64,000 bases of DNA. Origin: Sneathiella glossodoripedis JCM 23214 (GTDB lineage Bacteria; Pseudomonadota; Alphaproteobacteria; Sneathiellales; Sneathiellaceae). This document shows positions 1 to 64,000 of the stretch, piece after piece. The stretch lies in NCBI RefSeq assembly GCF_000616095.1, contig NZ_BAMS01000001.1:868001-932000 (forward strand), given 5' to 3'. A program made the translations under genes and the position numbers. Position 1 is the stretch's first letter, and each line of letters starts with the position of its first letter. The notes beneath the pieces are model-generated. The model was not told where the DNA came from and ran no database searches. It worked only from the letters and a program-made list of their open reading frames with translations.

Positions 1-2
1 TT

Positions 3-535
3 GAAAAGGCGCTGGATAACAGTGAGCGTCTTCGCGAAGAGTTGGAGATTTTGCGTAAATTGCGAAGCGAGATGCAGCAGATTGAACTGGAACAGTCACC
101 AGGCGAATTTGGGCTTAAGCGATTGCAAAATAGTCTGAAGAGTGAAATCGATAAGCCTTCCGCCGAAATAGCAAATGACAACAGGTCAGCTGTATTCTGG
201 CGAGTTGGAGCTGTGGCGGCTTGTTTGTTGCTTGCAATTCAGACTGTGATGTTTGTACCAGATTGGAGCGGCGAAGACCTGGATGCGGCGAGTGGTGTGA
301 GCGTTCAGCCTCATGGAGTGCTTTACAGTATTACCTTCGCCCCGGATGCCCGTGAAGAAAATATGCGATCGTTGATGCTTTCGCTAAATGCTCGGTTTGT
401 TGACGGCCCATCAGTCTTGGTGTTTACAGAGTATCCATTCCAGGAGAGAGGGAAGCTGTGCTCAAGAACTTGAGAGCTCGCATCCACCTGATTGAAAGTG
501 TTCAGGTTGATCAGCCTGAAAAACTGGAAAAATGA
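3..535 (+). CDS. Anti-sigma factor-like protein, C-terminal part (5' end outside window, frame broken near 450)
   Basis: The frame is open from the first bases of the window, so the N-terminus (where a zinc-binding anti-sigma domain would lie) is missing. What is visible is a charged helix, one membrane segment (VFWRVGAVAACLLLAIQ, bases about 189-240) and an outer domain ending DGPSVLVFTEYPF, a layout typical of membrane anti-sigma factors. The frame meets a stop at 471-473. After the GGG at 450-452 another frame continues naturally (EAVLKNLRARIHLIE...) and stops at 533-535, overlapping the ATG of the next gene as ATGA. One extra G restores a single reading frame of 178 codons. I infer an indel rather than a true shorter protein. 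The neighbouring sigma factor, if present, lies upstream of the window. Confidence 0.6.
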
Positions 536-2082
536 AACGGGTTCTGATCAGTTTATGCTTTGTATTTTCCCTGGCAGGGTTAGCCGTAGCACAAACAGGG
601 ACCAGTCAGCCTGACCCAGTGACGCGGTCCAATGATTTTCAAGTGGTTGATCCCGATAGGGAACCGAAGAGAAGAATTCCCGCTACAGGCCCGGCCTCAA
701 CTTTACCAGGAGCTGCTCCTCATCGTCTGAGTACGGATAATGAACCAGCCTTTTTGGCAAGTAGTCCCGGTTGTATCCGACCCAATGAAATTCTGTTGGT
801 TTCAGGTGAGCGATTATCTGTTTTGCAGATTGAAAACGCTTATTTACAGCAGGGCTCTTTATCCATTCCGCTCAAATTGCTCAATCGGAGTGATCGCCAA
901 CTGGCGTTTAGATTGCCAGCAGCAATCCCGGATGAAAATAGTGAATATAGCCTAAGTCTCCATGATAAACGCAGAGGGAATATTCTCTCAGGTTTAAAGG
1001 TGAGTGCATGTCCGGTAATCACAGTTGCACAAGTAGAAAGCGGTCAAGAGTTACTGGTATTTGGCGCACTGGAAGTGCAGGACCCTGTGCGGGCAGAGCT
1101 TGAAAATTTGGGAGTGGTGATCGGGCAAAGTTACTCTCTTGTCGGGTTAGGCCAGTTCATGTTTGTCATACGCAGTCAGGAGCTCACAAGTCTGAGAGAT
1201 CAACTGAAGGATAAATTTCCGGATGTATTGATTGATCAAAATCTGGATTTAGAAGCGTCGGCTGCTAAACCGCGTCTATATGCAGCCCGCATGATTGGCT
1301 GGGAAAATAGTCAGCGTTGCGGCGATACTAATGCTTCTTTGAAAATCGGGTTGCTTGATGGAGAAATAGAAATTTCACATCCTGCCTTTAAGGGAGGTGG
1401 AATTGTTACTCATGATTTCATTGTTGGGCGCGAAAAAGACAATTCACATGCAACGGCAATCGCGTCCGCTCTGATTGGTCATGCGCCGGAATTGGGTATA
1501 CAGGGATTATTGCAAAACATAATTTTGCATAATGCGATTGTTCTGCGTCAAAGGCAGGACGGAGTGGCAAAAGCAAGTGTAGAAGCAATAGTGCTCGGGA
1601 TGGACTGGATGATAACCAGTGGCGTTCGCGTTGTAGGGATTTCACTGGCAACTTTACAAGAAAACAGGGTTTTGGAAAAAGTGGTTTCGATAGCGAATTC
1701 CAAAAGCCTGCTGATTTTTGCCGCGGCGGGTAACTTTGGGCCTGAAGCAAGGCCTTCTTACCCGGCAGCCTTGCCGGATGTTTTTGCGATTACGGCAGTG
1801 GATGCTGCGTTTCGTTTGTTTTCAGGAGCTAATACCGGACGATATATCGATTTTGCTGCACCCGGTGTTGATGTTTGGCTCGCGATGGCGGATGGAAAAG
1901 CTGGTTATCAAACAGGTACCAGCTTCGCGGTGCCCTACGCGATGGCAGTTGCTGCCAATTATTTGAAGCGAAATACTGCTCTTTCAAGGCAGGTGCTTGA
2001 AAAAGTTTTGCAGCAAGGATCTCGTACCTTAAGCGCGAACAGCGAGTTATTTCAACTACGTCTCATTCAGGTGGCATGCTGA
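532..2082 (+). CDS. Secreted subtilisin-like serine protease (S8 family)
   Basis: The 516-residue protein has a signal peptide (MKRVLISLCFVFSLAGLAVA, cleavage near residue 20) and a complete subtilase site: Asp276 in GLLDGEI, His306 in NSHATAIAS, the oxyanion Asn401 in AAAGNFGP and Ser464 in GTSFAVP. Residues about 30-245 are an N-terminal extension that could act as a propeptide or recognition domain; I do not recognise it. The start ATG overlaps the stop of the corrected anti-sigma gene, so the two are probably translationally coupled. The pairing suggests an envelope protease under an ECF sigma/anti-sigma switch, either as target or as part of the signal cascade. The protease call is secure; the regulatory link is inference. 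Confidence 0.85.
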   Translation: MKRVLISLCFVFSLAGLAVAQTGTSQPDPVTRSNDFQVVDPDREPKRRIPATGPASTLPGAAPHRLSTDNEPAFLASSPGCIRPNEILLVSGERLSVLQIENAYLQQGSLSIPLKLLNRSDRQLAFRLPAAIPDENSEYSLSLHDKRRGNILSGLKVSACPVITVAQVESGQELLVFGALEVQDPVRAELENLGVVIGQSYSLVGLGQFMFVIRSQELTSLRDQLKDKFPDVLIDQNLDLEASAAKPRLYAARMIGWENSQRCGDTNASLKIGLLDGEIEISHPAFKGGGIVTHDFIVGREKDNSHATAIASALIGHAPELGIQGLLQNIILHNAIVLRQRQDGVAKASVEAIVLGMDWMITSGVRVVGISLATLQENRVLEKVVSIANSKSLLIFAAAGNFGPEARPSYPAALPDVFAITAVDAAFRLFSGANTGRYIDFAAPGVDVWLAMADGKAGYQTGTSFAVPYAMAVAANYLKRNTALSRQVLEKVLQQGSRTLSANSELFQLRLIQVAC

Positions 2083-2084
2083 TC

Positions 2085-2960
2085 CTATTTCAAATGTTTT
2101 CCAAGAAACTCGGATATTAGGTCCTTGGCTTTATTATGTGCGTTTTCAGAGTAATGATTGCTTTCGAACCACAAGGGTTCAAGTTCCGTCTTTAAGGGTT
2201 TGCGATATGCTGGATCATCGAAAAAGTGGGTTGCACCTTTGAGCAGATGCAATTCAATCTGCTCTCCTTTTGAAGAAGAACTTTTTGACAGTTTTTTGCA
2301 GGTGTCGATCGTCATTAAATGATCCCGATCGCCCGCCAGCATCATAACTGGTGCTGAAAATACCCGGTCAGATGAACAGTTTGGGTATAGGGCTACACCT
2401 GCCGTGAAGCCTTTGTTGGTTTGAGCAAAAGGGTGGTTTTTGCTGAGAATGGCGAGGGTTCGGCTGGCTCCTTGATCAAATCCGAGTAGGGCGATCTTGT
2501 TTGGTGCCGCATATTGGTTGCTGATAAGATATTGGGCTGCGCCCAGTGTGTCCTCGATTGTCGGGACTGAGGCGAGGTCCTTAAAATTGCGCGCGCGCCG
2601 TGAGCCATAGTGGTCAATTACCAACGCATTATAACCCAACTCGTTAAGATGTTGCGCCCAATCGAGATGCGAAGCCTGCAGTCCGTTTACGCCAGGAAGT
2701 ATGATAACGGCGGCATCGCTGTTCGGAACTACTGCCAGTTTACCACGTACATCGCTGTTGGATTTCTGAATATCTTCGATAGCTTCTTTTCCCAATCGTT
2801 GCTGGCGGAATTCAGAAATGTCGTACCGGGCCCCGGCAAACGAAACATCTGTGAGTGCATTCTTTGCAGGTAGCTGTGAAGGCGTGTAATTGCTGATGAA
2901 AATAATTAACGCCAGAATGACGAAGCGTAACCGGAACGGCCTGGTTGAAACGGTCTGCAT
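2085..2960 (-). CDS. Dienelactone hydrolase-like alpha/beta hydrolase with Asp at the nucleophile position
   Basis: A 291-residue protein with an N-terminal membrane or signal segment (residues 11-27). The alpha/beta-hydrolase pattern is visible: strand and oxyanion loop VIILPGVNG (85-93), nucleophile elbow GFDQG (160-164), acid Asp213 in AGDRDH and His245 in GATHFFDD. Dienelactone hydrolases normally carry Cys or Ser at the elbow; here it is Asp162, as in dehalogenases and epoxide hydrolases. It ends 3 bases beyond the convergent protease gene. The substrate cannot be told from the sequence. The start ATG at 2958-2960 has a plausible AAGGAA-type ribosome site upstream on the minus strand. 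Confidence 0.75.
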   Translation of the reverse strand: MQTVSTRPFRLRFVILALIIFISNYTPSQLPAKNALTDVSFAGARYDISEFRQQRLGKEAIEDIQKSNSDVRGKLAVVPNSDAAVIILPGVNGLQASHLDWAQHLNELGYNALVIDHYGSRRARNFKDLASVPTIEDTLGAAQYLISNQYAAPNKIALLGFDQGASRTLAILSKNHPFAQTNKGFTAGVALYPNCSSDRVFSAPVMMLAGDRDHLMTIDTCKKLSKSSSSKGEQIELHLLKGATHFFDDPAYRKPLKTELEPLWFESNHYSENAHNKAKDLISEFLGKHLK

Positions 2961-3097
2961 TTCTTACCTCGAAGGAAAAGAACGACATGTATTCAACTCA
3001 TATAGAGCGAAATAAAAGGGAAGGAATACTGATTGTTTATTGGATCTAAATTTCCTGCTAATTAGATGAGAGTCCCAATTTTTTGCAAGTATCACCT

Positions 3098-3439
3098 ATG
3101 ATTTCACGGATACAACCCGCCATTGTTAAAGTTACTATTCTTGTTGCACTTATTTTTAATGTAACTTTGTTGGAAACAGTAAATAAGCTGGCGCTTGCAT
3201 GTGAGGCTGGTTCCGTTCTTGAGATGGCTCAGATGATCGGCACTGACGTTGGTGTTGAAACGAATGATAACGGCGCGATAAAGTCCAAAATATGCGGGAT
3301 GCTTTTTTGCGATATTCAGTTAATTCAAGAAAATTACCTGTTAAATAGTCACCCTTATAATGTAGTTCAGTATAGCTTTATGATGAGTGAGCTTGCCGGA
3401 CATGTCTTGCAGCCTCCTAAAGCACCGCCGAAATACTGA
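3098..3439 (+). CDS. Small secreted or membrane protein of unknown function
   Basis: I do not recognise this protein. From the ATG at 3098 it is 113 residues; an in-frame TTG at 3083 would add five. The N-terminus is a long hydrophobic segment (residues about 9-30) followed by ALACEAGS, which looks like a signal peptide with a cleavage site around residue 34. The mature part is about 80 residues with three Cys (one near its start, then CGMLFC), and ends in a Pro/Lys-rich tail. It lies 75 bases before a cytochrome c gene on the same strand. Neither start has a good ribosome site, so the reality of this gene is moderately uncertain. Confidence 0.45.
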   Translation: MISRIQPAIVKVTILVALIFNVTLLETVNKLALACEAGSVLEMAQMIGTDVGVETNDNGAIKSKICGMLFCDIQLIQENYLLNSHPYNVVQYSFMMSELAGHVLQPPKAPPKY

Positions 3440-3514
3440 AACTGTGGTTACAGAGGCGCTACTTCGCCTCTGGTTCATATTTGCAGTTTTTATATTCGCG
3501 GTGGAGGTGAAATC

Positions 3515-3910
3515 GTGAAATTAACTATTATCATCGTAAGTGTCTTAGGCGTTCTATTCGGTTTGTACTTTTTGGTCTCCAAAGCTGGAGAAGAGGAGGA
3601 AGCCATTGTTACGCAAAATCGGGTGTCTCAGGTTTCAGCGATTAATGGGCGGAGTTTGTATGAGGAAAACTGTGCTTCCTGTCATAGTGTGAATGGGCGA
3701 GGAACCGAGAACGGCCCTCCTTTTCTGCATAAGGTCTATGAAAGCAGTCACCATTCTGATGCCGCTTTTTTGCGCGCGCCGAAGCAGGGGGTGAGAGCGC
3801 ATCACTGGAAATTTGGTGATATGCCGCCAATTCCCGGGTTGGATGATGAGGAGATAGTTGCAATTACAGCATACATCCGGCAAATGCAGCGAATGGTAGG
3901 CATCAAGTAG
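3515..3910 (+). CDS. Membrane-anchored class I c-type cytochrome
   Basis: 131 residues with an N-terminal membrane anchor (residues 3-22), a heme-attachment motif CASCH (Cys53, Cys56, His57) and a likely axial Met103 in GDMPPIPG, followed by the usual C-terminal helix (EEIVAITAYIRQMQ). It would sit on the periplasmic side of the inner membrane as an electron carrier. The start is GTG, chosen because a strong GGAGGT ribosome site lies just upstream and the membrane segment begins at once. No oxidase or dehydrogenase partner is adjacent. Confidence 0.85.
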   Translation: MKLTIIIVSVLGVLFGLYFLVSKAGEEEEAIVTQNRVSQVSAINGRSLYEENCASCHSVNGRGTENGPPFLHKVYESSHHSDAAFLRAPKQGVRAHHWKFGDMPPIPGLDDEEIVAITAYIRQMQRMVGIK

Positions 3911-4072
3911 TTGTGCTTTTCAATAAACTGTTTTAAATCTTCGGGCAGGTGCTGATGGGGCGCCTGCCCGCGAAAGATGAAGTCACCCATTTTAATATTC
4001 AATGCTCACAAATGCAGTTTGCTTTTGAGTTGGCGAAGCGGGAGAGCCAGTCAATAACTTGAAGGTGAAACC

Positions 4073-4561
4073 ATGACCGAGCTTATTCAGGAATTAAAAA
4101 TTCGTGCGCGTCTGCGCCATAAGTCGCTGCTAGCTGGCGATCATCATGTTTTTAGGCGTCTACGCAAGCGTTTTCCACACGAGCAGGAATTCAGACTCAA
4201 ACACAGTTTGCATCTTGTCGCTTATGAGAGCGGTTTTGCAGATTGGCCGATGGCATTACGTTATCTGCAGGGCCGATCAAATAACCCGGCTGATGCGGGC
4301 AGCTTTTGGTACAGTACAGCCTGTATGACGATCCTTAATCATTGGTTCGCGGATTATGAAGAGGCAAGCGCATTTCTCGAAGATAATGCTATGCACTTTC
4401 TGGTTCCGTATAAAAGGCAATTTGTCGTCGTGGACAGAAATTACATGTTGTTAATCGGATGTAATGGATGTGAGACGGCTGGCCGGGGTGTAAATTTAGT
4501 AACGGATTATGGCAGTCCGCTTTGGCAACAGTTTGCGGCGCAGCGAATTGGCTTAACCTAA
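4073..4561 (+). CDS. Conserved-looking hypothetical protein (162 aa)
   Basis: I do not recognise a named family. The protein is soluble, without signal peptide, with a basic N-terminal half (RARLRHKSLLAGDHHVFRRL) rich in Arg and His and a C-terminal half containing paired cysteines (IGCNGCETAG). An AAGG ribosome site precedes the ATG at the usual distance. Codon use and an intact 162-codon frame argue for a real gene. It stands alone between the cytochrome gene and a long non-coding stretch. Confidence 0.6.
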   Translation: MTELIQELKIRARLRHKSLLAGDHHVFRRLRKRFPHEQEFRLKHSLHLVAYESGFADWPMALRYLQGRSNNPADAGSFWYSTACMTILNHWFADYEEASAFLEDNAMHFLVPYKRQFVVVDRNYMLLIGCNGCETAGRGVNLVTDYGSPLWQQFAAQRIGLT

Positions 4562-4576
4562 ATCAAAACCTAGATG

Positions 4577-4596
4577 GATGCGGTTTTTGCCGCATC
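4577..4596 (+). terminator. Possible hairpin after the hypothetical gene
   Basis: GATGCGG and CCGCATC form a perfect 7-bp stem around a T-rich loop 16 bases after the stop codon. There is no clear T-run after the stem, so intrinsic termination on the plus strand is only possible. Confidence 0.3.
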
Positions 4597-4667
4597 TGTC
4601 AATTAGAGCGGAATAGGTAACTTTGCTGTTTAGACTGAATTTCTGGACCAATCGTTCAACATGGGTA

Positions 4668-4696
4668 TTGACGCCCATTTAACCGCCTCATATAGT
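4668..4696 (+). promoter_or_regulatory. Sigma70-type promoter
   Basis: TTGACG (4668-4673), a 17-base spacer and TATAGT (4691-4696) match the -35 and -10 consensus at five of six positions each. The predicted start near 4703 lies 300 bases upstream of the IclR gene, so the transcript has a long leader or is a separate RNA. Confidence 0.5.
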
Positions 4697-4702
4697 CTTT
4701 CC

Positions 4703-4930
4703 GGTAAATTTCACATAAACGTGATGTTTAGAGTTAATGAGACGCCGAGATGGGGGCTTCGGCTTTGGCTGCCAGTATATGGGGGTATATTAGGCGCCGG
4801 TTGAACCAAGCGGCTTAGCTGGCCGAAGTCACCCAACCGTCTCTACAGTCTTACAGAAAGTATGATTTTCTGTAAACGAGTGTTGCATCAAATTGTGATG
4901 GTGGTGACACTCTTTCTAAGAATAGGCCGG
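4703..4930 (+). other. Non-coding stretch with inverted repeats (leader or small RNA candidate)
   Basis: There is no credible ORF between 4562 and 5002. Within this stretch I see nested repeats CGGTTG...CAACCG (about 4797-4838) enclosing CGGC...GCCG, and a perfect 9-bp inverted repeat TTACAGAAA / TTTCTGTAA (4851-4859 and 4867-4875, 7-base loop). No T-run follows, so this is not an obvious terminator. I recognise no known riboswitch family. It follows the promoter at 4668-4696 and could be a structured leader of the IclR gene. Confidence 0.3.
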
Positions 4931-4961
4931 TTTTTGACTTCCATAACCCATAATAATTCGT

Positions 4962-4992
4962 ATATTCGCATTTAGTCTAAATATGCGAATAT
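4962..4992. promoter_or_regulatory. 31-bp palindrome, likely IclR autoregulatory operator
   Basis: ATATTCGCAT (4962-4971) and ATGCGAATAT (4983-4992) are perfect 10-bp arms separated by 11 bases. The site ends 10 bases before the preferred start codon of the IclR-type gene, so bound protein would cover the transcription start or ribosome site. Assignment to this regulator is inferred from position. Confidence 0.6.
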
Positions 4993-5002
4993 GGAGTCCG
5001 CG

Positions 5003-5782
5003 ATGTCAGCTGCTCGAAATGAAGGTCCTATGGTCTTGCCGCGCGCGTTTTCCTTGTTGCGTCTACTTTCAAACATGCAGGATGGGTTGAATTTATCCCA
5101 AATTTCCAATCGCTTGGACGTTCCCAAGAGTTCGTTGTTAGCAACTTTGAAGGCTTTAACCGATCAAGGGTTTCTTGTGCGGAGGGGGACGATATATCAA
5201 TTGGGACCTGAAGCATTTTCACTGGCATCCATCATTCTGGCAGGAAGGTCATTGCGGCAGATTGCCAGGCCATTCCTTGAGAAATCCATGGAGGACTGCG
5301 GCGAGACGGTTTTGCTAGCTGAGTTGGCCGCAGATCGTCGAAATGCAATTTATGTAGATTTGGTTGAAAGTCCAAAATCGGTTCGGTTCTCCGTGTCCGT
5401 TGGTACTCAGCGACCCCTCTATGCGTCTTCCAGTGGGCGTTTGTTGCTGGCACACATGTCAGACGAAGAGAGGGATGAATATTTATCGACTGTCGAGTTT
5501 AAGAAATGGACAGAAGTAACGATAGTCGATCCTGATGAACTTCGAACTCACCTGAAAGAAACTGTGATTAAGGGAGTAGCCGAGACTTATGGGGACTTTA
5601 CTGCAGACGCGAGTGGGTTTTCATCCCCGGTTTTTAATTCAGATGGGGATGTGGTTGCGGCGCTAACTATTGCAGTTCCGATCTCAAGAGCCTTGCGGGA
5701 AAAAGAGAAATTCGCAAAAGCTGCTGTTCATTCTGCGGCGGAAATTTCAAAAATTCTGGGCTTTAAAGGAAGTGTTGAATAA
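5003..5782 (+). CDS. IclR-family transcriptional regulator
   Basis: Residues about 10-70 form the winged helix-turn-helix (LNLSQISNRLDVPKSSLLATLKALTDQGFL is the recognition region), followed by the IclR effector-binding domain (about 80-255) with the family pattern SSSGRLLLAHMSDEE. I chose the ATG at 5003 because GGAG lies 6 bases upstream; an ATG at 4991 in the same frame sits inside the palindrome and has no ribosome site. The gene leads into an SDR dehydrogenase and a cyclase-family hydrolase gene in a small catabolic region, which it probably controls. The effector is unknown. Confidence 0.88.
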   Translation: MSAARNEGPMVLPRAFSLLRLLSNMQDGLNLSQISNRLDVPKSSLLATLKALTDQGFLVRRGTIYQLGPEAFSLASIILAGRSLRQIARPFLEKSMEDCGETVLLAELAADRRNAIYVDLVESPKSVRFSVSVGTQRPLYASSSGRLLLAHMSDEERDEYLSTVEFKKWTEVTIVDPDELRTHLKETVIKGVAETYGDFTADASGFSSPVFNSDGDVVAALTIAVPISRALREKEKFAKAAVHSAAEISKILGFKGSVE

Positions 5783-5842
5783 TTCGGTTGCGCTCTTATT
5801 CAGTTGACAATAAACCGTGTAATTGATTTAATTTTCGAAATT

Positions 5843-5860
5843 TTTTCCAATAACGGAAAA
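5843..5860. promoter_or_regulatory. Possible regulator site upstream of the SDR gene
   Basis: TTTTCC (5843-5848) and GGAAAA (5855-5860) form a perfect inverted repeat with a 6-base centre, 55 bases before the SDR start. Its GGAA/TTCC character resembles IclR-family sites, but the regulator is a guess and the sequence differs from the palindrome at 4962-4992. Confidence 0.35.
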
Positions 5861-5915
5861 TATTTGGACGTTACTCCAAAAACCCGCAAAACAAAAAACA
5901 ACAAACGGGATCAAA

Positions 5916-6689
5916 ATGAAAAATCCAATGAGCCTGCAGGGGCATAATATTATCGTAACTGGTGCCGCACAGGGTATCGGCGAAGCTGTTTCCAGACTGG
6001 TTGTTGACCTTGGTGGTCATGTAACCATGGTTGATATGCAAGGGGATAAGCTGGAAGCTTTGACGTCGGATTTGGGATCCGAAAATGCTGATTATTATGT
6101 AGGATCTGTCGCTGAGCCTGCATTTGTGCAGGATTTTGTTCAGTCCACAATTGAAAAACATGAACGTATCAATGGTCTTGTCAATAATGCCGGTATTGTT
6201 CGTGCAGCGATGATCAATAAAATGCCGATTGAGACATGGCAGCAGGTTATCGACGTGAATTTGTCTGGTGTTTTTTACTGTTTGCAGGCAGTGGGCCGTC
6301 ATATGACGGAACGGGCAAAAGCTGGCGATACCAGTCCGTCGTCAATCGTCAATATTTCAAGTGATGCAGGCAGACGTGGAACCATCGGTCAGATCAACTA
6401 CGGGGCCGCAAAATCTGGTGTTATGGGCATTACAATGAGTGCTGCTCGTGAATATGCTGCGGATCAAATCCGCGTAAACTCGGTTTGTTTCGGTATTGTT
6501 GAGACAGAAATGACAGAGACTATCCGTTCGGACAAATTCCGGGATGGAGTAATGGCGCAAGTCCCAATGAGGCGCTTCTCAACACCTTCAGAGGTTTCAG
6601 AGCCGGTCTGTTTCCTGTTGTCAGGTGCCGCAAGTTACATAACGGGTCAACATTTGTCAGTAAATGGCGGTTATACCATTAGTTCTTAA
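5916..6689 (+). CDS. Short-chain dehydrogenase/reductase (SDR), NAD-type
   Basis: A 257-residue classical SDR. The nucleotide-binding motif TGAAQGIG is at residues 15-22, an acidic Asp40 at the end of the second strand favours NAD over NADP, NNAG is at 90-93, and the active site comprises Asn115, Ser148/149, Tyr162 and Lys166 (YGAAK). The C-terminus ends SGAASYITGQHLSVNGGYT, typical of FabG-like members. It follows the IclR gene after 133 bases and is convergent with the cyclase gene. It oxidises or reduces an alcohol/ketone, but the substrate is not evident. An ATG at 5931 is an alternative start. Confidence 0.88.
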   Translation: MKNPMSLQGHNIIVTGAAQGIGEAVSRLVVDLGGHVTMVDMQGDKLEALTSDLGSENADYYVGSVAEPAFVQDFVQSTIEKHERINGLVNNAGIVRAAMINKMPIETWQQVIDVNLSGVFYCLQAVGRHMTERAKAGDTSPSSIVNISSDAGRRGTIGQINYGAAKSGVMGITMSAAREYAADQIRVNSVCFGIVETEMTETIRSDKFRDGVMAQVPMRRFSTPSEVSEPVCFLLSGAASYITGQHLSVNGGYTISS

Positions 6690-6702
6690 CGGTTGCTGAA
6701 GT

Positions 6703-6735
6703 CTTGCCCGGCTTATTTGCTGTAAACCGGGCAAG
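6703..6735. terminator. Hairpin between convergent genes
   Basis: CTTGCCCGG and CCGGGCAAG form a perfect 9-bp stem with a 15-base loop, lying between the SDR stop (6689) and the cyclase stop (6743). It is followed on the plus strand by GCAAATTTT. It probably serves as a shared, moderately efficient terminator. Confidence 0.5.
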
Positions 6736-6742
6736 GCAAATT

Positions 6743-7696
6743 TTACCACATGGCGACGGGATTAATGATCATTTGCACTGTTCCGCGAATGCGGGCCTGT
6801 CCCAGTACAAACATAAACTCTGACACATTTTCCTGTGCCAAGCGCCCGGTATTCATTGTTTCCAGAATGTAGATACCATGATCTTTAAGCAGGGTTACAT
6901 GGCCATAAAAAAGTTTGTCTCCTTTTTTGGGGGGAACTGCTTCTAATCCCCAGGTGTCTGCGCCAACGGCCATAACATCCAGTTCAGCCAGATAGACGGC
7001 TGCGTCATTTGATAGGCCCGGCTCACCTGAAACCCACGCCTTTGGGTCGCTTTTCAATTTGCCATCGGTCCAACCCGTGTGAAAAAGAACCACATCACCT
7101 TTTTCAATTTGAACGGATTGCGCCTGTGCGGCTGCCTTGATGTCATCTGCGGTGATGGCCTGTCCAGCGGTCATCACATCCACACCAAAATGTTTAGCCA
7201 TATTTATCAGAACGGCGCGGCCGACAAGAGGAGGGATTTGATGGACACCCAGTTTGGTCAGTCCAGTAAGTTGTGAAATTTCTTTTTCATCATTGCAATT
7301 GTAGTAGTAGCCATCTTCTCCCAGATGACCAAGACCATCAATCTGCGGTCCAATCCCGAACCAAAGTTGAGCGATATCGTCATTATAGTTCCCGGCATAT
7401 CCAAAGTCTGTCAGTTTTTGGCCGCCTTGCTGATTGGGTTGCACAACTTGAAGCATCATTCCGCGCGGTGGGAAGGCAGGTGTATTTGGATCAATAACGA
7501 TCCCAAGTGGATGGCTTTCTCCTTTTTTAATGAGCTTGCTCGCTTTGAGAACTTGCTCCGGTGTTACGTGATTTGCGGCACCTATTTCGTCATCGGCCCC
7601 CCATTTGGACGGTTTACAGTGATCGTCTGCAACAGCATTGCCTGAAAGCAACAAGCCAAATAGGCCCGCGCCCAATGTTCGAGTAAACTTGTTCAT
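6743..7696 (-). CDS. Periplasmic cyclase-family (PF04199-like) metal-dependent hydrolase
   Basis: 317 residues with a clear signal peptide (MNKFTRTLGAGLFGLLLSGNAVA). The cyclase/kynurenine-formamidase fold is recognised from GPQIDGLGHLGEDGYYYN (the metal-site region), KGDVVLFHTGW and the C-terminal NPVAMW. In the textbook motif HxGTHxDxPxH the second His precedes xD; here that position is Gln (QID), a variant that may change metal binding. Such secreted cyclase proteins act on cyclic amides or related small molecules; the substrate here is unknown. It is convergent with the SDR gene and downstream of the proXWV operon on the same strand, from which it is separated by a terminator. Confidence 0.75.
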   Translation of the reverse strand: MNKFTRTLGAGLFGLLLSGNAVADDHCKPSKWGADDEIGAANHVTPEQVLKASKLIKKGESHPLGIVIDPNTPAFPPRGMMLQVVQPNQQGGQKLTDFGYAGNYNDDIAQLWFGIGPQIDGLGHLGEDGYYYNCNDEKEISQLTGLTKLGVHQIPPLVGRAVLINMAKHFGVDVMTAGQAITADDIKAAAQAQSVQIEKGDVVLFHTGWTDGKLKSDPKAWVSGEPGLSNDAAVYLAELDVMAVGADTWGLEAVPPKKGDKLFYGHVTLLKDHGIYILETMNTGRLAQENVSEFMFVLGQARIRGTVQMIINPVAMW

Positions 7697-7798
7697 GATT
7701 TCTCCCTTGTGAGTGCATTTCCGGAAAGTTTTTGGCCGGAAATTTTCGTTATTATTTGGGTGTACTCACTACTACTTCGGTAACTTTGAAGTAATTTA

Positions 7799-7826
7799 AG
7801 TATATCCTAAATAATAATTCCTGCAA
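7799..7826 (-). promoter_or_regulatory. Candidate promoter of the cyclase-family gene
   Basis: On the minus strand TTGCAG (7826-7821), a 16-base spacer and TATACT (7804-7799) resemble -35 and -10 elements, about 100 bases upstream of the start codon. Confidence 0.4.
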
Positions 7827-7858
7827 GGAAGTGAGATGGGGCGTGTGTTGGCGGCGTT

Positions 7859-7882
7859 AAAAAGGGGGCTAGCCCCCTTTTT
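7859..7882 (-). terminator. Perfect 24-bp palindromic terminator of proV
   Basis: AAAAAGGGGGCT and AGCCCCCTTTTT form a fully symmetric palindrome with no separate loop; with a small loop opened it leaves a strong GC stem flanked by A and T runs, active on either strand. It overlaps the last codons and the TAG stop of proV (stop at 7869-7871). Confidence 0.8.
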
Positions 7883-9065
7883 CCTGTTCGCCGGATAGCA
7901 CTTCGGCTACCGAGGATCTGGGGAGCTCCCCTGTCAAATCACCTTTGTCATCAACAACAGGCAACGCATATCTGCTCTCCATGCTATCTGGGATGACTTC
8001 TTCAAGCACAGTATCGGGTGAAATTGTCGCGACATCCTCATACAGTTTCTCATCAATGGCAGTGTTCGATCCGGCTTTGGCTGCAGCTTCCAGCTTTTTC
8101 TGTGTAATGATGCCTTGATATCCGTCATCATTTACATAATAGCCATAATCACCCTTAAAGGTTCGCATCTGCTGCAAGGCTTTTTCGATATTGCTGCTGG
8201 TAATCCGATGTGCTGGCGGATTCATAACTGTTTCCACCGTGAGGGCACGGGCTCGGTTTACGTCCTTAACGAAGGCTTCCACATAATCGGTTGCCGGATG
8301 CAGAAGGATATCCTCTGGTGCTCCTTGTTGTACCAGTTCACCGTCCTTTAGAATGGCGATACGATCACCTAGGCGAAGTGCTTCATCAAGATCATGTGTA
8401 ATAAATACAATGGTTTTGTGCAGTTTTTCCTGAAGCTCAATAAGCTGGTCCTGCATCTCGCTTCTAATGAGCGGATCAAGGGCCGAGAAAGCTTCATCCA
8501 TAAGGAGAATGTCGGCATCTGTACAGAGCGCTCTGGCGAGGCCAACACGTTGTTGCTGTCCGCCAGAAAGCTGGGAAGGATATTGATTTTCATAACCGGC
8601 AAGACCAACGGTTTCCAACCATTCCTGCGCTTTTGCAAGACGTTCTTTTTTGTCGACACCCTGTACTGTGAGGCCGTAAGCCACATTTTCAATAACCGTG
8701 CGATGCGGCATCAGACCAAAACGCTGGAAAACCATCGACATACGATGACGACGAAACTCTTCCAGAGATTTCTGATCCAGCTTCATCACATCCTCGCCGT
8801 CCACCAGAATTTTACCTTCGGTGGGATCAATCAGTCGATTTAAATGGCGGATCAGTGTGGATTTGCCTGAACCAGACAAGCCCATCACCACAAAAATCTG
8901 ACCTTTTTCTACCTGTAGGTTGATGTCCTTGAGACCGACGGTATGGCCTGTATTAGCCAGAATGTCATCTTTGCTTTCACCTGCTTTCACCATGGGCATG
9001 ATTTTTTCAGGTGTTTTGCCAAAGACCTTATACAGGCCTTCAACTTTAATAAGTACTTCCGTCAT
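7869..9065 (-). CDS. proV: Glycine betaine/proline ABC transporter, ATP-binding subunit ProV
   Basis: 398 residues. The ATPase domain shows Walker A GLSGSGKST (62-70), the signature LSGGQ (166-170) and Walker B ILLMDE (186-191), with the ProV-type N-terminal extension (residues 1-45). The C-terminal third (about 275-390) is a CBS-domain pair of the kind that senses ionic strength in OpuA/ProV ATPases. It energises import of osmoprotectants such as glycine betaine with ProW and ProX. The start ATG overlaps the proW stop by four bases (ATGA), indicating coupling. Confidence 0.93.
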   Translation of the reverse strand: MTEVLIKVEGLYKVFGKTPEKIMPMVKAGESKDDILANTGHTVGLKDINLQVEKGQIFVVMGLSGSGKSTLIRHLNRLIDPTEGKILVDGEDVMKLDQKSLEEFRRHRMSMVFQRFGLMPHRTVIENVAYGLTVQGVDKKERLAKAQEWLETVGLAGYENQYPSQLSGGQQQRVGLARALCTDADILLMDEAFSALDPLIRSEMQDQLIELQEKLHKTIVFITHDLDEALRLGDRIAILKDGELVQQGAPEDILLHPATDYVEAFVKDVNRARALTVETVMNPPAHRITSSNIEKALQQMRTFKGDYGYYVNDDGYQGIITQKKLEAAAKAGSNTAIDEKLYEDVATISPDTVLEEVIPDSMESRYALPVVDDKGDLTGELPRSSVAEVLSGEQEKGG

Positions 9066-9958
9066 GACTGGCGACTCTCCAGATGTTTCTGGGTGCGCTT
9101 GCCATAAGCCTGCGAAACCCTGTCAAATACAATTGCCAAAGCCACAATGGCGAGACCATTGAAGAGGCCCAAAGTAAAATACTGATTTGTAATGGATTTC
9201 AAAACCGGTTGGCCCAGTCCCTTAACTCCAATCATCGATGCAATAACAACCATGGCCAATGCCATCATAATCGTCTGGTTAATGCCAGCCATTATCGTTG
9301 GCAAGGCGAGGGGAAGCTGTACACCGAAAAGGCGTTGGGTGGAATTGGCGCCGTAAGCTCGTGCCGCTTCCAGTACTTCCTCATCGACCAATCTTATGCC
9401 AAGGTTTGTCAGGCGAATGACGGGCGGAATGGCATAGATAACCACGGCGATGACGCCAGGAACTTTGCCGATACCAAGAAGCATAACAACAGGGATAAGA
9501 TACACGAATGCGGGCATTGTTTGCATGATGTCCAGCATTGGCGTAATCGTGGATTGCACTCTGTCAGATCGGGACATAAGGATGCCAATGGGAATACCGA
9601 TGGCAATGGAAAGCAGTGTGCAGACGAATATAATACTCATCGTGCGCATTGTGTTTTCCCACATTCCGAAATAGCCAATCAGGACGAAGGCGGCAAGGAC
9701 GCCGACGCTTAGCTTCCAGGATCGAGTTGCGAAATATACGATCGCGCAAATTATCGCAATGATAAGCCACCAAGGTGAGTTGACGAGCAGTTTTTCAAAC
9801 CAGACAAGAAAGTAGAGCAAGGGGTCAAACAGACCCTCAATAATATCGCCATAGCTGCGTGAAAACTCTTTATATGCACCGTCGAGTGCTTTGCGAATTG
9901 CCAGAAGGTCTGATCGGTCCATGGCTGGAAATTCGATCAGCCAGTTAGAGTCAGCCAT
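9062..9958 (-). CDS. proW: Glycine betaine/proline ABC transporter permease ProW
   Basis: 298 residues with multiple membrane segments beginning near residue 47. The permease EAA loop is visible as EAARAYGANSTQRLFGVQLP (the ATPase docking site). The long hydrophilic N-terminus (residues 1-45) is typical of ProW. It lies between proX and proV in one operon. The start ATG is preceded on the minus strand by GGAGACC at the correct distance. Function: inner-membrane channel for quaternary-amine osmolytes. Confidence 0.92.
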   Translation of the reverse strand: MADSNWLIEFPAMDRSDLLAIRKALDGAYKEFSRSYGDIIEGLFDPLLYFLVWFEKLLVNSPWWLIIAIICAIVYFATRSWKLSVGVLAAFVLIGYFGMWENTMRTMSIIFVCTLLSIAIGIPIGILMSRSDRVQSTITPMLDIMQTMPAFVYLIPVVMLLGIGKVPGVIAVVIYAIPPVIRLTNLGIRLVDEEVLEAARAYGANSTQRLFGVQLPLALPTIMAGINQTIMMALAMVVIASMIGVKGLGQPVLKSITNQYFTLGLFNGLAIVALAIVFDRVSQAYGKRTQKHLESRQS

Positions 9959-9969
9959 TAATGGTCTCC

Positions 9970-10017
9970 GGTAAAAAATAAATAAAAGAAGCCTGCCGAT
10001 TTGTGGTCGGCAGGCTT
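9970..10017 (-). terminator. Terminator/attenuator between proX and proW
   Basis: AAGCCTGCCGA and TCGGCAGGCTT (9989-9999 and 10007-10017) form a perfect 11-bp stem. On the minus strand it is followed by a U-rich stretch (9988 down to about 9970). It sits between proX and proW, so many transcripts would stop after proX, giving more binding protein than permease. Confidence 0.8.
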
Positions 10018-10024
10018 GTACTGC

Positions 10025-11026
10025 TTAGAGGTTGGCGAGGGCCTTTTTAATCTTTGCAGCCGCGTCTGCAGACACCCATTTTGACCAGATATCTTCATTG
10101 TTTTTCATGAAGTGTTCCATAGCAATGTCGCCATCTGCCTGGTTGTCTTCCATCCACGCAAGGAGCTCATTCATTTTTGCGTTGGTGAAGGAGCGTTTGC
10201 TCAAATATTCATAAGCAGCAGGTGCTTTAGAGGCAAATGCTTCTGTCGTGATTGTATGCACTGGAGCAGGCGGATAGAGAGTCACTTTCGGGTTTTCGCA
10301 ATCCGGCTTTGTGGTGCAGCTTCTGAAATGTTCCAGATCGGTTCCATTTCCTGTGTCAACCTTGACCATCTTGTATTTACCCAAAATGGCTGTTGGTGCC
10401 CAGTAATAACCGAACCAGCCTTCACCGCGCTCATAGGCTTTTGCAATGGAGCCTGCAAGGCCAGCTCCTGAGCCCGGATCAATCAGTTCAAAACCGGCAT
10501 CTGCAAGATTAAGCGCTTTAAAAAGGTTGCCTGTCGAAATCTGGCAGTTCCAGCCTGCTGGGCAACCCATCATCGCTGATTTGCTAGGATCTTCAGGGTG
10601 TTTGAAAAGTTTTGCGTTTTTGATCACGCCTTCGATTGTGGCCATGCTTGGGTCTTTTTCAACCATGTATGCAGGTACCCAGAAGCCTTCTTCGCCGCCA
10701 TCAGACAGTGATTTACCAGCATACCGCAAGCGTTTTTCGGCGACACCTTTATCCAGCGCTTCTTTCATTGCGTTGCTCCAAAGTTCTGGAGCGATATCCG
10801 GTTCGCCTTTTTCCACCATCGAGGTGCCAGTTGGCATTGTATCGCCGGGGACGAGTTCAGCGTCGCAGCCAAAGCCTTCTTCGAGGATAAATTTATCTAC
10901 ATTGGCGATTACGGTCGCAGAGTTCCAGTTCATATCTGCAATTGTTACTCTACCGCAGCTATCTGCTGCAGAGGCAACGCCAGTTGATGCGGCCAGAATG
11001 AGCGCGGCACCTAATAGTTTTTTCAT
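10025..11026 (-). CDS. proX: Glycine betaine-type ABC transporter substrate-binding protein ProX
   Basis: From the ATG at 11026 the protein has 333 residues with a standard signal peptide (MKKLLGAALILAASTGVASA). The frame is open to 11128, but only the 11026 start has a ribosome site (GGGAGA) and places the signal peptide at the N-terminus. The OpuAC-type domain follows, with several Trp/Tyr residues (MNWNSATV, GWFGYYWAP) that could form the aromatic cage for quaternary ammonium groups. A Cys pair (CTTKPDC) may be a disulfide. It is the first gene of the proX-proW-proV operon. The exact ligand (betaine, choline or another) is inferred from family only. Confidence 0.9.
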   Translation of the reverse strand: MKKLLGAALILAASTGVASAADSCGRVTIADMNWNSATVIANVDKFILEEGFGCDAELVPGDTMPTGTSMVEKGEPDIAPELWSNAMKEALDKGVAEKRLRYAGKSLSDGGEEGFWVPAYMVEKDPSMATIEGVIKNAKLFKHPEDPSKSAMMGCPAGWNCQISTGNLFKALNLADAGFELIDPGSGAGLAGSIAKAYERGEGWFGYYWAPTAILGKYKMVKVDTGNGTDLEHFRSCTTKPDCENPKVTLYPPAPVHTITTEAFASKAPAAYEYLSKRSFTNAKMNELLAWMEDNQADGDIAMEHFMKNNEDIWSKWVSADAAAKIKKALANL

Positions 11027-11112
11027 CGGTTTCTCCCAATCAAATGCTCGATAAAAATCAGCAATAGTCTTAGTATTTTTTAAGCTTGTTTGACGAAATT
11101 TTGAATATATTA

Positions 11113-11141
11113 AGGATATAATAAGCAAGTTTGTCTGTCAA
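11113..11141 (-). promoter_or_regulatory. Promoter of the proXWV operon
   Basis: On the minus strand a perfect TTGACA (11141-11136), a 17-base spacer and TATCCT (11118-11113) precede proX by about 80 bases. Confidence 0.6.
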
Positions 11142-11529
11142 CGACGGCGTGTTTTTCTATTTATTATTTAAAAGTATAGTTAAATTAAAATATAGATATT
11201 AAATTTTATAAGAATAGAATTAATTTTTTCTAATTTTCTATTTAATTCGTTTTAATTTTGTAGTTAATGGCGGAAATATTTTTGTTTTTACTTTGTGTCT
11301 AATATTTTTTTGCTTCGATATCGTTGATTTGATTTTTGCGCTATTTGGCGGCGCTACTAATGCAGACTATAATGTTATGCTTTTCTAATGTTTTGTGGTT
11401 TATTCCACGATTTGGAAAATGGCCCATTTATTATTTAACCGGCAGAAAATGACTCAACGATGACAGCTGGATTTGTTAGGCTACGCAGTTGCGGCTAAAT
11501 CATGGCTGAGACATACTTGAGTAGGTAAA
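11142..11529. other. AT-rich intergenic region between divergent proX and guaD
   Basis: Nearly 390 bases, very rich in A and T with several T-runs, contain no credible ORF. It separates the proX promoter from guanine deaminase. I see no clear palindrome or RNA structure; a guaD promoter must lie here but I cannot place it with confidence. Confidence 0.5.
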
Positions 11530-12866
11530 ATGAAACTGGCTATCCGTGGATCCGTCCTCACATTTGTAAAAAATCCTTTCCATTTTCCAGTGGAGGAATC
11601 CTTCGTTTTTGAAGAGGATGGTGTTGTTGTTGTTGAAGATGGAAAAGTTGCTTTTTTTGGACCTGCTGCAACAGGGCTATCCCAGCTGGAAGAGGTTGAT
11701 GAGGTTCATCACTATCGCGACAGTCTGATAATGCCAGGTTTCATTGATTGTCATGTGCATTATCCGCAAACAGAGATTATAGGCGCATATGGCACACAGC
11801 TCATTGAGTGGCTGAATAAATATACCTTTGTTACTGAACAAAAATTTGCCGACAAAAACTATGCCGAGCAGACTGCTGAGATTTTTATTCGTGAGTTATT
11901 GGCTGCGGGTACAACAACAGCATCTGTCTTTTGCACGGTGGCGCCAGAGTCAGTTGACGCTTTTTTCAAAGTGTCGATAAAATATCGGATGCGGAATATT
12001 GCGGGCAAAGTCTTGATGGACAGGCATGCGCCCGACGCGTTGCTGGATACCGCACAGAGTGGTTACGATCAGTCTAAGGAGCTGATCGAAAAATGGCATG
12101 GAAAAGATCGCTCCCTGTATAGCATAACGCCCAGGTTTGCTCCAACCAGTACACCAGAACAGATGGACATGACTGGTGCGCTGTGGTCTGAGTTCGAAGG
12201 AACATACCTGCAATCACACATTTCGGAAAACCTGGACGAAATCAAATGGGTCAAGGAACTTTATCCAGAGTGCAGCGACTATTTAGCGGTTTATGAGAAA
12301 TATGGTCAGGTCGGACCTCGTGCAATTTATGGCCATGGAATACATTTATCCGAAGACGAATTGGCCAGATTGAGCGAGAGTGGGACTGCCCTTGCGCATT
12401 GCCCGACGTCGAATTTGTTTTTGGGAAGTGGCCTGTTTTCTGCGTGGGGCGCGAGTGATTTGAAGCGACCTGTCCGCACTGGTCTCGCGACCGACTTGGG
12501 GGGTGGTACAAGTTTTTCTCAGCTAACATCGATGAATGAAGCCTATAAAATCGCGCAGCTTAACGGAGAATCTTTAAGCGCATTTCATGCATTTTATCTG
12601 GCGACTCGGGGTGCTGCAGAGGCGCTGTATCTCGAAGATAAGATCGGAAGTATTGCGCCTGGTTTTGAGGCAGATTTGGTGGTGATGGATTTGAAGGCCA
12701 CCCCGCTCGTGGAACATCGGTTATCCCATGCAGAAAATTTACATGACTTGTTGTTTGCCTTAATGATTTTGGCACAGCTCAAACAGTTAAGGCAACATAT
12801 ATTGCTGGTGAACGCATGGCTCTTCGAGGGGAGAGTTACAATCAATATACTTACGCGTGCGACTAG
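11530..12866 (+). CDS. guaD: Guanine deaminase (frame interrupted near 12771)
   Basis: Amidohydrolase of the GuaD family: metal ligands in FIDCHVHYPQ (residues about 72-81), SHISEN, HGIHLSE and the catalytic Asp of TDLGGGTSF. It converts guanine to xanthine in purine salvage or catabolism. The original frame runs off into an unrelated tail and stops at 12894, but after the GG at 12771-12772 another frame gives GTAQTVKATYIAGERMALRG and stops at 12866, which is the normal GuaD C-terminus. One extra G yields 445 residues, the usual family size. I treat the gene as intact in the organism. It is convergent with the IclR gene (4-base overlap) and divergent from proX. Confidence 0.85.
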
Positions 12867-13656
12867 GGCATTTTGCCGCCCAACGCGGAAGTGATATTGG
12901 ACGAGAAGGTCTTGGCTTTTTCACCTAGTTCCATTAGTCGGTCCATTGAAATGCGAGCGGTTGGTCCAGATATGGACAATGCAGCAATGGGCTCGGCATA
13001 CTCATCAAATATGACGCTTGCAACGCAGCGCAGCCCAACAGCGTGTTCTTCGTCATCTGTTGCGAACCCTCTTTGTTTACTATGTTGGAGTTCTTCTATT
13101 AGTTTCGATGTCGATTGAATTGTTTTTTCGGTTAGTTTTGGCAGAGTGTCACTTCCCAGAATGCGGTTGATTTCTTTTTGCTCCATCTGCATTAAAATTG
13201 CTTTGCCGACACCAGAACAATGAAGAGGCACTCTGTTTCCAGGTTTTGAATAGACGCGCATCATTTCACGGCTTTCAATCTGAGCCATATAAATTACGTC
13301 GTCCCCCTCGGAAATCGCGAGATTTACTGTCTCTCCGCTGTCTTCCATGAGGCGGCGCATATAGGGGCGGGCCACGCTACAAGATCGCGAGAAGACAGGA
13401 AGCCGTTACCGGTTACGAAAGCCTGAATCCCAATTTGCCAACGCGTGCTGTCCCGATCATAATGGACGTATCTTTCTTCCTGAAGAGTGGTGAGCATCCG
13501 GTGAGTTGTTGATGGCGCGAGTTTTAGCTCACGCGAAATTTCGGTTAATTTCAGGCCAGTGGGGCTTTGGGCAATTTCATTCAGGATGGACAAGGCACGG
13601 GTAAGTGACTGGACCTGACCTGTTCTTGCGCTGGATTTGTCTTCTACCTCAGTCAT
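12863..13656 (-). CDS. IclR-family regulator next to malate synthase (frame interrupted near 13376)
   Basis: Two adjoining frames make one IclR protein. The first (from 13656) holds the helix-turn-helix, LKLTEISRELKLAPSTTHRMLTTLQ, and ends DLVA; the second resumes VARPYMRRLMEDSGETVNLA and contains the effector domain (HCSGVGKAILMQM). Adding one base near 13376 gives 264 residues, the normal length. I prefer the ATG at 13656 (GGAA upstream); the ATG at 13686 lies inside a palindromic operator. The gene is divergent from malate synthase G, so control of glyoxylate use is likely, analogous in kind to IclR of the glyoxylate shunt; this is inference. Confidence 0.8.
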
Positions 13657-13670
13657 CAAATTTCCACATA

Positions 13671-13686
13671 ATGAAAACGTTTCCAT
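13671..13686. promoter_or_regulatory. IclR-type operator between iclR-like gene and glcB
   Basis: ATGAAAACGTTTCCAT is symmetric about CG at 14 of 16 positions and has the GGAAA/TTTCC character of IclR sites. It lies in the 120-base divergent intergenic region and could control both genes. Confidence 0.5.
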
Positions 13687-13778
13687 TTATTATTTCTTCT
13701 TATGGGGCATCATGTCAATATAGAGAAAATTGGTCCCCCCGGAACTCTGATCCGGTTTTCGCATGAGAGGAGGCGCGC

Positions 13779-15950
13779 ATGCCAAATTACATTCAAGTAG
13801 GTCAGTTGAAGGTAGCAGAGGAGCTGCATAAATTTGTTGAAGCCGAACTTGTTCCAGGCTTGGATTTCGATGCAGGTCATATTTGGTCATCACTTGAAAA
13901 GCTGATTGATGATTTTGCCCCTCGTAATCGAGAGCTTTTGCAAAAGCGGGATGATATTCAACAGAAGATGGATGACTGGTGCAAGGCACATATGGGTCAA
14001 CAGACTGATATGGCGGCATATCGTCAATTCCTTTTGGATATTGGATATCTTGTGCCAGAGGGAGAGCTATTTAAAGTTTCCACCGAAAATGTCGATCCGG
14101 AAATTGGCAGTGTAGCTGGGCCGCAACTTGTTGTGCCCGTAATGAATGCTCGCTACGCACTCAATGCTGCAAACGCAAGATGGGGAAGCCTTTTTGATGC
14201 ACTATATGGGACCGATGTAATCGCTGAAACTGACGGCGCGCAGAAAACAGTTGGCTACAACCCTGGTCGCGGTGCGAAAGTTATTGAATATGCGACGGCT
14301 TTTCTGGACAAATCTGTACCTCTCGAAAATGCAAGCCATGCCGATGTAACAGAATATGTTCTTGGCCCGGATAGCGAATTGCAGGTGAAGCTCAAAGATG
14401 GATCAACTGCGGGGCTTGTCGATGGATCGCAGTTCGTGGGCTATCTTGGCGAGGGTACACTTAGCAATGTCCTGTTAAAGAATAATGGATTGCATCTGGA
14501 TATTCAGATTGATCGGAGCCACCCGGTTGGAAGTACGCATAGTGCAGGCGTGAAGGACGTCCTGATGGAAGCTGCAATGTCCACCATTCAAGACTGTGAA
14601 GATTCAGTCGCAGCGGTGGATGCAGAGGATAAGGCGCTTGTTTATCGAAACTGGCTTGGTCTTATGAAGGGTGACCTGACCGATAGTTTTGAAAAAGGCG
14701 GCAAGATGCAGGTCCGCTCTTTGGCTGATGACCGAGAGTATCTCTCCAAAAACGGTGAGAGAATGACACTGCATGGCAGAAGTTTGCTATTGGTTCGAAA
14801 TGTTGGACATTTGATGACCATAGATGCGGTTTTGGATGCGAACGGAAATGAAATTCCTGAAGGTATTTTGGATGCACTGATGACATCCGCCTGTGCGATG
14901 CACAGCCTTAAAGAGGGAGCGAAACTTAAAAATAGCCGCTCTGGCAGCGTTTATATAGTAAAGCCTAAAATGCACGGCCCTGAAGAGGCAGCCTTCACCA
15001 ATGACTTGTTTGATGCAGTCGAAGATCACTTGAAACTGCCCCGTCATACCCTGAAAGTTGGGGTGATGGATGAAGAACGCAGGACGACCGTCAATCTGAA
15101 AGAATGTATTCGCGCTGTTTCCAATCGTATCTTTTTTATCAATACCGGTTTTCTGGATCGCACAGGTGATGAAATCCACACCAACATGGAAGCAGGGGCT
15201 TTTAAACGTAAAGATGACTGTAAAGCAGAGCCATGGATTTCCGCATATGAAGATTGGAATGTTGATATCGGGTTGGAGGTAGGCCTTCCAGGCAGGGCGC
15301 AAATCGGTAAAGGTATGTGGGCCAAACCAGATGAAATGGCAGAAATGATGCAAGTCAAGATTGGTCACCCCAAATCCGGTGCCAATTGTGCATGGGTGCC
15401 ATCTCCTACCGCTGCAACACTGCACGCGATGCATTATCACGAAGTTTCAGTGGCGGCCCAACAGCAAGAATTGTCAAAACGTCCGCGGGCTAATCTGGAT
15501 GATATTTTAACCCCGCCAATCATGAAAGGTGAGAACCTTTCGGAGAGTGAAGTTGTCGCTGAGCTTGAGAATAATGCGCAAGGAATTCTCGGGTATGTAG
15601 TGCGATGGGTCGATCAGGGTGTCGGCTGCTCCAAAGTCCCGGATATACATGATGTTGGATTAATGGAGGATCGGGCGACACTGCGTATTTCCAGTCAGCA
15701 TATCGCCAATTGGCTTCATCATGGCATCTGTACAGAAGAGCAGGTAATAGAGGTCATGAAGAGAATGGCTGCTGTTGTTGACAAGCAAAACAGTGCAGAT
15801 CCGTTGTATAAGCCCATGGCAGGTAATTATGAGACTTCCATTGCGTTCCAAGCCGCTATGGATCTCGTCCTGAAGGGGAAGGAACAGCCCAGTGGTTACA
15901 CTGAGCCCATTTTGCACGCGCGCAGATTGCAAGTGAAACGCGCATCCTAA
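13779..15950 (+). CDS. glcB: Malate synthase G
   Basis: A full-length 723-residue protein, matching the single-chain G isoform (the A isoform is about 530). It condenses glyoxylate with acetyl-CoA to malate. Recognisable blocks are [19 protein letters not shown], the conserved [14 protein letters not shown] with acidic Mg ligands, [11 protein letters not shown] and the C-terminal [24 protein letters not shown] precedes the ATG. No isocitrate lyase is adjacent, so it may serve glyoxylate from purine (allantoin) or glycolate breakdown; the neighbouring guanine deaminase fits the first option, but this is only contextual. A terminator follows. Confidence 0.95.
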
Positions 15951-15966
15951 ATCATTAGTTTTTTGT

Positions 15967-16003
15967 GAGACATGTGGGATTTTTGTCCTGCATGTCTCTT
16001 TTT
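15967..16003 (+). terminator. Intrinsic terminator of glcB
   Basis: GAGACATG and CATGTCTC pair perfectly, the stem extends inward to about 13 bp with two G-T pairs, and TTTTT follows directly. Confidence 0.85.
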
Positions 16004-16085
16004 GGATGAAATTTGTTCTAAAAATACAACTCCTTGTGCTTAAATTCTTGATTATAGGCTTTTGAAATGCCTATAAAAAAGTGTG

Positions 16086-16610
16086 ATGCAGCAGAATGCA
16101 TTTAACGAAAAGTGCTGGGAGAGATTTTTCGTGACCTCAAAAAATATACTGAAAAAGTCTGAAGATGCCGCTCATGCGCCAATGGATTTAGGTGCGCTTG
16201 AACATAATGTCGGCTATTATATGAGGAAATCTGTCCTCGCAGCACAAAGCAGCTTTCTTCGTGAAACAGGCGTAAAGCTGATGACCGGGCAATATTCAGT
16301 TATGGAAATTATTGCCAACAACCCCGGTCGAACACAATCAGCGATTGCCTGGGCGGCTGGATTGGATCGGTCGTCATTGGTGCCTATCCTGAACCAGTTT
16401 GAAAAGAATGGTTTTATCCGCAAAGAGCCCGTCCAAAATGACAAGCGCGCTTACGCCGTGTCTCTGACGGCAGAGGGAGAAAAGGAACTCGCTGAACTCC
16501 GCGTAAAGGTGGAGGAGATGGAGCAGGTCTTTATTAAGGGAATGGGCGCGAGGAACCATAAGCAGCTAATTTCATTGCTGGGGAAATTCCTGGAAACATT
16601 GAAAGACTGA
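16086..16610 (+). CDS. MarR-family transcriptional regulator
   Basis: About 174 residues. After a 40-residue N-terminal extension comes the MarR winged helix: TGQYSVMEIIANNPGRTQSA (helices 2-3), DRSSLVPILNQFEKNGFI (recognition helix) and the wing EPVQNDKRAYAVSLTAEGE, followed by a C-terminal dimerisation helix. GTG at 16083 and ATG at 16086 are adjacent possible starts, with no strong ribosome site; a shorter start further in is possible. It stands alone between glcB and a 600-base non-coding stretch, so its target is unclear. Confidence 0.85.
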   Translation: MQQNAFNEKCWERFFVTSKNILKKSEDAAHAPMDLGALEHNVGYYMRKSVLAAQSSFLRETGVKLMTGQYSVMEIIANNPGRTQSAIAWAAGLDRSSLVPILNQFEKNGFIRKEPVQNDKRAYAVSLTAEGEKELAELRVKVEEMEQVFIKGMGARNHKQLISLLGKFLETLKD

Positions 16611-17219
16611 AGTGATCGATTCGGTGAAATCAGGCATTTTGAACACAATTTATTTAAAGTTGTGATTTGGTATTTAAAAAATCTTTAAAATAGTATCATT
16701 GATTTCCTCTACATTTGGTAGGTGAAATGTCTCATGGCGCGATATCTTCTCTGGCATATACTTAAAAGTGTTATTTTGGGTTTTTAATCAAATATAGCGG
16801 TTGAATAAAAGCAATCTGACCCGGTACCCTAATGCTTCTTTGGTGTAGAATTATTGGGGAACTGGCCGTGAAATTGATGTTTAACGACATGAAATGCACT
16901 TTATCCGTTAGGAATGAATATGCAAAATTCCTTAAGGTAGCATATTTGGGTTTAAGTAGTTTATTTGCGCCTGTCTATTACCTGCTACACTACGGACGAG
17001 GAGATGATTGGACTCACATTACCCGCTGGCTGGAAATAACTTTCCTGATTGGTTAGGGGAATAATTTTGAGGCCTAATGTTTAGCTAAATTCCTCAATTT
17101 ATATGTGTATCAACGAGATTTCCGTTGAAAACAAAGACTTCTTTAAGACTTGTCCATTATTTCTATTCCCTAAAGTAGGTCGTGACGGTTTTGCAGTTTC
17201 AAGACCGTTGAGGGTGTGT
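16611..17219. other. Long AT-rich stretch without a supported gene
   Basis: About 610 bases. The only open frame of any length (16832-17056, 74 codons) has no ribosome site and an uncharacteristic composition, so I do not call it. A short inverted repeat TTGAGG...CCTCAA lies about 17066-17097. I see no convincing promoter, though one for the next gene must be here. Confidence 0.4.
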
Positions 17220-17798
17220 ATGTCTGATAATTTGAGTGAAGTAGAGAAGTTCAGAGCGAAAGCGATTGGCACAAATGTCAACGCAACTTCTTTGCTGGCT
17301 ACAGATTATCTCAATCATTTCAATGAAGCGCTCATGTTGGCGGAAATGATAGCTGATATGCCTGATTTAGCCGAAGAATTTGCTGAATGGCGGCCCAAGC
17401 TTTACAAAGATCATTTTCTGGAAAGTGGTATCGCAGACAAGGATCTCGCGGTTGAGGCTTATGACCATTGTCCCAAAGAGTATAAAGCGCCCTTCGATAG
17501 TACTGTCTCCAAGATTAACCGACAACTTACCTTGTTACAGTCATCCTTGCTCAAAGATCCAGAAGGGCTGGCCGCTGGTGAGAAAGCCGGATTTATCACC
17601 AGCAAATGCGGCTTAATCCGTCAACTTATTGATCGCGCCGCAGGGATAATCAATGGGCAACTCTTGCTTGAGGCTCCAACCGAAATTCCAGATAAACCCA
17701 GTCGCCGTGGTATGCCAGAAAATGAAGAAGGTGTTGTGGTCGATGTGGCCGATGGTAAGGTTCTTGATCAAACCGATATTGACGCATTGTTTGATTAG
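17220..17798 (+). CDS. Protein with a C-terminal FliM/CheZ-like acidic peptide (possible CheY-P binder)
   Basis: 192 residues from the ATG at 17220, chosen because GAGGG lies just upstream; the frame is open to 17103 but upstream residues look non-coding. The body is helical and soluble. The last residues, VLDQTDIDALFD, match the short motif known from FliM (SQxEIDALL) and related to the CheZ C-terminus, where it binds phosphorylated CheY. It is followed without a gap by a secreted protein, then a PilZ and a receiver-domain gene. I infer a role in two-component or motility signalling; the body belongs to no family I recognise with certainty. Confidence 0.65.
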   Translation: MSDNLSEVEKFRAKAIGTNVNATSLLATDYLNHFNEALMLAEMIADMPDLAEEFAEWRPKLYKDHFLESGIADKDLAVEAYDHCPKEYKAPFDSTVSKINRQLTLLQSSLLKDPEGLAAGEKAGFITSKCGLIRQLIDRAAGIINGQLLLEAPTEIPDKPSRRGMPENEEGVVVDVADGKVLDQTDIDALFD

Positions 17799-18521
17799 GT
17801 GAAACAGTTAACTCTTATGCCCGGAAAACTTAAAAGGCTGCTTTTTATTGCGACGATTTTCTTCAACTTCGCGGGCTTTGGGGTGGTTTCAGATGTGTTC
17901 GCGGCGGCAAGTGAGAGCCAACGGAAATGTCAAAGCACCTATAAAAAACCGTTGATTGAATTTGATGTGCAAACTGTGCCGCAAGTTTTAAATAAATCTC
18001 TTACCTCTAATCAGATTACGCGCTTTGCCGCGAAAAGAGGGAAATTGGTGCCGCTGGTCGGTCATAAGTTGCTGGGTTTGGCATTTGTGGAAGTGGATTT
18101 CAGATTTCAAATACAAACAGCAGAAGCGCGTATTGATGGGCGATCATGCATTTCATTACGGCAAGTTGCTGTATCGTTCGGACGCAAGAAAAGCGAAATT
18201 TTCGTTGCGAAAGAATACCGCCCGGGAACCTGTCAATTTCGTGCGATCTTGCGACATGAGCAGGAGCATATGGATATAAATGCGCGTATCCAAAAGAAAT
18301 ATGAGAAAAAGATACAGCAATTTCTGATCAGTAAGGCCAAAAGCATTCAGCCTTATTTCACAACTAGCCCCACTCGAGCCCCCGAAGAGCTAGCAGGTAG
18401 ATTTGGCGAGGAAATCAAACGACTTATTAGTCAGTTCAACGAAGAACGACAACGTGAAAATAACAAAATAGACACACCCAAGAGCTATCAAAAGGTACGT
18501 GCACAATGTGCGGGATGGTAG
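17799..18521 (+). CDS. Secreted protein with an HExxH (HEQEH) motif, possible metallopeptidase
   Basis: 240 residues starting at a GTG that directly follows the previous stop codon; an ATG at 17817 is an alternative. Residues 11-35 form a signal peptide. The mature part contains RHEQEHMDIN (His153, Glu154, His157), a zincin-like motif, preceded by paired cysteines (117 and 145) that could be disulfide-bonded. Overall it resembles small periplasmic proteins of the DUF922 type that carry HExxH, but I cannot confirm that. The C-terminal 80 residues are charged and helical. Peptidase activity is an inference from the motif. Confidence 0.6.
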   Translation: MKQLTLMPGKLKRLLFIATIFFNFAGFGVVSDVFAAASESQRKCQSTYKKPLIEFDVQTVPQVLNKSLTSNQITRFAAKRGKLVPLVGHKLLGLAFVEVDFRFQIQTAEARIDGRSCISLRQVAVSFGRKKSEIFVAKEYRPGTCQFRAILRHEQEHMDINARIQKKYEKKIQQFLISKAKSIQPYFTTSPTRAPEELAGRFGEEIKRLISQFNEERQRENNKIDTPKSYQKVRAQCAGW

Positions 18522-18615
18522 TTTGCCATTTGTTAATGTCTTTTTGATGTAATTGATGTCAATTATCTTCAGGGAGAGAGTGCATTTAAAGTACTCCTAA
18601 TAACAGGAAAAATTG

Positions 18616-19014
18616 ATGATTATTGGCAAAGATATCCAGGAAATGCTGAACGAGCTGGATGTACAACGCGCAAGTGACCAGAATAAAAATAGTGAAACCT
18701 ATGTGGAAAATAGGCATTTCCGCCGTAGTAGGGTTGTGTGGGAAGCTAAAGTCAAAGTGTATTTTAATGACGTCACGTTAAAAAGTGACGTTCGCGAAAT
18801 TTCGGGTGTTGTTCGGGATATTTCTGCCAATGGCGCCAGGGTAGAGCTGGAACGGCCAATTCTTGAAAAAGTCGGATTGGAACTCATTATTCCCAAGCTT
18901 GGAATATTTCCCTGCGAGACAGTCTGGAGCAAGGATAGTCAGGTTGGAATTCGCTTTAATGAAAAGCCGGATGTGGTTTTCAAGCACTTGGTCAAGGTTT
19001 TGCCCAACGCTTAG
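18616..19014 (+). CDS. PilZ-domain protein (c-di-GMP receptor)
   Basis: 132 residues. Both c-di-GMP binding signatures are present: RHFRR (the RxxxR element, residues 34-38 counting from the TTG at 18613) and DISANG (D/NxSxxG, 69-74). The rest of the PilZ beta-barrel follows (GIFPCETVWSKDSQVGIRF). The ATG at 18616 has AGGAA at a suitable distance. A short N-terminal helix precedes the domain. It lies 15 bases before the receiver-domain gene, so the two are probably co-transcribed. Confidence 0.85.
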   Translation: MIIGKDIQEMLNELDVQRASDQNKNSETYVENRHFRRSRVVWEAKVKVYFNDVTLKSDVREISGVVRDISANGARVELERPILEKVGLELIIPKLGIFPCETVWSKDSQVGIRFNEKPDVVFKHLVKVLPNA

Positions 19015-19029
19015 ATCGCGAAATTTTAG

Positions 19030-19968
19030 ATGTTAGACCCGCGTTTCAGCTCAGCTTCCGTACTTCTTTATGACCCTCAGTCGTCTCTGCGGCACAATAC
19101 ACGTGTAGCCTTATTGAGTCTGGGGTTTGGCACGGTTGAGGCTGTGAACGATTGGGCTGAGTTTTTAGAACGGGCGGAGAAGGGGAATTTCGACCTTGTG
19201 GTCGGGGACCTGATTTCTCGAGAGGGGAGTTTACAAACTATTGTCCGGCAAATGCGTCAGCAGGAAATTGGAAAAAATCCTTTTATAAACATAATTCTGA
19301 CCTTGTGGGATACCAGCAGAGAACACGTGTATGAAGGGATTCAAGCCGGAGCTGATGATATACTTTCGCGGCCCATGTCAACAAATCAGCTTGCTGATCG
19401 TGTGCATGGGCTAGTCAATGCACGAAAGCCATTTATCGTGACCGAAGATTACGTTGGCCCTGAACGGCGGCAGATTGTACGGGGACTTTCGCAAGGGAGT
19501 TTGATGATTGTGCCCAATTCGTTAAAGGCAAAGGTTGAAAATAAGCCTGAGCTGGATGCATCGCCAGAGAATATCGAATTGGCTATGACCGCGATAAAAG
19601 ATCGACGTGTGTCAATTTTTACAGAGCAGTTCTTAAGATTGTCGAGTAAGACCGTTTCGATGGGCGCTGCATTGAAAGAGTTGGATGATCGACAAGCTTT
19701 GATTGAGAAAATGATTTCAATGAATGAAGAACTGCTCCGGTTGATACAAGGCACGGAATATATTCATGTAGAAACGCTTTGTTCTGCGTTTCATGATGTA
19801 CTTGGGCGGGTTTATAAATCAGCAAAAGAACTAACTGAGCAAGACAAAGAATTGATGTTTCAGATACCGTTTGCAATTCACACCGCATGCAAAGAAGTTC
19901 GTAAATCAGCGAGTTTGGCATTTGATATTGAAGAAGTTTCAACGAAATTGCGGCGATCAGCGACATAA
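19030..19968 (+). CDS. Receiver (REC) domain protein with helical C-terminal region
   Basis: 312 residues. Residues 9-130 form a response-regulator receiver domain: an N-terminal Asp15 (one acidic residue rather than the usual pair), the likely phosphorylation site Asp60 in DLVVGDL, Thr91 in IILTLWD and, at the position of the invariant Lys, Arg114 in SRPM. The C-terminal 180 residues are mainly helical with no DNA-binding domain visible. It is the last gene of the cluster that starts at 17220. The Lys-to-Arg change suggests atypical phosphorylation or a pseudo-receiver. Confidence 0.75.
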   Translation: MLDPRFSSASVLLYDPQSSLRHNTRVALLSLGFGTVEAVNDWAEFLERAEKGNFDLVVGDLISREGSLQTIVRQMRQQEIGKNPFINIILTLWDTSREHVYEGIQAGADDILSRPMSTNQLADRVHGLVNARKPFIVTEDYVGPERRQIVRGLSQGSLMIVPNSLKAKVENKPELDASPENIELAMTAIKDRRVSIFTEQFLRLSSKTVSMGAALKELDDRQALIEKMISMNEELLRLIQGTEYIHVETLCSAFHDVLGRVYKSAKELTEQDKELMFQIPFAIHTACKEVRKSASLAFDIEEVSTKLRRSAT

Positions 19969-20052
19969 ACCTGATCTAAGGCAGTTCCTTTATTTTGACC
20001 TAAACTGGGTTTATAACTGGATACATCAGGTTTAAGAGCGGAGATCGACAGG

Positions 20053-21074
20053 ATGCGAAGCGAAAAATGGGGCGGTGTTACATTTATCTGTGTAATCTTG
20101 GTTAGCCTTCTATTGCCTGTATCTTTGTCGTCCTCCGAAGATATCACTTTTTTTAGAATAGGAACCGGTTCCAGTTCGGGGACCTATTTTCCCATAGGCA
20201 CCTTAATTGGATCGACGATAACGGGGCCGCCGGGAAGCCGCCCCTGTGACGATGGGGGCTCATGTGGTGTGCCGGGCCTGATTGCGGCGGCGCAAACAAC
20301 AAGAGGATCTGTCGCCAACATCCGAGGTGTATTGCAAGGCCAGTTGGAATCAGCTCTCGCCCAGTCTGATATTATTTACGCTGCATATTACGGGACAGGT
20401 GTGTTTGAAAGGCAGGCGGATCTTGGCAAGTCTTTGCGGGTAATTGCTAACCTGTATCCAGAAGATGTTCACTTGATCGTTCGAAAGGGAGCACAAATTA
20501 AGACTGTCGCTGATCTAAAAGGTAAAAGGGTTTCAATCGATCTGCCTGGATCCGGTACCCGACTGAATGCGAGAAACATATTACGGGCATATGGAATAAC
20601 GGAAAAAGACTATCACGCGATAGACGCGAATTCTGACAAGGCGCTGAATTTGTTGAGATCTGGTGAGCTTGATGCGTTTTTCTTTATTGCGGGCTATCCG
20701 GTAAATGCTGTCGCAGAGCTTGCCAGTTCGGGATTGATTGAATTACTTCCTATTGAGGGAGAAAAGGCTGAAGAGGTTGTGAACCTCTATGAGTTTTTTA
20801 GTCTGAGCAGAATTCCAGAGGGCGTATATGAGGGGATTGGTGAGGTTCCCACTCTAGCCGTGAGTACACAATGGGTTGTAAAAGCAACTTTGTCGGATGA
20901 GCTCGCCTATGGAATTACCAGCGCGCTTTGGCACCCTAGACATCGTGCTATACTGGATAGTGGCATGCCAAGGGAAAATTGATCCGCTACGAGACATCAC
21001 GCAGGGGCGTTGGAATACCGCTTCACCCGGGAGCTCGTAAATATTATCAGGAACGGGATTCTGAAGAAGAATAA
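20053..21074 (+). CDS. TAXI-family TRAP transporter solute-binding protein (frame interrupted near 20973)
   Basis: Signal peptide (residues about 6-26) followed by the TAXI pattern FFRIGTGSSSGTYFPIG and, later, DLKGKRVSIDLPGSGTR. The original frame stops at 20982 after MPREN, but after the GGG at 20972-20974 another frame continues with the family's normal ending (IPLHPGARKYYQER) and stops at 21074. One extra base gives 340 residues, the usual size. TAXI proteins deliver organic acids such as glutamate-type substrates to a fused TRAP permease; no permease is adjacent, so the partner lies elsewhere. Confidence 0.85.
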
Positions 21075-21158
21075 TCCAGTGTTCGAGCTCCTTATCTTAA
21101 TTATGTTGTTTGCGGTTTGAGCCTTTGATAGTTTCTTCGCAATTAAGAGGAGAAGCAA

Positions 21159-22541
21159 GTGATCCCACATATTTCAGAAGATTTCGATCAACCATCCACT
21201 CCAATCCTTCCTGTAGGTGCCGAAGACTTTGACGGGTGGCTTTCATCCCAGTCGGAACTTGTAAAAAATTGGGTTGCTGTTCAGGATTTTAAGACAAAAT
21301 CAGGTAGTCATCTGGTAATTCCGACCAGTGAAGGTGACATATCACTGGTATTGCTAATTGCTGAGCCGGACCAATGGGGTATTTGGTCTCTCGCAAAGCT
21401 ACCATCTTCTCTTCCACCGGGCCTGTACAGGCTGGATGCTGAACTTGACGAGAGACAGGCCACCGATGTGGCGATTGGCTGGTCACTGGCCACATACAAC
21501 TTTGACCGTTACAAGAAAAACGACAGAGAATATGCATCTCTCCTTTTGCCAGCTAACGCTGACAAAGCACATGTTGAGCGCACTGTGTTTGCAACAAACC
21601 TGGCAAGAGACCTTGTAAATATACCCACACAGGACATGGGACCGAAGGCACTGGAGGGGGCGGCCTCACAAATTGCAGGCGAGTTTGAGGCCCGGCAGAT
21701 GAACATTGTTGGTGAAGATTTGCTCACCTATCATTTCCCGATGGTTCATGCGGTTGGCAGGGCGTCTGCTCAGGATCCACGTCTTATTGATATTGTCTGG
21801 GGAGACGCAGATGCCCCGAAAGTTACGATTGTAGGTAAGGGTGTCTGCTTTGATACAGGTGGGCTTGATTTGAAGCCGTCGTCCGCAATGCTGCTCATGA
21901 AGAAAGATATGGGGGGCGCCGCGATGGCACTTTCACTGGCTTACATGATTATGCATGCAAATCTGCCAGTGCGCCTGAGAGTTTTAATACCGGCAGTGGA
22001 AAACTCAGTGTCTGGTAACGCGTTCCGCCCCGGAGATATTCTGACCAGCAGAAGCGGTAAAACGGTTGAGATTGGTAATACGGATGCAGAAGGGCGCTTG
22101 ATACTTGCTGATGCGATGACGGCGGCAGATGAAGAAGAACCTGAACTCCTTATTGATTTTGCGACGCTAACCGGAGCGGCAAGGGTTGCAGTTGGTACAG
22201 AATTGGCAGCTACTTTTACCGATGACGATGAGCTTTTTGACTTGATTGAAAAGCATTCAGCGACCGAGAAGGACCCCGTATGGCGATTGCCTTTGTGGGA
22301 TGAATACCGGTCTTTGATAGATAGTCCGATAGCGGATATCAACAATTCTGGTTCAACGCCTTATGCGGGTGCAATTACAGCCGGACTTTTCTTGAAAGAG
22401 TTTGTGAATAAATCCAAAAGCTGGGTTCATTTTGACATCATGGCTTATAATACTCGCGAGCGTCCTGGCCGGCCGGCTGGGGGCGAAGCATTTGCAATTC
22501 GAGCAATGTTTGCGGCGCTCAAAGAGAAGTTTGGCAAGTGA
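21159..22541 (+). CDS. Leucyl aminopeptidase family (M17) cytosolic peptidase
   Basis: 460 residues. The M17 catalytic domain is complete: GKGVCFDTGGLDLKPSSAM (metal-binding Lys/Asp region), KKDMGGAA and the signature NTDAEGRL, with the N-terminal domain (1-150) shorter and divergent as in the bacterial PepA-like subgroup. It removes N-terminal residues from peptides using two metal ions. The start is GTG at 21159, preceded by GAGGAGA. The MarR gene follows 70 bases later on the same strand. Confidence 0.93.
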   Translation: MIPHISEDFDQPSTPILPVGAEDFDGWLSSQSELVKNWVAVQDFKTKSGSHLVIPTSEGDISLVLLIAEPDQWGIWSLAKLPSSLPPGLYRLDAELDERQATDVAIGWSLATYNFDRYKKNDREYASLLLPANADKAHVERTVFATNLARDLVNIPTQDMGPKALEGAASQIAGEFEARQMNIVGEDLLTYHFPMVHAVGRASAQDPRLIDIVWGDADAPKVTIVGKGVCFDTGGLDLKPSSAMLLMKKDMGGAAMALSLAYMIMHANLPVRLRVLIPAVENSVSGNAFRPGDILTSRSGKTVEIGNTDAEGRLILADAMTAADEEEPELLIDFATLTGAARVAVGTELAATFTDDDELFDLIEKHSATEKDPVWRLPLWDEYRSLIDSPIADINNSGSTPYAGAITAGLFLKEFVNKSKSWVHFDIMAYNTRERPGRPAGGEAFAIRAMFAALKEKFGK

Positions 22542-22611
22542 GTTGAAGGGCACCAACGACTTGATAAATGTTTCGATTGCGAAATAAGTTTGAATATTAT
22601 AGACTTGCTAA

Positions 22612-22959
22612 ATGAAAAATTCGACGACACAAGCAACACTGAACATGTGGAAACAGGCTTTGGGGGAGCTTGTGCGCCGTCAGGGACCTGATCTTTCCTC
22701 CCGGCAAATGGCAATCTTGTTAATTGTGTATCTGGAGGAACCTCCGCATACGGTGCGCGGCTTGGCGGCCCGTTTGAAAATTTCAAAACCGGCTGTCACG
22801 CGTGCACTGGATACGATGGGAAAACTTGACCTGTTAAGGCGCAAGCCTGATGAGAAAGACTTGCGCTCTGTGAATATTGTTCGAACTGTTAAAGGTTCAG
22901 TTTATTTAAGTGAAATTGCAGATGTCATTGAAAAAGCCGCATGGGAAAATCTGGGCTAG
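22612..22959 (+). CDS. Small MarR-type winged-helix regulator
   Basis: 115 residues that are almost entirely a MarR-like winged helix: SSRQMAILLIVYLEEPPHTV, then RGLAARLKISKPAVTRALDTMGKL as the recognition unit, and the wing RRKPDEKDLRSVNIV. It lacks the long N- and C-terminal dimerisation helices of full-size MarR proteins. It is downstream of the M17 peptidase and convergent with the reductase gene (stops 13 bases apart). The start ATG has no strong ribosome site. Confidence 0.8.
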   Translation: MKNSTTQATLNMWKQALGELVRRQGPDLSSRQMAILLIVYLEEPPHTVRGLAARLKISKPAVTRALDTMGKLDLLRRKPDEKDLRSVNIVRTVKGSVYLSEIADVIEKAAWENLG

Positions 22960-22972
22960 CATATAAAACTCC

Positions 22973-23902
22973 TTAGTATCCTTTTTCTACATCCACCTGA
23001 TTTAATAACGCCTTTCCTTCTCGTGCACGTTTAATATTTTGTGCAACGAGCGCCGCTACGCGATTTGGAGCTGCAATACTTGCAACATGTGGAGTTATGA
23101 GAATTCTTGGATGTTCCCATAGTGGGTTTTCCGTGGGCAGAGGCTCCTGCGTAAATACATCAAGGGTCGCAGCTGACAGATGACCGTTGTTGAGTGCATT
23201 AATCAAATCCTGCTCAACGAGATGTGGCCCCCGGCCTGGATTGATAAGTGACGCCCCTTTAGGGAGCTTTTCAAACAGATCTTTGTTTAATATTCCCGTT
23301 GTCTGTTCCGTTAATGGTAACAGGCAGACAAGAATTTCAACATCTTTTAGGAAGGTGCCTAGTTGATCTTCCCCGGCATAAGAGGTTACCCCATCAATGC
23401 TTTTTTTGCTTCGGCTCCAGCCTGAAACCTGAAATCCGATTAAATTTAAAGTTTTCGCTGCATGGGCGCCAAGTGCTCCCAATCCAAGGATGCCGACTTT
23501 GCGACTGGATGCAGCCGGTGGATGATGAACCTTCCACACTTTTTCTTTCTGCTGCTGATCATATGTCAGCTGATCACGATGATGATTGAGGACGTGCTGC
23601 GTGACATATTCGGTCATGCGAGCACTCAGTTCATCATCAACCACTCGTGCGAGTGGGACGTGTTTTGGAAATGTGGGATCTTTAAAAAAGTGATCTACGC
23701 CAGCACCCAGTGAAAAAATCGCTTTCAAATTTTTGAATTTTGCAAGCTCACCATGAGGCATATTGAAGCAAAGAGCGAATTCAATATCGTCTGGATTACC
23801 AATCTCAGGATGAAAGCGCATTTCCAGATCTGGAACATGCTTGGCCATTTCGGCTTTCCACCAATCATCGCGCTTGATTGAGCTGTGAAATATCAACGCC
23901 AT
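22973..23902 (-). CDS. ghrA: Glyoxylate/hydroxypyruvate reductase A (D-2-hydroxyacid dehydrogenase family)
   Basis: 309 residues with the Rossmann motif GILGLGALG (about 138-146), the catalytic Arg in INPGRGPHL, and the terminal His in ILITPHVAS. The N-terminus (MALIFHSSIKRDDWWKAEM) and overall length fit GhrA rather than PdxB or SerA. It reduces glyoxylate and hydroxypyruvate with NADPH. It lies directly downstream of the yej transporter genes on the same strand (16 bases from yejF), so it may be read through from that operon. Confidence 0.88.
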   Translation of the reverse strand: MALIFHSSIKRDDWWKAEMAKHVPDLEMRFHPEIGNPDDIEFALCFNMPHGELAKFKNLKAIFSLGAGVDHFFKDPTFPKHVPLARVVDDELSARMTEYVTQHVLNHHRDQLTYDQQQKEKVWKVHHPPAASSRKVGILGLGALGAHAAKTLNLIGFQVSGWSRSKKSIDGVTSYAGEDQLGTFLKDVEILVCLLPLTEQTTGILNKDLFEKLPKGASLINPGRGPHLVEQDLINALNNGHLSAATLDVFTQEPLPTENPLWEHPRILITPHVASIAAPNRVAALVAQNIKRAREGKALLNQVDVEKGY

Positions 23903-23918
23903 TTATTACTCCGTGTTC

Positions 23919-25524
23919 TTATTGTTTGAGGGTTGCCAGATCAAAGGCAGCCTTCATAAGCGTTTTTGTGTAGGTTGTTTGGGGGTTATCGAATATTTCG
24001 GCGGCAACACCCTGCTCGACTACTTTGCCATCTTTCATGACCATGACAGTGTCAGCAAGAGCTCTGACGACTTTGAGGTCATGACTAATGAAGAGGTAGG
24101 TCAGATTATAGCGTTTTTGAAGATCGCGCAGCAAGTCGACAATTTGCGCCTGAACAGACATATCCAAAGCTGACGTTGGTTCATCCAGGACAATAAAGGC
24201 CGGTTTAAGTATCAACGCGCGAGCAATTGATATGCGTTGCCGTTGGCCACCTGAAAATTCGTGAGGGTATCTGTCTTGTGCGTCACCATCGATACCAACT
24301 TCTTCAAGTGTTTTAGAAATTAGTGCTCGGCGCTCGGCCGGGTCGCCTTTTCCTTCGTGAACCAGAAGCCCTTCTTCAATAATCTGGCCAACTGAAAGCC
24401 GCGGGCTTAGGCTGGAATAGGGGTCTTGAAAGACAATTTGAAAATCAGCCCGCAATTTACGCAACTCTTTCCACTTTCTGTCTTGAATCTCTTCTCCTTG
24501 AAATACAATTTTGCCTTCTGATTTGATTAGTTTGAGGAGCGCGAGACCTAGTGTGGACTTACCCGAGCCACTTTCACCTACAATCCCAACCGTATGGCCT
24601 GCCGGTATCGAGAGCGAAATATCGTCAACAGCTTTAACATAGTCTACTGTACGTTTGAGCAATCCTTTTTTGATGGGGAAGTATACCTTCAGCCTTTCCC
24701 CTACCATAACCTGATTTGTGGTTTCGTTTTTCTTTTCAGGCAACCCTTTTGGTTCGGCGTCCAACAGCATTTTTGTGTAATTGTGGCGGGGTGATCTAAA
24801 AATCTGTTCTGTTTCACCACTCTCAACTATTTCCCCTTTGGTCATAACGCACACGGTTTTCGCCATTTTTCGGACAATTCCAAGATCGTGCGTGATGAGC
24901 AGGATCGCCATTCCCATCTTTTCCTGAAGATCTTTTAAAAGTTCCAGAATTTGGGCCTGGATTGTCACATCAAGGGCTGTGGTAGGTTCATCTGCTATTA
25001 ACAGGTCGGGCTCATTGGCGAGAGCCATAGCGATCATAACTCGTTGCCGCTGTCCCCCCGATAACTGGTGAGTAGGCATTTAGCCGATCCTCACTTGTAT
25101 CAAGGCCTACCAGTTCGAGCAGTTCGATGACCCTTTCTCTAGCAGCGGATTTGGACATGTTTTTATGCGTAAACAGAGTCTCGTTGATCTGTTTTTCAAT
25201 GGTATGCAGCGGGTTCAAAGAGGTCATTGGTTCCTGAAAAATCATTGAGATTTTATTTCCCCGTATCTTTTGCATTTTCTCAGGAGGCGCACCGATTATA
25301 TCTTTACCATCAATGAGTATTCTACCCTTGGGGTGACTGGCTAGCGGGTAGGGAAGGAGTTGTAACAAGCTAAGTGCGGTTATGGATTTACCCGATCCAC
25401 TTTCACCCACCAGCGCGAGCGTTTCTCCTTTATTCAAATCGAAGGAGACATGTTTGACCGCCGGGACTTCACGGCCATTGACCTTAAACGAAATGTGGAG
25501 ATCTTTTACGCTTACGAGTGCCAT
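23919..25524 (-). CDS. yejF: Peptide ABC transporter ATPase YejF, two ATPase domains (frame interrupted near 25072)
   Basis: Two adjacent frames make one tandem ATPase. The first contains Walker A GESGSGKS and runs to DRLNAY; the second resumes [11 protein letters not shown] (signature), Walker [13 protein letters not shown], and the complete second domain with GESGSGKST and LSGG-type SGGQRQRIS. In the current sequence two bases are missing (or one is extra) at about 25072; with two bases restored (YPHQLSGG) the protein has 535 residues, the normal YejF size. It powers import of peptides (and of microcin C in enterics). Its start overlaps the yejE stop by one base. Confidence 0.87.
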
Positions 25525-26552
25525 CAGTTAAAAGTCTTTCTGGGATCAAAAGCATCGCGGATGCCTTCTTGCATAAAAAAGGCCAGTGTCAGCATGATGG
25601 ATAAGACCATGAAAGCTGTAATTCCAAGCCAAGGAGCCTGCAGGTTAGCTTTTCCTTGCGCGAGAAGTTCACCTAGAGAAGGTGAGCCGGGTGGCAAGCC
25701 CAGACCCAAAAAATCCAGAGAAGTGAGACTGACTATTGATCCAGTGAGAATAAAGGGCAAAAAAGTTAAAGCTGACACCATGGAATTTGGCAAAAGATGC
25801 TTGAAAATAATCACACTGTCGCGAACACCGAGTGCCCGTGCTGCACGGACATAATCAAAATTTCTTGATCTGAGAAACTCGGCTCTGACCACGCCAACAA
25901 GGCTAGGCCAGCTAAAGAGTAGCAATAGGAAAAGCAGTATTAAAAATGTGGGTTCGATTAATGCCGCCAGGATAATCAGAATATACAGGCTTGGCATTCC
26001 GCCCCATATTTCGAGGAAACGTTGGAAAATCAAGTCCACCATTCCTCCAAAATAGCCTTGCACTGCACCGGCTGCTACCCCGATGATAGAACTGAGAACC
26101 GTCAGGATAAGTCCGAAAGCAACTGATATTCTGTAGCCATAAATCACTCTGGCGAGAACATCCCTCCCTTGATCATCCGTTCCCAGCCAGTTTTCACTAT
26201 CCGGCGGACTCGGAGCTGGAGATTGAAGGTTGTAGTTTATTGTGGTGTAGCTGTAGCGAATTGGAGGCCATAACATCCAGCCATCTTCCTCTGCAATCAA
26301 TTCTGCTACAAAAGGGTCGCGGTAATCAGCCTCTGTTTCAAAATCACCTCCAAAAGCGGTTTCGGGATAGGTAACCAGAAAAGGGGTGTAGAGCTCACCT
26401 TTGTAAGAAATGAGGAGAGGTTTATCGTTGGCAATGAGTTCTGCAAATAGAGAGATAATGAAAAGGCCCAGAAACAATATGGCCGAATAATAGGCGCGCT
26501 TGTTTGTTTTAAAATTTCGAATTCGACGCTGATTGATCGGTGAGAGCTTCAT
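25524..26552 (-). CDS. yejE: Peptide ABC transporter permease YejE
   Basis: 342 residues. The N-terminal membrane segment is followed by a long periplasmic loop with the conserved YSYTTINYNLQSPAPSPP and NWLGTDDQGRDVLARVIYG, then the permease domain with its EAA loop (RAARALGVRDSVIIFKHLLPN). This is the OppC-like half of a Yej importer. It is two bases downstream of yejB and overlaps yejF, so all are in one operon. Confidence 0.93.
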   Translation of the reverse strand: MKLSPINQRRIRNFKTNKRAYYSAILFLGLFIISLFAELIANDKPLLISYKGELYTPFLVTYPETAFGGDFETEADYRDPFVAELIAEEDGWMLWPPIRYSYTTINYNLQSPAPSPPDSENWLGTDDQGRDVLARVIYGYRISVAFGLILTVLSSIIGVAAGAVQGYFGGMVDLIFQRFLEIWGGMPSLYILIILAALIEPTFLILLFLLLLFSWPSLVGVVRAEFLRSRNFDYVRAARALGVRDSVIIFKHLLPNSMVSALTFLPFILTGSIVSLTSLDFLGLGLPPGSPSLGELLAQGKANLQAPWLGITAFMVLSIMLTLAFFMQEGIRDAFDPRKTFN

Positions 26553-26554
26553 AC

Positions 26555-27661
26555 CTAGGCCCCCCTCGCTTCAAAATCAATTCTAGGGTCAATCAAGGTG
26601 TAAGTGAGATCACCTATGAGATTCATGATCAAACCGAGAAGAGCAAAAACATACACGGTCGCGAAGATAACCGGGTAATCTCTGTTAATTGCAGCTTCAA
26701 ATCCGAGGAGGCCAAGTCCATCCAGACTGAAAATCACCTCGATCAGTAAGGAGCCTGTAAACAGGATTCCGATGAATGCGCTTGGAAATCCAGCAATAAC
26801 TATCAACATCGCGTTTCTGAAAACATGTCCATAGAGGACGCGTTTTTCCGTAAGTCCTTTCGCCCTTGCGGTAAGCACATATTGTTGATTGATTTGATCA
26901 AGAAATGAGTTTTTTGTCAGTTGTGTTAAGGCTGCGAATCCACCAATGACCATCGCGGTGACAGGAAGTATCAGATGCCACAAATAGTCGATAATCTTCT
27001 CAAATAATGTCATTTGGTCAAAATTTTCCGAAGTCAGACCCCGTAATGGAAACCAGTCCAGATATGAGCCGCCCGCGAAAAGGACAATCAGCGCAACGGC
27101 AAATAGGAAGCTTGGAATTGCATTTCCAACAATGATGAGGCTGCTGGTCCAGACATCAAAGCGTGAGCCGTCGCGAACTGCTTTTTTTATGCCGAGTGGG
27201 ATTGAGATCAAATAGACAAGTAACGTTGTCCAAAGTCCCAACGATATCGAAACAGGCATTTTCTCAAGGACAAGGTTGACGACGGTTTCATCGCGAAAAT
27301 AGCTGGTTCCGAAATCGAACATCAGATAGTTTTTCATCATAAGGAAAAAACGTTCATGCGCAGGCTTGTCGAAACCAAACTGCTTTTCCAGCTCTTTAAT
27401 GAATTCCGGGTCCAGCCCTTGCGCTCCCCGATACGCACTTTCGGTTCCTGAAGATGATGACGGTGAACTTCCCGATGAAAGGTCTCCGCCGCCAGAGCCA
27501 CCTATTCGCGCGGTTGCACCAATTGCGGTGCCTTGGATCTCAGCAATGATCTGTTCGACTGGTCCGCCCGGTGCGAATTGAATAACCACAAAGTTAAGCA
27601 CCATGATCCCAAACAGGGTCGGTATCATCAACAGAAGTCGTCTGATAATATATGCCAGCAC
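26555..27661 (-). CDS. yejB: Peptide ABC transporter permease YejB
   Basis: 368 residues; the OppB-like half of the importer. The first membrane helix ([20 protein letters not shown]) and the motif FAPGGPVEQ are diagnostic of YejB, as is a Ser/Gly-rich periplasmic insert (residues about 52-75, [19 protein letters not shown]). The EAA region reads [20 protein letters not shown]. It follows the first yejA copy after nine bases. Confidence 0.93.
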
Positions 27662-27670
27662 GGCAACCCC

Positions 27671-29548
27671 CTATTTGCTCTGAATTTCAGCTATCCTAGC
27701 CGCTTTGGCCGGATCATACCACCAAGTGTCGAGCATGGCACGATCATAGCCCGGTTTATTGGCCGATGGTTTCGAAAATTTATCCCAATAAGCGATGAAA
27801 TGGCTCGCCTTATACCATTGCGGTATCGTGTAATGGGAGTGCATGAGTATGCGGTCAAGAGCACGTGCAGCAGTGATTAGCTCATCTTTTGAGTTAGCAG
27901 CAATAATTTTTTCAACAAGCGAATCAATTGCTGGGTTTTTTACGCCTGCAATATTAAGCCCACCTATTGTGTCAGCAGAGTTGGAATGCCACCAATTGCG
28001 AAGTTCCACCCCAGGAAAAGCGGGTTGAGAAAAACGTCGGGTGGCGATTTCAAAATCAAAGTTCTGCATTCTGTTTTGCCAACTTGCAACATCGACAAGC
28101 CTGATTCTTGCATCCACCCCGATGCGCTCCAGATTTCGAATAAAGGGATTTATTATGCGCTCAAAGGACTTGGAATAGATTAAAAACTCTAGGCTCATCT
28201 GCTCCCCAGCAGCATTGACGAGCTTTTTATTTTGAATTGACCACCCCGCCTCTTTCAATTCTTTAAGTGATTGACGCATTGCGGTGCGAATATTTCCATT
28301 CCCTGAGGTTTGAAATGGCTGAAAAGGTTCTTTAAAAACCTGGTCGGGAATTTGATCACGCCAAGGTTCAAGCAGGGCCAGTTCGGCCTCGGACGGCTTG
28401 CCAGACGCTTTCATCAATGAGTTTTCGAAGATTGACGTTAGGCGCTGGTAACTGTTGTAAAACAGGTTTTTATTCGTCCATTCGAAGTCAAACATACGGG
28501 CTAATGCGGCTCGAACACGAATATCGCTGAATTTTTCGAGACGGGTGTTAAAGAAGAATGCCTGGTAACCAGTCAATGACGCATCATTCAGGACCTCTTT
28601 TTTGATCAAACCCTTTTTAAATGCGGGTTTGTCTGAATATTCCGTCGCCCAACTTTTGGATGTGTATTCCTCTCTAAAATCATATTCACCGGCAAAAAAG
28701 GCTTCAAGAGCGATACTGCGGTCACGGTAGTAATCAACTTGTATTCGGTCGAAATTGTATCTGCCAACGTGGACCGGCAGTTTTTCTGCCCAATGGTTTA
28801 TAACTCGTTCATATGTAACGGATCTACCAGGCTGAACATCAACAATGCGATACGGCCCTGAACCCAATATCGGTTCGAGAGTTGTTTCATTAAAGTTACG
28901 TGTTTCGAAATGTTTTTCTGACAAGATGGGCATTTTTCCCAAGGTTAGGGCAAGCCCGCGGGTAAGCGCCCCATCCTTAAAATCGAAACGGATTGAATTC
29001 GGACCTGTAATGATTGGCGGCAGGATATCTTCATACGCCAAACGATAGCGGGGATGGCCGTCGTTCTTGAGAGTCCTGAAGGTGAAGGCTACATCACTAA
29101 CCCTTATTGGGGTGCCATCATGAAATACAGCATCTGTGCGCAATCGAAACTCAACCCATTTATCGTCTCGGTCCCGCGTAACTTCTTTGGCGAGCAGTGG
29201 GTAGATAGCGTCTGGCTCATCATGTGCTCGTGTCATGAGGCTGGTGAAGTTAAAGGAAAGATCCCCTCCCTTGTCAGCGTTAATGAGCTCATAGACTCCC
29301 TTCAAGATGAAGGGGTTGATGCTATCAAAGCTGTTCAGGTTGCGGATTTTTACAGTTCCGCCCTTAGGAGCATTTGGAGTTACATAATCGAAATGTTCGA
29401 AGTTTTTTTCGTATTTCAAATCACCGAAACTGGAAATGCCATGTGTGGTATAACTGCCATCATCGCTTAAAGCAGAGGTGGGGTGTAAGATCGACAGTAA
29501 AATGGGTAGAAATAAACGGGAATACGTCAAATTTCTGCTTCTTTTCAT
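27671..29548 (-). CDS. yejA: Peptide ABC transporter binding protein YejA, copy 1
   Basis: 625 residues with an N-terminal signal peptide (SRLFLPILLSILHPTSALS). The YejA pattern is clear: THGISSFGDLKYEKNFEHFDY near the start of the mature protein, PNAPKGG, and the C-terminal IPQWYKASHFIAYWDKF. It captures peptides in the periplasm for YejBEF. It is nearest to yejB and therefore the likely cognate partner. A second copy lies immediately upstream on the same strand. Confidence 0.9.
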   Translation of the reverse strand: MKRSRNLTYSRLFLPILLSILHPTSALSDDGSYTTHGISSFGDLKYEKNFEHFDYVTPNAPKGGTVKIRNLNSFDSINPFILKGVYELINADKGGDLSFNFTSLMTRAHDEPDAIYPLLAKEVTRDRDDKWVEFRLRTDAVFHDGTPIRVSDVAFTFRTLKNDGHPRYRLAYEDILPPIITGPNSIRFDFKDGALTRGLALTLGKMPILSEKHFETRNFNETTLEPILGSGPYRIVDVQPGRSVTYERVINHWAEKLPVHVGRYNFDRIQVDYYRDRSIALEAFFAGEYDFREEYTSKSWATEYSDKPAFKKGLIKKEVLNDASLTGYQAFFFNTRLEKFSDIRVRAALARMFDFEWTNKNLFYNSYQRLTSIFENSLMKASGKPSEAELALLEPWRDQIPDQVFKEPFQPFQTSGNGNIRTAMRQSLKELKEAGWSIQNKKLVNAAGEQMSLEFLIYSKSFERIINPFIRNLERIGVDARIRLVDVASWQNRMQNFDFEIATRRFSQPAFPGVELRNWWHSNSADTIGGLNIAGVKNPAIDSLVEKIIAANSKDELITAARALDRILMHSHYTIPQWYKASHFIAYWDKFSKPSANKPGYDRAMLDTWWYDPAKAARIAEIQSK

Positions 29549-29566
29549 GCTTTTACCTAGGCAGTG

Positions 29567-31420
29567 TTATTGTGATTTAAGTTCTTTTAGGCCTTCCTTT
29601 AATTGTTTTTCTTTTTCCGGATCTACCCACCATGCAGTGATATCTGTACCTTCAGATGGAACTACATCCGTTTTCCCAAACTTGTTCCAGTATGCGATAC
29701 GGTCATAAGCTGAAGTGAATTGGGGAATTATATAGAAATTCCAGGTCAGGACGCGATCAAGCGCCCGAACAATCGGCTTAAGACTTTCATAGTCTGGTGC
29801 TGCGATCAGGCGTTCAATTAAATCGTCGACTACTGGGTTATCAATACCCATCAAGTTTCGACTGCCTGATCGCTTACCCGCTGCACTACCCCAAAACTCC
29901 CTTTGTTCATTGCCGGGACTTATAGATTGTGCAAATACGGATGTGACAATATCAAAATCGTAGTTCCGAAGCCTTTCAGTATATTGAGCCGTGTCGACAA
30001 CACGTGATGAGGCCGTAATACCCAGCTTTTCGAGATTCTTTATGAAAGGACCTGTGATCCGCAGGCTGTTGGGATCATACAGTAAAAATTCGATCTCAAG
30101 TGGCTTTCCGGTTTTAGGATTAATCAGTTTTCCATCCACAACTTTCCAGCCAGCTTCCTTCAAGATAGCCTTTGCCGTTCGAAGGGGTTTTCTATCACGG
30201 CCACTTCCATCTGTTACAGGTGGCTCATACGCAGGACCGAATACCCGTTCAGGGACTTGTCCTTTATATTCCATAAGGATTTCAAGCTCCTTACCTTTTG
30301 GTGAGCCTTTAGCGGCCATCACCGAATTGTAAAAAAAGCTGTTTGTTCGTTTATACTGATTATAGAAGATATTCTTGTTCAGCCACTCAAAGTCAAAGGC
30401 GTAAGTAAGTGCCTCCCGTAGGGCGGGGTCCTTGAATTTTTCTTTTCTGAGGTTGAAAACATACCCCTGTTGCCCTGCCGGTGATGTGCTGGGTATATTT
30501 TCTTTAATAACCAACCCTTTTTTGAGGGCTGGAAAGTCGTATCCGGTAGCCCAGTTCTTTGCACTGTTTTCTGCCCGGTAATCATATTCGCCTGCTTTGA
30601 AAGCTTCTAGAAGGACGGATGAGTCGCGATAATAATCATAGCGAATAGTATCGAAGTTATAACGCCCTTTGTTGATCGGTAAGTCTTTACCCCAGTAGTC
30701 TGTAACACGCTCGTATGTGATGAAGCGGTTGGCTTCGAATTCTTTGATGAGATATGGGCCAGAGCCTAAAATCGGGGTAAGTGTGGTTTCATCAAATGAG
30801 CGGGACTCAAAATGTTTCTTTGACAAAATGGGAAGCAATTGACCCACGATTTGCGGGAGCTCTCTGTTAGGGGGGCCTGTAAATGTAAATTTTATTCTGT
30901 GCGGACCGAGTACAATGGCCTGATCAACATTGGCATAATAATATCGAAAAAGGGGGCGACCTTTTGTTTTCACCATTTCCAAGCTGAATACGAGATCATC
31001 TGCTGTAATTTTACTGCCATCATGAAATCGCGCTTCAGGGCGCAGGTTGAAAATAGCAAAACTTAAATCCTCGGCCACTTCAACCGTTGAGGCAACCAGA
31101 CCATATTCCGCACTGGGACTATCTGCAGGTTGCGTCATTAATGTTTCAAAGGTAAGACCAAGGCCAGAAGCGCTGTTTCCTCTTGATATATACGGATTGA
31201 GATTGTCAAATCCGCCCAAGGCGGAAAGACGTACATCCCCACCTTTGGGGGCATCAGGATTTACATAATCGAGATGCTTGAAGTCAGCCGTATATTTCAA
31301 TGGACCTGCAAGGGACAGTCCGTGACTTTTGATTGTTTTGACGTCTTCTGCAGATGAAATACCTGTAGCCGTCAACATGAAAAAGGTTGCAGCAGCGGAG
31401 GCGAGCCTTCTGAATGTCAT
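29567..31420 (-). CDS. yejA: Peptide ABC transporter binding protein YejA, copy 2
   Basis: 617 residues with a signal peptide (RLASAAATFFMLTATGISSA) and the same landmarks as the neighbouring copy: SHGLSLAGPLKYTADFKHLDY, PDAPKGGDVRL, and IPQFTSAYDRIAYWNKFGK near the C-terminus. The two copies align along their whole length but differ throughout, so this is an old tandem duplication or paired acquisition rather than a recent one. It is the first gene of the operon. Two receptors feeding one permease would broaden substrate range. Confidence 0.9.
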   Translation of the reverse strand: MTFRRLASAAATFFMLTATGISSAEDVKTIKSHGLSLAGPLKYTADFKHLDYVNPDAPKGGDVRLSALGGFDNLNPYISRGNSASGLGLTFETLMTQPADSPSAEYGLVASTVEVAEDLSFAIFNLRPEARFHDGSKITADDLVFSLEMVKTKGRPLFRYYYANVDQAIVLGPHRIKFTFTGPPNRELPQIVGQLLPILSKKHFESRSFDETTLTPILGSGPYLIKEFEANRFITYERVTDYWGKDLPINKGRYNFDTIRYDYYRDSSVLLEAFKAGEYDYRAENSAKNWATGYDFPALKKGLVIKENIPSTSPAGQQGYVFNLRKEKFKDPALREALTYAFDFEWLNKNIFYNQYKRTNSFFYNSVMAAKGSPKGKELEILMEYKGQVPERVFGPAYEPPVTDGSGRDRKPLRTAKAILKEAGWKVVDGKLINPKTGKPLEIEFLLYDPNSLRITGPFIKNLEKLGITASSRVVDTAQYTERLRNYDFDIVTSVFAQSISPGNEQREFWGSAAGKRSGSRNLMGIDNPVVDDLIERLIAAPDYESLKPIVRALDRVLTWNFYIIPQFTSAYDRIAYWNKFGKTDVVPSEGTDITAWWVDPEKEKQLKEGLKELKSQ

Positions 31421-31495
31421 AGTTCCCCTGTCAGTTTTAGTGCTTATTGCTCACCAAGATGGGGGTAAAAGGCGGCAACATCAAGGCCTAAAGCT

Positions 31496-32275
31496 TTAGC
31501 CTTTAAGAATGGGTAAGGCTGCGTCGTGCAGTTTTTGGTTTCCGCTGGCCAGCACATAGCCCGGATTTGTTAATGTAAGCGGATTACCGTCCCAATCAGA
31601 AATAGTTCCACCAGCATTTTCTACAACAGGTACAAGAGCGCAGTAATCAAATGGTTTCATGTCTGCATCTGCGACAATATCTACAAAACCATGTGACAGC
31701 AGCGCAAACGCGTAACTGTCATAACCAAAACGAACGCGCCTGACAGTCTCGGTCAATTGTCGATACTGATCGCCTCTTTCGCATTTGAATAATTCCAGAC
31801 CGTAAGAGAATAGCGAGGCTTGCGAAACCTCTGTCACCGCCGGGTTGGTTTGAATGGCTATGCCATTCAGTGTGGTTTGACCATTTGCGCCAACCCACCT
31901 TTCGCCAGAAATCGGTTGATCGACAACACCCATTATCGGTTTGCCAAAACGAGTCAATCCTACCAGAACCGCAAAAGTAGGCGCGCCGGAGATAAACGAA
32001 TGGGTTCCATCAATTGGGTCAAGAACCCATACATATTCTGCATCGGTGCGAACTTGCCCGTGTTCTTCCCCGTAAATACCGTGATCAGGAAAGGCCTCTT
32101 CGATCAGTTTGCGCATCGCCATTTCTGCATTTTGATCAGCAATGGTGACTGGGCTGAGATCATCCTTACTGATGATATCAATTTTTTTCCGATAAAGAGG
32201 ACGGATAATCTCGCCCGCTGCATCAGCAAGCTTGTGGGCGAGATCAATAAATTCCCTTGGGCAGGTTTCTGTCAT
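31496..32275 (-). CDS. hisN: Histidinol-phosphatase, inositol monophosphatase family
   Basis: 259 residues. The IMPase metal sites are present: GEEHG (first motif), WVLDPIDGTHSFISG (DPxDGT) and the C-terminal KPFDYCALVPVVENAGG. The extension RPLYRKKIDIISKDDLSPVTIADQ is characteristic of HisN-type members, which dephosphorylate histidinol phosphate in histidine synthesis. It is followed downstream by the yej operon and preceded by a cytochrome c gene 14 bases upstream on the same strand. Confidence 0.85.
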   Translation of the reverse strand: MTETCPREFIDLAHKLADAAGEIIRPLYRKKIDIISKDDLSPVTIADQNAEMAMRKLIEEAFPDHGIYGEEHGQVRTDAEYVWVLDPIDGTHSFISGAPTFAVLVGLTRFGKPIMGVVDQPISGERWVGANGQTTLNGIAIQTNPAVTEVSQASLFSYGLELFKCERGDQYRQLTETVRRVRFGYDSYAFALLSHGFVDIVADADMKPFDYCALVPVVENAGGTISDWDGNPLTLTNPGYVLASGNQKLHDAALPILKG

Positions 32276-32289
32276 GCAAAAATGCAGTT

Positions 32290-32835
32290 TTATTCAGTTG
32301 GAAGTGGAACTGATGAAGAGCCAAGAGTTCGCAGATATGCAATCAAGTCTGCTCTGTCAGTTGGCTTTTTCAAACCGGCAAAAGACATCTTAGTGCCTTT
32401 TACATAGTCTTTAGGTTTGGTCAGGAAGGCGTTTAGTTCTTCGTAACCCCATTCACCGCCAAGCTCAACAAGGGCGTCGGAATATGAAAAACCTTCAACG
32501 CTTGCCATTGCCTTGCCAAGAATTCCGTAGAGATTAGGGCCAATTTTATTAGCGCCGCCTTCTTCAACTGTATGGCAGGAACCACATTTTTTGAAGACTT
32601 TCTCACCTTTGGCTTCATCTGCAGATGCCATGAGAACGGCCAGAGAAGGCCCTTCGGGTTTGGTATCTTCCGATGCAACCGTACTTGCTTCTTCCGCACC
32701 TGTATCGATAACATATGCAGGTGTTTCAGGCATTGTTGGCGAGATGGCAATATTCGCAATCTCATTGATTGCAACAATCGCAAGGGCGCTACCGAGTACG
32801 GCGCCGGCAATCTTATTTAGCTCAAAACTGTTCAT
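32290..32835 (-). CDS. CycM-like membrane-anchored cytochrome c
   Basis: 181 residues with an uncleaved N-terminal membrane anchor (residues about 9-28), an acidic linker of about 40 residues, and a class I cytochrome domain with CGSCH and a Met ligand in GTKMSFAG. This arrangement matches CycM/cytochrome c552 proteins that carry electrons between the bc1 complex and cytochrome oxidase. It is in tandem with hisN and divergent from kdsB. Confidence 0.9.
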   Translation of the reverse strand: MNSFELNKIAGAVLGSALAIVAINEIANIAISPTMPETPAYVIDTGAEEASTVASEDTKPEGPSLAVLMASADEAKGEKVFKKCGSCHTVEEGGANKIGPNLYGILGKAMASVEGFSYSDALVELGGEWGYEELNAFLTKPKDYVKGTKMSFAGLKKPTDRADLIAYLRTLGSSSVPLPTE

Positions 32836-32991
32836 TGCTTACCTCAGCTCTTATTTTCTGGGGGTAGCTCTACCAAACGCGGCAGAAAAAAGCGAGTGGA
32901 ATTTAACGGCTTTTACTTGGAAAGTCCAAGACGTATAAAAAGAGAGCGAATATGACACACCAGACAAGCGGTTAATAAACAGGAGTAAATA

Positions 32992-33753
32992 ATGTCAGAA
33001 GGGTACACCCCCTTGATTGTGATCCCTGCACGAATGGCGTCAAGCCGTCTTCCAGGCAAGCCGTTGGCCGATATAGATGGCAAGCCGATGATTGTTCAGG
33101 TGATGAACCGTGCGTTGGAAGCGGATCTCGGCCCTGTTGTTATTGCCTGCGCTGAGGTGGAGATTGCGAATGTGGTTAATGACGCTGGCGGAACAGCCAT
33201 TTTGACCGATGCGTCGCATCCGTCCGGGTCGGACAGGGTTTTTGAAGCGGTAGAGACTTTCGACCCTGAACAGAAATTTCAGTCAATTATTAATTTGCAA
33301 GGTGACTTGCCGGGTCTGGATCCGGTTGCCATTTTGGCAGCCAATGAAGCACTGCAAAAAAATAACGCTGACATTGCGACACTCGTTGCTGAAATTACGG
33401 ATCAGGCGGAGTTGAATGATGAAAATGCAGTAAAGGCTGTTGTCAGTATGCGCGCGGGTGAAAAATTTGGCAGAGCCTTATGGTTCAGTCGACTGAAAAC
33501 CCCTTGGGGGGAAGGGGCATATTTTCATCATATCGGCATCTATGCCTATAAAAGGGCATCTTTAAAGAAATTTATTTCACTTGACCCTTCACCGCTTGAA
33601 CTTCGCGAAAAGCTTGAGCAGCTTAGGGCCTTGGAGGCGGGAATGAGAATAGATGCAGCTTGCGTTGACACGGTGCCGTTAGGTGTTGATACTCCGCAGG
33701 ATTTGGAACGCATGCGCCAGTATTTCGTGTCGCGATCTGAGAGCCCAGAATAA
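32992..33753 (+). CDS. kdsB: 3-deoxy-manno-octulosonate cytidylyltransferase (CMP-Kdo synthetase)
   Basis: 253 residues. The nucleotide-binding start PARMASSRLPGKPL, the HPSGSDRV and NLQGDLP motifs and the closing VDTVPLGVDTPQDLERMR are all typical of KdsB. It activates Kdo for lipopolysaccharide inner-core synthesis, which places the organism among Gram-negatives with Kdo-containing LPS. An AGGAG ribosome site precedes the ATG. pheA follows on the same strand after about 35 bases. Confidence 0.95.
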   Translation: MSEGYTPLIVIPARMASSRLPGKPLADIDGKPMIVQVMNRALEADLGPVVIACAEVEIANVVNDAGGTAILTDASHPSGSDRVFEAVETFDPEQKFQSIINLQGDLPGLDPVAILAANEALQKNNADIATLVAEITDQAELNDENAVKAVVSMRAGEKFGRALWFSRLKTPWGEGAYFHHIGIYAYKRASLKKFISLDPSPLELREKLEQLRALEAGMRIDAACVDTVPLGVDTPQDLERMRQYFVSRSESPE

Positions 33754-33788
33754 ATCCAGTTAGATTAAACAACAGGTTGGTTGATAAC

Positions 33789-34649
33789 ATGTCCAATGCA
33801 GAACCAGAAAATTCAATAGCTTTCCAAGGTGTCCCAGGGGCATATGGGCATTTATCCTGCAAAAGCGTATTTCCTGAAATGGAAGCAATAGCCTGTGAGA
33901 CTTTTCTTGACGCAATCAATATGGTGCGTGATGAAAAGGCAAAATATGCGATGATCCCAATAGAGAATTCTTTGGGTGGACGTGTTGCGGACATTCATCA
34001 CCTCTTGCCTGAAAGTGGACTCTTTACTATTGGTGAGCATTTTCAATCTGTTCAGCATCAATTATTGGCTGTTCCGGGCGCTACGCTTTCAGATATCAAA
34101 GCTGTTCACAGCCACGAGCAAGCATTGTCTCAGTGCCGCAATTTTACTAGAGAGCTTGGCATAGAGCCGGTCATACATGCTGACACTGCGGGTTCTGCGA
34201 AAATGATCGCCGAATTGGGAGATAAATCTCAGGCATCCATTGCTTCCAGTTTGGCAGGTGAAATATACGGCCTTGAAGTTTTGCGAGATCGTGTTGAGGA
34301 TCGATTGGGTAACACGACACGGTTTTTGATTCTGTCGCGGGAACGGCGGGATCCTGGAGTTAAAGGCGGGCCATGTATGACCAGCTTTGTTTTTCAGGTC
34401 CGTAGTCAGCCTGCTGCACTTTACAAAGCTTTGGGTGGCTTTGCGACGAACGGAATCAATGTGACGAAGCTTGAAAGCTATATAACCGATGAAAGCTTTG
34501 AGGCAGCGCAGTTCTATATTGATGTTGAAGGCCACCCTGAGGAGGCAAATCTGTCGAGAGCAATAGAGGAATTGCAGTTTTTTTCGGCCAAGCTCAAAAT
34601 ATTGGGTGTATACCCACAGCACGCCTATCGCAGGGAATATAGCTCTTAA
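33789..34649 (+). CDS. pheA: Prephenate dehydratase
   Basis: About 286 residues from the ATG at 33789 (an in-frame TTG lies at 33777). The dehydratase domain begins IAFQGVPGAYGH and contains the catalytic-region motif GNTTRFLIL; the C-terminal 80 residues are an ACT domain (SQPAALYKALGGFATNGINVTKLES) that senses phenylalanine for feedback control. It converts prephenate to phenylpyruvate. No chorismate mutase domain is fused. The kdsB-pheA pairing is common in alphaproteobacteria. Confidence 0.93.
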   Translation: MSNAEPENSIAFQGVPGAYGHLSCKSVFPEMEAIACETFLDAINMVRDEKAKYAMIPIENSLGGRVADIHHLLPESGLFTIGEHFQSVQHQLLAVPGATLSDIKAVHSHEQALSQCRNFTRELGIEPVIHADTAGSAKMIAELGDKSQASIASSLAGEIYGLEVLRDRVEDRLGNTTRFLILSRERRDPGVKGGPCMTSFVFQVRSQPAALYKALGGFATNGINVTKLESYITDESFEAAQFYIDVEGHPEEANLSRAIEELQFFSAKLKILGVYPQHAYRREYSS

Positions 34650-34745
34650 AGCTTGATTGATAGTTGATTTGAGCATATAAGCGCCTTCAAATTTAAGCTG
34701 AGGGCGTATTGCTCTCCTGCGTTTGATTACAGATTAGGAAGTATA

Positions 34746-35309
34746 ATGTTTAACCTCGCGCAAACAAATTCAACGCAACGCGGATATTTGCTGGCCGGTG
34801 TTCTGGCGATGGCTGTTGTTGTGACCGCGTCAAATATTCTAGTGGAAATGCCTATTAATGATTGGCTCACTTGGGGTGCGCTTAGCTATCCTTTTGCGTT
34901 TCTTGTGACGGATTTGACCAATCGCGCATTGGGTGCGTCCATGGCGCGGATAGTTGTCTGTGTGGGGTTCTTGGCGGCTGTCATCATGTCCCTGGTTTTG
35001 GCAGACCCCAGAATCGCCCTAGCATCCGGGTCCGCTTTTTTAACCGCCCACCTGTTGGATATTTTGTTGTTTGATAAGTTGCGCAAGGCCAGTTGGTGGA
35101 AAGCGCCGCTGGTTTCATCAATCATTGCGTCATTTTTAGATACGCTAATTTTCTTTACGTTGGCATTTGCAGGAACGGGACTTCCTTGGACTACATGGGC
35201 ACTGGGAGACTATGGAATCAAAATTGTCATGGTGATTGTTCTGTTGCTGCCTTTCCGTGGGTTGCTGAAATATACAGATCCATTGACATTGGCGAGCACT
35301 GCTAGATAA
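34746..35309 (+). CDS. Queuosine precursor transporter (VUT/YhhQ family)
   Basis: 187 residues with about six membrane segments. Family landmarks are FLVTDLTNRALG, SGSAFLTAHLLDILLFDKLRK and the C-terminal YGIKIVMVIVLLLPFRG. YhhQ-type proteins import 7-cyano-7-deazaguanine or related precursors for tRNA queuosine. The upstream leader of about 95 bases shows no preQ1 riboswitch that I can recognise. The last 27 bases of the gene contain a near-consensus promoter that appears to serve the RNA region downstream. Confidence 0.85.
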   Translation: MFNLAQTNSTQRGYLLAGVLAMAVVVTASNILVEMPINDWLTWGALSYPFAFLVTDLTNRALGASMARIVVCVGFLAAVIMSLVLADPRIALASGSAFLTAHLLDILLFDKLRKASWWKAPLVSSIIASFLDTLIFFTLAFAGTGLPWTTWALGDYGIKIVMVIVLLLPFRGLLKYTDPLTLASTAR

Positions 35310-35310
35310 T
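35283..35310 (+). promoter_or_regulatory. Near-consensus sigma70 promoter inside the end of the transporter gene
   Basis: A perfect TTGACA (35283-35288), a 16-base spacer and GATAAT (35305-35310, five of six) point downstream. The predicted start is around 35316-35318, just past the stop codon. Confidence 0.65.
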
Positions 35311-35312
35311 AT

Positions 35313-35346
35313 CAAAAAAAAGGGCCAAGCGGTGAAGCTCGGCCCT
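35313..35346 (-). terminator. Possible minus-strand terminator for nudC
   Basis: Read on the minus strand, the stem AGGGCC(g)AGC...GCT(t)GGCCCT is followed by U8 (A-run at 35313-35320 on the plus strand), a good intrinsic terminator for leftward transcription from nudC. Confidence 0.5.
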
Positions 35347-35447
35347 AAGTAAGGGAGGAAACGCTCTCTTGCGAGAGCAGTCAGTGTGTGTGTGCTGACA
35401 AGGGATATATTGCACTTGCGAAAAGAATTCGCAAGTGCATTTTTTTT
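35316..35447 (+). ncRNA. Candidate small RNA of about 130 nt
   Basis: The region follows a near-consensus promoter, contains no ORF and shows four successive hairpins: AGGGCC(a)AGC/GCT(c)GGCCCT (35321-35346), GCTCTC/GAGAGC (35363-35378), GTCAG/CTGAC around an alternating TG loop (35380-35399) and a strong intrinsic terminator (35411-35447). A single-stranded purine stretch GGGAGGAAAC (35354-35363) lies between the first two hairpins and resembles a Shine-Dalgarno sequence, so it could pair with pyrimidine-rich targets or the anti-SD. I recognise no known RNA family. The first hairpin, preceded by A8, also looks like a minus-strand terminator, an alternative reading of that part. Confidence 0.5.
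35411..35447 (+). terminator. Strong intrinsic terminator
   Basis: TGCACTTGCGAA and TTCGCAAGTGCA form a perfect 12-bp stem around a 5-base loop and are followed by eight T (35440-35447). Confidence 0.92.
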
Positions 35448-35717
35448 GATTTTTGATAAAAATCGAAAAAAAATGAAACTATGATGAAACAGTGGGCAGA
35501 TTGGTTAAAATCTATGCGGTGATTGATTGAAAATTCACCTGATTAAGGTTTTTCGACGATTGCAAATAGTTTTGCATCAATCAAAACAAGTTAAGATGAT
35601 GCCTCGATTCACTGAGAGATTTTCTAAAACGAAAGTATTTCATCACTGGAAACAACCATATGAATTTGTGCATTGCAGCAAAATATCCGACCTGATTGTT
35701 ATCTGCTTCTGTCACAT
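35448..35717. other. AT-rich spacer, nothing recognised
   Basis: About 270 bases between the terminator and the end of nudC, rich in A and T. One short open frame (35527-35721) has no ribosome site and overlaps the nudC end, so I do not call it. Confidence 0.4.
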
Positions 35718-36637
35718 TTAGTCCTCAACCCATGACTTTGCCAATTGGTGGGCGATGGCCATTGGCGGTGACATACGGGGTGTTTCACTGGTGCCCGACC
35801 TTGCCAGCATTTTGCGAACTTCCGCTTTGCTGAACCAGCGGGCATCTGCAAGCTCTGCTTCTTCGAGAGTAATTTCTTCGCTCAAAGCTTCCGCAAAACA
35901 ACCGATCATTAACGAGGAGGGATAGGGCCACGGCTGTGAAGAATGATAGGTTACCTCACCTGTGCGCACGCCGGTTTCCTCGAAAACTTCACGCCTCACA
36001 CCCTGTTCTATTGTTTCGCCTGGCTCAATAAAGCCGGCCAGTGCGGAGTATTGCTGTTTGGGAAAGTGATGACCAGTACCCAAAAGACAGTTATCTCCCT
36101 TGACCACCATCATTATCACAACAGGGTCCGTTCTGGGGAAGTGGGTCGCATTACACTGGTCATTACAGCATTTTCGCGAGTACCCAAGCTCAGCAGATTC
36201 GGTTTTTGATCCACATTTTGCACAAAATTGATGAGTTTCGTGCCACGCAAGCAAAGATCGCGCCTGTGCCAGAGCACCTGCTTCTCCTGGGCGTAATTGT
36301 GATGAAATATTGCGAACATCAATAAATTTTCCCCAGTCGGAATTGGGGAGTTTTTTGGGTTTTCAATTGTGGAAACGTCGATCGCGAAATGAGCGGCAAA
36401 GTCGGCTAGGCCAAGAAAAACCAGTGTCGCTCCCGCTTCCAGAAACGACTTGATGTCACTGGCGCCTCTCCAGTCAATGCAAGGATCCCCCGCCAGTTCA
36501 ATGAGCGCTTTCAGATTGTGCATTGGCAGGAAACGGCTGGATGGGTCTTCAAGTTTTTGTTTAAACCAGTCTACGTCATTACGCAGATGAGAGGCCCGGT
36601 CAAAGCGGTTGCCGGTAAATACGAGAGGCTTTGTCAT
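35718..36637 (-). CDS. nudC: NAD+ diphosphatase NudC, Nudix family (frame interrupted near 36296)
   Basis: Two frames join into one NudC. The N-terminal part (from 36637) runs to IFHHN; the rest resumes RPGEAGALAQARSLLAW in another frame and has the zinc ribbon (FCAKCG...KCCNDQC), the Nudix box GFIEPGETIEQGVRREVFEE and the NudC hallmark SQPWPYPSS. Lengthening TT to TTT on the coding strand near 36296 gives 306 residues, the normal size. The enzyme hydrolyses NADH/NAD+ and can remove NAD caps from RNA. It is divergent from the SRP RNA gene. Confidence 0.87.
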
Positions 36638-36761
36638 TTGGATTCGTTTCTTGGACTCAAATTGATTTTACGGTTCAGTTTTTTTCACAGACTATCGTCA
36701 AATTGGGAGCTGTTGCAAATTTTTCCCAAAAAAGGGTTGCATCTCAGGTCAAGCTGACTGA

Positions 36762-36767
36762 TATAAG
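36762..36767 (+). promoter_or_regulatory. Extended -10 promoter of the SRP RNA
   Basis: TGATATAAG contains the extended -10 TG and TATAAG (36762-36767). The expected start about seven bases later coincides with the first base of the SRP RNA helix. Confidence 0.5.
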
Positions 36768-36771
36768 CGGT

Positions 36772-36866
36772 GGAAGGCTGGCGTGGGCGTGCCCCTCGCG
36801 AACCCGGTCAGGTCCGGAAGGAAGCAGCCGTAACGAGTTTCGGTGCGGGTCATTGCCAGTCTTCTT
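36772..36866 (+). ncRNA. ffs: Signal recognition particle RNA, small (4.5S) type
   Basis: The universally conserved SRP core is visible: GGTCAGGTCCGGAAGGAAGC with the GGAA tetraloop and the asymmetric internal loop AGCAGCC. The terminal helix closes with GAAGGCTGGC (36773-36782) pairing GCCAGTCTTC (36855-36864). The length of about 95 nt fits the Gram-negative form. It scaffolds Ffh for co-translational targeting to the membrane. Its position just upstream of dnaX is the usual alphaproteobacterial arrangement. Confidence 0.95.
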
Positions 36867-36956
36867 ATATTTCCCACTTATTCTGAACAGATATTTCCGA
36901 TCTCTTGTGACGATTAGGCTTTGATTGCTCTTAAAACTATCTGGTAAGCTGGGCAC

Positions 36957-38785
36957 ATGTCAGAAGAAACTCAAAAATCAGCTTACCGCGTCCTTGCCAG
37001 AAAGTACCGCCCATCCAATTTTGACGATCTGATTGGTCATGAGGCGATGGTTCGAACTTTATCCAATGCACTGGATTCCGGACGTCTTGCTCATGCGTTC
37101 GTCTTAACAGGCACCAGAGGGATCGGCAAAACTACAACAGCACGCATAATAGCGAGAGGGCTGAATTGCATTGGTGAGGATGGAAATGGTGGCCCCACTG
37201 TTCATCCGTGCGGTGTTTGCGACAATTGTAAAGCCATCGCAGAGGATCGTCATCAGGATGTCCTAGAAATGGATGCGGCCAGCCGCACCGGTGTTGATGA
37301 TATCAGAGAACTGATTGATGGCGTTCGATATCTTCCGATCAATGCTCGATACAAGATTTATATAATCGACGAAGTGCATATGCTGTCGAAAAATGCCTTC
37401 AATGCTTTACTAAAGACGCTTGAGGAGCCGCCGGAGCATGTGAAATTTATTTTTGCGACAACAGAAATTCGAAAAATACCAATTACGGTTCTGTCGCGGT
37501 GTCAGCGGTTCGATTTAAAACGCGTCGATGCAGATACATTAAAAGATTATTTCTCTAAAATAGCGGAAAAAGAAAACGCGTCGGTAGATGAAGATGCTCT
37601 TGCGCTTATTGCGCGGGCTGCAGAAGGGTCTGTGCGTGATGGATTGTCTTTGCTGGATCAGGCAATTGCGCACGGTGACGGGACTGTAACCGCAGAGCAA
37701 GCCCGGGATATGTTGGGTTTGGCTGACCGAACCAGAATGCTTGATTTGCTGGAATTTATTTTTGCAGGGAATGTCGCAGAGGCACTTGGTATTTTACGAA
37801 ATCAATACGATCGCGGTGCCGATCCTGTTGTGATTATTCAGGATTTGCTGGAGCTTACTCACTGGTTGACCACAATAAAGGTGACGCCAGATTCGGCAAG
37901 TACGGCTGCTTTGGGAAGCTCTGATATTGAACGTGCAGGTGCTATGGCGGGCAAGCTAAACATGCCAGTGTTGGCGCGTGCCTGGCAAATGTTACTAAAG
38001 GGGCTTGAAGAGGTAAGGCAAGCGCCGATGGCAATTGCTGCTGCTGAAATGGTGCTGATTCGTCTGGCATTTGCCAGCGATCTACCGAGCCCCGAAGATT
38101 TGGCAAAAAAAATTGAATCCTCAAATTCATCTGAGCACTCGATTTCAGGAGGTACAATTTCAACGCCAAGCGGAGGAACGTCAGCTCGTGCAGGGACAAA
38201 TGGCGTATCGGCAGCATTAGCTGTCTCAAATCCGACCCCCCATCAGAAGGCTGAAGCGAACAATGCTCCAAGGCGCATCTGTCAGTCGTATCTGATAGCG
38301 CGGTTGAAAATATCGCAGCCGAACAACCAGATATCGCTCTAAACCCTTCACCTGTGAGTGAAACTGAACAGCTAACTTCGGTCGAGCAGATGATTGAGCT
38401 GCTGCAAGATCGTAGTGATGTGATGCTTAAGGGGCAGGTTATTAATTTTGTCAGGCCGATCAAATTTACTGATGGTGAGCTATTGTTCAGCCCAGCTCCC
38501 GGCACGCCTGCTGATTTGGGGGCAAAACTTGGCCGGCGTCTTCGTGAAATTACCGGAAAGCCTTGGCAGGTCTCAATGAGTTCGGATGTCGAGGGTGGGC
38601 CCACGATTGCGGAAATGCGTATGAGCCGCAAAGCAGCGATGATTGCTGCTGCTGAAAATCATCCGGTTGTTCAGAAAATTAAAGAAGTTTTCGCAGGCGC
38701 GTCTGTACGCGAAGTCCGTGACCTGTCGCCAGATATTGAAAATATGATTCCTGAGGATATATCCGAAGGTGATGACATTGAGTAG
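36957..38785 (+). CDS. dnaX: DNA polymerase III subunits gamma and tau (frame interrupted near 38272)
   Basis: Clamp-loader ATPase: Walker A TGTRGIGKTTTARI, a zinc site with Cys pairs (LNCIG..., PCGVCDNC), Walker B YIIDEVHML and the sensor region TTEIRKIPITVLSRCQRF. The current frame stops at 38342, but from about 38272 another frame continues AHLSVVSDSAVENIAA and then the conserved tau C-terminal domain (VEQMIELLQDR to LSPDIENMIPEDI), stopping at 38785. GG to GGG restores 609 residues. Tau holds the replisome together; the gene is essential, so a true null is implausible. It starts the dnaX-ybaB-recR operon. See the separate slip-site entry. Confidence 0.92.
38105..38116 (+). other. Possible -1 slippage site in dnaX (A8 followed by a -1 frame stop)
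   Basis: Eight A (38105-38112) read as GCA AAA AAA ATT in the dnaX frame. A slip to -1 on A AAA AAA would read AAT then TGA (38114-38116), ending the protein at about 386 residues, just after the clamp-loader collar. An imperfect stem (TCCT...AGGA, AAAT...ATTT, 38118-38150) follows. Confidence 0.4.
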
Positions 38786-38798
38786 TGGAGAGTTTTAA

Positions 38799-39122
38799 AT
38801 GAAAAATCTTGGAAACCTGATGAAGCAGGCCAAGGAAATGCAAACCAAAATGGCTGAAATGCAAGCGTCACTGGAGAGTCATGAGATAACTGGTGTGGCG
38901 GGTGCTGGCATGGTCAAAGTCACGTTAAATGGTAAAGGTGACATGAAGGGTCTTTCGCTGGATCCAAGTATCGTAGATCCGGAAGAAATTGAAATGATGG
39001 AGGATTTGATCAAGGCTGCACATTCAGACGCGAGGGCCAAGGTAGAAGCCTATACGCAGGAAAAAATGAAAGAAATGACTGGCGGTTTGCAGCTACCTCC
39101 CGGAATGCAAATGCCGTTTTAA
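38799..39122 (+). CDS. ybaB: YbaB/EbfC family nucleoid-associated protein
   Basis: 107 residues. The helical start [22 protein letters not shown] and the central [23 protein letters not shown] are diagnostic for the YbaB fold, a small homodimer that binds DNA. It sits 13 bases after dnaX and 16 before recR, the conserved order in most proteobacteria. The length is normal. GGAG lies at the usual distance from the ATG. Confidence 0.95.
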
Positions 39123-39138
39123 GTCGGTCCTTTTATCA

Positions 39139-39735
39139 ATGGGTACATCTGAAATCGATCACTTGGTCAGGCTTTTATCCAAACTGCCAGGGCTCGGAGC
39201 GCGTTCGGCACGCAGGGCTGCGCTGCATTTAATTCAAAATAAGGAAAATCTGCTGGTCCCTCTTGCAGAAGCTATGGATGACGCTGCAAGGAATGTGCAG
39301 GAATGCACTGTTTGTGCAAATCTGGATACCATTAACCCATGCGCGGTCTGCCAAAATGATCGCCGGGATTCCAAGATCCTTTGCGTTGTGCAGGACGTGT
39401 CAGATCTTTGGGCGCTGGAGCGTGCGGGTGTGTTTAAAGGGCTGTATCATGTTCTCGGAGGTACCTTGTCAGCGCTGGATGGTGTGGGGCCTGAGGATTT
39501 GCGAATTGAAAGTTTAATTGATAGAGCTGAAAGTAGCGTCGTGGAAGAAGTGATTATTGCACTGAATGCGACCGTTGATGGCCAGACAACCGCACATTAT
39601 CTAGCAGAAAGACTGGATGAATGTGACGTGACGATCAGCCATCTTGCTCATGGGGTACCAGTTGGCGGAGAGCTTGATTATCTGGATGACGGAACTTTGG
39701 CAACTGCACTGAATTCACGACGGAAAGTGCAGTGA
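39139..39735 (+). CDS. recR: Recombination mediator RecR
   Basis: 198 residues. The helix-hairpin-helix [18 protein letters not shown], the four-cysteine zinc finger [16 protein letters not shown] and the Toprim domain with [20 protein letters not shown] are present in order, followed by [17 protein letters not shown]. With RecO it loads RecA at single-strand gaps. It is the last gene of the dnaX operon and stops one base from the end of the convergent rmuC gene. Confidence 0.96.
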
Positions 39736-40935
39736 TTACTGCCGCAGAGCTTCCGTTGGATTTGAGAGCAGTTCATCACTTGCCTGCTCTCCCAGTTGCA
39801 AATCTTCAATTTTTTCAGCACGGCTACTGATTTTTCTTGAAGATGTCTCAATATCCGCAATGTCCCGACTGGCCTGAGAAAAATGTTTGGACAGATTTTC
39901 TACCCGTTTATCGAGGCGTTCGACATCTTTGAGTAACGTGCCCACCTCTTTTTGAATGACGCCGGCTTGCTCTCTCATCTGACTATCTTTCAAAACCGCT
40001 CTGACCGTATTAAGCGTGGCCATTAAAGTCGTTGGGGATACGATCCAGACACGGGCGTCATATGATTTTTGAAGGATCTGCGGAAAGTTGCTGTGCAGCT
40101 CCGCATAAACGGTTTCGGATGGTAGAAAAAGGAGCGCTGATTCCGCTGTTTCTTCTGCAATTATGTATTTCTGATTAATGTCACTAATATGTTTGGTCAT
40201 GGCGCTTACAAAAGCGCGGTTTGCATTTTGCCTGTCTGCATCGGTCTGTGCATTGCGCATTAAGTGAAAACTTTCGAGTGGAAATTTGGCGTCCACCACA
40301 ATCGACCCTGGAGGGTTTGGCAGTTTGATGAGGCAGTCCGCTCGCTTGCCGTTGCTCAAGGTAACCTGAAACTCATAAGATGAGGGGGGGAGTGCCGACT
40401 TTACGAGATCGTTGAGTTGAATTTCTCCAAATGCTCCCCTGGCCTGCTTGTTTGCCAGAATATCCTGAAGACTTACAACTTGTGTTGAAAGGTCAGTCAG
40501 GTTTGATTGCGCCTGATCAATAATAGCGAGGCGCTGCTGCAATTCGCTTAGGGATTTACTTGTTTTTTCAGTTGTTTGATTAAGACTGTCACCCAGTAGC
40601 TTAGAGACTTTATCGAGACGTTCAGTCACTGTCTTATTGGTATATTCGGTTTGCTGGGCGAGGCTATCTCCTAGACGCTTAGACACGGCATCCAATCGTT
40701 CAGAAAGTGTTTTGTTAATGGCACTCTGGCTTGCTGCACCTTCACTGGACATTTGGGCAAGCTGGCCTTCCAGTCTGGATTGCTGATTCATGACATTTTC
40801 TGTCAGCCTTGCCAGATTTTCGCTGCTACGAAGTGCGTGTTGTAACATTTTCTCCGATCTGGTGATTTTCCAAGAAACAAGTCCGATCGCTAAAACGAGC
40901 ACAATAACGGCACCGACCAATATAATTTCCAGCAA
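39736..40935 (-). CDS. rmuC: DNA recombination protein RmuC
   Basis: 399 residues with an N-terminal membrane segment (MLEIILVGAVIVLVLAIGLV), a coiled-coil stretch (residues about 30-160, with an internal near-repeat ERLDAVSKRLGDSLAQQ / ERLDKVSKLLGDSLNQ) and the RmuC nuclease-like domain: QARGAFGEIQLNDL, DCLIKLPNPPGSIVVDAKFPLESF and LLFLPSETVYAEL. RmuC limits DNA inversion in E. coli. It is divergent from def. Confidence 0.93.
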   Translation of the reverse strand: MLEIILVGAVIVLVLAIGLVSWKITRSEKMLQHALRSSENLARLTENVMNQQSRLEGQLAQMSSEGAASQSAINKTLSERLDAVSKRLGDSLAQQTEYTNKTVTERLDKVSKLLGDSLNQTTEKTSKSLSELQQRLAIIDQAQSNLTDLSTQVVSLQDILANKQARGAFGEIQLNDLVKSALPPSSYEFQVTLSNGKRADCLIKLPNPPGSIVVDAKFPLESFHLMRNAQTDADRQNANRAFVSAMTKHISDINQKYIIAEETAESALLFLPSETVYAELHSNFPQILQKSYDARVWIVSPTTLMATLNTVRAVLKDSQMREQAGVIQKEVGTLLKDVERLDKRVENLSKHFSQASRDIADIETSSRKISSRAEKIEDLQLGEQASDELLSNPTEALRQ

Positions 40936-41052
40936 GGAAGCCCCCGATTATAACCACAAATTCTGCATAAACCTTGACGTTTGCCCAGCAGAGTAATACC
41001 TAAAGGATAATTTTTAGACCCGCTATTGTAGCTTGAAGAATGTTGGAACACC

Positions 41053-41574
41053 ATGGCCCTTTTGCCAATTATTACTGCACCTGACCCACGACTTAAAACG
41101 GTTTCTACGCCAGTAGAAACAGTTGATGACGAGACTCGCAAGCTTGTCGCTGATATGTTTGAAACCATGTATGACGCACCGGGAATAGGGTTGGCGGCGA
41201 TTCAGGTCGGTGTACAAAAACGTCTGTTAGTGGTTGACGTTGTTGGTAAAAATGATGAAAGCCGTGATCCGCAACCGATCGCGCTTATTAATCCGGAAAT
41301 TACGTGGGTCTCCGACGAGGATAGTGTTTATGAGGAAGGGTGCCTGTCGGTTCCCGCTCACTATGCAGATGTCGTTCGTCCGGCAGAAATAAAAGTTTCC
41401 TACCTTGATGAGCAGGGCGATAAACAGGAATTGCACGCTGATGGTCTTTTAGCGACATGCATTCAGCATGAAATCGACCATCTGGATGGAATACTTTTTG
41501 TGGATCATTTGTCAGCGCTTAAACGCAATATGATCCTCCGAAAGCTTCTCAAGCAAAAGAAAATGGCTGGTTAG
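41053..41574 (+). CDS. def: Peptide deformylase
   Basis: 173 residues with all three deformylase motifs: [17 protein letters not shown] and QHEIDHLDG, the last supplying the His pair and catalytic Glu around a metal. It removes the formyl group from new proteins. It begins the def-fmt-truA set, with fmt starting 8 bases after its stop, a conserved pairing since Fmt adds the formyl group. Confidence 0.97.
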
Positions 41575-41581
41575 CATTACT

Positions 41582-42504
41582 ATGACAGCGCTGCGTATTG
41601 CGTTTATGGGAACACCAGATTTCTCGGTTACGGTGTTAAAAGCGCTTTTAAAATCTGAACACAAGGTTGTCTGCGTTTATTCCCAACCTCCCAGACGTGC
41701 CGGACGCGGTAAGTCATTGCGTCCAAGCCCTGTCCATCAAGTGGCATCTGAAAATGCGATTGAGGTAAGAACTCCCCACTCTTTGAAGGATGAGGCTGAG
41801 CAGGAAAAATTTGCTGCGTTGGATATCGACGTTGCAATAGTTGTCGCTTACGGTTTGATCTTGCCTTTGCCGATATTAACTGCCCCCAGGCATGGTTGCT
41901 TGAATTTGCATGCTTCTCTTTTACCGCGTTGGCGTGGCGCTGCCCCCATACAGCGCGCGATAATGGCGGGAGACACAGTCACGGGGGTAGGCATCATGCA
42001 GATGGCTGAAGGGCTTGATACGGGAGATGTGTTGGCAGAGGAGCAAGTTCCAATAACGAACTCCATGACGGCCGGTGAATTGCATGATGAACTTGCAATC
42101 GTGGGCGCTGAGTTAATGATCGATACCGTAAACAGGCTCGAGACAGGCACCCTAATCCCGAGACCCCAACCTGAAGATGGAATTACGTACGCCCATAAAA
42201 TTGATAAAGCTGAAGCGCGTATTGAATGGTCCCGTCCGGCGGAAGAATTATGCAGACATATTCGTGGATTAAGCCGTTTCCAGGGGCATATTTCGAATAT
42301 GAAGGAACGCGCGTAAAAGTTTTGAATGCAGAGGTTGTTGATGGGGAAGGGCGTGCCGGAGAACTGCTCGATAACGAGTTGACTGTTGCGTGTGGCCACG
42401 GGGCGTTAAAGTTGACCCTGTTGCAGAGATCAGGAAAATCTCCGATGGCGATGAAGGCATTTGTTAATGGTTTTCCATTGCCAAAAGGGAGCAGGCTAGG
42501 CTAA
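41582..42504 (+). CDS. fmt: Methionyl-tRNA formyltransferase (frame interrupted near 42275)
   Basis: The transferase domain is clear: [31 protein letters not shown] (catalytic region) and GEGLDTGD-like EGLDTGDVL. The current frame ends at 42316 after an unnatural tail, while from about 42275 another frame continues [20 protein letters not shown], the normal C-terminal tRNA-binding domain, and stops at 42504. CC to CCC gives 307 residues, the standard length. The stop TAA overlaps the truA ATG by one base. The gene is nearly universal in bacteria, so a sequence error is the best explanation. Confidence 0.93.
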
Positions 42505-43247
42505 TGCCGCGGTACCGCGTCACCATAGAATATGACGGAACAGATCTGGTCGGATGGCAACGCCAGACAAATGGACCATCTGTTCAACAGTATATCGAAG
42601 AGGCAATCGCTAGGTTTTGCGGTGAAGATATCCGAATTCAGGGAGCTGGACGCACAGATGCAGGCGTTCACGCTTATGGTCAGGTTGCTAGCTTTGATTT
42701 GACGGACCGTCATGAACCACGAACAGTCAAGAATGCTGTTAATCATCATTTGGGAAGCAGTAGGATTTCGATTCTGGACTGTGAAGAAGTTTCAGAAGAC
42801 TTCAATGCCAGATTTTCAGCGACCGGACGGTCTTACATTTATCGAATAATAAACCGTCAGGCACGGCTGGCCCTGGATGCAGGGTATGCGTGGCACGTAA
42901 AACGTGAACTTGACCACAAAGCTATGCAGCATGGTGCAGAAATTTTAATCGGCAAGCATGATTTTTCGAGCTTTCGGGCGGCGGCATGTCAGGCCAAAAG
43001 TCCGATCAAAACCTTAAGTAAGCTGGATGTTGTTAGATCTGGTGATGTCATAGAGTGCCATGTAAGCGCACCCTCATTCTTGCACAATCAAGTACGCGCC
43101 ATGGTTGGTACACTGTCTTTAGTAGGGACAGGACAGTGGAATGTTGACGATGTCAGAAGTGCACTGGCTGCTCGTGACCGGCAAAAAGCTGGCCCAAACG
43201 CACCACCTTGGGGCTTGTATTTGTCTTCTGTCAGTTATGACAGTTGA
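42504..43247 (+). CDS. truA: tRNA pseudouridine(38-40) synthase TruA
   Basis: 247 residues. The catalytic Asp lies in GAGRTDAGVHAYGQVASF; other landmarks are RYRVTIEYDGTDLVGWQ at the N-terminus and SFLHNQVRAMVGTL near the C-terminus. It modifies U38-U40 in the anticodon stem. Coupled to fmt by a one-base overlap; its end overlaps the convergent astB gene by 13 bases. Confidence 0.96.
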   Translation: MPRYRVTIEYDGTDLVGWQRQTNGPSVQQYIEEAIARFCGEDIRIQGAGRTDAGVHAYGQVASFDLTDRHEPRTVKNAVNHHLGSSRISILDCEEVSEDFNARFSATGRSYIYRIINRQARLALDAGYAWHVKRELDHKAMQHGAEILIGKHDFSSFRAAACQAKSPIKTLSKLDVVRSGDVIECHVSAPSFLHNQVRAMVGTLSLVGTGQWNVDDVRSALAARDRQKAGPNAPPWGLYLSSVSYDS

Positions 43248-44577
43248 AAATCGTATACGGATCCCAGTTTCAGGATGTTTGTTAATTCATCCAATGCTGT
43301 TCTGCATTCTTTCAATAGTTCCGGATCGCCCAGATCTGTGAAACTCAGTTTGTCCCGGTAATGGCGTTGGATCCATGCTTTTAAGTTTGAGTATAAGGCA
43401 TCAGTTAAAAACACATTAGCGTTTATTGATTGCTTTTCTTCATCAGTGAGAGGAACTCTCAGTCTCAAACAGGCTGGTCCTCCTCCATTTTTCATACTTT
43501 GTCGGACATTGATGAACTGAACATCCTGAATTGGTGTTTCCTGTTGAATGAGCTCATCAAGGTAAGACTTTACATTTGTGTTTTCCATACACTCCATAGG
43601 CGCAATAAGGCACATCGTTCCCTTTTCTTCATTAAGATTCACAAGCTGGGTGTTGAACAGATAGCTTGTAATTGCGTCTTTTAGTGGAACTGCAGTTGAA
43701 GGGACTTTTACCAATGTAATAGACGGTATGCGTGTTCTTAAGTCATCCATCAGTTTAGACGTATTTAGAAAAGCTTCTTCATGGAAAAACAAACAGTTTC
43801 TGTTGCCTACTGCAATAACATCGTTATGAAATACACCGCTATCAATAGCGTCGGGGTTCTGCTGAGCAAAAACCGCTGTATTTGAATTCAGCTTATGTAA
43901 ACGCGCTACCGCTTGTGAAGCTCTAAGGGTCTGCCGCGCAGGAAATTTGCGTGGTTGGATTGTATGAGCGTGACTATCTAATTCTGGAGTGCCGTAAACA
44001 AATAGCTCCACCCCTGCTGCATTGTCAGTATTATAAAAACGAGTGTGGTTTGCCGCACCTTCGTCACCAAATTGACTGATCGATGGTAAAGGGTCATGGT
44101 GCTCAAAAAGGTGTGGTGCCGAGAATATGGATTGTAATATCCGTTTTGTCGTTGCTGTTTCGATGGATCGATGTGGCATCGCAACCAGATTTGCCGGTGT
44201 GAAATGTGTTTTGTGATCTGTCGTGTCAGCAGATGGGCTTACCGTGGCGGCATTTGCAACCCACATAGCGGAAGCAGAGCTGACGGTAGCAAGTAATGAG
44301 GGGTCTTGCTGCATGACTGTTTTCAGGATTTGCTCATCAGATCCACTGAAACCCAGTTTTTTGAGTGTCGGAATATGTGGCCTTTCCTGAGGGGGTAAAA
44401 CGGCTTGCAGGTAACCCATTGAAGAGAGGGTTTTCATTTTTTCAAGACCTTGCAAGGCAGCTTCCCTGGGATTTGAAATATCTGCAGCATTTTTGAAAGA
44501 AGCAATATTACCAAATGATAGTCCGGAGAAGTTATGGGTCGGGCCAACCAACCCATCAACGTTATATTCTTGAGGCA

Positions 44578-44578
<1 letters not shown>
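43235..44578 (-). CDS. astB: N-succinylarginine dihydrolase AstB
   Basis: 447 residues from the ATG at 44578. AstB landmarks are YNVDGLVGPTHNFSGLSFGN at the N-terminus and the catalytic Cys in SMKNGGGPACLRLRVPL. It hydrolyses succinylarginine to succinylornithine, releasing ammonia and CO2, the second step of the AST pathway. Its ATG overlaps the corrected astD stop by one base (TGATG). It is the last gene of the minus-strand cluster astC, M20 hydrolase, astA, astD, astB. Confidence 0.95.
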
Positions 44579-46046
<1,468 letters not shown>

Positions 46047-46050
46047 TTGA

Positions 46051-47076
46051 TTATTCCACATAACTGATTAAATCGCCGCTTGATAGCTTCAGAATTTTTG
46101 CCGCGATTTCGGAGATTGAAACTGTTTCGTCGTCATGGATGATTAAGTGATCGCAGACTAGCCTGTAGTGTTGGATGTTTCTGTTGCTTAAAATGCAGCG
46201 GGGTTGAGATGGGGAAATCTGTTCACCTGCAACAATCGATTTCACTGTGGCGGATTGTGCATTTCGGGTTGTCGAAATGTTATGGGACTGACATTGAACT
46301 GTTGGCCCTCCGTCAAAAATATCCACATATCCGCTTTGCCTGAAACCTTCTTTTTCCAAAAGTCGCAAAGCCGGGGCCGATGCATTGTGAGCCTTGCCAA
46401 TCACGGTTTGAGCTTCGTCAGGGAGAATGTCGGCATAAATTGGATGTCGCGGCATTAGATCCGCGATAAACTGCTTTCCCTTAACAGAGCTCATGAAGTC
46501 AGCGTTTTCGAAACCAAGGCCAAAAAATTTCTGCCCTAGATGCTCCCAAAAAGGGGACCTTCCTGTGTCATCCTGCCAGCCTCGCAATTCGGCAATAATC
46601 GGTTCGCCAAAACGGCTCGGAAAATCGGCCAGCATTAAAAAACGACTTCTGGAAAGGAAGCGCCCATTGCCATCCTTTCGGTAATCAGGATGTAAATATA
46701 GCGAGCCAATTTCAGTGGCCCCGGTGAAATCATTTACCAAATGCAGGACTTGTAGCTCATTTTTCTTGTTGAGCTCTTTGGAGAAGGATACAAGTTTGGA
46801 TACCTTGTAGGAGTAAAACGGTTGATCCAGGCCGACCCCAGCGTAAATCGCTGTTGTACCCACAACCTCACCAGAAGCGCTGTCTTCCATTACCATGAAG
46901 TAAATTTCACCCTCAGGGCCGGTTACATTTTTGGCAAAGCTGGCAATGCTGGTCGATATTTTTGATTTCCATGATTGTAGATCACTTGGCATGGAAGACA
47001 TCCCGCTGCCGGTAACCAGAGAAATATTCAATAGGCTATCCAAGTCATCTGTCTGTGCAGGGCGAATGAAAATCAT
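46051..47076 (-). CDS. astA: Arginine N-succinyltransferase AstA
   Basis: 341 residues. Recognisable blocks are IFIRPAQTDDLDSLLNIS, the substrate region EIGSLYLHPDYRKDGNGRFLSRSRF, and PIYADILPDEAQTVIGKAH. It transfers succinyl from succinyl-CoA to arginine, the first AST step. A single copy is present, unlike the two-subunit AruF/AruG arrangement in pseudomonads. Its ATG overlaps the M20 hydrolase stop (ATGA), so translation is coupled. Confidence 0.95.
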   Translation of the reverse strand: MIFIRPAQTDDLDSLLNISLVTGSGMSSMPSDLQSWKSKISTSIASFAKNVTGPEGEIYFMVMEDSASGEVVGTTAIYAGVGLDQPFYSYKVSKLVSFSKELNKKNELQVLHLVNDFTGATEIGSLYLHPDYRKDGNGRFLSRSRFLMLADFPSRFGEPIIAELRGWQDDTGRSPFWEHLGQKFFGLGFENADFMSSVKGKQFIADLMPRHPIYADILPDEAQTVIGKAHNASAPALRLLEKEGFRQSGYVDIFDGGPTVQCQSHNISTTRNAQSATVKSIVAGEQISPSQPRCILSNRNIQHYRLVCDHLIIHDDETVSISEIAAKILKLSSGDLISYVE

Positions 47077-48299
47077 GACTGTCTACCGGTGGGAAAAAGT
47101 TCAGGAGACTCTGCCAGTCGGTGAAGGATCAAGGCGGATAATTGCGCTCTTTCAACAAGGCTTTCCACTACCATATATTCTTTATCTGAATGAATATTGG
47201 CTCCGCGGACACCCAATGTGTCAATGTTGACCAGGCCCGCATCCGCCAAATTGTTACCATCGCAACAGCCGCCCGTGGAAACATGGTTTATCGTGAGGCC
47301 AAGTTCTTTTCCGCATTTTGATGTCAGTTCAAAAAAGGCCCTTAATTCATCCGTCATTGGTTTTGGCGGTCTTGAAAATCCTCCATGCAAGGTGGCGTTG
47401 TAGTCAGGGTTCTCGTTGAAGGTTTTCAGCAAAGCATGGAGTTTTTCCAAAAGCCAGTTCTGGTCTTTTGAGTTGGCAAGGCGAACGTTAAAACTCATTT
47501 GGCAAAGGCCGGGAACGACATTGAGTGGACCTCCTCCCGCAACCTTTCCAACATTTACGGTTAATTCAGGAATTTTACCGCTCAGGTTGTCAATTTGAGC
47601 AATTAATGGGGCCATGGCTACAATTGCGTTTCGTCCCAGATGATGCTCGCGTCCTGCATGGGCTTCTTTTCCTTTGACGGTAATTGTGAAATTACCACTT
47701 CCTTTTCTCGCTCCAGCGAAGGTGCCATCTGGCATTGACGGCTCATACAGCATTCCAATATGGGCCTTTTGCGCATATTCTTTCAGGTAACGCGCTGAAC
47801 CATGCGAGCCTATCTCCTCATCTGAGTTCAACAGGACGGTCCATCCAATCTGATCTTTATAAGGACTGTTTTCGAATGCCTGCAATGCTGCAAGCATGGC
47901 GGTGATTCCGCCTTTCATATCGGCGACACCAGGTCCGTGCAGGTATCCATCATCGGTGATCTTACAGCTTTGGAAATGGTTGTCCTTGGGGAAGACGGTA
48001 TCCATGTGCCCGACAAGAAGCACTTGTCTGTTTGCTTTGGGGCGTTTTTGAGCAATGACAACAGGTCCGAGCGATTGAGTTTTTACGTTTCCTGCCGCAT
48101 CAACAACTTCCATTTCGTCACTTTCACAGACCTCAACCTGGTCCGCAAAGGAACGCAGTTTTTCGGAGCATAGTTCAGCCATGTTCTGCAGGCCATCAAT
48201 GTTCAAGGAACCCGAATTAACGTTTGCCCATGTGATCACCTGCTCGATAAGCTTGTATTGATCTTCAGTTAATTTTGCGATGAAATCGGGAAGGCTCAT
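47073..48299 (-). CDS. M20-family metallohydrolase inside the AST cluster (possible functional AstE replacement)
   Basis: 408 residues from the ATG at 48299 (AGGA upstream); an in-frame TTG at 48317 overlaps astC. Metal ligands of the M20 family are visible: GHMDTVFP, GPGVADMKGG, NSDEEIGS (the catalytic Glu and ligand), EPSMPDG and a late His in NIHSDKEYM. It resembles glutamate carboxypeptidase/ArgE-like enzymes that release glutamate from N-acylated forms. AstE, an M14-like succinylglutamate desuccinylase, is not in the cluster. The position between astC and astA, with an ATGA overlap, suggests that this protein performs the final desuccinylation. That role is inference. Confidence 0.8.
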   Translation of the reverse strand: MSLPDFIAKLTEDQYKLIEQVITWANVNSGSLNIDGLQNMAELCSEKLRSFADQVEVCESDEMEVVDAAGNVKTQSLGPVVIAQKRPKANRQVLLVGHMDTVFPKDNHFQSCKITDDGYLHGPGVADMKGGITAMLAALQAFENSPYKDQIGWTVLLNSDEEIGSHGSARYLKEYAQKAHIGMLYEPSMPDGTFAGARKGSGNFTITVKGKEAHAGREHHLGRNAIVAMAPLIAQIDNLSGKIPELTVNVGKVAGGGPLNVVPGLCQMSFNVRLANSKDQNWLLEKLHALLKTFNENPDYNATLHGGFSRPPKPMTDELRAFFELTSKCGKELGLTINHVSTGGCCDGNNLADAGLVNIDTLGVRGANIHSDKEYMVVESLVERAQLSALILHRLAESPELFPTGRQS

Positions 48300-48306
48300 G
48301 ACTTTA

Positions 48307-49482
48307 TTATCCTGCAATTGACTTTAGCGTTTTATCTAGAATGGACAGAGCCTCATCTATTTCGGAGTCTGATAGGTTTAAAGGCGGCAGCAAGCGGAGT
48401 ATGTCACTCCCCGCTCTTCCGGCGAGCAGGTAATTTTCGCGCAGATTGGAGATAAGTTCCGCATTTGAGATTGTGCACTTCAGTCCGAGCATAAGCCCCT
48501 TACCCTGTACATTTGTGATCAATTCGGGGTGAAGCTTTTGAATGTCTTCTAGCCCATTCCAGAGTGTTTTAGCGTGCGTTTGGACCGTTTCCAGAAATCC
48601 ATCCTCTAGCATCAGATCAAGCACGGCATTTCCTACAGCCGTTGCAAGAGGGTTTCCCCCAAAGGTTGAGCCATGGGTGCCAACCACCATGCAATCGGCT
48701 ACTTTTTGACTGGCAAGACATGCGCCGATAGGAAAGCCACCACCAAGCCCTTTGGCGGAGGCTAGAATGTCGGGGATGATATCCGCCCACTCATAGGCGA
48801 AAAGCTTTCCGGTGCGGCCCATGCCACATTGAATTTCGTCCACCATCAGCAAAATGCCATGTTGATCACAAAGTGTTCGTACCTGTTTTAAATACCCATC
48901 CGGTGCAGGTAGAACACCTCCTTCGCCTTGTACAGGTTCCAAAATGATGCCGGCAGTTTCATTGGTAATGGCAGCTTCCAGTTTCTCTATGTCTCCAAAG
49001 GGAACATGGTCAAATCCCATATCTCCTTTAAAGAACCCTTTGGTATGAGACGGATTGCCTGCGGCGGCAATTGTTGCCAGAGTTCTGCCGTGAAAGGAGT
49101 TGTTCATTCCGATAATTCGATATCGTTCTGGGTTCCCGTTGTCGAAATGGTAGCGGCGCATCATTTTCAATCCGGCTTCGACTGCTTCTGCACCAGAATT
49201 CCCAAAGAACACCTGATCTGCAAAACTGTGTTTTACAAGTCTTTGAGCCAGAATTTCACCAGCCTCTACCCGAAACATGTTTGAACTGTGCCAGTATTTA
49301 CTGGCTTGTTCCTGCAAGGTTTGAACGAGATGAGGATGAGCGTGTCCGAACCCTGTAACAGCAATCCCTGAAATGAAATCGAGGAATTTTTCACCACTTT
49401 TCGAATAAAGATATGATCCTTTACCATATTCGAAAATTACTTCAGGAGGGGAGTAGGTTGCCATTAGCGCAGAGTTTGTCAT
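48307..49482 (-). CDS. astC: Succinylornithine/acetylornithine aminotransferase
   Basis: 391 residues, class III PLP aminotransferase. The pattern is standard: GKGSYLYSKSGEKFLDFISGIAVTGFGH, the PLP phosphate site NSGAEAVEAG, the Asp in VDEIQCGMGRTG and the PLP Lys in SAKGLGGGFPIGA. By sequence alone ArgD and AstC cannot be separated; its place at the head of the AST cluster makes succinylornithine transamination likely. It is divergent from the Lrp-type regulator. Confidence 0.9.
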   Translation of the reverse strand: MTNSALMATYSPPEVIFEYGKGSYLYSKSGEKFLDFISGIAVTGFGHAHPHLVQTLQEQASKYWHSSNMFRVEAGEILAQRLVKHSFADQVFFGNSGAEAVEAGLKMMRRYHFDNGNPERYRIIGMNNSFHGRTLATIAAAGNPSHTKGFFKGDMGFDHVPFGDIEKLEAAITNETAGIILEPVQGEGGVLPAPDGYLKQVRTLCDQHGILLMVDEIQCGMGRTGKLFAYEWADIIPDILASAKGLGGGFPIGACLASQKVADCMVVGTHGSTFGGNPLATAVGNAVLDLMLEDGFLETVQTHAKTLWNGLEDIQKLHPELITNVQGKGLMLGLKCTISNAELISNLRENYLLAGRAGSDILRLLPPLNLSDSEIDEALSILDKTLKSIAG

Positions 49483-49731
49483 CTGAAATCGAACCTCGTC
49501 TATTTAATTGTCAGATCATAAAAATACTTCAACCGTTGCGAAATGGGGTGCTGAACTTAAGCTAAATGAACGAATTATTTCGCTTTAAGAACAAATATCG
49601 CCGAATTTAATTTCGTAGGACAAAAATGGGCTTAACATTCAATTAGTTTAAATCTGCGCCAAGTCAAATCTGTTGTAATAAGGGAGTTTTGCGGCTATTG
49701 GATACAAAGAGAATTACGAGTACAGCAGAGT

Positions 49732-50229
49732 GTGAGCCAAGATATGAGAGAAAAAAGGGCTTTAGACCGAATTGACCAGAATATTCTTTCGGTGCTTCAG
49801 ACCGAAGGACGCATCACCAACCAGCAACTGGCTGAGAAAGTGAATCTGTCGCCCAGTTCCTGTTTGGCCCGTGTTCGCAAGCTGGAAGAAGATAGATGTA
49901 TTGAAAGCTACCACGCTCAGTTAAATCTCGAGAGATTGTGCCGGTATATCACTTGTGTTGCGATGGTATCGCTCGGGCAGCATCGTCAGGAAGACTTTCG
50001 TACCTTTGAACGATTTGTGAAAACCTTGGATGAAGTGGTTCAATGCGACACGGTTAGTGGAGGGTGTGATTTTATCGTGCGAATAGTCTGTGCTGATATG
50101 GAGCGCTATCACGAGGTAAACGAGATGCTTTTGAATTCAGGCACTAATGTTGTGAATATCAAAACTCACGTTGTGATGTCGGAAACAAAGCCTTTTAGCA
50201 AATACCCGTTGGATGACTTGCTTCAGTAG
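49732..50229 (+). CDS. Lrp/AsnC-family transcriptional regulator
   Basis: 165 residues with the helix-turn-helix RIDQNILSVLQTEGRITNQQLAEKVNLSPSSCLARVRKLE and the RAM ligand domain (VQCDTVSGGCDFIVRIVCADMERYHEVNEM). The GTG at 49732 is followed by an in-frame ATG at 49744; neither has a strong ribosome site. It is divergent from the AST operon across a 250-base region, so arginine- or ornithine-responsive control of the pathway is likely but inferred. An imperfect inverted repeat (CTTAAGC...GCTTTAAG, about 49556-49588) lies in that region. Confidence 0.88.
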   Translation: MSQDMREKRALDRIDQNILSVLQTEGRITNQQLAEKVNLSPSSCLARVRKLEEDRCIESYHAQLNLERLCRYITCVAMVSLGQHRQEDFRTFERFVKTLDEVVQCDTVSGGCDFIVRIVCADMERYHEVNEMLLNSGTNVVNIKTHVVMSETKPFSKYPLDDLLQ

Positions 50230-50230
50230 C

Positions 50231-50809
50231 TCAAAATACAACAACAAAGGTTAGTGTGACCAGAAATTCAATAAGTACGACACCGAGTGACATAAGCGGT
50301 GAAGCCTGCAAAGTGCGTGTTGTCATGTACCATAAATAGACATAACTGGCGATCAGGTAGAGGAAAAACGCAAGTGAGAAAAACTGAATGCCAACTGTGC
50401 CCAGTATAAAAACCGAGATTATAAACCAAATCCCAATAATGGTCAGTTGGCTCCAGTTATATACGATAAAGAAAGTCCAATAGTGATTGATTAGACCTGC
50501 AGAGCGGGCTGCAAAGTAGATAATTGTCAAAAAACTGATCCAACTTGCCAGCATTAACACTATTGGAACAAATGAGAAATCGAGCGGTTCGTCTTTAAGG
50601 CCCTGCACCGCGGGAATATCGCTACTGTTGAAGACGTGGATTTCAATATAAATCTGAACTGTCGCAATGATCAGGCCCAGAACAAGCGCGGTCAATGATG
50701 ACCAGAACCCGCCGGAAGAAATATTAAAATAGCCAAGAGCCTGGCTGTCCCCCTTGGCGAGGCGAAGACAGCCTTGAATGGAACTTGTGATCTCGGCAAA
50801 ACTGGTCAT
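50231..50809 (-). CDS. Integral membrane protein of unknown function
   Basis: 192 residues with about five membrane segments and a short amphipathic N-terminus (MTSFAEITSSIQGCLRLAKGDSQALGYF). The helix pattern, with the Phe/Ser-rich first helix, is reminiscent of Yip1-type small membrane proteins in alphaproteobacteria, but I cannot confirm a family. It lies directly downstream of dapE (4 bases) on the same strand and converges on the Lrp-type gene with its stop only 1-2 bases away. Confidence 0.65.
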   Translation of the reverse strand: MTSFAEITSSIQGCLRLAKGDSQALGYFNISSGGFWSSLTALVLGLIIATVQIYIEIHVFNSSDIPAVQGLKDEPLDFSFVPIVLMLASWISFLTIIYFAARSAGLINHYWTFFIVYNWSQLTIIGIWFIISVFILGTVGIQFFSLAFFLYLIASYVYLWYMTTRTLQASPLMSLGVVLIEFLVTLTFVVVF

Positions 50810-50812
50810 TGA

Positions 50813-51974
50813 TTATGTTTTGAAATACCCGTCAAGAATACTTGTGTAGATATCGGCAAGTGTCGTTATATCTTCAAGGGCAACGCATTCATCTACTTTA
50901 TGCATAGTCTGGCCAACCAGCCCAAATTCTACAACAGGGCTGTAGTTCTTGATATAACGTGCATCTGAGGTCCCGCCAGTCGTCGACATATCTGGTCGAG
51001 TTCCTAAATGACGCTCAATGGAACCCGCAACAAGCTCGCTGAAGTCACCTTCTGCCGTTAAGAAGGGTTCTGAATTTTTAAGGACTCTTAGCTCGTATTT
51101 GGCGTTTCTTTCTGTTGCGACCTGATCTAGGACAGATCTGATCTGTTGATCCAGGCTGTCAAGTGAGTGGTGAGTATTAAAACGGATGTTAAAAGTGGCA
51201 CGGGCTGTTTTGGGGATAACATTCGTTGCTGGATTTCCAACATCAACCGTTGTGAATTCAAGATTGCTGGGTTGGAAATGATCGCTGCCATCGTCAAGCT
51301 TGAGGTCATCAAGTGCGCCCATCATTGCGACCAGATGCGGAATTGGATTGTCTGCCAGGTGCGGGTAGGCCACGTGGCCTTCAACGCCTTCCACAGTTAA
51401 AAATCCTGTAAATGACCCTCGTCGGCCAATCTTTACCATTTCCCCCAGTTTTGTCGTTCGTGGGTTCACCAACCAGGCAGTGGTCAATATGTTCCCCCTG
51501 TTCTGACATCCATTCGAGTACTTTTCGAGTGCCATTTATCGCAGGCCCTTCTTCATCGCCTGTAATCAGTAGGCTAATCGATCCATTAAGTTTGCCATTA
51601 CGGGATTTGATTAGACGCTGAGCTGATACCGCAAAACATGCAACTGCGGCTTTCATATCGGCTGCACCGCGACCATAAAGCATGCCGTCTTTAATTACCG
51701 AGTCAAAGGGGTCTACGCTCCATTGCTGCAAGTCACCGGGCGGAACCACATCTGTATGCCCGGCAAAGCAGAAATTTGGAGCTGAAGTTCCATACCGTGC
51801 ATACAGGTTTTCAACGTCCGGAGTATTTGCGTCTGAAAATTTCAGCCTGAAACATTCAAAGCCAATGGATTCAAGCGTTTCTTGTAGAACGTTCAGTGCA
51901 CCAGCATCATGAGGAGTAACGCTAGGGCAGCGCATGAGTGCCTGCGTCAGTTCAATTACGTCAATATCATTCAT
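50813..51974 (-). CDS. dapE: Succinyl-diaminopimelate desuccinylase DapE (frame interrupted near 51450)
   Basis: The first frame carries the metal ligands of M20 DapE (FAGHTDVVPPGD, YGRGAADMKAAVA, TGDEEGPAINGT) and ends after HCLVGEPTND; the second continues KLGEMVKIGRRGSFTGFL, includes the dimerisation domain and ends with STTGGTSDARYIK and a final His in GQTMHKVDEC. Removing one A from the four A (51449-51452, T on the plus strand) joins them into 386 residues, the normal length. The start at 51974 (MNDIDV) is preferred over 51983. It releases L,L-diaminopimelate for lysine and peptidoglycan synthesis, so it should be functional. Confidence 0.92.
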
Positions 51975-52122
51975 ATAAGTCATAGATGAGCAATAGCGCT
52001 GCTAAACAGATTGGTCAATAATCTTGACCCGCATGAAGGATAACTTTCTTGACAGTGCACTTAAGCAGTGCAATTCATTGAACAAGTTTCAATTACCAGC
52101 GGCCGCGCTGTTATCCCCATAA

Positions 52123-53025
52123 ATGAGTTTGCGAATGTCAAATCCAATTCACATTGTGAATAATAATCTGTTGGGCATTGTCTACATCGTACTCGCGATT
52201 TTCATGCTTGCCAGCATGGATGCGGTGGCAAAACTTCTTGTGACAAGCGAGTATTCGAGCTTTCAGATTTTGTTCCTGCGTGGCTGCATCAATATGGTTT
52301 TGTTGAGTGCGCTCATGCCATTTATGGGAGGAATTCGGCTTGTCAAAACCAGCAGGTTCTGGGCGCATGGCTTGCGCGGATTGTTTGGGTTTCTGGCACC
52401 GCTGTGTTTCTTTACCGCGCTCACTTCAATGCAATTGGCTGAGGCAACGGTAATTTTCTTCATCGCACCATTTGTTATGACCGCGTTGTCCGTACCTTTG
52501 TTCAAGGAAAAGGTAGGTATTCATCGATGGGGTGCCATTATAGTAGGCTTCTGTGGTGTATTATATGTTGTTCAACCGACAAGTGATATATTTAACCCAG
52601 CCGTATTTTTGGTTCTGGCTGCAAGTCTTTTTTATTGCCTGTTGATGTTAAGTAGTCGGTGGCTCGGGCGCGTGGATCCGACTTTCACTATTGTGTTTTA
52701 TGTAACATTCTGGGTTACGTTGCTCAGCTCCACGACAGTGTTTTTCGTTTGGAAAGACATGCCGTTTCCTGATTTACTGGCAGTTGCTGCGATGGCAGTT
52801 TTATCGTTGGCAGGAAATTTTTTCATTGTGAAGGCTTTTACGATTGGGGAAGTTGGCGCCATTACACCGTTTGAATATACCGGTCTGTTATGGGCTGTAA
52901 CATTCGGGTTTGTTTTCTTTGGTGAGGTGCCAGGATTAAACGTGTGGGTAGGGATGGCAATAATCGCAGCGAGCGGACTATATATGGTCTACCGGGAAAA
53001 CAAAAAAAAGCCCGCTATCAGCTAG
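52123..53025 (+). CDS. DMT-family (EamA) transporter
   Basis: 300 residues with ten predicted membrane segments in two EamA halves: the first (residues about 12-145) includes AIFMLASMDAVAKLL and RGLFGFLAPLCFFTAL; the second (about 155-295) includes FEYTGLLWAVTFGFVFFGE. Such proteins export metabolites or amino acids; the substrate is not predictable. An ATG at 52135 is an alternative start. It is divergent from dapE and converges on dapD. The terminator hairpin overlaps its stop codon. Confidence 0.85.
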   Translation: MSLRMSNPIHIVNNNLLGIVYIVLAIFMLASMDAVAKLLVTSEYSSFQILFLRGCINMVLLSALMPFMGGIRLVKTSRFWAHGLRGLFGFLAPLCFFTALTSMQLAEATVIFFIAPFVMTALSVPLFKEKVGIHRWGAIIVGFCGVLYVVQPTSDIFNPAVFLVLAASLFYCLLMLSSRWLGRVDPTFTIVFYVTFWVTLLSSTTVFFVWKDMPFPDLLAVAAMAVLSLAGNFFIVKAFTIGEVGAITPFEYTGLLWAVTFGFVFFGEVPGLNVWVGMAIIAASGLYMVYRENKKKPAIS

Positions 53026-53032
53026 CGGGCTT
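53000..53032 (-). terminator. Intrinsic terminator, strong on the minus strand (dapD)
   Basis: AAGCCCGCTA and TAGCGGGCTT (53008-53017, 53023-53032) form a perfect 10-bp stem. On the minus strand it is followed by U8, terminating dapD; on the plus strand it overlaps the transporter stop with only a weak T tail. Confidence 0.88.
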
Positions 53033-53054
53033 CAATTCGTTGTGTTCACTCTGC

Positions 53055-53900
53055 TCAGTCACGAAGCAGGTCGTTAATTGAAGTCTTAGAGCGTGTCTGT
53101 TCGTCTACAGTCTTAACAATCACAGCACAATACAGGCTGGGACCTGGAGTTCCATCAGGAAGCGGTTTGCCAGGCATGCTGCCGGGTACGACCACCGAAT
53201 AGGCTGGAACGCGACCAATATGAACTTCACCGGTTTCCCGGTTTACAATTTTTGTGGAGGCACCAATAAAGACACCCATTGAAAGCACTGCACCTGTTTC
53301 AACGACAACACCTTCAACTACTTCTGAACGAGCGCCGATAAAGCAGTTATCTTCAATAATGACTGGTCCCGCCTGTAAAGGTTCCAGAACGCCGCCGATA
53401 CCAACACCGCCAGACAAATGCACATCTTTACCAATTTGAGCACAGGAGCCAACAGTTGCCCAAGTGTCCACCATTGTTCCGCTGTCCACATAGGCGCCCA
53501 GATTGACGAAGCTTGGCATTAACACAACGTTTGGCGCGATATAAGCACTACGCCGAACAATTGTTCCCGGTACAGCACGAAAGCCAGCATTTTTGAATTC
53601 GCTTGAAGTCCAGCCTTCAAACTTGCTTGGAACTTTATCCCACCAATTGGTGTTTTGTCCGGGGCCACCAGCGATTTCGGCCATATCGTTTAGGCGAAAT
53701 GACAGTAGGACCGCTTTTTTAAGCCATTGATTGACGTGCCAGCCGTCAGCGTTTTTTTCCGCGACACGGGCTTGCCCGCCATCCAGAGCGTTAAGCGCAG
53801 TTTCAACGGCATCTCTATATTCGCCTGTAGTTGCAGGGGAAATGCTTTCTCTGTTATCCCATGCGGCTTCAATTACAGGCTGTAGGTCTGCAAAACTCAT
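53055..53900 (-). CDS. dapD: 2,3,4,5-tetrahydropyridine-2,6-dicarboxylate N-succinyltransferase
   Basis: 281 residues from the ATG at 53900, which has AAGGAA upstream; the frame is open to 53933 but without a ribosome site. The left-handed beta-helix hexapeptide repeats are visible ([47 protein letters not shown]). It succinylates tetrahydrodipicolinate in lysine/DAP synthesis, the step two before DapE. dapE lies nearby on the same strand, separated by a divergent transporter gene. Confidence 0.96.
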
Positions 53901-53986
53901 CAGTGTTTCCTTGGAGTTTAGTAAATATTGCACGAAACATACCTGCCCAACTGATTAAGTCAACAAGCAGTCGCATGCCATATTCA

Positions 53987-54679
53987 TTATATAGCGTTGC
54001 GACTGGAAATCAGTTCAGTTAGCCAGTCGCCAAGATCTTCTGCAATATGATGAATGTGATCACCTGTCGCCTGTTCATGTGACCATTTTTCTTGATTCGG
54101 AATCCAGACCGTTTTCATACCGAGTTCATGAGCAGGCTTCAGGTTTTTTGCCATATCCTCAAAAAAGACGGACCGGTTTGGATTGATATCCAGATCGCTT
54201 ATCAGCTGTTCATAAACTGACTTTTCAGGCTTGGGGACAAAGTTTGTTTTATGAATGTCAAATACATCTTCAAAATGGTGATCTATTCCCAATTGCCGTG
54301 ATACATTCATTGCATGAGCTGTGGACGCGTTAGTGAAGATTATTTTTCTGCCGTCAATCTGTTCAAGGGCTGAGTTTAGTCGCTCATCTCGCTCAATGTG
54401 TGTTATGTCGATATCATGGACGTAATCCAGATAATCCTGCGGCTCTAACCCGTGACAGGTCATCAGACCGTTCAATGTTGTCCCATATTCTGAAAAATAC
54501 TGTTTCTGCAGCTTTTTGGCTTCGTCGTAGCTTATGTCCAGGAAGTTAGCGACGAATTCACCCATTTTTACATCCATTTGAGCGAATAAGTTGCAATGAG
54601 CGGGGTATAGAGTGTTATCCAGATCGAAAATCCAGACGTCGATTTCTGTAAAATGTGACCAGTTTGCTTCTTTAATCAT
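53987..54679 (-). CDS. HAD-family pyrimidine 5'-nucleotidase
   Basis: 230 residues. HAD motif I is FDLDNTLYPAHCNLF (nucleophile Asp in WIFDLDNT), motif II is IFTNAST and motif III/IV the Lys of PKPEKSVYE and FFEDMAKNLKPAHELG. The LYP motif after DxDNT is typical of the SDT1-like pyrimidine nucleotidase subgroup, which commonly neighbours dapD or argB in alphaproteobacteria. It dephosphorylates small nucleotides; the physiological substrate is uncertain. Confidence 0.88.
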   Translation of the reverse strand: MIKEANWSHFTEIDVWIFDLDNTLYPAHCNLFAQMDVKMGEFVANFLDISYDEAKKLQKQYFSEYGTTLNGLMTCHGLEPQDYLDYVHDIDITHIERDERLNSALEQIDGRKIIFTNASTAHAMNVSRQLGIDHHFEDVFDIHKTNFVPKPEKSVYEQLISDLDINPNRSVFFEDMAKNLKPAHELGMKTVWIPNQEKWSHEQATGDHIHHIAEDLGDWLTELISSRNAI

Positions 54680-54789
54680 GTGACGGATTATGCCTGTAGC
54701 TTATATGCCTGCAAGTATTTTTCAGTGTAATCGCACTGAAATACACAATTTAAGCAGCTGTTAAGTTAAGCTTAGTAAGGTTCAATCCA

Positions 54790-56580
54790 TTGAGTTCTGG
54801 ACTAATTTTCAGCGTATGGATCACTATGGGCTTTATTCGTAATCAGCTGGCTTTTTGGGAAAAGTGGAGGCGAAACTCTGATGGGAGTTTGGGCCAGTTT
54901 GATATTCGCCAGCATAGTTTGCTTGATAGTTTTCCAGGGCCCGCTTTTGTTGTGGACCAGCACTTGTCTATTGTTTTCCAAAATCCTGAAGCCAAGGAGT
55001 TGATCCTTGCCCTTGATCATGAGGAAACCGGGACGCTGCGTGATGCATTGATAAAAGGGTGCCGCATGCAAGGCCCCAGTTTTCAGGTTGCGTCCGTTGA
55101 GCGGCAGGGCTGTGAAACGGAAGTATATGATCTCACCTTTTTGCCATTGGAAGATGTCAGGGGCCGTTATCTGGTGTTGGCAAAGAATGTGTCGATTCAA
55201 AGAAATCTGACCAATGCGTTGGTAGCATCGCGTCAATTGTTCAAGGACCTGGTCACGTGTACAGCCGAGTTTGTTTTTGAAACTGATGAGGATGGATTGT
55301 TTAAATATGTCTCCCCTCGAGGTGGAATGGGTTACAGCGCAGCGGAGCTTGATGGAATGTCCGCAGCGGGCTTGTTGATGGGGGAGGGAAGCAACCAAGC
55401 AGTGGATATAGAAAATCCGTTTTCCACCCCGACCCCGGTTTCAGATAAACTCGTCTGGTTGCGCGCTAAAGGCAATGCATTGGTCAATATGCGCGTTACA
55501 TCCATTCCTTTATTTGACGAAGACGGGAAATGGAAAGGAAGTCGGGGAGCAGGACGTGATGTAACTGAAGAAATGGCAAGAATTAGTCGGATGGAGAGAC
55601 TGGCTGCACAGGAGGAAGTGCTGGGCGCCATTGTGAATGCCATCAGAACAGAGTTGGATCCGGATAAATTGTTCAATTTGGCCGGTAACGGTGCTTGCGA
55701 AGCTCTTAACTCGTCACGGTTGGTAATCGCGAGAAAAGATACATCTGGACATCTTGCAACTGTTTTTCATCAAGGAGTAGATGCAGCTACTCATCAATTT
55801 TTGAACGACTGGTTTCAATCTCAAGACAAAATCGCACACCAGACGGCGACATTAGTTCAACAGCAGTTTGAGACATGGAGACTGTATATAAGTCCACTTG
55901 TCGCGAAAGGGGAACTTGATGGTTTTGTCGCCCTCGTAAGGACTGAAGAAGCTCTAGAAATTGACGAGGAAGAAAGTCATTTGCTGCGCCATTTAGCAGA
56001 GCATCTTGAAGTTGCCCTTATTCAGATTAAAGCGCGTGAGAAGTTAATAGAGATTACCCGTACTGATGAGTTAAGCGGACTGCTTAATCGCCGTGCTTTC
56101 CATCAGGATGTCACTAAAAGAATCGCCCACGGGAAACGCACAAAGGTTAATAACGCTTTGTTCTATGTGGATCTGGATAACTTTAAGCCAGTAAATGACC
56201 GCTTCGGCCACGAAAAGGGAGACGAGGTGCTCAAGGCTGTGAGCAAGTTACTGGATGAAAACAGTCGGGTAGGTGATTTGGTTGCTCGTCTTGGCGGTGA
56301 CGAGTTTGCTGTTTGGTTTGAAAATATGACTTCGTCTGAAGCGATTGAAAAGGCAACCGAATTGCAGCGAAAATGCACGGTGGTTTCCAAAGAACTGGAT
56401 GTAACTGATCCTGCATTGAGTTTTTCAATTGGGATCGTGTGCGCATCGGGCGAGGATGAAGAAACACTTGAGGGGTTGTTGGCTGTCGCTGATTCAGCGA
56501 TGTATCAGGTGAAAGCCAAAGGCAAAGGTTCCTATCATTTGGCGACTGAATCCGCTCAGCTTAAACAAAAACAAGGATAA
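54790..56580 (+). CDS. Diguanylate cyclase with PAS, PAS and GAF sensor domains
   Basis: 596 residues from TTG 54790 (AAGG upstream); ATG 54826 is an alternative. Domains in order: PAS (about 35-130, SFPGPAFVVDQHLSIVFQN), PAS (about 145-265, LVTCTAEFVFETDEDGLFKY), a GAF-like region (about 280-420) and GGDEF (about 430-590). The active-site GGDEF (502-506) is intact and an inhibitory I-site RVGD (493-496) lies exactly five residues upstream, so product feedback is expected. It makes cyclic di-GMP. There is no clear membrane anchor. A DUF2336 gene follows after 2 bases. Confidence 0.92.
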   Translation: MSSGLIFSVWITMGFIRNQLAFWEKWRRNSDGSLGQFDIRQHSLLDSFPGPAFVVDQHLSIVFQNPEAKELILALDHEETGTLRDALIKGCRMQGPSFQVASVERQGCETEVYDLTFLPLEDVRGRYLVLAKNVSIQRNLTNALVASRQLFKDLVTCTAEFVFETDEDGLFKYVSPRGGMGYSAAELDGMSAAGLLMGEGSNQAVDIENPFSTPTPVSDKLVWLRAKGNALVNMRVTSIPLFDEDGKWKGSRGAGRDVTEEMARISRMERLAAQEEVLGAIVNAIRTELDPDKLFNLAGNGACEALNSSRLVIARKDTSGHLATVFHQGVDAATHQFLNDWFQSQDKIAHQTATLVQQQFETWRLYISPLVAKGELDGFVALVRTEEALEIDEEESHLLRHLAEHLEVALIQIKAREKLIEITRTDELSGLLNRRAFHQDVTKRIAHGKRTKVNNALFYVDLDNFKPVNDRFGHEKGDEVLKAVSKLLDENSRVGDLVARLGGDEFAVWFENMTSSEAIEKATELQRKCTVVSKELDVTDPALSFSIGIVCASGEDEETLEGLLAVADSAMYQVKAKGKGSYHLATESAQLKQKQG

Positions 56581-56582
56581 AT

Positions 56583-57839
56583 ATGATGGTTCTGGGGAAA
56601 CTGTTTGGACGAAACAAGGTAAAAGCGATCAGCTATGAGGAAAGCAAGTTGCTCGCGAATGATAAAAATCCGAAAGTTCGGGCCAAACTTGCGGCAAATC
56701 CTCATGCCAAGCCGGAGGTTTTATATTATTTGACGGAGGACAAATCGAGCGACGTTAGAAAAGTTGTCGCGAAAAATGAGAATACTCCCTATCAGGCAAA
56801 TAATATTCTGGCGCAGGATGAAAACGACGAAGTCAGGTCCGAGCTTGCGAGAAAAATATGTAGGTTGCTGCCAAGTCTCTCAGGCGATGAAGCCGGCCAG
56901 GTCCGGGAACAGACGATTGAAACACTGGAGTTACTTGCTGCGGACCAGCTTCCGGCTGTCAGAGCGATTGTCTCTGAGGCCCTGAAGGAAAGTCTGGAGG
57001 CGCCAAAGCACATCATTCTGTCTTTGGCCAAAGATGCCGAGGAAATTGTAGCTAGCCCGGTTCTGGAATATTCACCACTGCTTTCCGAAGCGGATCTTCT
57101 TGAGATAATTGCGAGTGGAGTTGCAACCGGTAGCTTACCAGCAATCGCGCGGCGTAAGAATTTGGCAGAAGATGTGACGGATGCCGTTGCGGCCACTCTT
57201 GAAGTTCCGGCAGTTGCCGCTTTGCTCGCTAATAAATCCGCGCGTGTTCGGGAGGAAACACTTGATCAACTGATCAGTCAGGCGGAAGGTATTGAAACAC
57301 TTCACGAACCACTTGTAATGCGCGTTGATTTGTCCATACGTGCGATGAAGCGCATTGCAGGGTTTGTTGCATCATCTCTCGTGGATAAGCTGGTTGAAAA
57401 AAACAACCTCTCAAAAGAGGTTGAGAAGGAGCTCAAAAAACAGGTTAAAGGCAAAATTGATGAAGCCAATGATCTTGATTTGGCGGAAAGTAAAGAGCAG
57501 GAAAAAAAGGCTGAAAAATTATGGTCAGCGGGTCGGTTGAACGAGGAATCGCTTCAGGAAGCTGTAGATAAGCGACAGCTGGATTTTGTCCATATGGCCC
57601 TGTGTCTCATGTCTGGCATTAGTGTTGGCAAAGTGCGTGCGATATTAAAGTCGAGAAATGGAAAAGTTGTGACTGCTCTTTGCTGGAAAGCCAAGTTGAG
57701 TATGCGTATGGCGATCAAGATGCAAAAGGAAATCGCTCATGTTTCACCACGGGAATTGGTTAATGCCCGTGATGGGGTTGAGTATCCTTTCAGTGACAAG
57801 GATATGGATTGGCAGTTGTCGTTCTTCGCGGATGAGTAG
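56583..57839 (+). CDS. DUF2336 (HEAT-like repeat) protein
   Basis: 418 residues, soluble and highly helical. The N-terminal half has HEAT-like pairs such as ANDKNPKVRAKLAANPHAKP, TEDKSSDVRKVVAKNENTP and AQDENDEVRSELARKI; the C-terminal part (HMALCLMSGISVGKVRAILKSR) matches DUF2336, an alphaproteobacterial family of unknown biochemical function. It starts two bases after the diguanylate cyclase, so the two are co-translated, which suggests a c-di-GMP-linked role. Starts at 56583 and the next codon (ATG ATG) are equally possible. Confidence 0.85.
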   Translation: MMVLGKLFGRNKVKAISYEESKLLANDKNPKVRAKLAANPHAKPEVLYYLTEDKSSDVRKVVAKNENTPYQANNILAQDENDEVRSELARKICRLLPSLSGDEAGQVREQTIETLELLAADQLPAVRAIVSEALKESLEAPKHIILSLAKDAEEIVASPVLEYSPLLSEADLLEIIASGVATGSLPAIARRKNLAEDVTDAVAATLEVPAVAALLANKSARVREETLDQLISQAEGIETLHEPLVMRVDLSIRAMKRIAGFVASSLVDKLVEKNNLSKEVEKELKKQVKGKIDEANDLDLAESKEQEKKAEKLWSAGRLNEESLQEAVDKRQLDFVHMALCLMSGISVGKVRAILKSRNGKVVTALCWKAKLSMRMAIKMQKEIAHVSPRELVNARDGVEYPFSDKDMDWQLSFFADE

Positions 57840-57849
57840 AAATTTTCCA

Positions 57850-57867
57850 TGAACCTTTTAAGGTTCG
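57850..57867. terminator. Short palindrome between convergent genes
   Basis: GAACCTT and AAGGTTC form a compact inverted repeat between the DUF2336 stop (57839) and the argB end, overlapping the argB stop region. Without a clear T-run its terminator activity is uncertain. Confidence 0.35.
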
Positions 57868-58769
57868 GGTTGATGGATCATTGTTCCAATCCCGTGTTCT
57901 GTGAAGGTTTCCAACAGCAGAACATGGGGGATACGTCCATCTAGAATATGGGCGGCATCTACACCATTTTCCAAGGCAAACAGGCAGGTTTCCAGTTTTG
58001 GAATCATGCCACCAACAATGGTTCCGTTGTTTTGAAGTTTTTCTACTTCAATTGGAGTCAGGCGATTAATCAGCTTTTTCTCTTTGTCCAACACACCTTC
58101 AACATCAGTCATCATGATCAATTTGCTCGCGCCAATTGCAGCGGCGATATGTCCAGCCGCAGTATCTGCGTTGATGTTGAATGTTTGACCGTTTGGTCCA
58201 ACTCCGATTGGGGCAATAACGGGGATTACATCTATTTCTTCAAGGCTTTGCAGAAGTTCGGGGTTGATACGGCAGGGCTCCCCTACAAATCCTAAATCCA
58301 GAATACGCTCGATGTTACTGTCAGGATCCCTTTTGGTGCGGGTGAGTTTCTGCACCTCAATTAGGTTCCCGTCTTTGCCTGACAATCCAACGGCAAGCCC
58401 TCCGGCTTCGTTAATATCCATAACGATATTTTTGTTAAGCGATCCACTTAGAACCATTTCAGCGATTTCAACTGTTGCTTTGTCAGTGACACGCAACCCA
58501 TCGACAAAAGAGCTTTGAATTTTAAGGCGATCCAGCATTTGTCCAATCTGTGGGCCGCCACCGTGAACAATTATGGGGTTTATGCCAACCTGTTTCAGTA
58601 GAGCTATGTCTCTTGCAAAGTCTTGCGCCAGGGCTTTGTCCCCCATCGCATGTCCGCCATATTTAATCACAAAAGTCTGTCCGGAGAACTGATGCATATA
58701 GGGGAGGGCTTCGGACAGTATTTTTGCTTTTTTCAGCTGCTCTTCCACAGGCATTTGATTGTCACTCAT
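57858..58769 (-). CDS. argB: Acetylglutamate kinase
   Basis: 303 residues. Landmarks are [26 protein letters not shown] and [31 protein letters not shown]. It phosphorylates N-acetylglutamate in arginine synthesis. The length and the N-terminal helix fit the arginine-sensitive hexameric class typical of alphaproteobacteria (feedback inhibition is inferred from class). It is the downstream gene of the rpmH-rnpA-yidD-yidC-engB-argB series. Confidence 0.95.
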
Positions 58770-58787
58770 ATTCTAGTCCCCAACATT

Positions 58788-59432
58788 TTATACCAAAGAA
58801 GCCAATTCGGCCCTCAGCTCAGCGATTCCAACAGATTTTGCTGAACTGGTCAGGAATACCTGAGGATGCGCAGCTGGCCGCTTTTTAAGTTCAGCTTCTG
58901 TTTTCTCAATCACTTTTTCAAGCTCACTTTTTTTCGATTTGTCCGTTTTTGTGAGCACAATTTGATAACTTACCGCAGCTGTATCCAGCATTTTCATTAC
59001 GTCTCGGTCTATATCTTTTAAACCATGGCGACAGTCAATTAGCAGACATACGCGGCGGAGCCTGGCTCTGCCTTTGAGATAGGTGTTTACGAGATGAGTC
59101 CAGTCAGCGATTTTGGACTTTGAGGCTTTCGCGTACCCGTGCCCGGGTAAGTCTACCAAAGATAGCTTTCCGCCAAGCTCAAAGAAATTGATTTGCTGGG
59201 TTCTACCTGGCGTGTTTGAGGTTCGCGCAAGTGTATTCCGCCCGGTAAGGGCATTGATCAAGCTGGATTTTCCCACATTTGAGCGTCCAGCAAACGCGAC
59301 TTCATTGAGCGGTAAATCTGGTAGCATATCAAGTGTAGCTGCACCTGCTACAAATTGACAGTCCTGTGCAAAAAGGAGGCGGCCTCCTTCAATAAAAGCC
59401 GCCTCATTTTCAGTTGTATTATCGTTTGTCAT
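58788..59432 (-). CDS. engB: Ribosome biogenesis GTPase EngB/YihA
   Basis: 214 residues. GTPase motifs are G1 AGRSNVGKSSLI, G3 DLPGHG, G4 LTKTDK and G5 TSSAK, with the EngB-specific ARTSNTPGRTQQINFF. It acts in assembly of the large ribosomal subunit. It lies 18 bases downstream of yidC on the same strand and just upstream of argB. Confidence 0.96.
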   Translation of the reverse strand: MTNDNTTENEAAFIEGGRLLFAQDCQFVAGAATLDMLPDLPLNEVAFAGRSNVGKSSLINALTGRNTLARTSNTPGRTQQINFFELGGKLSLVDLPGHGYAKASKSKIADWTHLVNTYLKGRARLRRVCLLIDCRHGLKDIDRDVMKMLDTAAVSYQIVLTKTDKSKKSELEKVIEKTEAELKKRPAAHPQVFLTSSAKSVGIAELRAELASLV

Positions 59433-59450
59433 ACAAACTTTTAGCTTTCG

Positions 59451-61166
59451 TTACGCATTAACGGAAACACCCATGCGACGCATGATATACCATTGTTGTG
59501 CGATGCTTAAGATATTGTTCCATGTCCAGTAAATCACCAGTCCAGCAGGGAAGCTTGCTAGCAGGAACGTAAAGAAAATTGGCATCAGCATGAAAATCTT
59601 CGCCTGCATCGGATCCGCTGGCTGCGGATTGAATTTTTGTTGCAGATACATGCTCAGCCCCATTAGCAGCGGCAGCGCACCAATCATCAGAAACTCAGGT
59701 GGAGTCCAAGGAATTAGACCGAATAGGTTGAAAATTGAAGTGGGGTCCGGAGCCGACAGATCTTCGATCCAACCGAAAAATGGTTGATGGCGCATCAGCA
59801 GGGTTACAAACAAAACCTTATATAGCGCAAAGAAGATCGGGATTTGTATCAGGATTGGCAAACAGCCTGCAGCAGGGTTTGCTTTTTCCCGTTTATACAA
59901 GGCCATCATTTCTTCGTTCAGTTTTTGCCGATCATCCCCGTATCTTTCACGAAGTTTGACCATTTCCGGCTGAAGCTTTTTCATTTTGCTCATGGACACG
60001 TAAGATTTGTGAGCGAGCGGTAGCAAAATGATCTTGATCACAACAGTTAGAGCCAAAATTGCGAGCCCCAGATTTCCAATCAGGGTGTTAAGCATTTCCA
60101 GACCAAAATAGAGTGGTTTGGTGAGGAAGTAGAACCACCCCCAGTCAATGGCGAGCTCAAGACGGTCAACGCCCAAATCTTTTTCATATTCATCAAGAAG
60201 ATTAACTTCTTTCGCGCCGGCAAACATGTGGTTCTTGACGGTGTTGTTGGAGCCAGCGGCGATGGTAACGCCTTCCTGATTTATGTAATCAGTCTGGTAT
60301 CTGTCTGATTTCCCAATATAGGTAAAGCGGCCTTTGATGCGTGCGTTTTGATCAGGCATCAAAGCAGTTAGCCAAAACTTGTCGGTTATACCAAGCCAAC
60401 CGCCAGTAGTTGGAATAATTCGACTACCTTCCTCCTGAAGGTCATCGTAATCAATTTCTTCCAGTGTTTCATTGAAGACGCCAATGGGGCCTTCATGGAG
60501 GATATAGAAACCTGTTGTCTCTGGTGTGCCTGTTCTTGAAATTAAACCGTAAGGGTACAGTGTAACATCATTTCCTGTATTGTTTTGCACCGATTGTTCA
60601 ACGGTGAACAAATAATCCTTATCGAGGGAATAGGTCCGTTGAAAGATCAGGCCCTCACCATTGTCCCAGGTGAGTACAAGTGGTTTGTCTACAGTGAGTT
60701 CACTGGCGTTTGTGGACCAGATCGTATTGGAATCAGGAAGTTTAACAACTGTTCCTGCTGCGGCACTCCACCCAAATTCCGCATAATATGGATTTGGAGA
60801 GCCGGCTGGAGACAACAGCTTGATTTCCGGGCTCGTGGGATCCACTTCTTCGCGATAATTGATAAGAGTTAGATCATCAAGTCGCGCACCTTTTGTGGAA
60901 ATGGATCCATGCAAAGACGGTGTGTTGATTTGAACTCGGTTTGCCTGTTTCAGCGCTTCTTCGCGGGACATCTTTGCCGCAGAAACTGTACCTGGTGCGG
61001 ATGGAGCGTTGGCATCAGGGCTTGGTTTGTTGCTTTGATCGCTTTCAGCCGTATTTTGCTGGCTGGCTTGTTCGTCAACTACAGGAGGTTCCACGAAATA
61101 CTGAAACCCGACAATAATCAGGAGACACAATACGATCGCGAGAATCATATTTTTTTGTTCTGACAT
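59451..61166 (-). CDS. yidC: Membrane protein insertase YidC
   Basis: 571 residues. An N-terminal membrane segment (ILAIVLCLLIIVGFQYFV) is followed by the periplasmic domain (about 60-350), then the insertase core (GNLGLAILALTVVIKIILLPLAHKSYVSMSKMKKLQPEM) with the hydrophilic-groove Arg-containing loop KLRERYGDDRQKLNEEMMALYKRE and TM segments to the C-terminus. It inserts proteins into the inner membrane, alone or with Sec, and thus links functionally to the SRP RNA gene in this window. YidD and RnpA genes precede it in the canonical order. Confidence 0.97.
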   Translation of the reverse strand: MSEQKNMILAIVLCLLIIVGFQYFVEPPVVDEQASQQNTAESDQSNKPSPDANAPSAPGTVSAAKMSREEALKQANRVQINTPSLHGSISTKGARLDDLTLINYREEVDPTSPEIKLLSPAGSPNPYYAEFGWSAAAGTVVKLPDSNTIWSTNASELTVDKPLVLTWDNGEGLIFQRTYSLDKDYLFTVEQSVQNNTGNDVTLYPYGLISRTGTPETTGFYILHEGPIGVFNETLEEIDYDDLQEEGSRIIPTTGGWLGITDKFWLTALMPDQNARIKGRFTYIGKSDRYQTDYINQEGVTIAAGSNNTVKNHMFAGAKEVNLLDEYEKDLGVDRLELAIDWGWFYFLTKPLYFGLEMLNTLIGNLGLAILALTVVIKIILLPLAHKSYVSMSKMKKLQPEMVKLRERYGDDRQKLNEEMMALYKREKANPAAGCLPILIQIPIFFALYKVLFVTLLMRHQPFFGWIEDLSAPDPTSIFNLFGLIPWTPPEFLMIGALPLLMGLSMYLQQKFNPQPADPMQAKIFMLMPIFFTFLLASFPAGLVIYWTWNNILSIAQQWYIMRRMGVSVNA

Positions 61167-61183
61167 TAATTTAAGCCCTAATG

Positions 61184-61474
61184 CTACTCAATTTGTCCAC
61201 TATTTGCGCGGTGTGCGTCATAGTGATGACAGGTTTTAAATTTTGGTGGAACCGGATCGAAGCCATGTCCCCCCCACGGATGACATCTGCAGATACGTTT
61301 TACCGCAAGCCAGCTCCCTTTTGTTGGGCCATGCTGATGCAAGGCTTCAACGGCGTAGGCTGAGCAGGTCGGTTCATATCGACAATTCGCCGGAAGATAA
61401 GGGGATATGCAGTATTGGTAAACCCTTATTGGCAGTTTCAGGCAAAATGTAACTGCATTACGCATTACGTTCAC
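61184..61474 (-). CDS. yidD: Membrane protein insertion efficiency factor YidD
   Basis: 96 residues. Family pattern: [32 protein letters not shown] followed by [17 protein letters not shown], with the conserved cysteines and the amphipathic N-terminus. It overlaps the rnpA end by 17 bases. The tail beyond VPP (KFKTCHHYD...) is longer than the core. It assists YidC-dependent insertion. Confidence 0.94.
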
Positions 61475-61826
61475 TTTCCACTCTGGCCCCGACTTTATTC
61501 AAAGCTTTTAACAAGTCTTCTCGTAAAGCGTTGAAATCACGATCAAACGTTGCTTTTCGGCCGATCAGGACATAGTCCCAGCCTGTTTTGGCGTGGCTTG
61601 GTAAAATTTCATCTGCCAGTGCCCGCAGACGCCGTTTGATGCGATTTCTTTTTACTGCATTTCCGGTTTTTTTGGTTGCAGTGAAGCCAACACGCAAAAA
61701 TCCCGCATCTGCGCCTGAATCAGGCGCAGCTTGCAGGACAATTCCGGGTGTGGCCCATTTGCGACGAACGCTTGCTACGCGCAAAAAGTCCGCGCGTTTT
61801 TTAAGCCGCTCGACGCCTCTCGGCAT
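61458..61826 (-). CDS. rnpA: Ribonuclease P protein component
   Basis: 122 residues. Landmarks are [33 protein letters not shown] (the conserved RNR motif) and YVLIGRKAT. It binds the RNase P RNA for tRNA 5' maturation. The ATG lies four bases after the rpmH stop, the usual tight linkage. Confidence 0.95.
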
Positions 61827-61829
61827 GCC

Positions 61830-61964
61830 TTAAGCAGAAAGGCTCTTACGGCCTTTGGAGCGGCGGTTTGAAAGAACACGACGTCCACCAACTGTGGCGC
61901 TGCGGGAACGGAAACCGTGGCGACGGGCGCGAACAAGTTTACTTGGTTGATATGTACGTTTCAC
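61830..61964 (-). CDS. rpmH: Ribosomal protein L34
   Basis: 44 residues starting with [23 protein letters not shown], then [23 protein letters not shown]. Length, basic composition and the GFRSR-type motif are diagnostic of bL34. GGAGAA precedes the GTG at a suitable distance. It is the first gene of the cluster and has its own promoter. The gene is too short to stand out by length alone; identification rests on the sequence motif. Confidence 0.96.
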
Positions 61965-62020
61965 AGAACTTCTCCGTAGTCTTCCACGCAACTATGCGCG
62001 AAGCGAAAATTAAGCCCCGC

Positions 62021-62049
62021 TGTATAAGGGGTGTCGCAAAGGAAGTCAA
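62021..62049 (-). promoter_or_regulatory. Promoter of rpmH-rnpA-yidD-yidC
   Basis: On the minus strand TTGACT (62049-62044), a 17-base spacer and TATACA (62026-62021) precede rpmH by about 60 bases. Confidence 0.55.
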
Positions 62050-62303
62050 TGCAGTAGATGCCTCTTTTATTACTCTGCCCTACATTCCGGTAAATGAAGA
62101 GTGTTCAACAAGTCTCACGTTTTCTTGAACGGAGCTTTTACTTTTGATGCCTATGGTTATGTTCACTCTTCTAGTAAGTCGTGTTTTTAGCCTGTGTATG
62201 TGACTATTTTGTCTGCATTTCTTTCATCGTTCACTTGGATTGAAGACTTGCTGTAAACACGGTGGGCCTTAAAGTTTAGGGTGTTTGGTAATATGGGTGT
62301 GGA
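62050..62303. other. Intergenic region between divergent rpmH and the TVP38 gene
   Basis: About 250 bases without an ORF. Because rpmH-rnpA lies near the replication origin in some bacteria, I looked for DnaA boxes (TTATCCACA and near matches) and found none. No strong palindrome was seen. Confidence 0.4.
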
Positions 62304-63080
62304 ATGAATGAGATGACAAATGGTAGCCAATCAACTAACAACAACCGGGTTCGAAGATTCCTTCCACTAATCATTATTTGCCTGCTTTTCGTGTCCTTTT
62401 TCCTTTTGGGATTCGATAAATATCTTTCTTTCTCTTATGTAAGTGAGAATCGCGATAAGCTTTTGGCCATGGTGAACGATCACTATGTCTTAGCGCTCTT
62501 TCTGTATTTCTGTTTTTATATTATCGCTGTTGCAGCCTCTTTACCCGGTGGATTGTTATTGACCATTAGCGGAGGCTTTTTGTTTGGCTGGATTGTCGGT
62601 GGACTTGTAACAGTGGTTGCCGCAACACTTGGCGCAACCGTATTGTTTGTCATTGCCGCGACTTCTGTTGGAGAGGCTCTTCGTCAAAAAGCAGGCCCAT
62701 GGCTAGCTAAGCTGGAAGCAGGATTTCAGGAAAATGCCTTGAGTTATTTGCTGTTTCTTCGGTTGGTCCCCGCCTTTCCCTTCTGGCTTGTAAATATTGC
62801 GCCAGCCTTTTTGGGTGTCAGGCTTCGTACCTACATGTTGGGGACGTTCCTCGGAATTATCCCAGGTACCTTTGTATTCGCGTATCTTGGTACCGGATTG
62901 GATAGCATAATAGTCGAGCAACAGAACCGGGTGGAGAAATGTTCTGCGCTGGGGCAAGGTAACTGTCAGGTCAATTTTGAGTTGGGTTCACTCATCACGC
63001 AGGAAATAATCTTTGCGTTCATCGCGCTGGGAATAATTTCATTAATACCGGTTGTTCTTAAAAAGCTTAGAAAGTCTTGA
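62304..63080 (+). CDS. TVP38/TMEM64 (DedA-like) family membrane protein
   Basis: 258 residues with about six membrane segments. The SNARE-assoc/TVP38 core is recognisable: AASLPGGLLLTISGGFLFGW, then FLRLVPAFPFWLVNIAPAFLGVRLRTYMLGTFLGIIPGTFVFAYLGTGLD. DedA/TVP38 proteins act in lipid transport or membrane potential; the exact role here is unknown. It is followed after 19 bases by a flavin disulfide oxidoreductase, a pairing seen repeatedly in bacteria, also as fusions. Confidence 0.88.
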   Translation: MNEMTNGSQSTNNNRVRRFLPLIIICLLFVSFFLLGFDKYLSFSYVSENRDKLLAMVNDHYVLALFLYFCFYIIAVAASLPGGLLLTISGGFLFGWIVGGLVTVVAATLGATVLFVIAATSVGEALRQKAGPWLAKLEAGFQENALSYLLFLRLVPAFPFWLVNIAPAFLGVRLRTYMLGTFLGIIPGTFVFAYLGTGLDSIIVEQQNRVEKCSALGQGNCQVNFELGSLITQEIIFAFIALGIISLIPVVLKKLRKS

Positions 63081-63099
63081 AAATACAGGGTTCACAAGC

Positions 63100-64000
63100 A
63101 TGACTAAAAATATCATCAAAACTGATTTATGTGTCATCGGTGGAGGTTCCGGCGGATTAAGTGTGGCCGCAGGTGCGGTACAAATGGGGGCAGACACTGT
63201 GCTTGTGGAAGGTGGTAAGATGGGGGGGGATTGTTTGAATTATGGTTGCGTTCCCTCTAAAGCGTTGCTTGCCGCCGCAAAGCATGCTGTGGCCCTGAAA
63301 GGGGCTGGCAATTTCGGTGTTCAGGAACTGTCGCCTGAGGTGAATTATCCTGCCGTTATGAAACATGTGGAAGAGGTGATTGCAGGCATTGAACCACATG
63401 ACTCTGTTGAGAGGTTCGAAGGTCTGGGCGTTCGTGTAATACAGGGATATGGGAAGTTTACGGCACCAGATTGCCTTGAAGTCGCTGGTCATATTATCAA
63501 GGCACGGCGATTTGTAATAGCGACGGGGTCGTCCACCGCCTTGCCACCTGTACCGGGATTATCTGAAATCAGTTATTTGACCAACGAGACTCTTTTTGAA
63601 AATCGTCAGTTGCCGGATCATTTGATAGTAATTGGGGGTGGTCCCATTGGAATGGAGATGGCCCAGGCGCATGCAAGACTGGGTGCGAAAGTTACAGTGC
63701 TTGAGGCTTTCAAAGCTTTGTCGAAAGATGATTCGGAACTTACTAAAATTGCTCTTGAATGTATCCGTGAAGACGGTGTTGAAATCAAGGAAGGTGTCAA
63801 GATAGCCCACGTCGCCCAAAAAGGACAAAAATCTTTCGAAATCACACTGGAGGAAGAGGGAGAGCAGATAAAGCTGACAGGTTCACATGTGCTGGTGGCA
63901 GCGGGGCGAAAGCCGAATGTAGCGGGCTTGGGGCTTGAGGCTGCTGGTGTGGAGACCAATAAAGCAGGTATCATCGTTGATAATCGCCTTCGAACATCAA
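63100..64000 (+). CDS. FAD/NAD-linked disulfide oxidoreductase, mercuric reductase/lipoamide dehydrogenase type (runs off the window)
   Basis: 300 codons are visible, with no stop before the window end. N-terminal FAD motif CVIGGGSGGLSVAAGA, redox-active pair GGDCLNYGCVPSKALL (Cys45, Cys50), second Rossmann motif VIGGGPIGMEMAQAHARLGAKV and AAGRKPNV. The dimerisation domain with the catalytic His would lie beyond the window. There is no HMA mercury-binding domain at the N-terminus, so a mercury role is not supported; a general pyridine-nucleotide disulfide reductase linked to the TVP38 protein is the better description. Confidence 0.9.
   Translation, partial: MTKNIIKTDLCVIGGGSGGLSVAAGAVQMGADTVLVEGGKMGGDCLNYGCVPSKALLAAAKHAVALKGAGNFGVQELSPEVNYPAVMKHVEEVIAGIEPHDSVERFEGLGVRVIQGYGKFTAPDCLEVAGHIIKARRFVIATGSSTALPPVPGLSEISYLTNETLFENRQLPDHLIVIGGGPIGMEMAQAHARLGAKVTVLEAFKALSKDDSELTKIALECIREDGVEIKEGVKIAHVAQKGQKSFEITLEEEGEQIKLTGSHVLVAAGRKPNVAGLGLEAAGVETNKAGIIVDNRLRTS

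Follow-up and report, generated by a model that had tools for sequence, protein, structure and literature searches.

An MmgR-family sRNA gene between vut and nudC in Sneathiella glossodoripedis, probably rewired from PhaR to another regulator

The region behind the vut gene (PF02592, Vut_1; 34746–35309, plus strand) of Sneathiella glossodoripedis JCM 23214 raises the question of whether an sRNA is encoded here and, if so, on which strand, of which family and under what control. All coordinates refer to the window, i.e. the whole 64 000 nt stretch of DNA analysed. A sequence-only reading had proposed a new plus-strand sRNA of approximately 130 nt, extending from a TTGACA/GATAAT promoter to a dyad acting as its terminator, and several of its observations stand. 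The hexamers TTGACA-16-GATAAT are located at 35283–35310 and match 11 of 12 consensus positions, the segment from the vut stop (35309) to position 35527 contains no plus-strand ORF of at least 40 aa, and the hairpins within 35316–35447 are present, with a fold z-score of −6.14 and none of 200 shuffles folding as well.

Comparison of the locus with the whole of Rfam returns a single family at gathering score, RF00519 (suhB, described as MmgR; αr8 family), which lies on the minus strand at 35385–35307, whilst no family reaches this level on the plus strand. The match spans the full 77-position model at 47.4 bits, a margin of 6.4 bits above the gathering cut-off of 41, and is the only copy above cut-off found in this genome. 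A real sRNA gene is thereby predicted at this locus, but on the opposite strand to that first read and within a family that is already known, such that the claim of novelty falls. The predicted transcript of approximately 86 nt, with an inferred start, occupies 35314–35399 on the evidence of RF00519, a genus-level model and an eight-genome alignment. It does lie inside the 35283–35447 interval proposed for a regulatory RNA, albeit reversed in orientation and shorter than the anticipated 130 nt; the start placed at 35316 is in fact the 3′ end of the sRNA, and the end placed at 35447 is beyond its promoter.

With regard to structure, the minus-strand RNA is predicted to form three stems, and RNAalifold returns the same three from the eight-sequence alignment. 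The 5′ stem (GUCA...UGAC; 35380–35399) encloses a CA-repeat loop and, because its 4 pairs never vary across the eight genomes, provides no evidence of covariation. The second stem–loop (35363–35378) comprises 6 pairs, 2 of which are changed on both sides, with 48 of 48 cells paired. The third is the intrinsic terminator detected by a terminator scan (35314–35346), in which a stem at 35346–35321 is followed by a U run and 3 of 9 pairs are changed on both sides; the Rho-independent terminator looked for in RF00519 members is thus found here, and it is this element that appears as the first hairpin of the plus strand. Taken over the eight sequences, 146 of 147 stem cells are paired and 5 pairs carry changes on both sides. 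The covariation score of 0.265 is reached by none of 500 shuffles, with slid versions attaining at most 0.117, whilst the count of doubly changed pairs is less striking, being equalled by 22 of 500 shuffles; in both cases the shuffles ignore the kinship of the eight sequences. The two variable stems also pair slightly better as minus RNA (114 of 115 cells) than as plus RNA (111 of 115).

In the minus-strand fold, GUUUCCUCCCUUACUU is unpaired between two stems, the second of which is followed by U8. It is in this single-stranded region that the anti-Shine–Dalgarno core GUUUCCUCCC (35353–35362) resides, unpaired in the fold and invariant in all eight aligned genomes. The sequence-only reading had highlighted GGGAGGAAAC as an exposed stretch, and this sequence is indeed at 35353–35362 of the plus strand as the complement of the core; it is not exposed there, however, with GGGAG paired and GAAAC in a loop, whereas the minus strand leaves it unpaired. 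The family 10-mer, given as UUUCCUCCCU in the excerpts of PMC12559287, is present in this genome, and is single-stranded downstream of a hairpin. Across the eight genomes UUUCCUCCC is invariant, whilst the tenth core base is U in five (G000, G018, G015, G003 and G005), A in G009 and G in G002 and G010.

These features ally the transcript with S. meliloti MmgR, with which it shares a sequence and structure family, an unpaired CU-rich core and a Rho-independent terminator, although the predicted length is approximately 86 nt rather than 77 nt. SisA–D of Caulobacter crescentus (αr8) belong to the same family with the same core (PMC12559287, in excerpt), but are present there as four copies, as opposed to the one copy above cut-off here, and have the sponge RNA CrfA as a feature of that system. 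Similarity extends to AbcR (αr15), which carries CU-rich anti-Shine–Dalgarno motifs and is partly homologous to the suhB model according to excerpts of PMC7143759; S. meliloti AbcR RNAs are, by the same source, 114–120 nt, tandem and equipped with two such motifs, unlike the single locus above the RF00519 cut-off described here. Elsewhere in this genome, contig C9 (L003, L004 and L005) harbours three weak RF00519 matches of 31.0, 25.6 and 24.8 bits. Two of these are in tandem and recall AbcR pairs, with no Rfam gathering score for the RF00519-like pair, and the third overlaps a BjrC1505 sRNA (RF02356, 64.9 bits against a cut-off of 50).

Amongst 25 genomes of the family, RF00519 exceeds its cut-off in nine, of which 8 belong to the 24 congeners, amongst them this genome, and one is the single sister-genus genome, whilst some match at an E-value of 0.001, mostly weaker, is found in 23 of 25. 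A covariance model built from the eight genomes scores those eight at 82.9–106.6 bits, which is by construction, as is the match at 35399–35315 in the window, which contributed a row to the model; the sister genus scores 37.5 bits and the remainder at most 33.8. Ten of the congeners lacking the sRNA are at least 90 % complete (G004, G006, G007, G008, G011, G012, G019, G020, G022 and G024).

The genomic position is constant amongst the eight carrier congeners. The vut gene is found in 19 of 25 family genomes, in every one of which (19 of 19) nudC follows in convergent orientation, and the sRNA lies between the two in 8 of 8 carrier congeners. Where the sRNA is present (eight genomes), vut and nudC are 412–516 bases apart, as compared with 16–23 in nine others, with two further genomes, G007 and G011, showing about 1085–1089 bases to the first matched piece. 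From these distances, the sRNA and its control region are read as an extra piece within a tight vut–nudC pair, gained here or lost in the other lineage. Amongst 22 named loci encoding a vut relative, core and dyad (see below) both follow vut in three, from Sneathiella chinensis, a Sneathiella metagenome bin and 'Alphaproteobacteria bacterium 46_93_T64'; 18 have neither, and the remaining one, in Sneathiella sp. IN21, has a bare GGGAGGAAAC. The usual, although not obligatory, site of the family is beside a formylglutamate amidohydrolase gene, as set out in excerpts of PMC12559287; here that neighbour is not found and vut and nudC take its place, whilst in the sister genus the sRNA is near such a gene (PF05013), with an acetyltransferase in between.

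A number of other observations concern this interval and its surroundings. In Sneathiella sp. IN21, a congener without the sRNA, a bare GGGAGGAAAC occurs 19 bases behind the vut match (L042, ~3570), which is either a relic or chance. The vut–nudC gap of G007 contains a sub-threshold match to the Guanidine-I riboswitch (L159, 2104–2201; 32.3 bits against 63, E-value 0.00044), with similar text in L156 of G011 and no match at gathering score; the gap seems to accept different inserts. In this assembly nudC (35718–36637, minus strand) is divided between two frames, whilst three relatives have one ORF of 306–307 aa, meaning that the split either is genuine or stems from a fault in the assembly. 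Further along, bacterial small signal recognition particle RNA (RF00169, 56.5 bits against 40) is located at 36775–36865 on the plus strand, and dnaX is split into 36957–38342 and 38354–38785 (plus strand), with the gamma/tau C-terminal domain (PF12362) as a separate ORF in another frame.

Upstream of the sRNA, a minus-strand promoter, CTTGCG-N17-CAATAT, is predicted at 35407–35435; its hexamers are invariant in all eight genomes and resemble the alphaproteobacterial consensus CTTGAC-N17-CTATAT. The promoter is covered by a 29 bp dyad, TGCACTTGCGA-N7-TCGCAAGTGCA (35411–35439), with the sRNA start inferred at GTCAGC, and in 8 of 8 genomes the upstream region reads TGCACTTGCGA-N7-TCGCARGTGCA followed by ATAT. 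Of 11 arm pairs only 1 varies, on one side only, with the other 10 constant and none doubly changed. Each of the eight sRNA genomes has the dyad once, always at the sRNA, and the remaining 17 of 25 lack it. Allowing two mismatches, it is found in 4 of 385 genomes of the class, all of them sRNA-bearing congeners (the draw contained five congeners); allowing up to three within the 25 family genomes adds four single places (G001, G005, G006 and G019), and with only these extras a dyad regulon was rejected. Half sites are no more frequent in the window than chance would give (5, with 8.23 expected), and none of the 15 larger window ORFs scanned (of 67) is a regulator gene by Pfam name, one being without a family. 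The dyad is probably an operator, at which a repressor distinct from canonical PhaR would bind. As the NtrC consensus is TGCAC-N7-GTGCA, which by eye does not fit the 19 nt spacing, an NtrC site was rejected.

The foremost alternative is that the dyad is nothing more than the vut mRNA's intrinsic terminator, overlapping the sRNA promoter by chance in a compact layout. In this genome the sequence-only reading was correct to see a plus-strand hairpin followed by T8 at 35411–35447, similarly T-rich sequence follows in G018, G015 and G010, and no other T-tailed plus-strand terminator was found between vut and the dyad. The number of T residues amongst the next eight plus-strand bases is, however, 8, 6, 6, 2, 4, 3, 5 and 4 in the eight genomes, with few in G003 and G002 (2 of 8 and 3 of 8). 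Since T8 in this genome gives way to fewer T elsewhere, a plus-strand terminator role for the dyad is possible but not constant. Absence of covariation, one of the outcomes by which the sequence-only reading would be refuted, is seen in its supposed terminator stem, positioned over the predicted −35/−10 of the minus strand, the arm sequence itself being invariant, whereas the stems of the sRNA covary. Moreover, congeners without the sRNA possess vut, yet have no dyad. As the stem does not covary and is followed by 5 or more T in only half of the genomes (4 of 8), a pure terminator was rejected, and the explanation as a whole is considered unlikely.

A second alternative is that the dyad constitutes a non-canonical PhaR site, and that control of the sRNA is unchanged. 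In S. meliloti, PhaR binds the palindrome YGCRNYGCR in the mmgR promoter (PMC12542648, in excerpt), a dyad within the −35/−10 region mediates mmgR control according to the excerpted review (PMC8401924), and MmgR ties carbon storage to nitrogen status, with PhaR repressing both it and the phasins (excerpts of PMC8401924 and PMC12542648). The placement of the dyad here within −35/−10 is akin to that described for S. meliloti; its sequence is another, and no PhaR palindrome is present. The regulator itself is retained: phaR is found in 23 of the 25 family genomes. A phasin is found in all 25, and in 8 of 8 sRNA genomes YGCRNYGCR-type sites lie ahead of phaR as well as of the phasin gene with the highest score. 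A matrix built from 44 phasin-promoter sites, for which the lowest true-site score is 18.2, identifies no PhaR site in any of the eight genomes when applied to the 130 bases that precede the mmgR core; the best scores are −12.4 to −5.7, and between 33 and 147 of 300 shuffles do as well. The same region in the sister genus scores 10.7.

For a broader view, 30 class-wide loci were considered, these being the best-scoring amongst 118 RF00519-positive of 289 genomes rather than a random draw. In 25 of the 30, the matrix gives at least 5 upstream of the sRNA, a cut chosen after the scores were known, and most score below the true-site minimum of 18.2; the controls reach this cut in 11 of 1500 shuffles and in 5 of 180 stretches taken from elsewhere in these loci. 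The PhaR pattern alone matches 26 of 30, one at the edge (−119). As four class-wide loci are below zero (L179, L183, L186 and L195) and one is just under the cut (L187, 4.9), absence of the PhaR site is not unique to this lineage. In favour of a non-canonical site, each dyad arm contains TTGC-type half sites, and in 6 of the 8 upstream regions it is the right arm that yields the best matrix match. Set against this, the scores are far beneath the true-site minimum, the GC-to-GC spacing is 4 instead of 3, and the same genomes keep normal PhaR sites, in promoters that show no dyad arm. A canonical PhaR site was rejected on the matrix, and a non-canonical one appears still less probable than the terminator explanation.

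There remains the plus-strand sRNA as first proposed. Promoter-like sites are somewhat numerous around the locus (10 within 33500–37500, against 5.8 with an sd of 2.4 in shuffles), and the hexamers in question lie within the 3′ end of vut. The −35 TTGACA falls in codons for the C-terminal peptide DPLTLASTAR, which 6 of 8 genomes share without change and the other two with one residue altered, whilst the −10 includes the vut stop codon. TTGACA is exact in 7 of 8 genomes and GATAAT is kept in only 1 of 8, with the best plus-strand pairs in the eight matching 11, 10, 10, 10, 11, 10, 9 and 8 of 12 positions. Coding constraint together with an A/T-rich stop region can explain this pattern; a promoter there is nonetheless possible. 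Thus, for all its near-consensus hexamers (with at least 10 of 12 matches in 6 of 8 relatives), T-tailed hairpin and strong fold, the new plus-strand sRNA is rejected as highly improbable, given that its −35 is coding sequence, RF00519 is on the minus strand with no family at gathering score on the plus strand, at least 5 of 8 T residues follow the dyad in only 4 of 8 genomes, the dyad pairs less fully as plus RNA (84 of 88 cells) than as minus RNA (88 of 88), and the core is partly paired on the plus strand. A plus-strand transcript such as the tail of the vut mRNA is possible and would be antisense to MmgR, and a second sRNA role on this strand could exist.

The preferred reading, to which we assign a probability of roughly 0.85, is of a minus-strand MmgR gene with a promoter at about 35435–35407, its own terminator at 35346–35314, and a dyad at which a repressor, putatively not canonical PhaR, would act. 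To this reading the present analysis contributes placement in the family on both sequence and structure, stems that covary, the invariant unpaired GUUUCCUCCC and linkage in all eight carriers amongst the 25 family genomes. Given the vut–nudC site, the dyad and the absence of a PhaR site (0 of 8), this is a known sRNA in a new place that has probably been rewired from PhaR to another regulator. The sRNA itself is ordinary, and the change of place and control region modestly interesting. Amongst the papers searched, none joins Sneathiella with small RNA, and the MmgR paper in Mol Phylogenet Evol (2016) may already describe the vut–nudC locus.

In terms of mechanism, the minus-strand promoter would transcribe MmgR as far as its terminator, and the RNA, together with Hfq, would pair its core to G/A-rich ribosome-binding sites, lowering translation and so tuning carbon storage. 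These latter steps are inferred from the family, for which the excerpts of PMC7143759 and PMC8401924 give Hfq binding and an effect on carbon storage as known for S. meliloti MmgR only. Ribosome-binding sites of the phasin genes here are, by eye, of GAAAGG type and a poor match to the core (the phasin start in G005 is probably wrong), so direct phasin targeting was rejected; the S. meliloti phenotype may thus not carry over, and targets may differ. The anatomy of the promoter suggests that the dyad over −35/−10 would act in repression, and read-through from vut may exert an antisense effect. A more elaborate and decidedly tentative version holds that MmgR at vut–nudC is free of PhaR control and has a private operator (found nowhere else amongst the 385 class genomes searched), that the dyad also ends the vut mRNA, and that the antisense vut tail and another regulator jointly set the MmgR level.

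On the preferred reading, this lineage would have retained the RNA whilst exchanging the signal that feeds into it. A lineage that maintains PhaR and its phasin sites, but has another invariant switch at the sRNA, amounts to an experiment of nature on what in the loop matters, and a dyad with a single target could serve to fish out the regulator.
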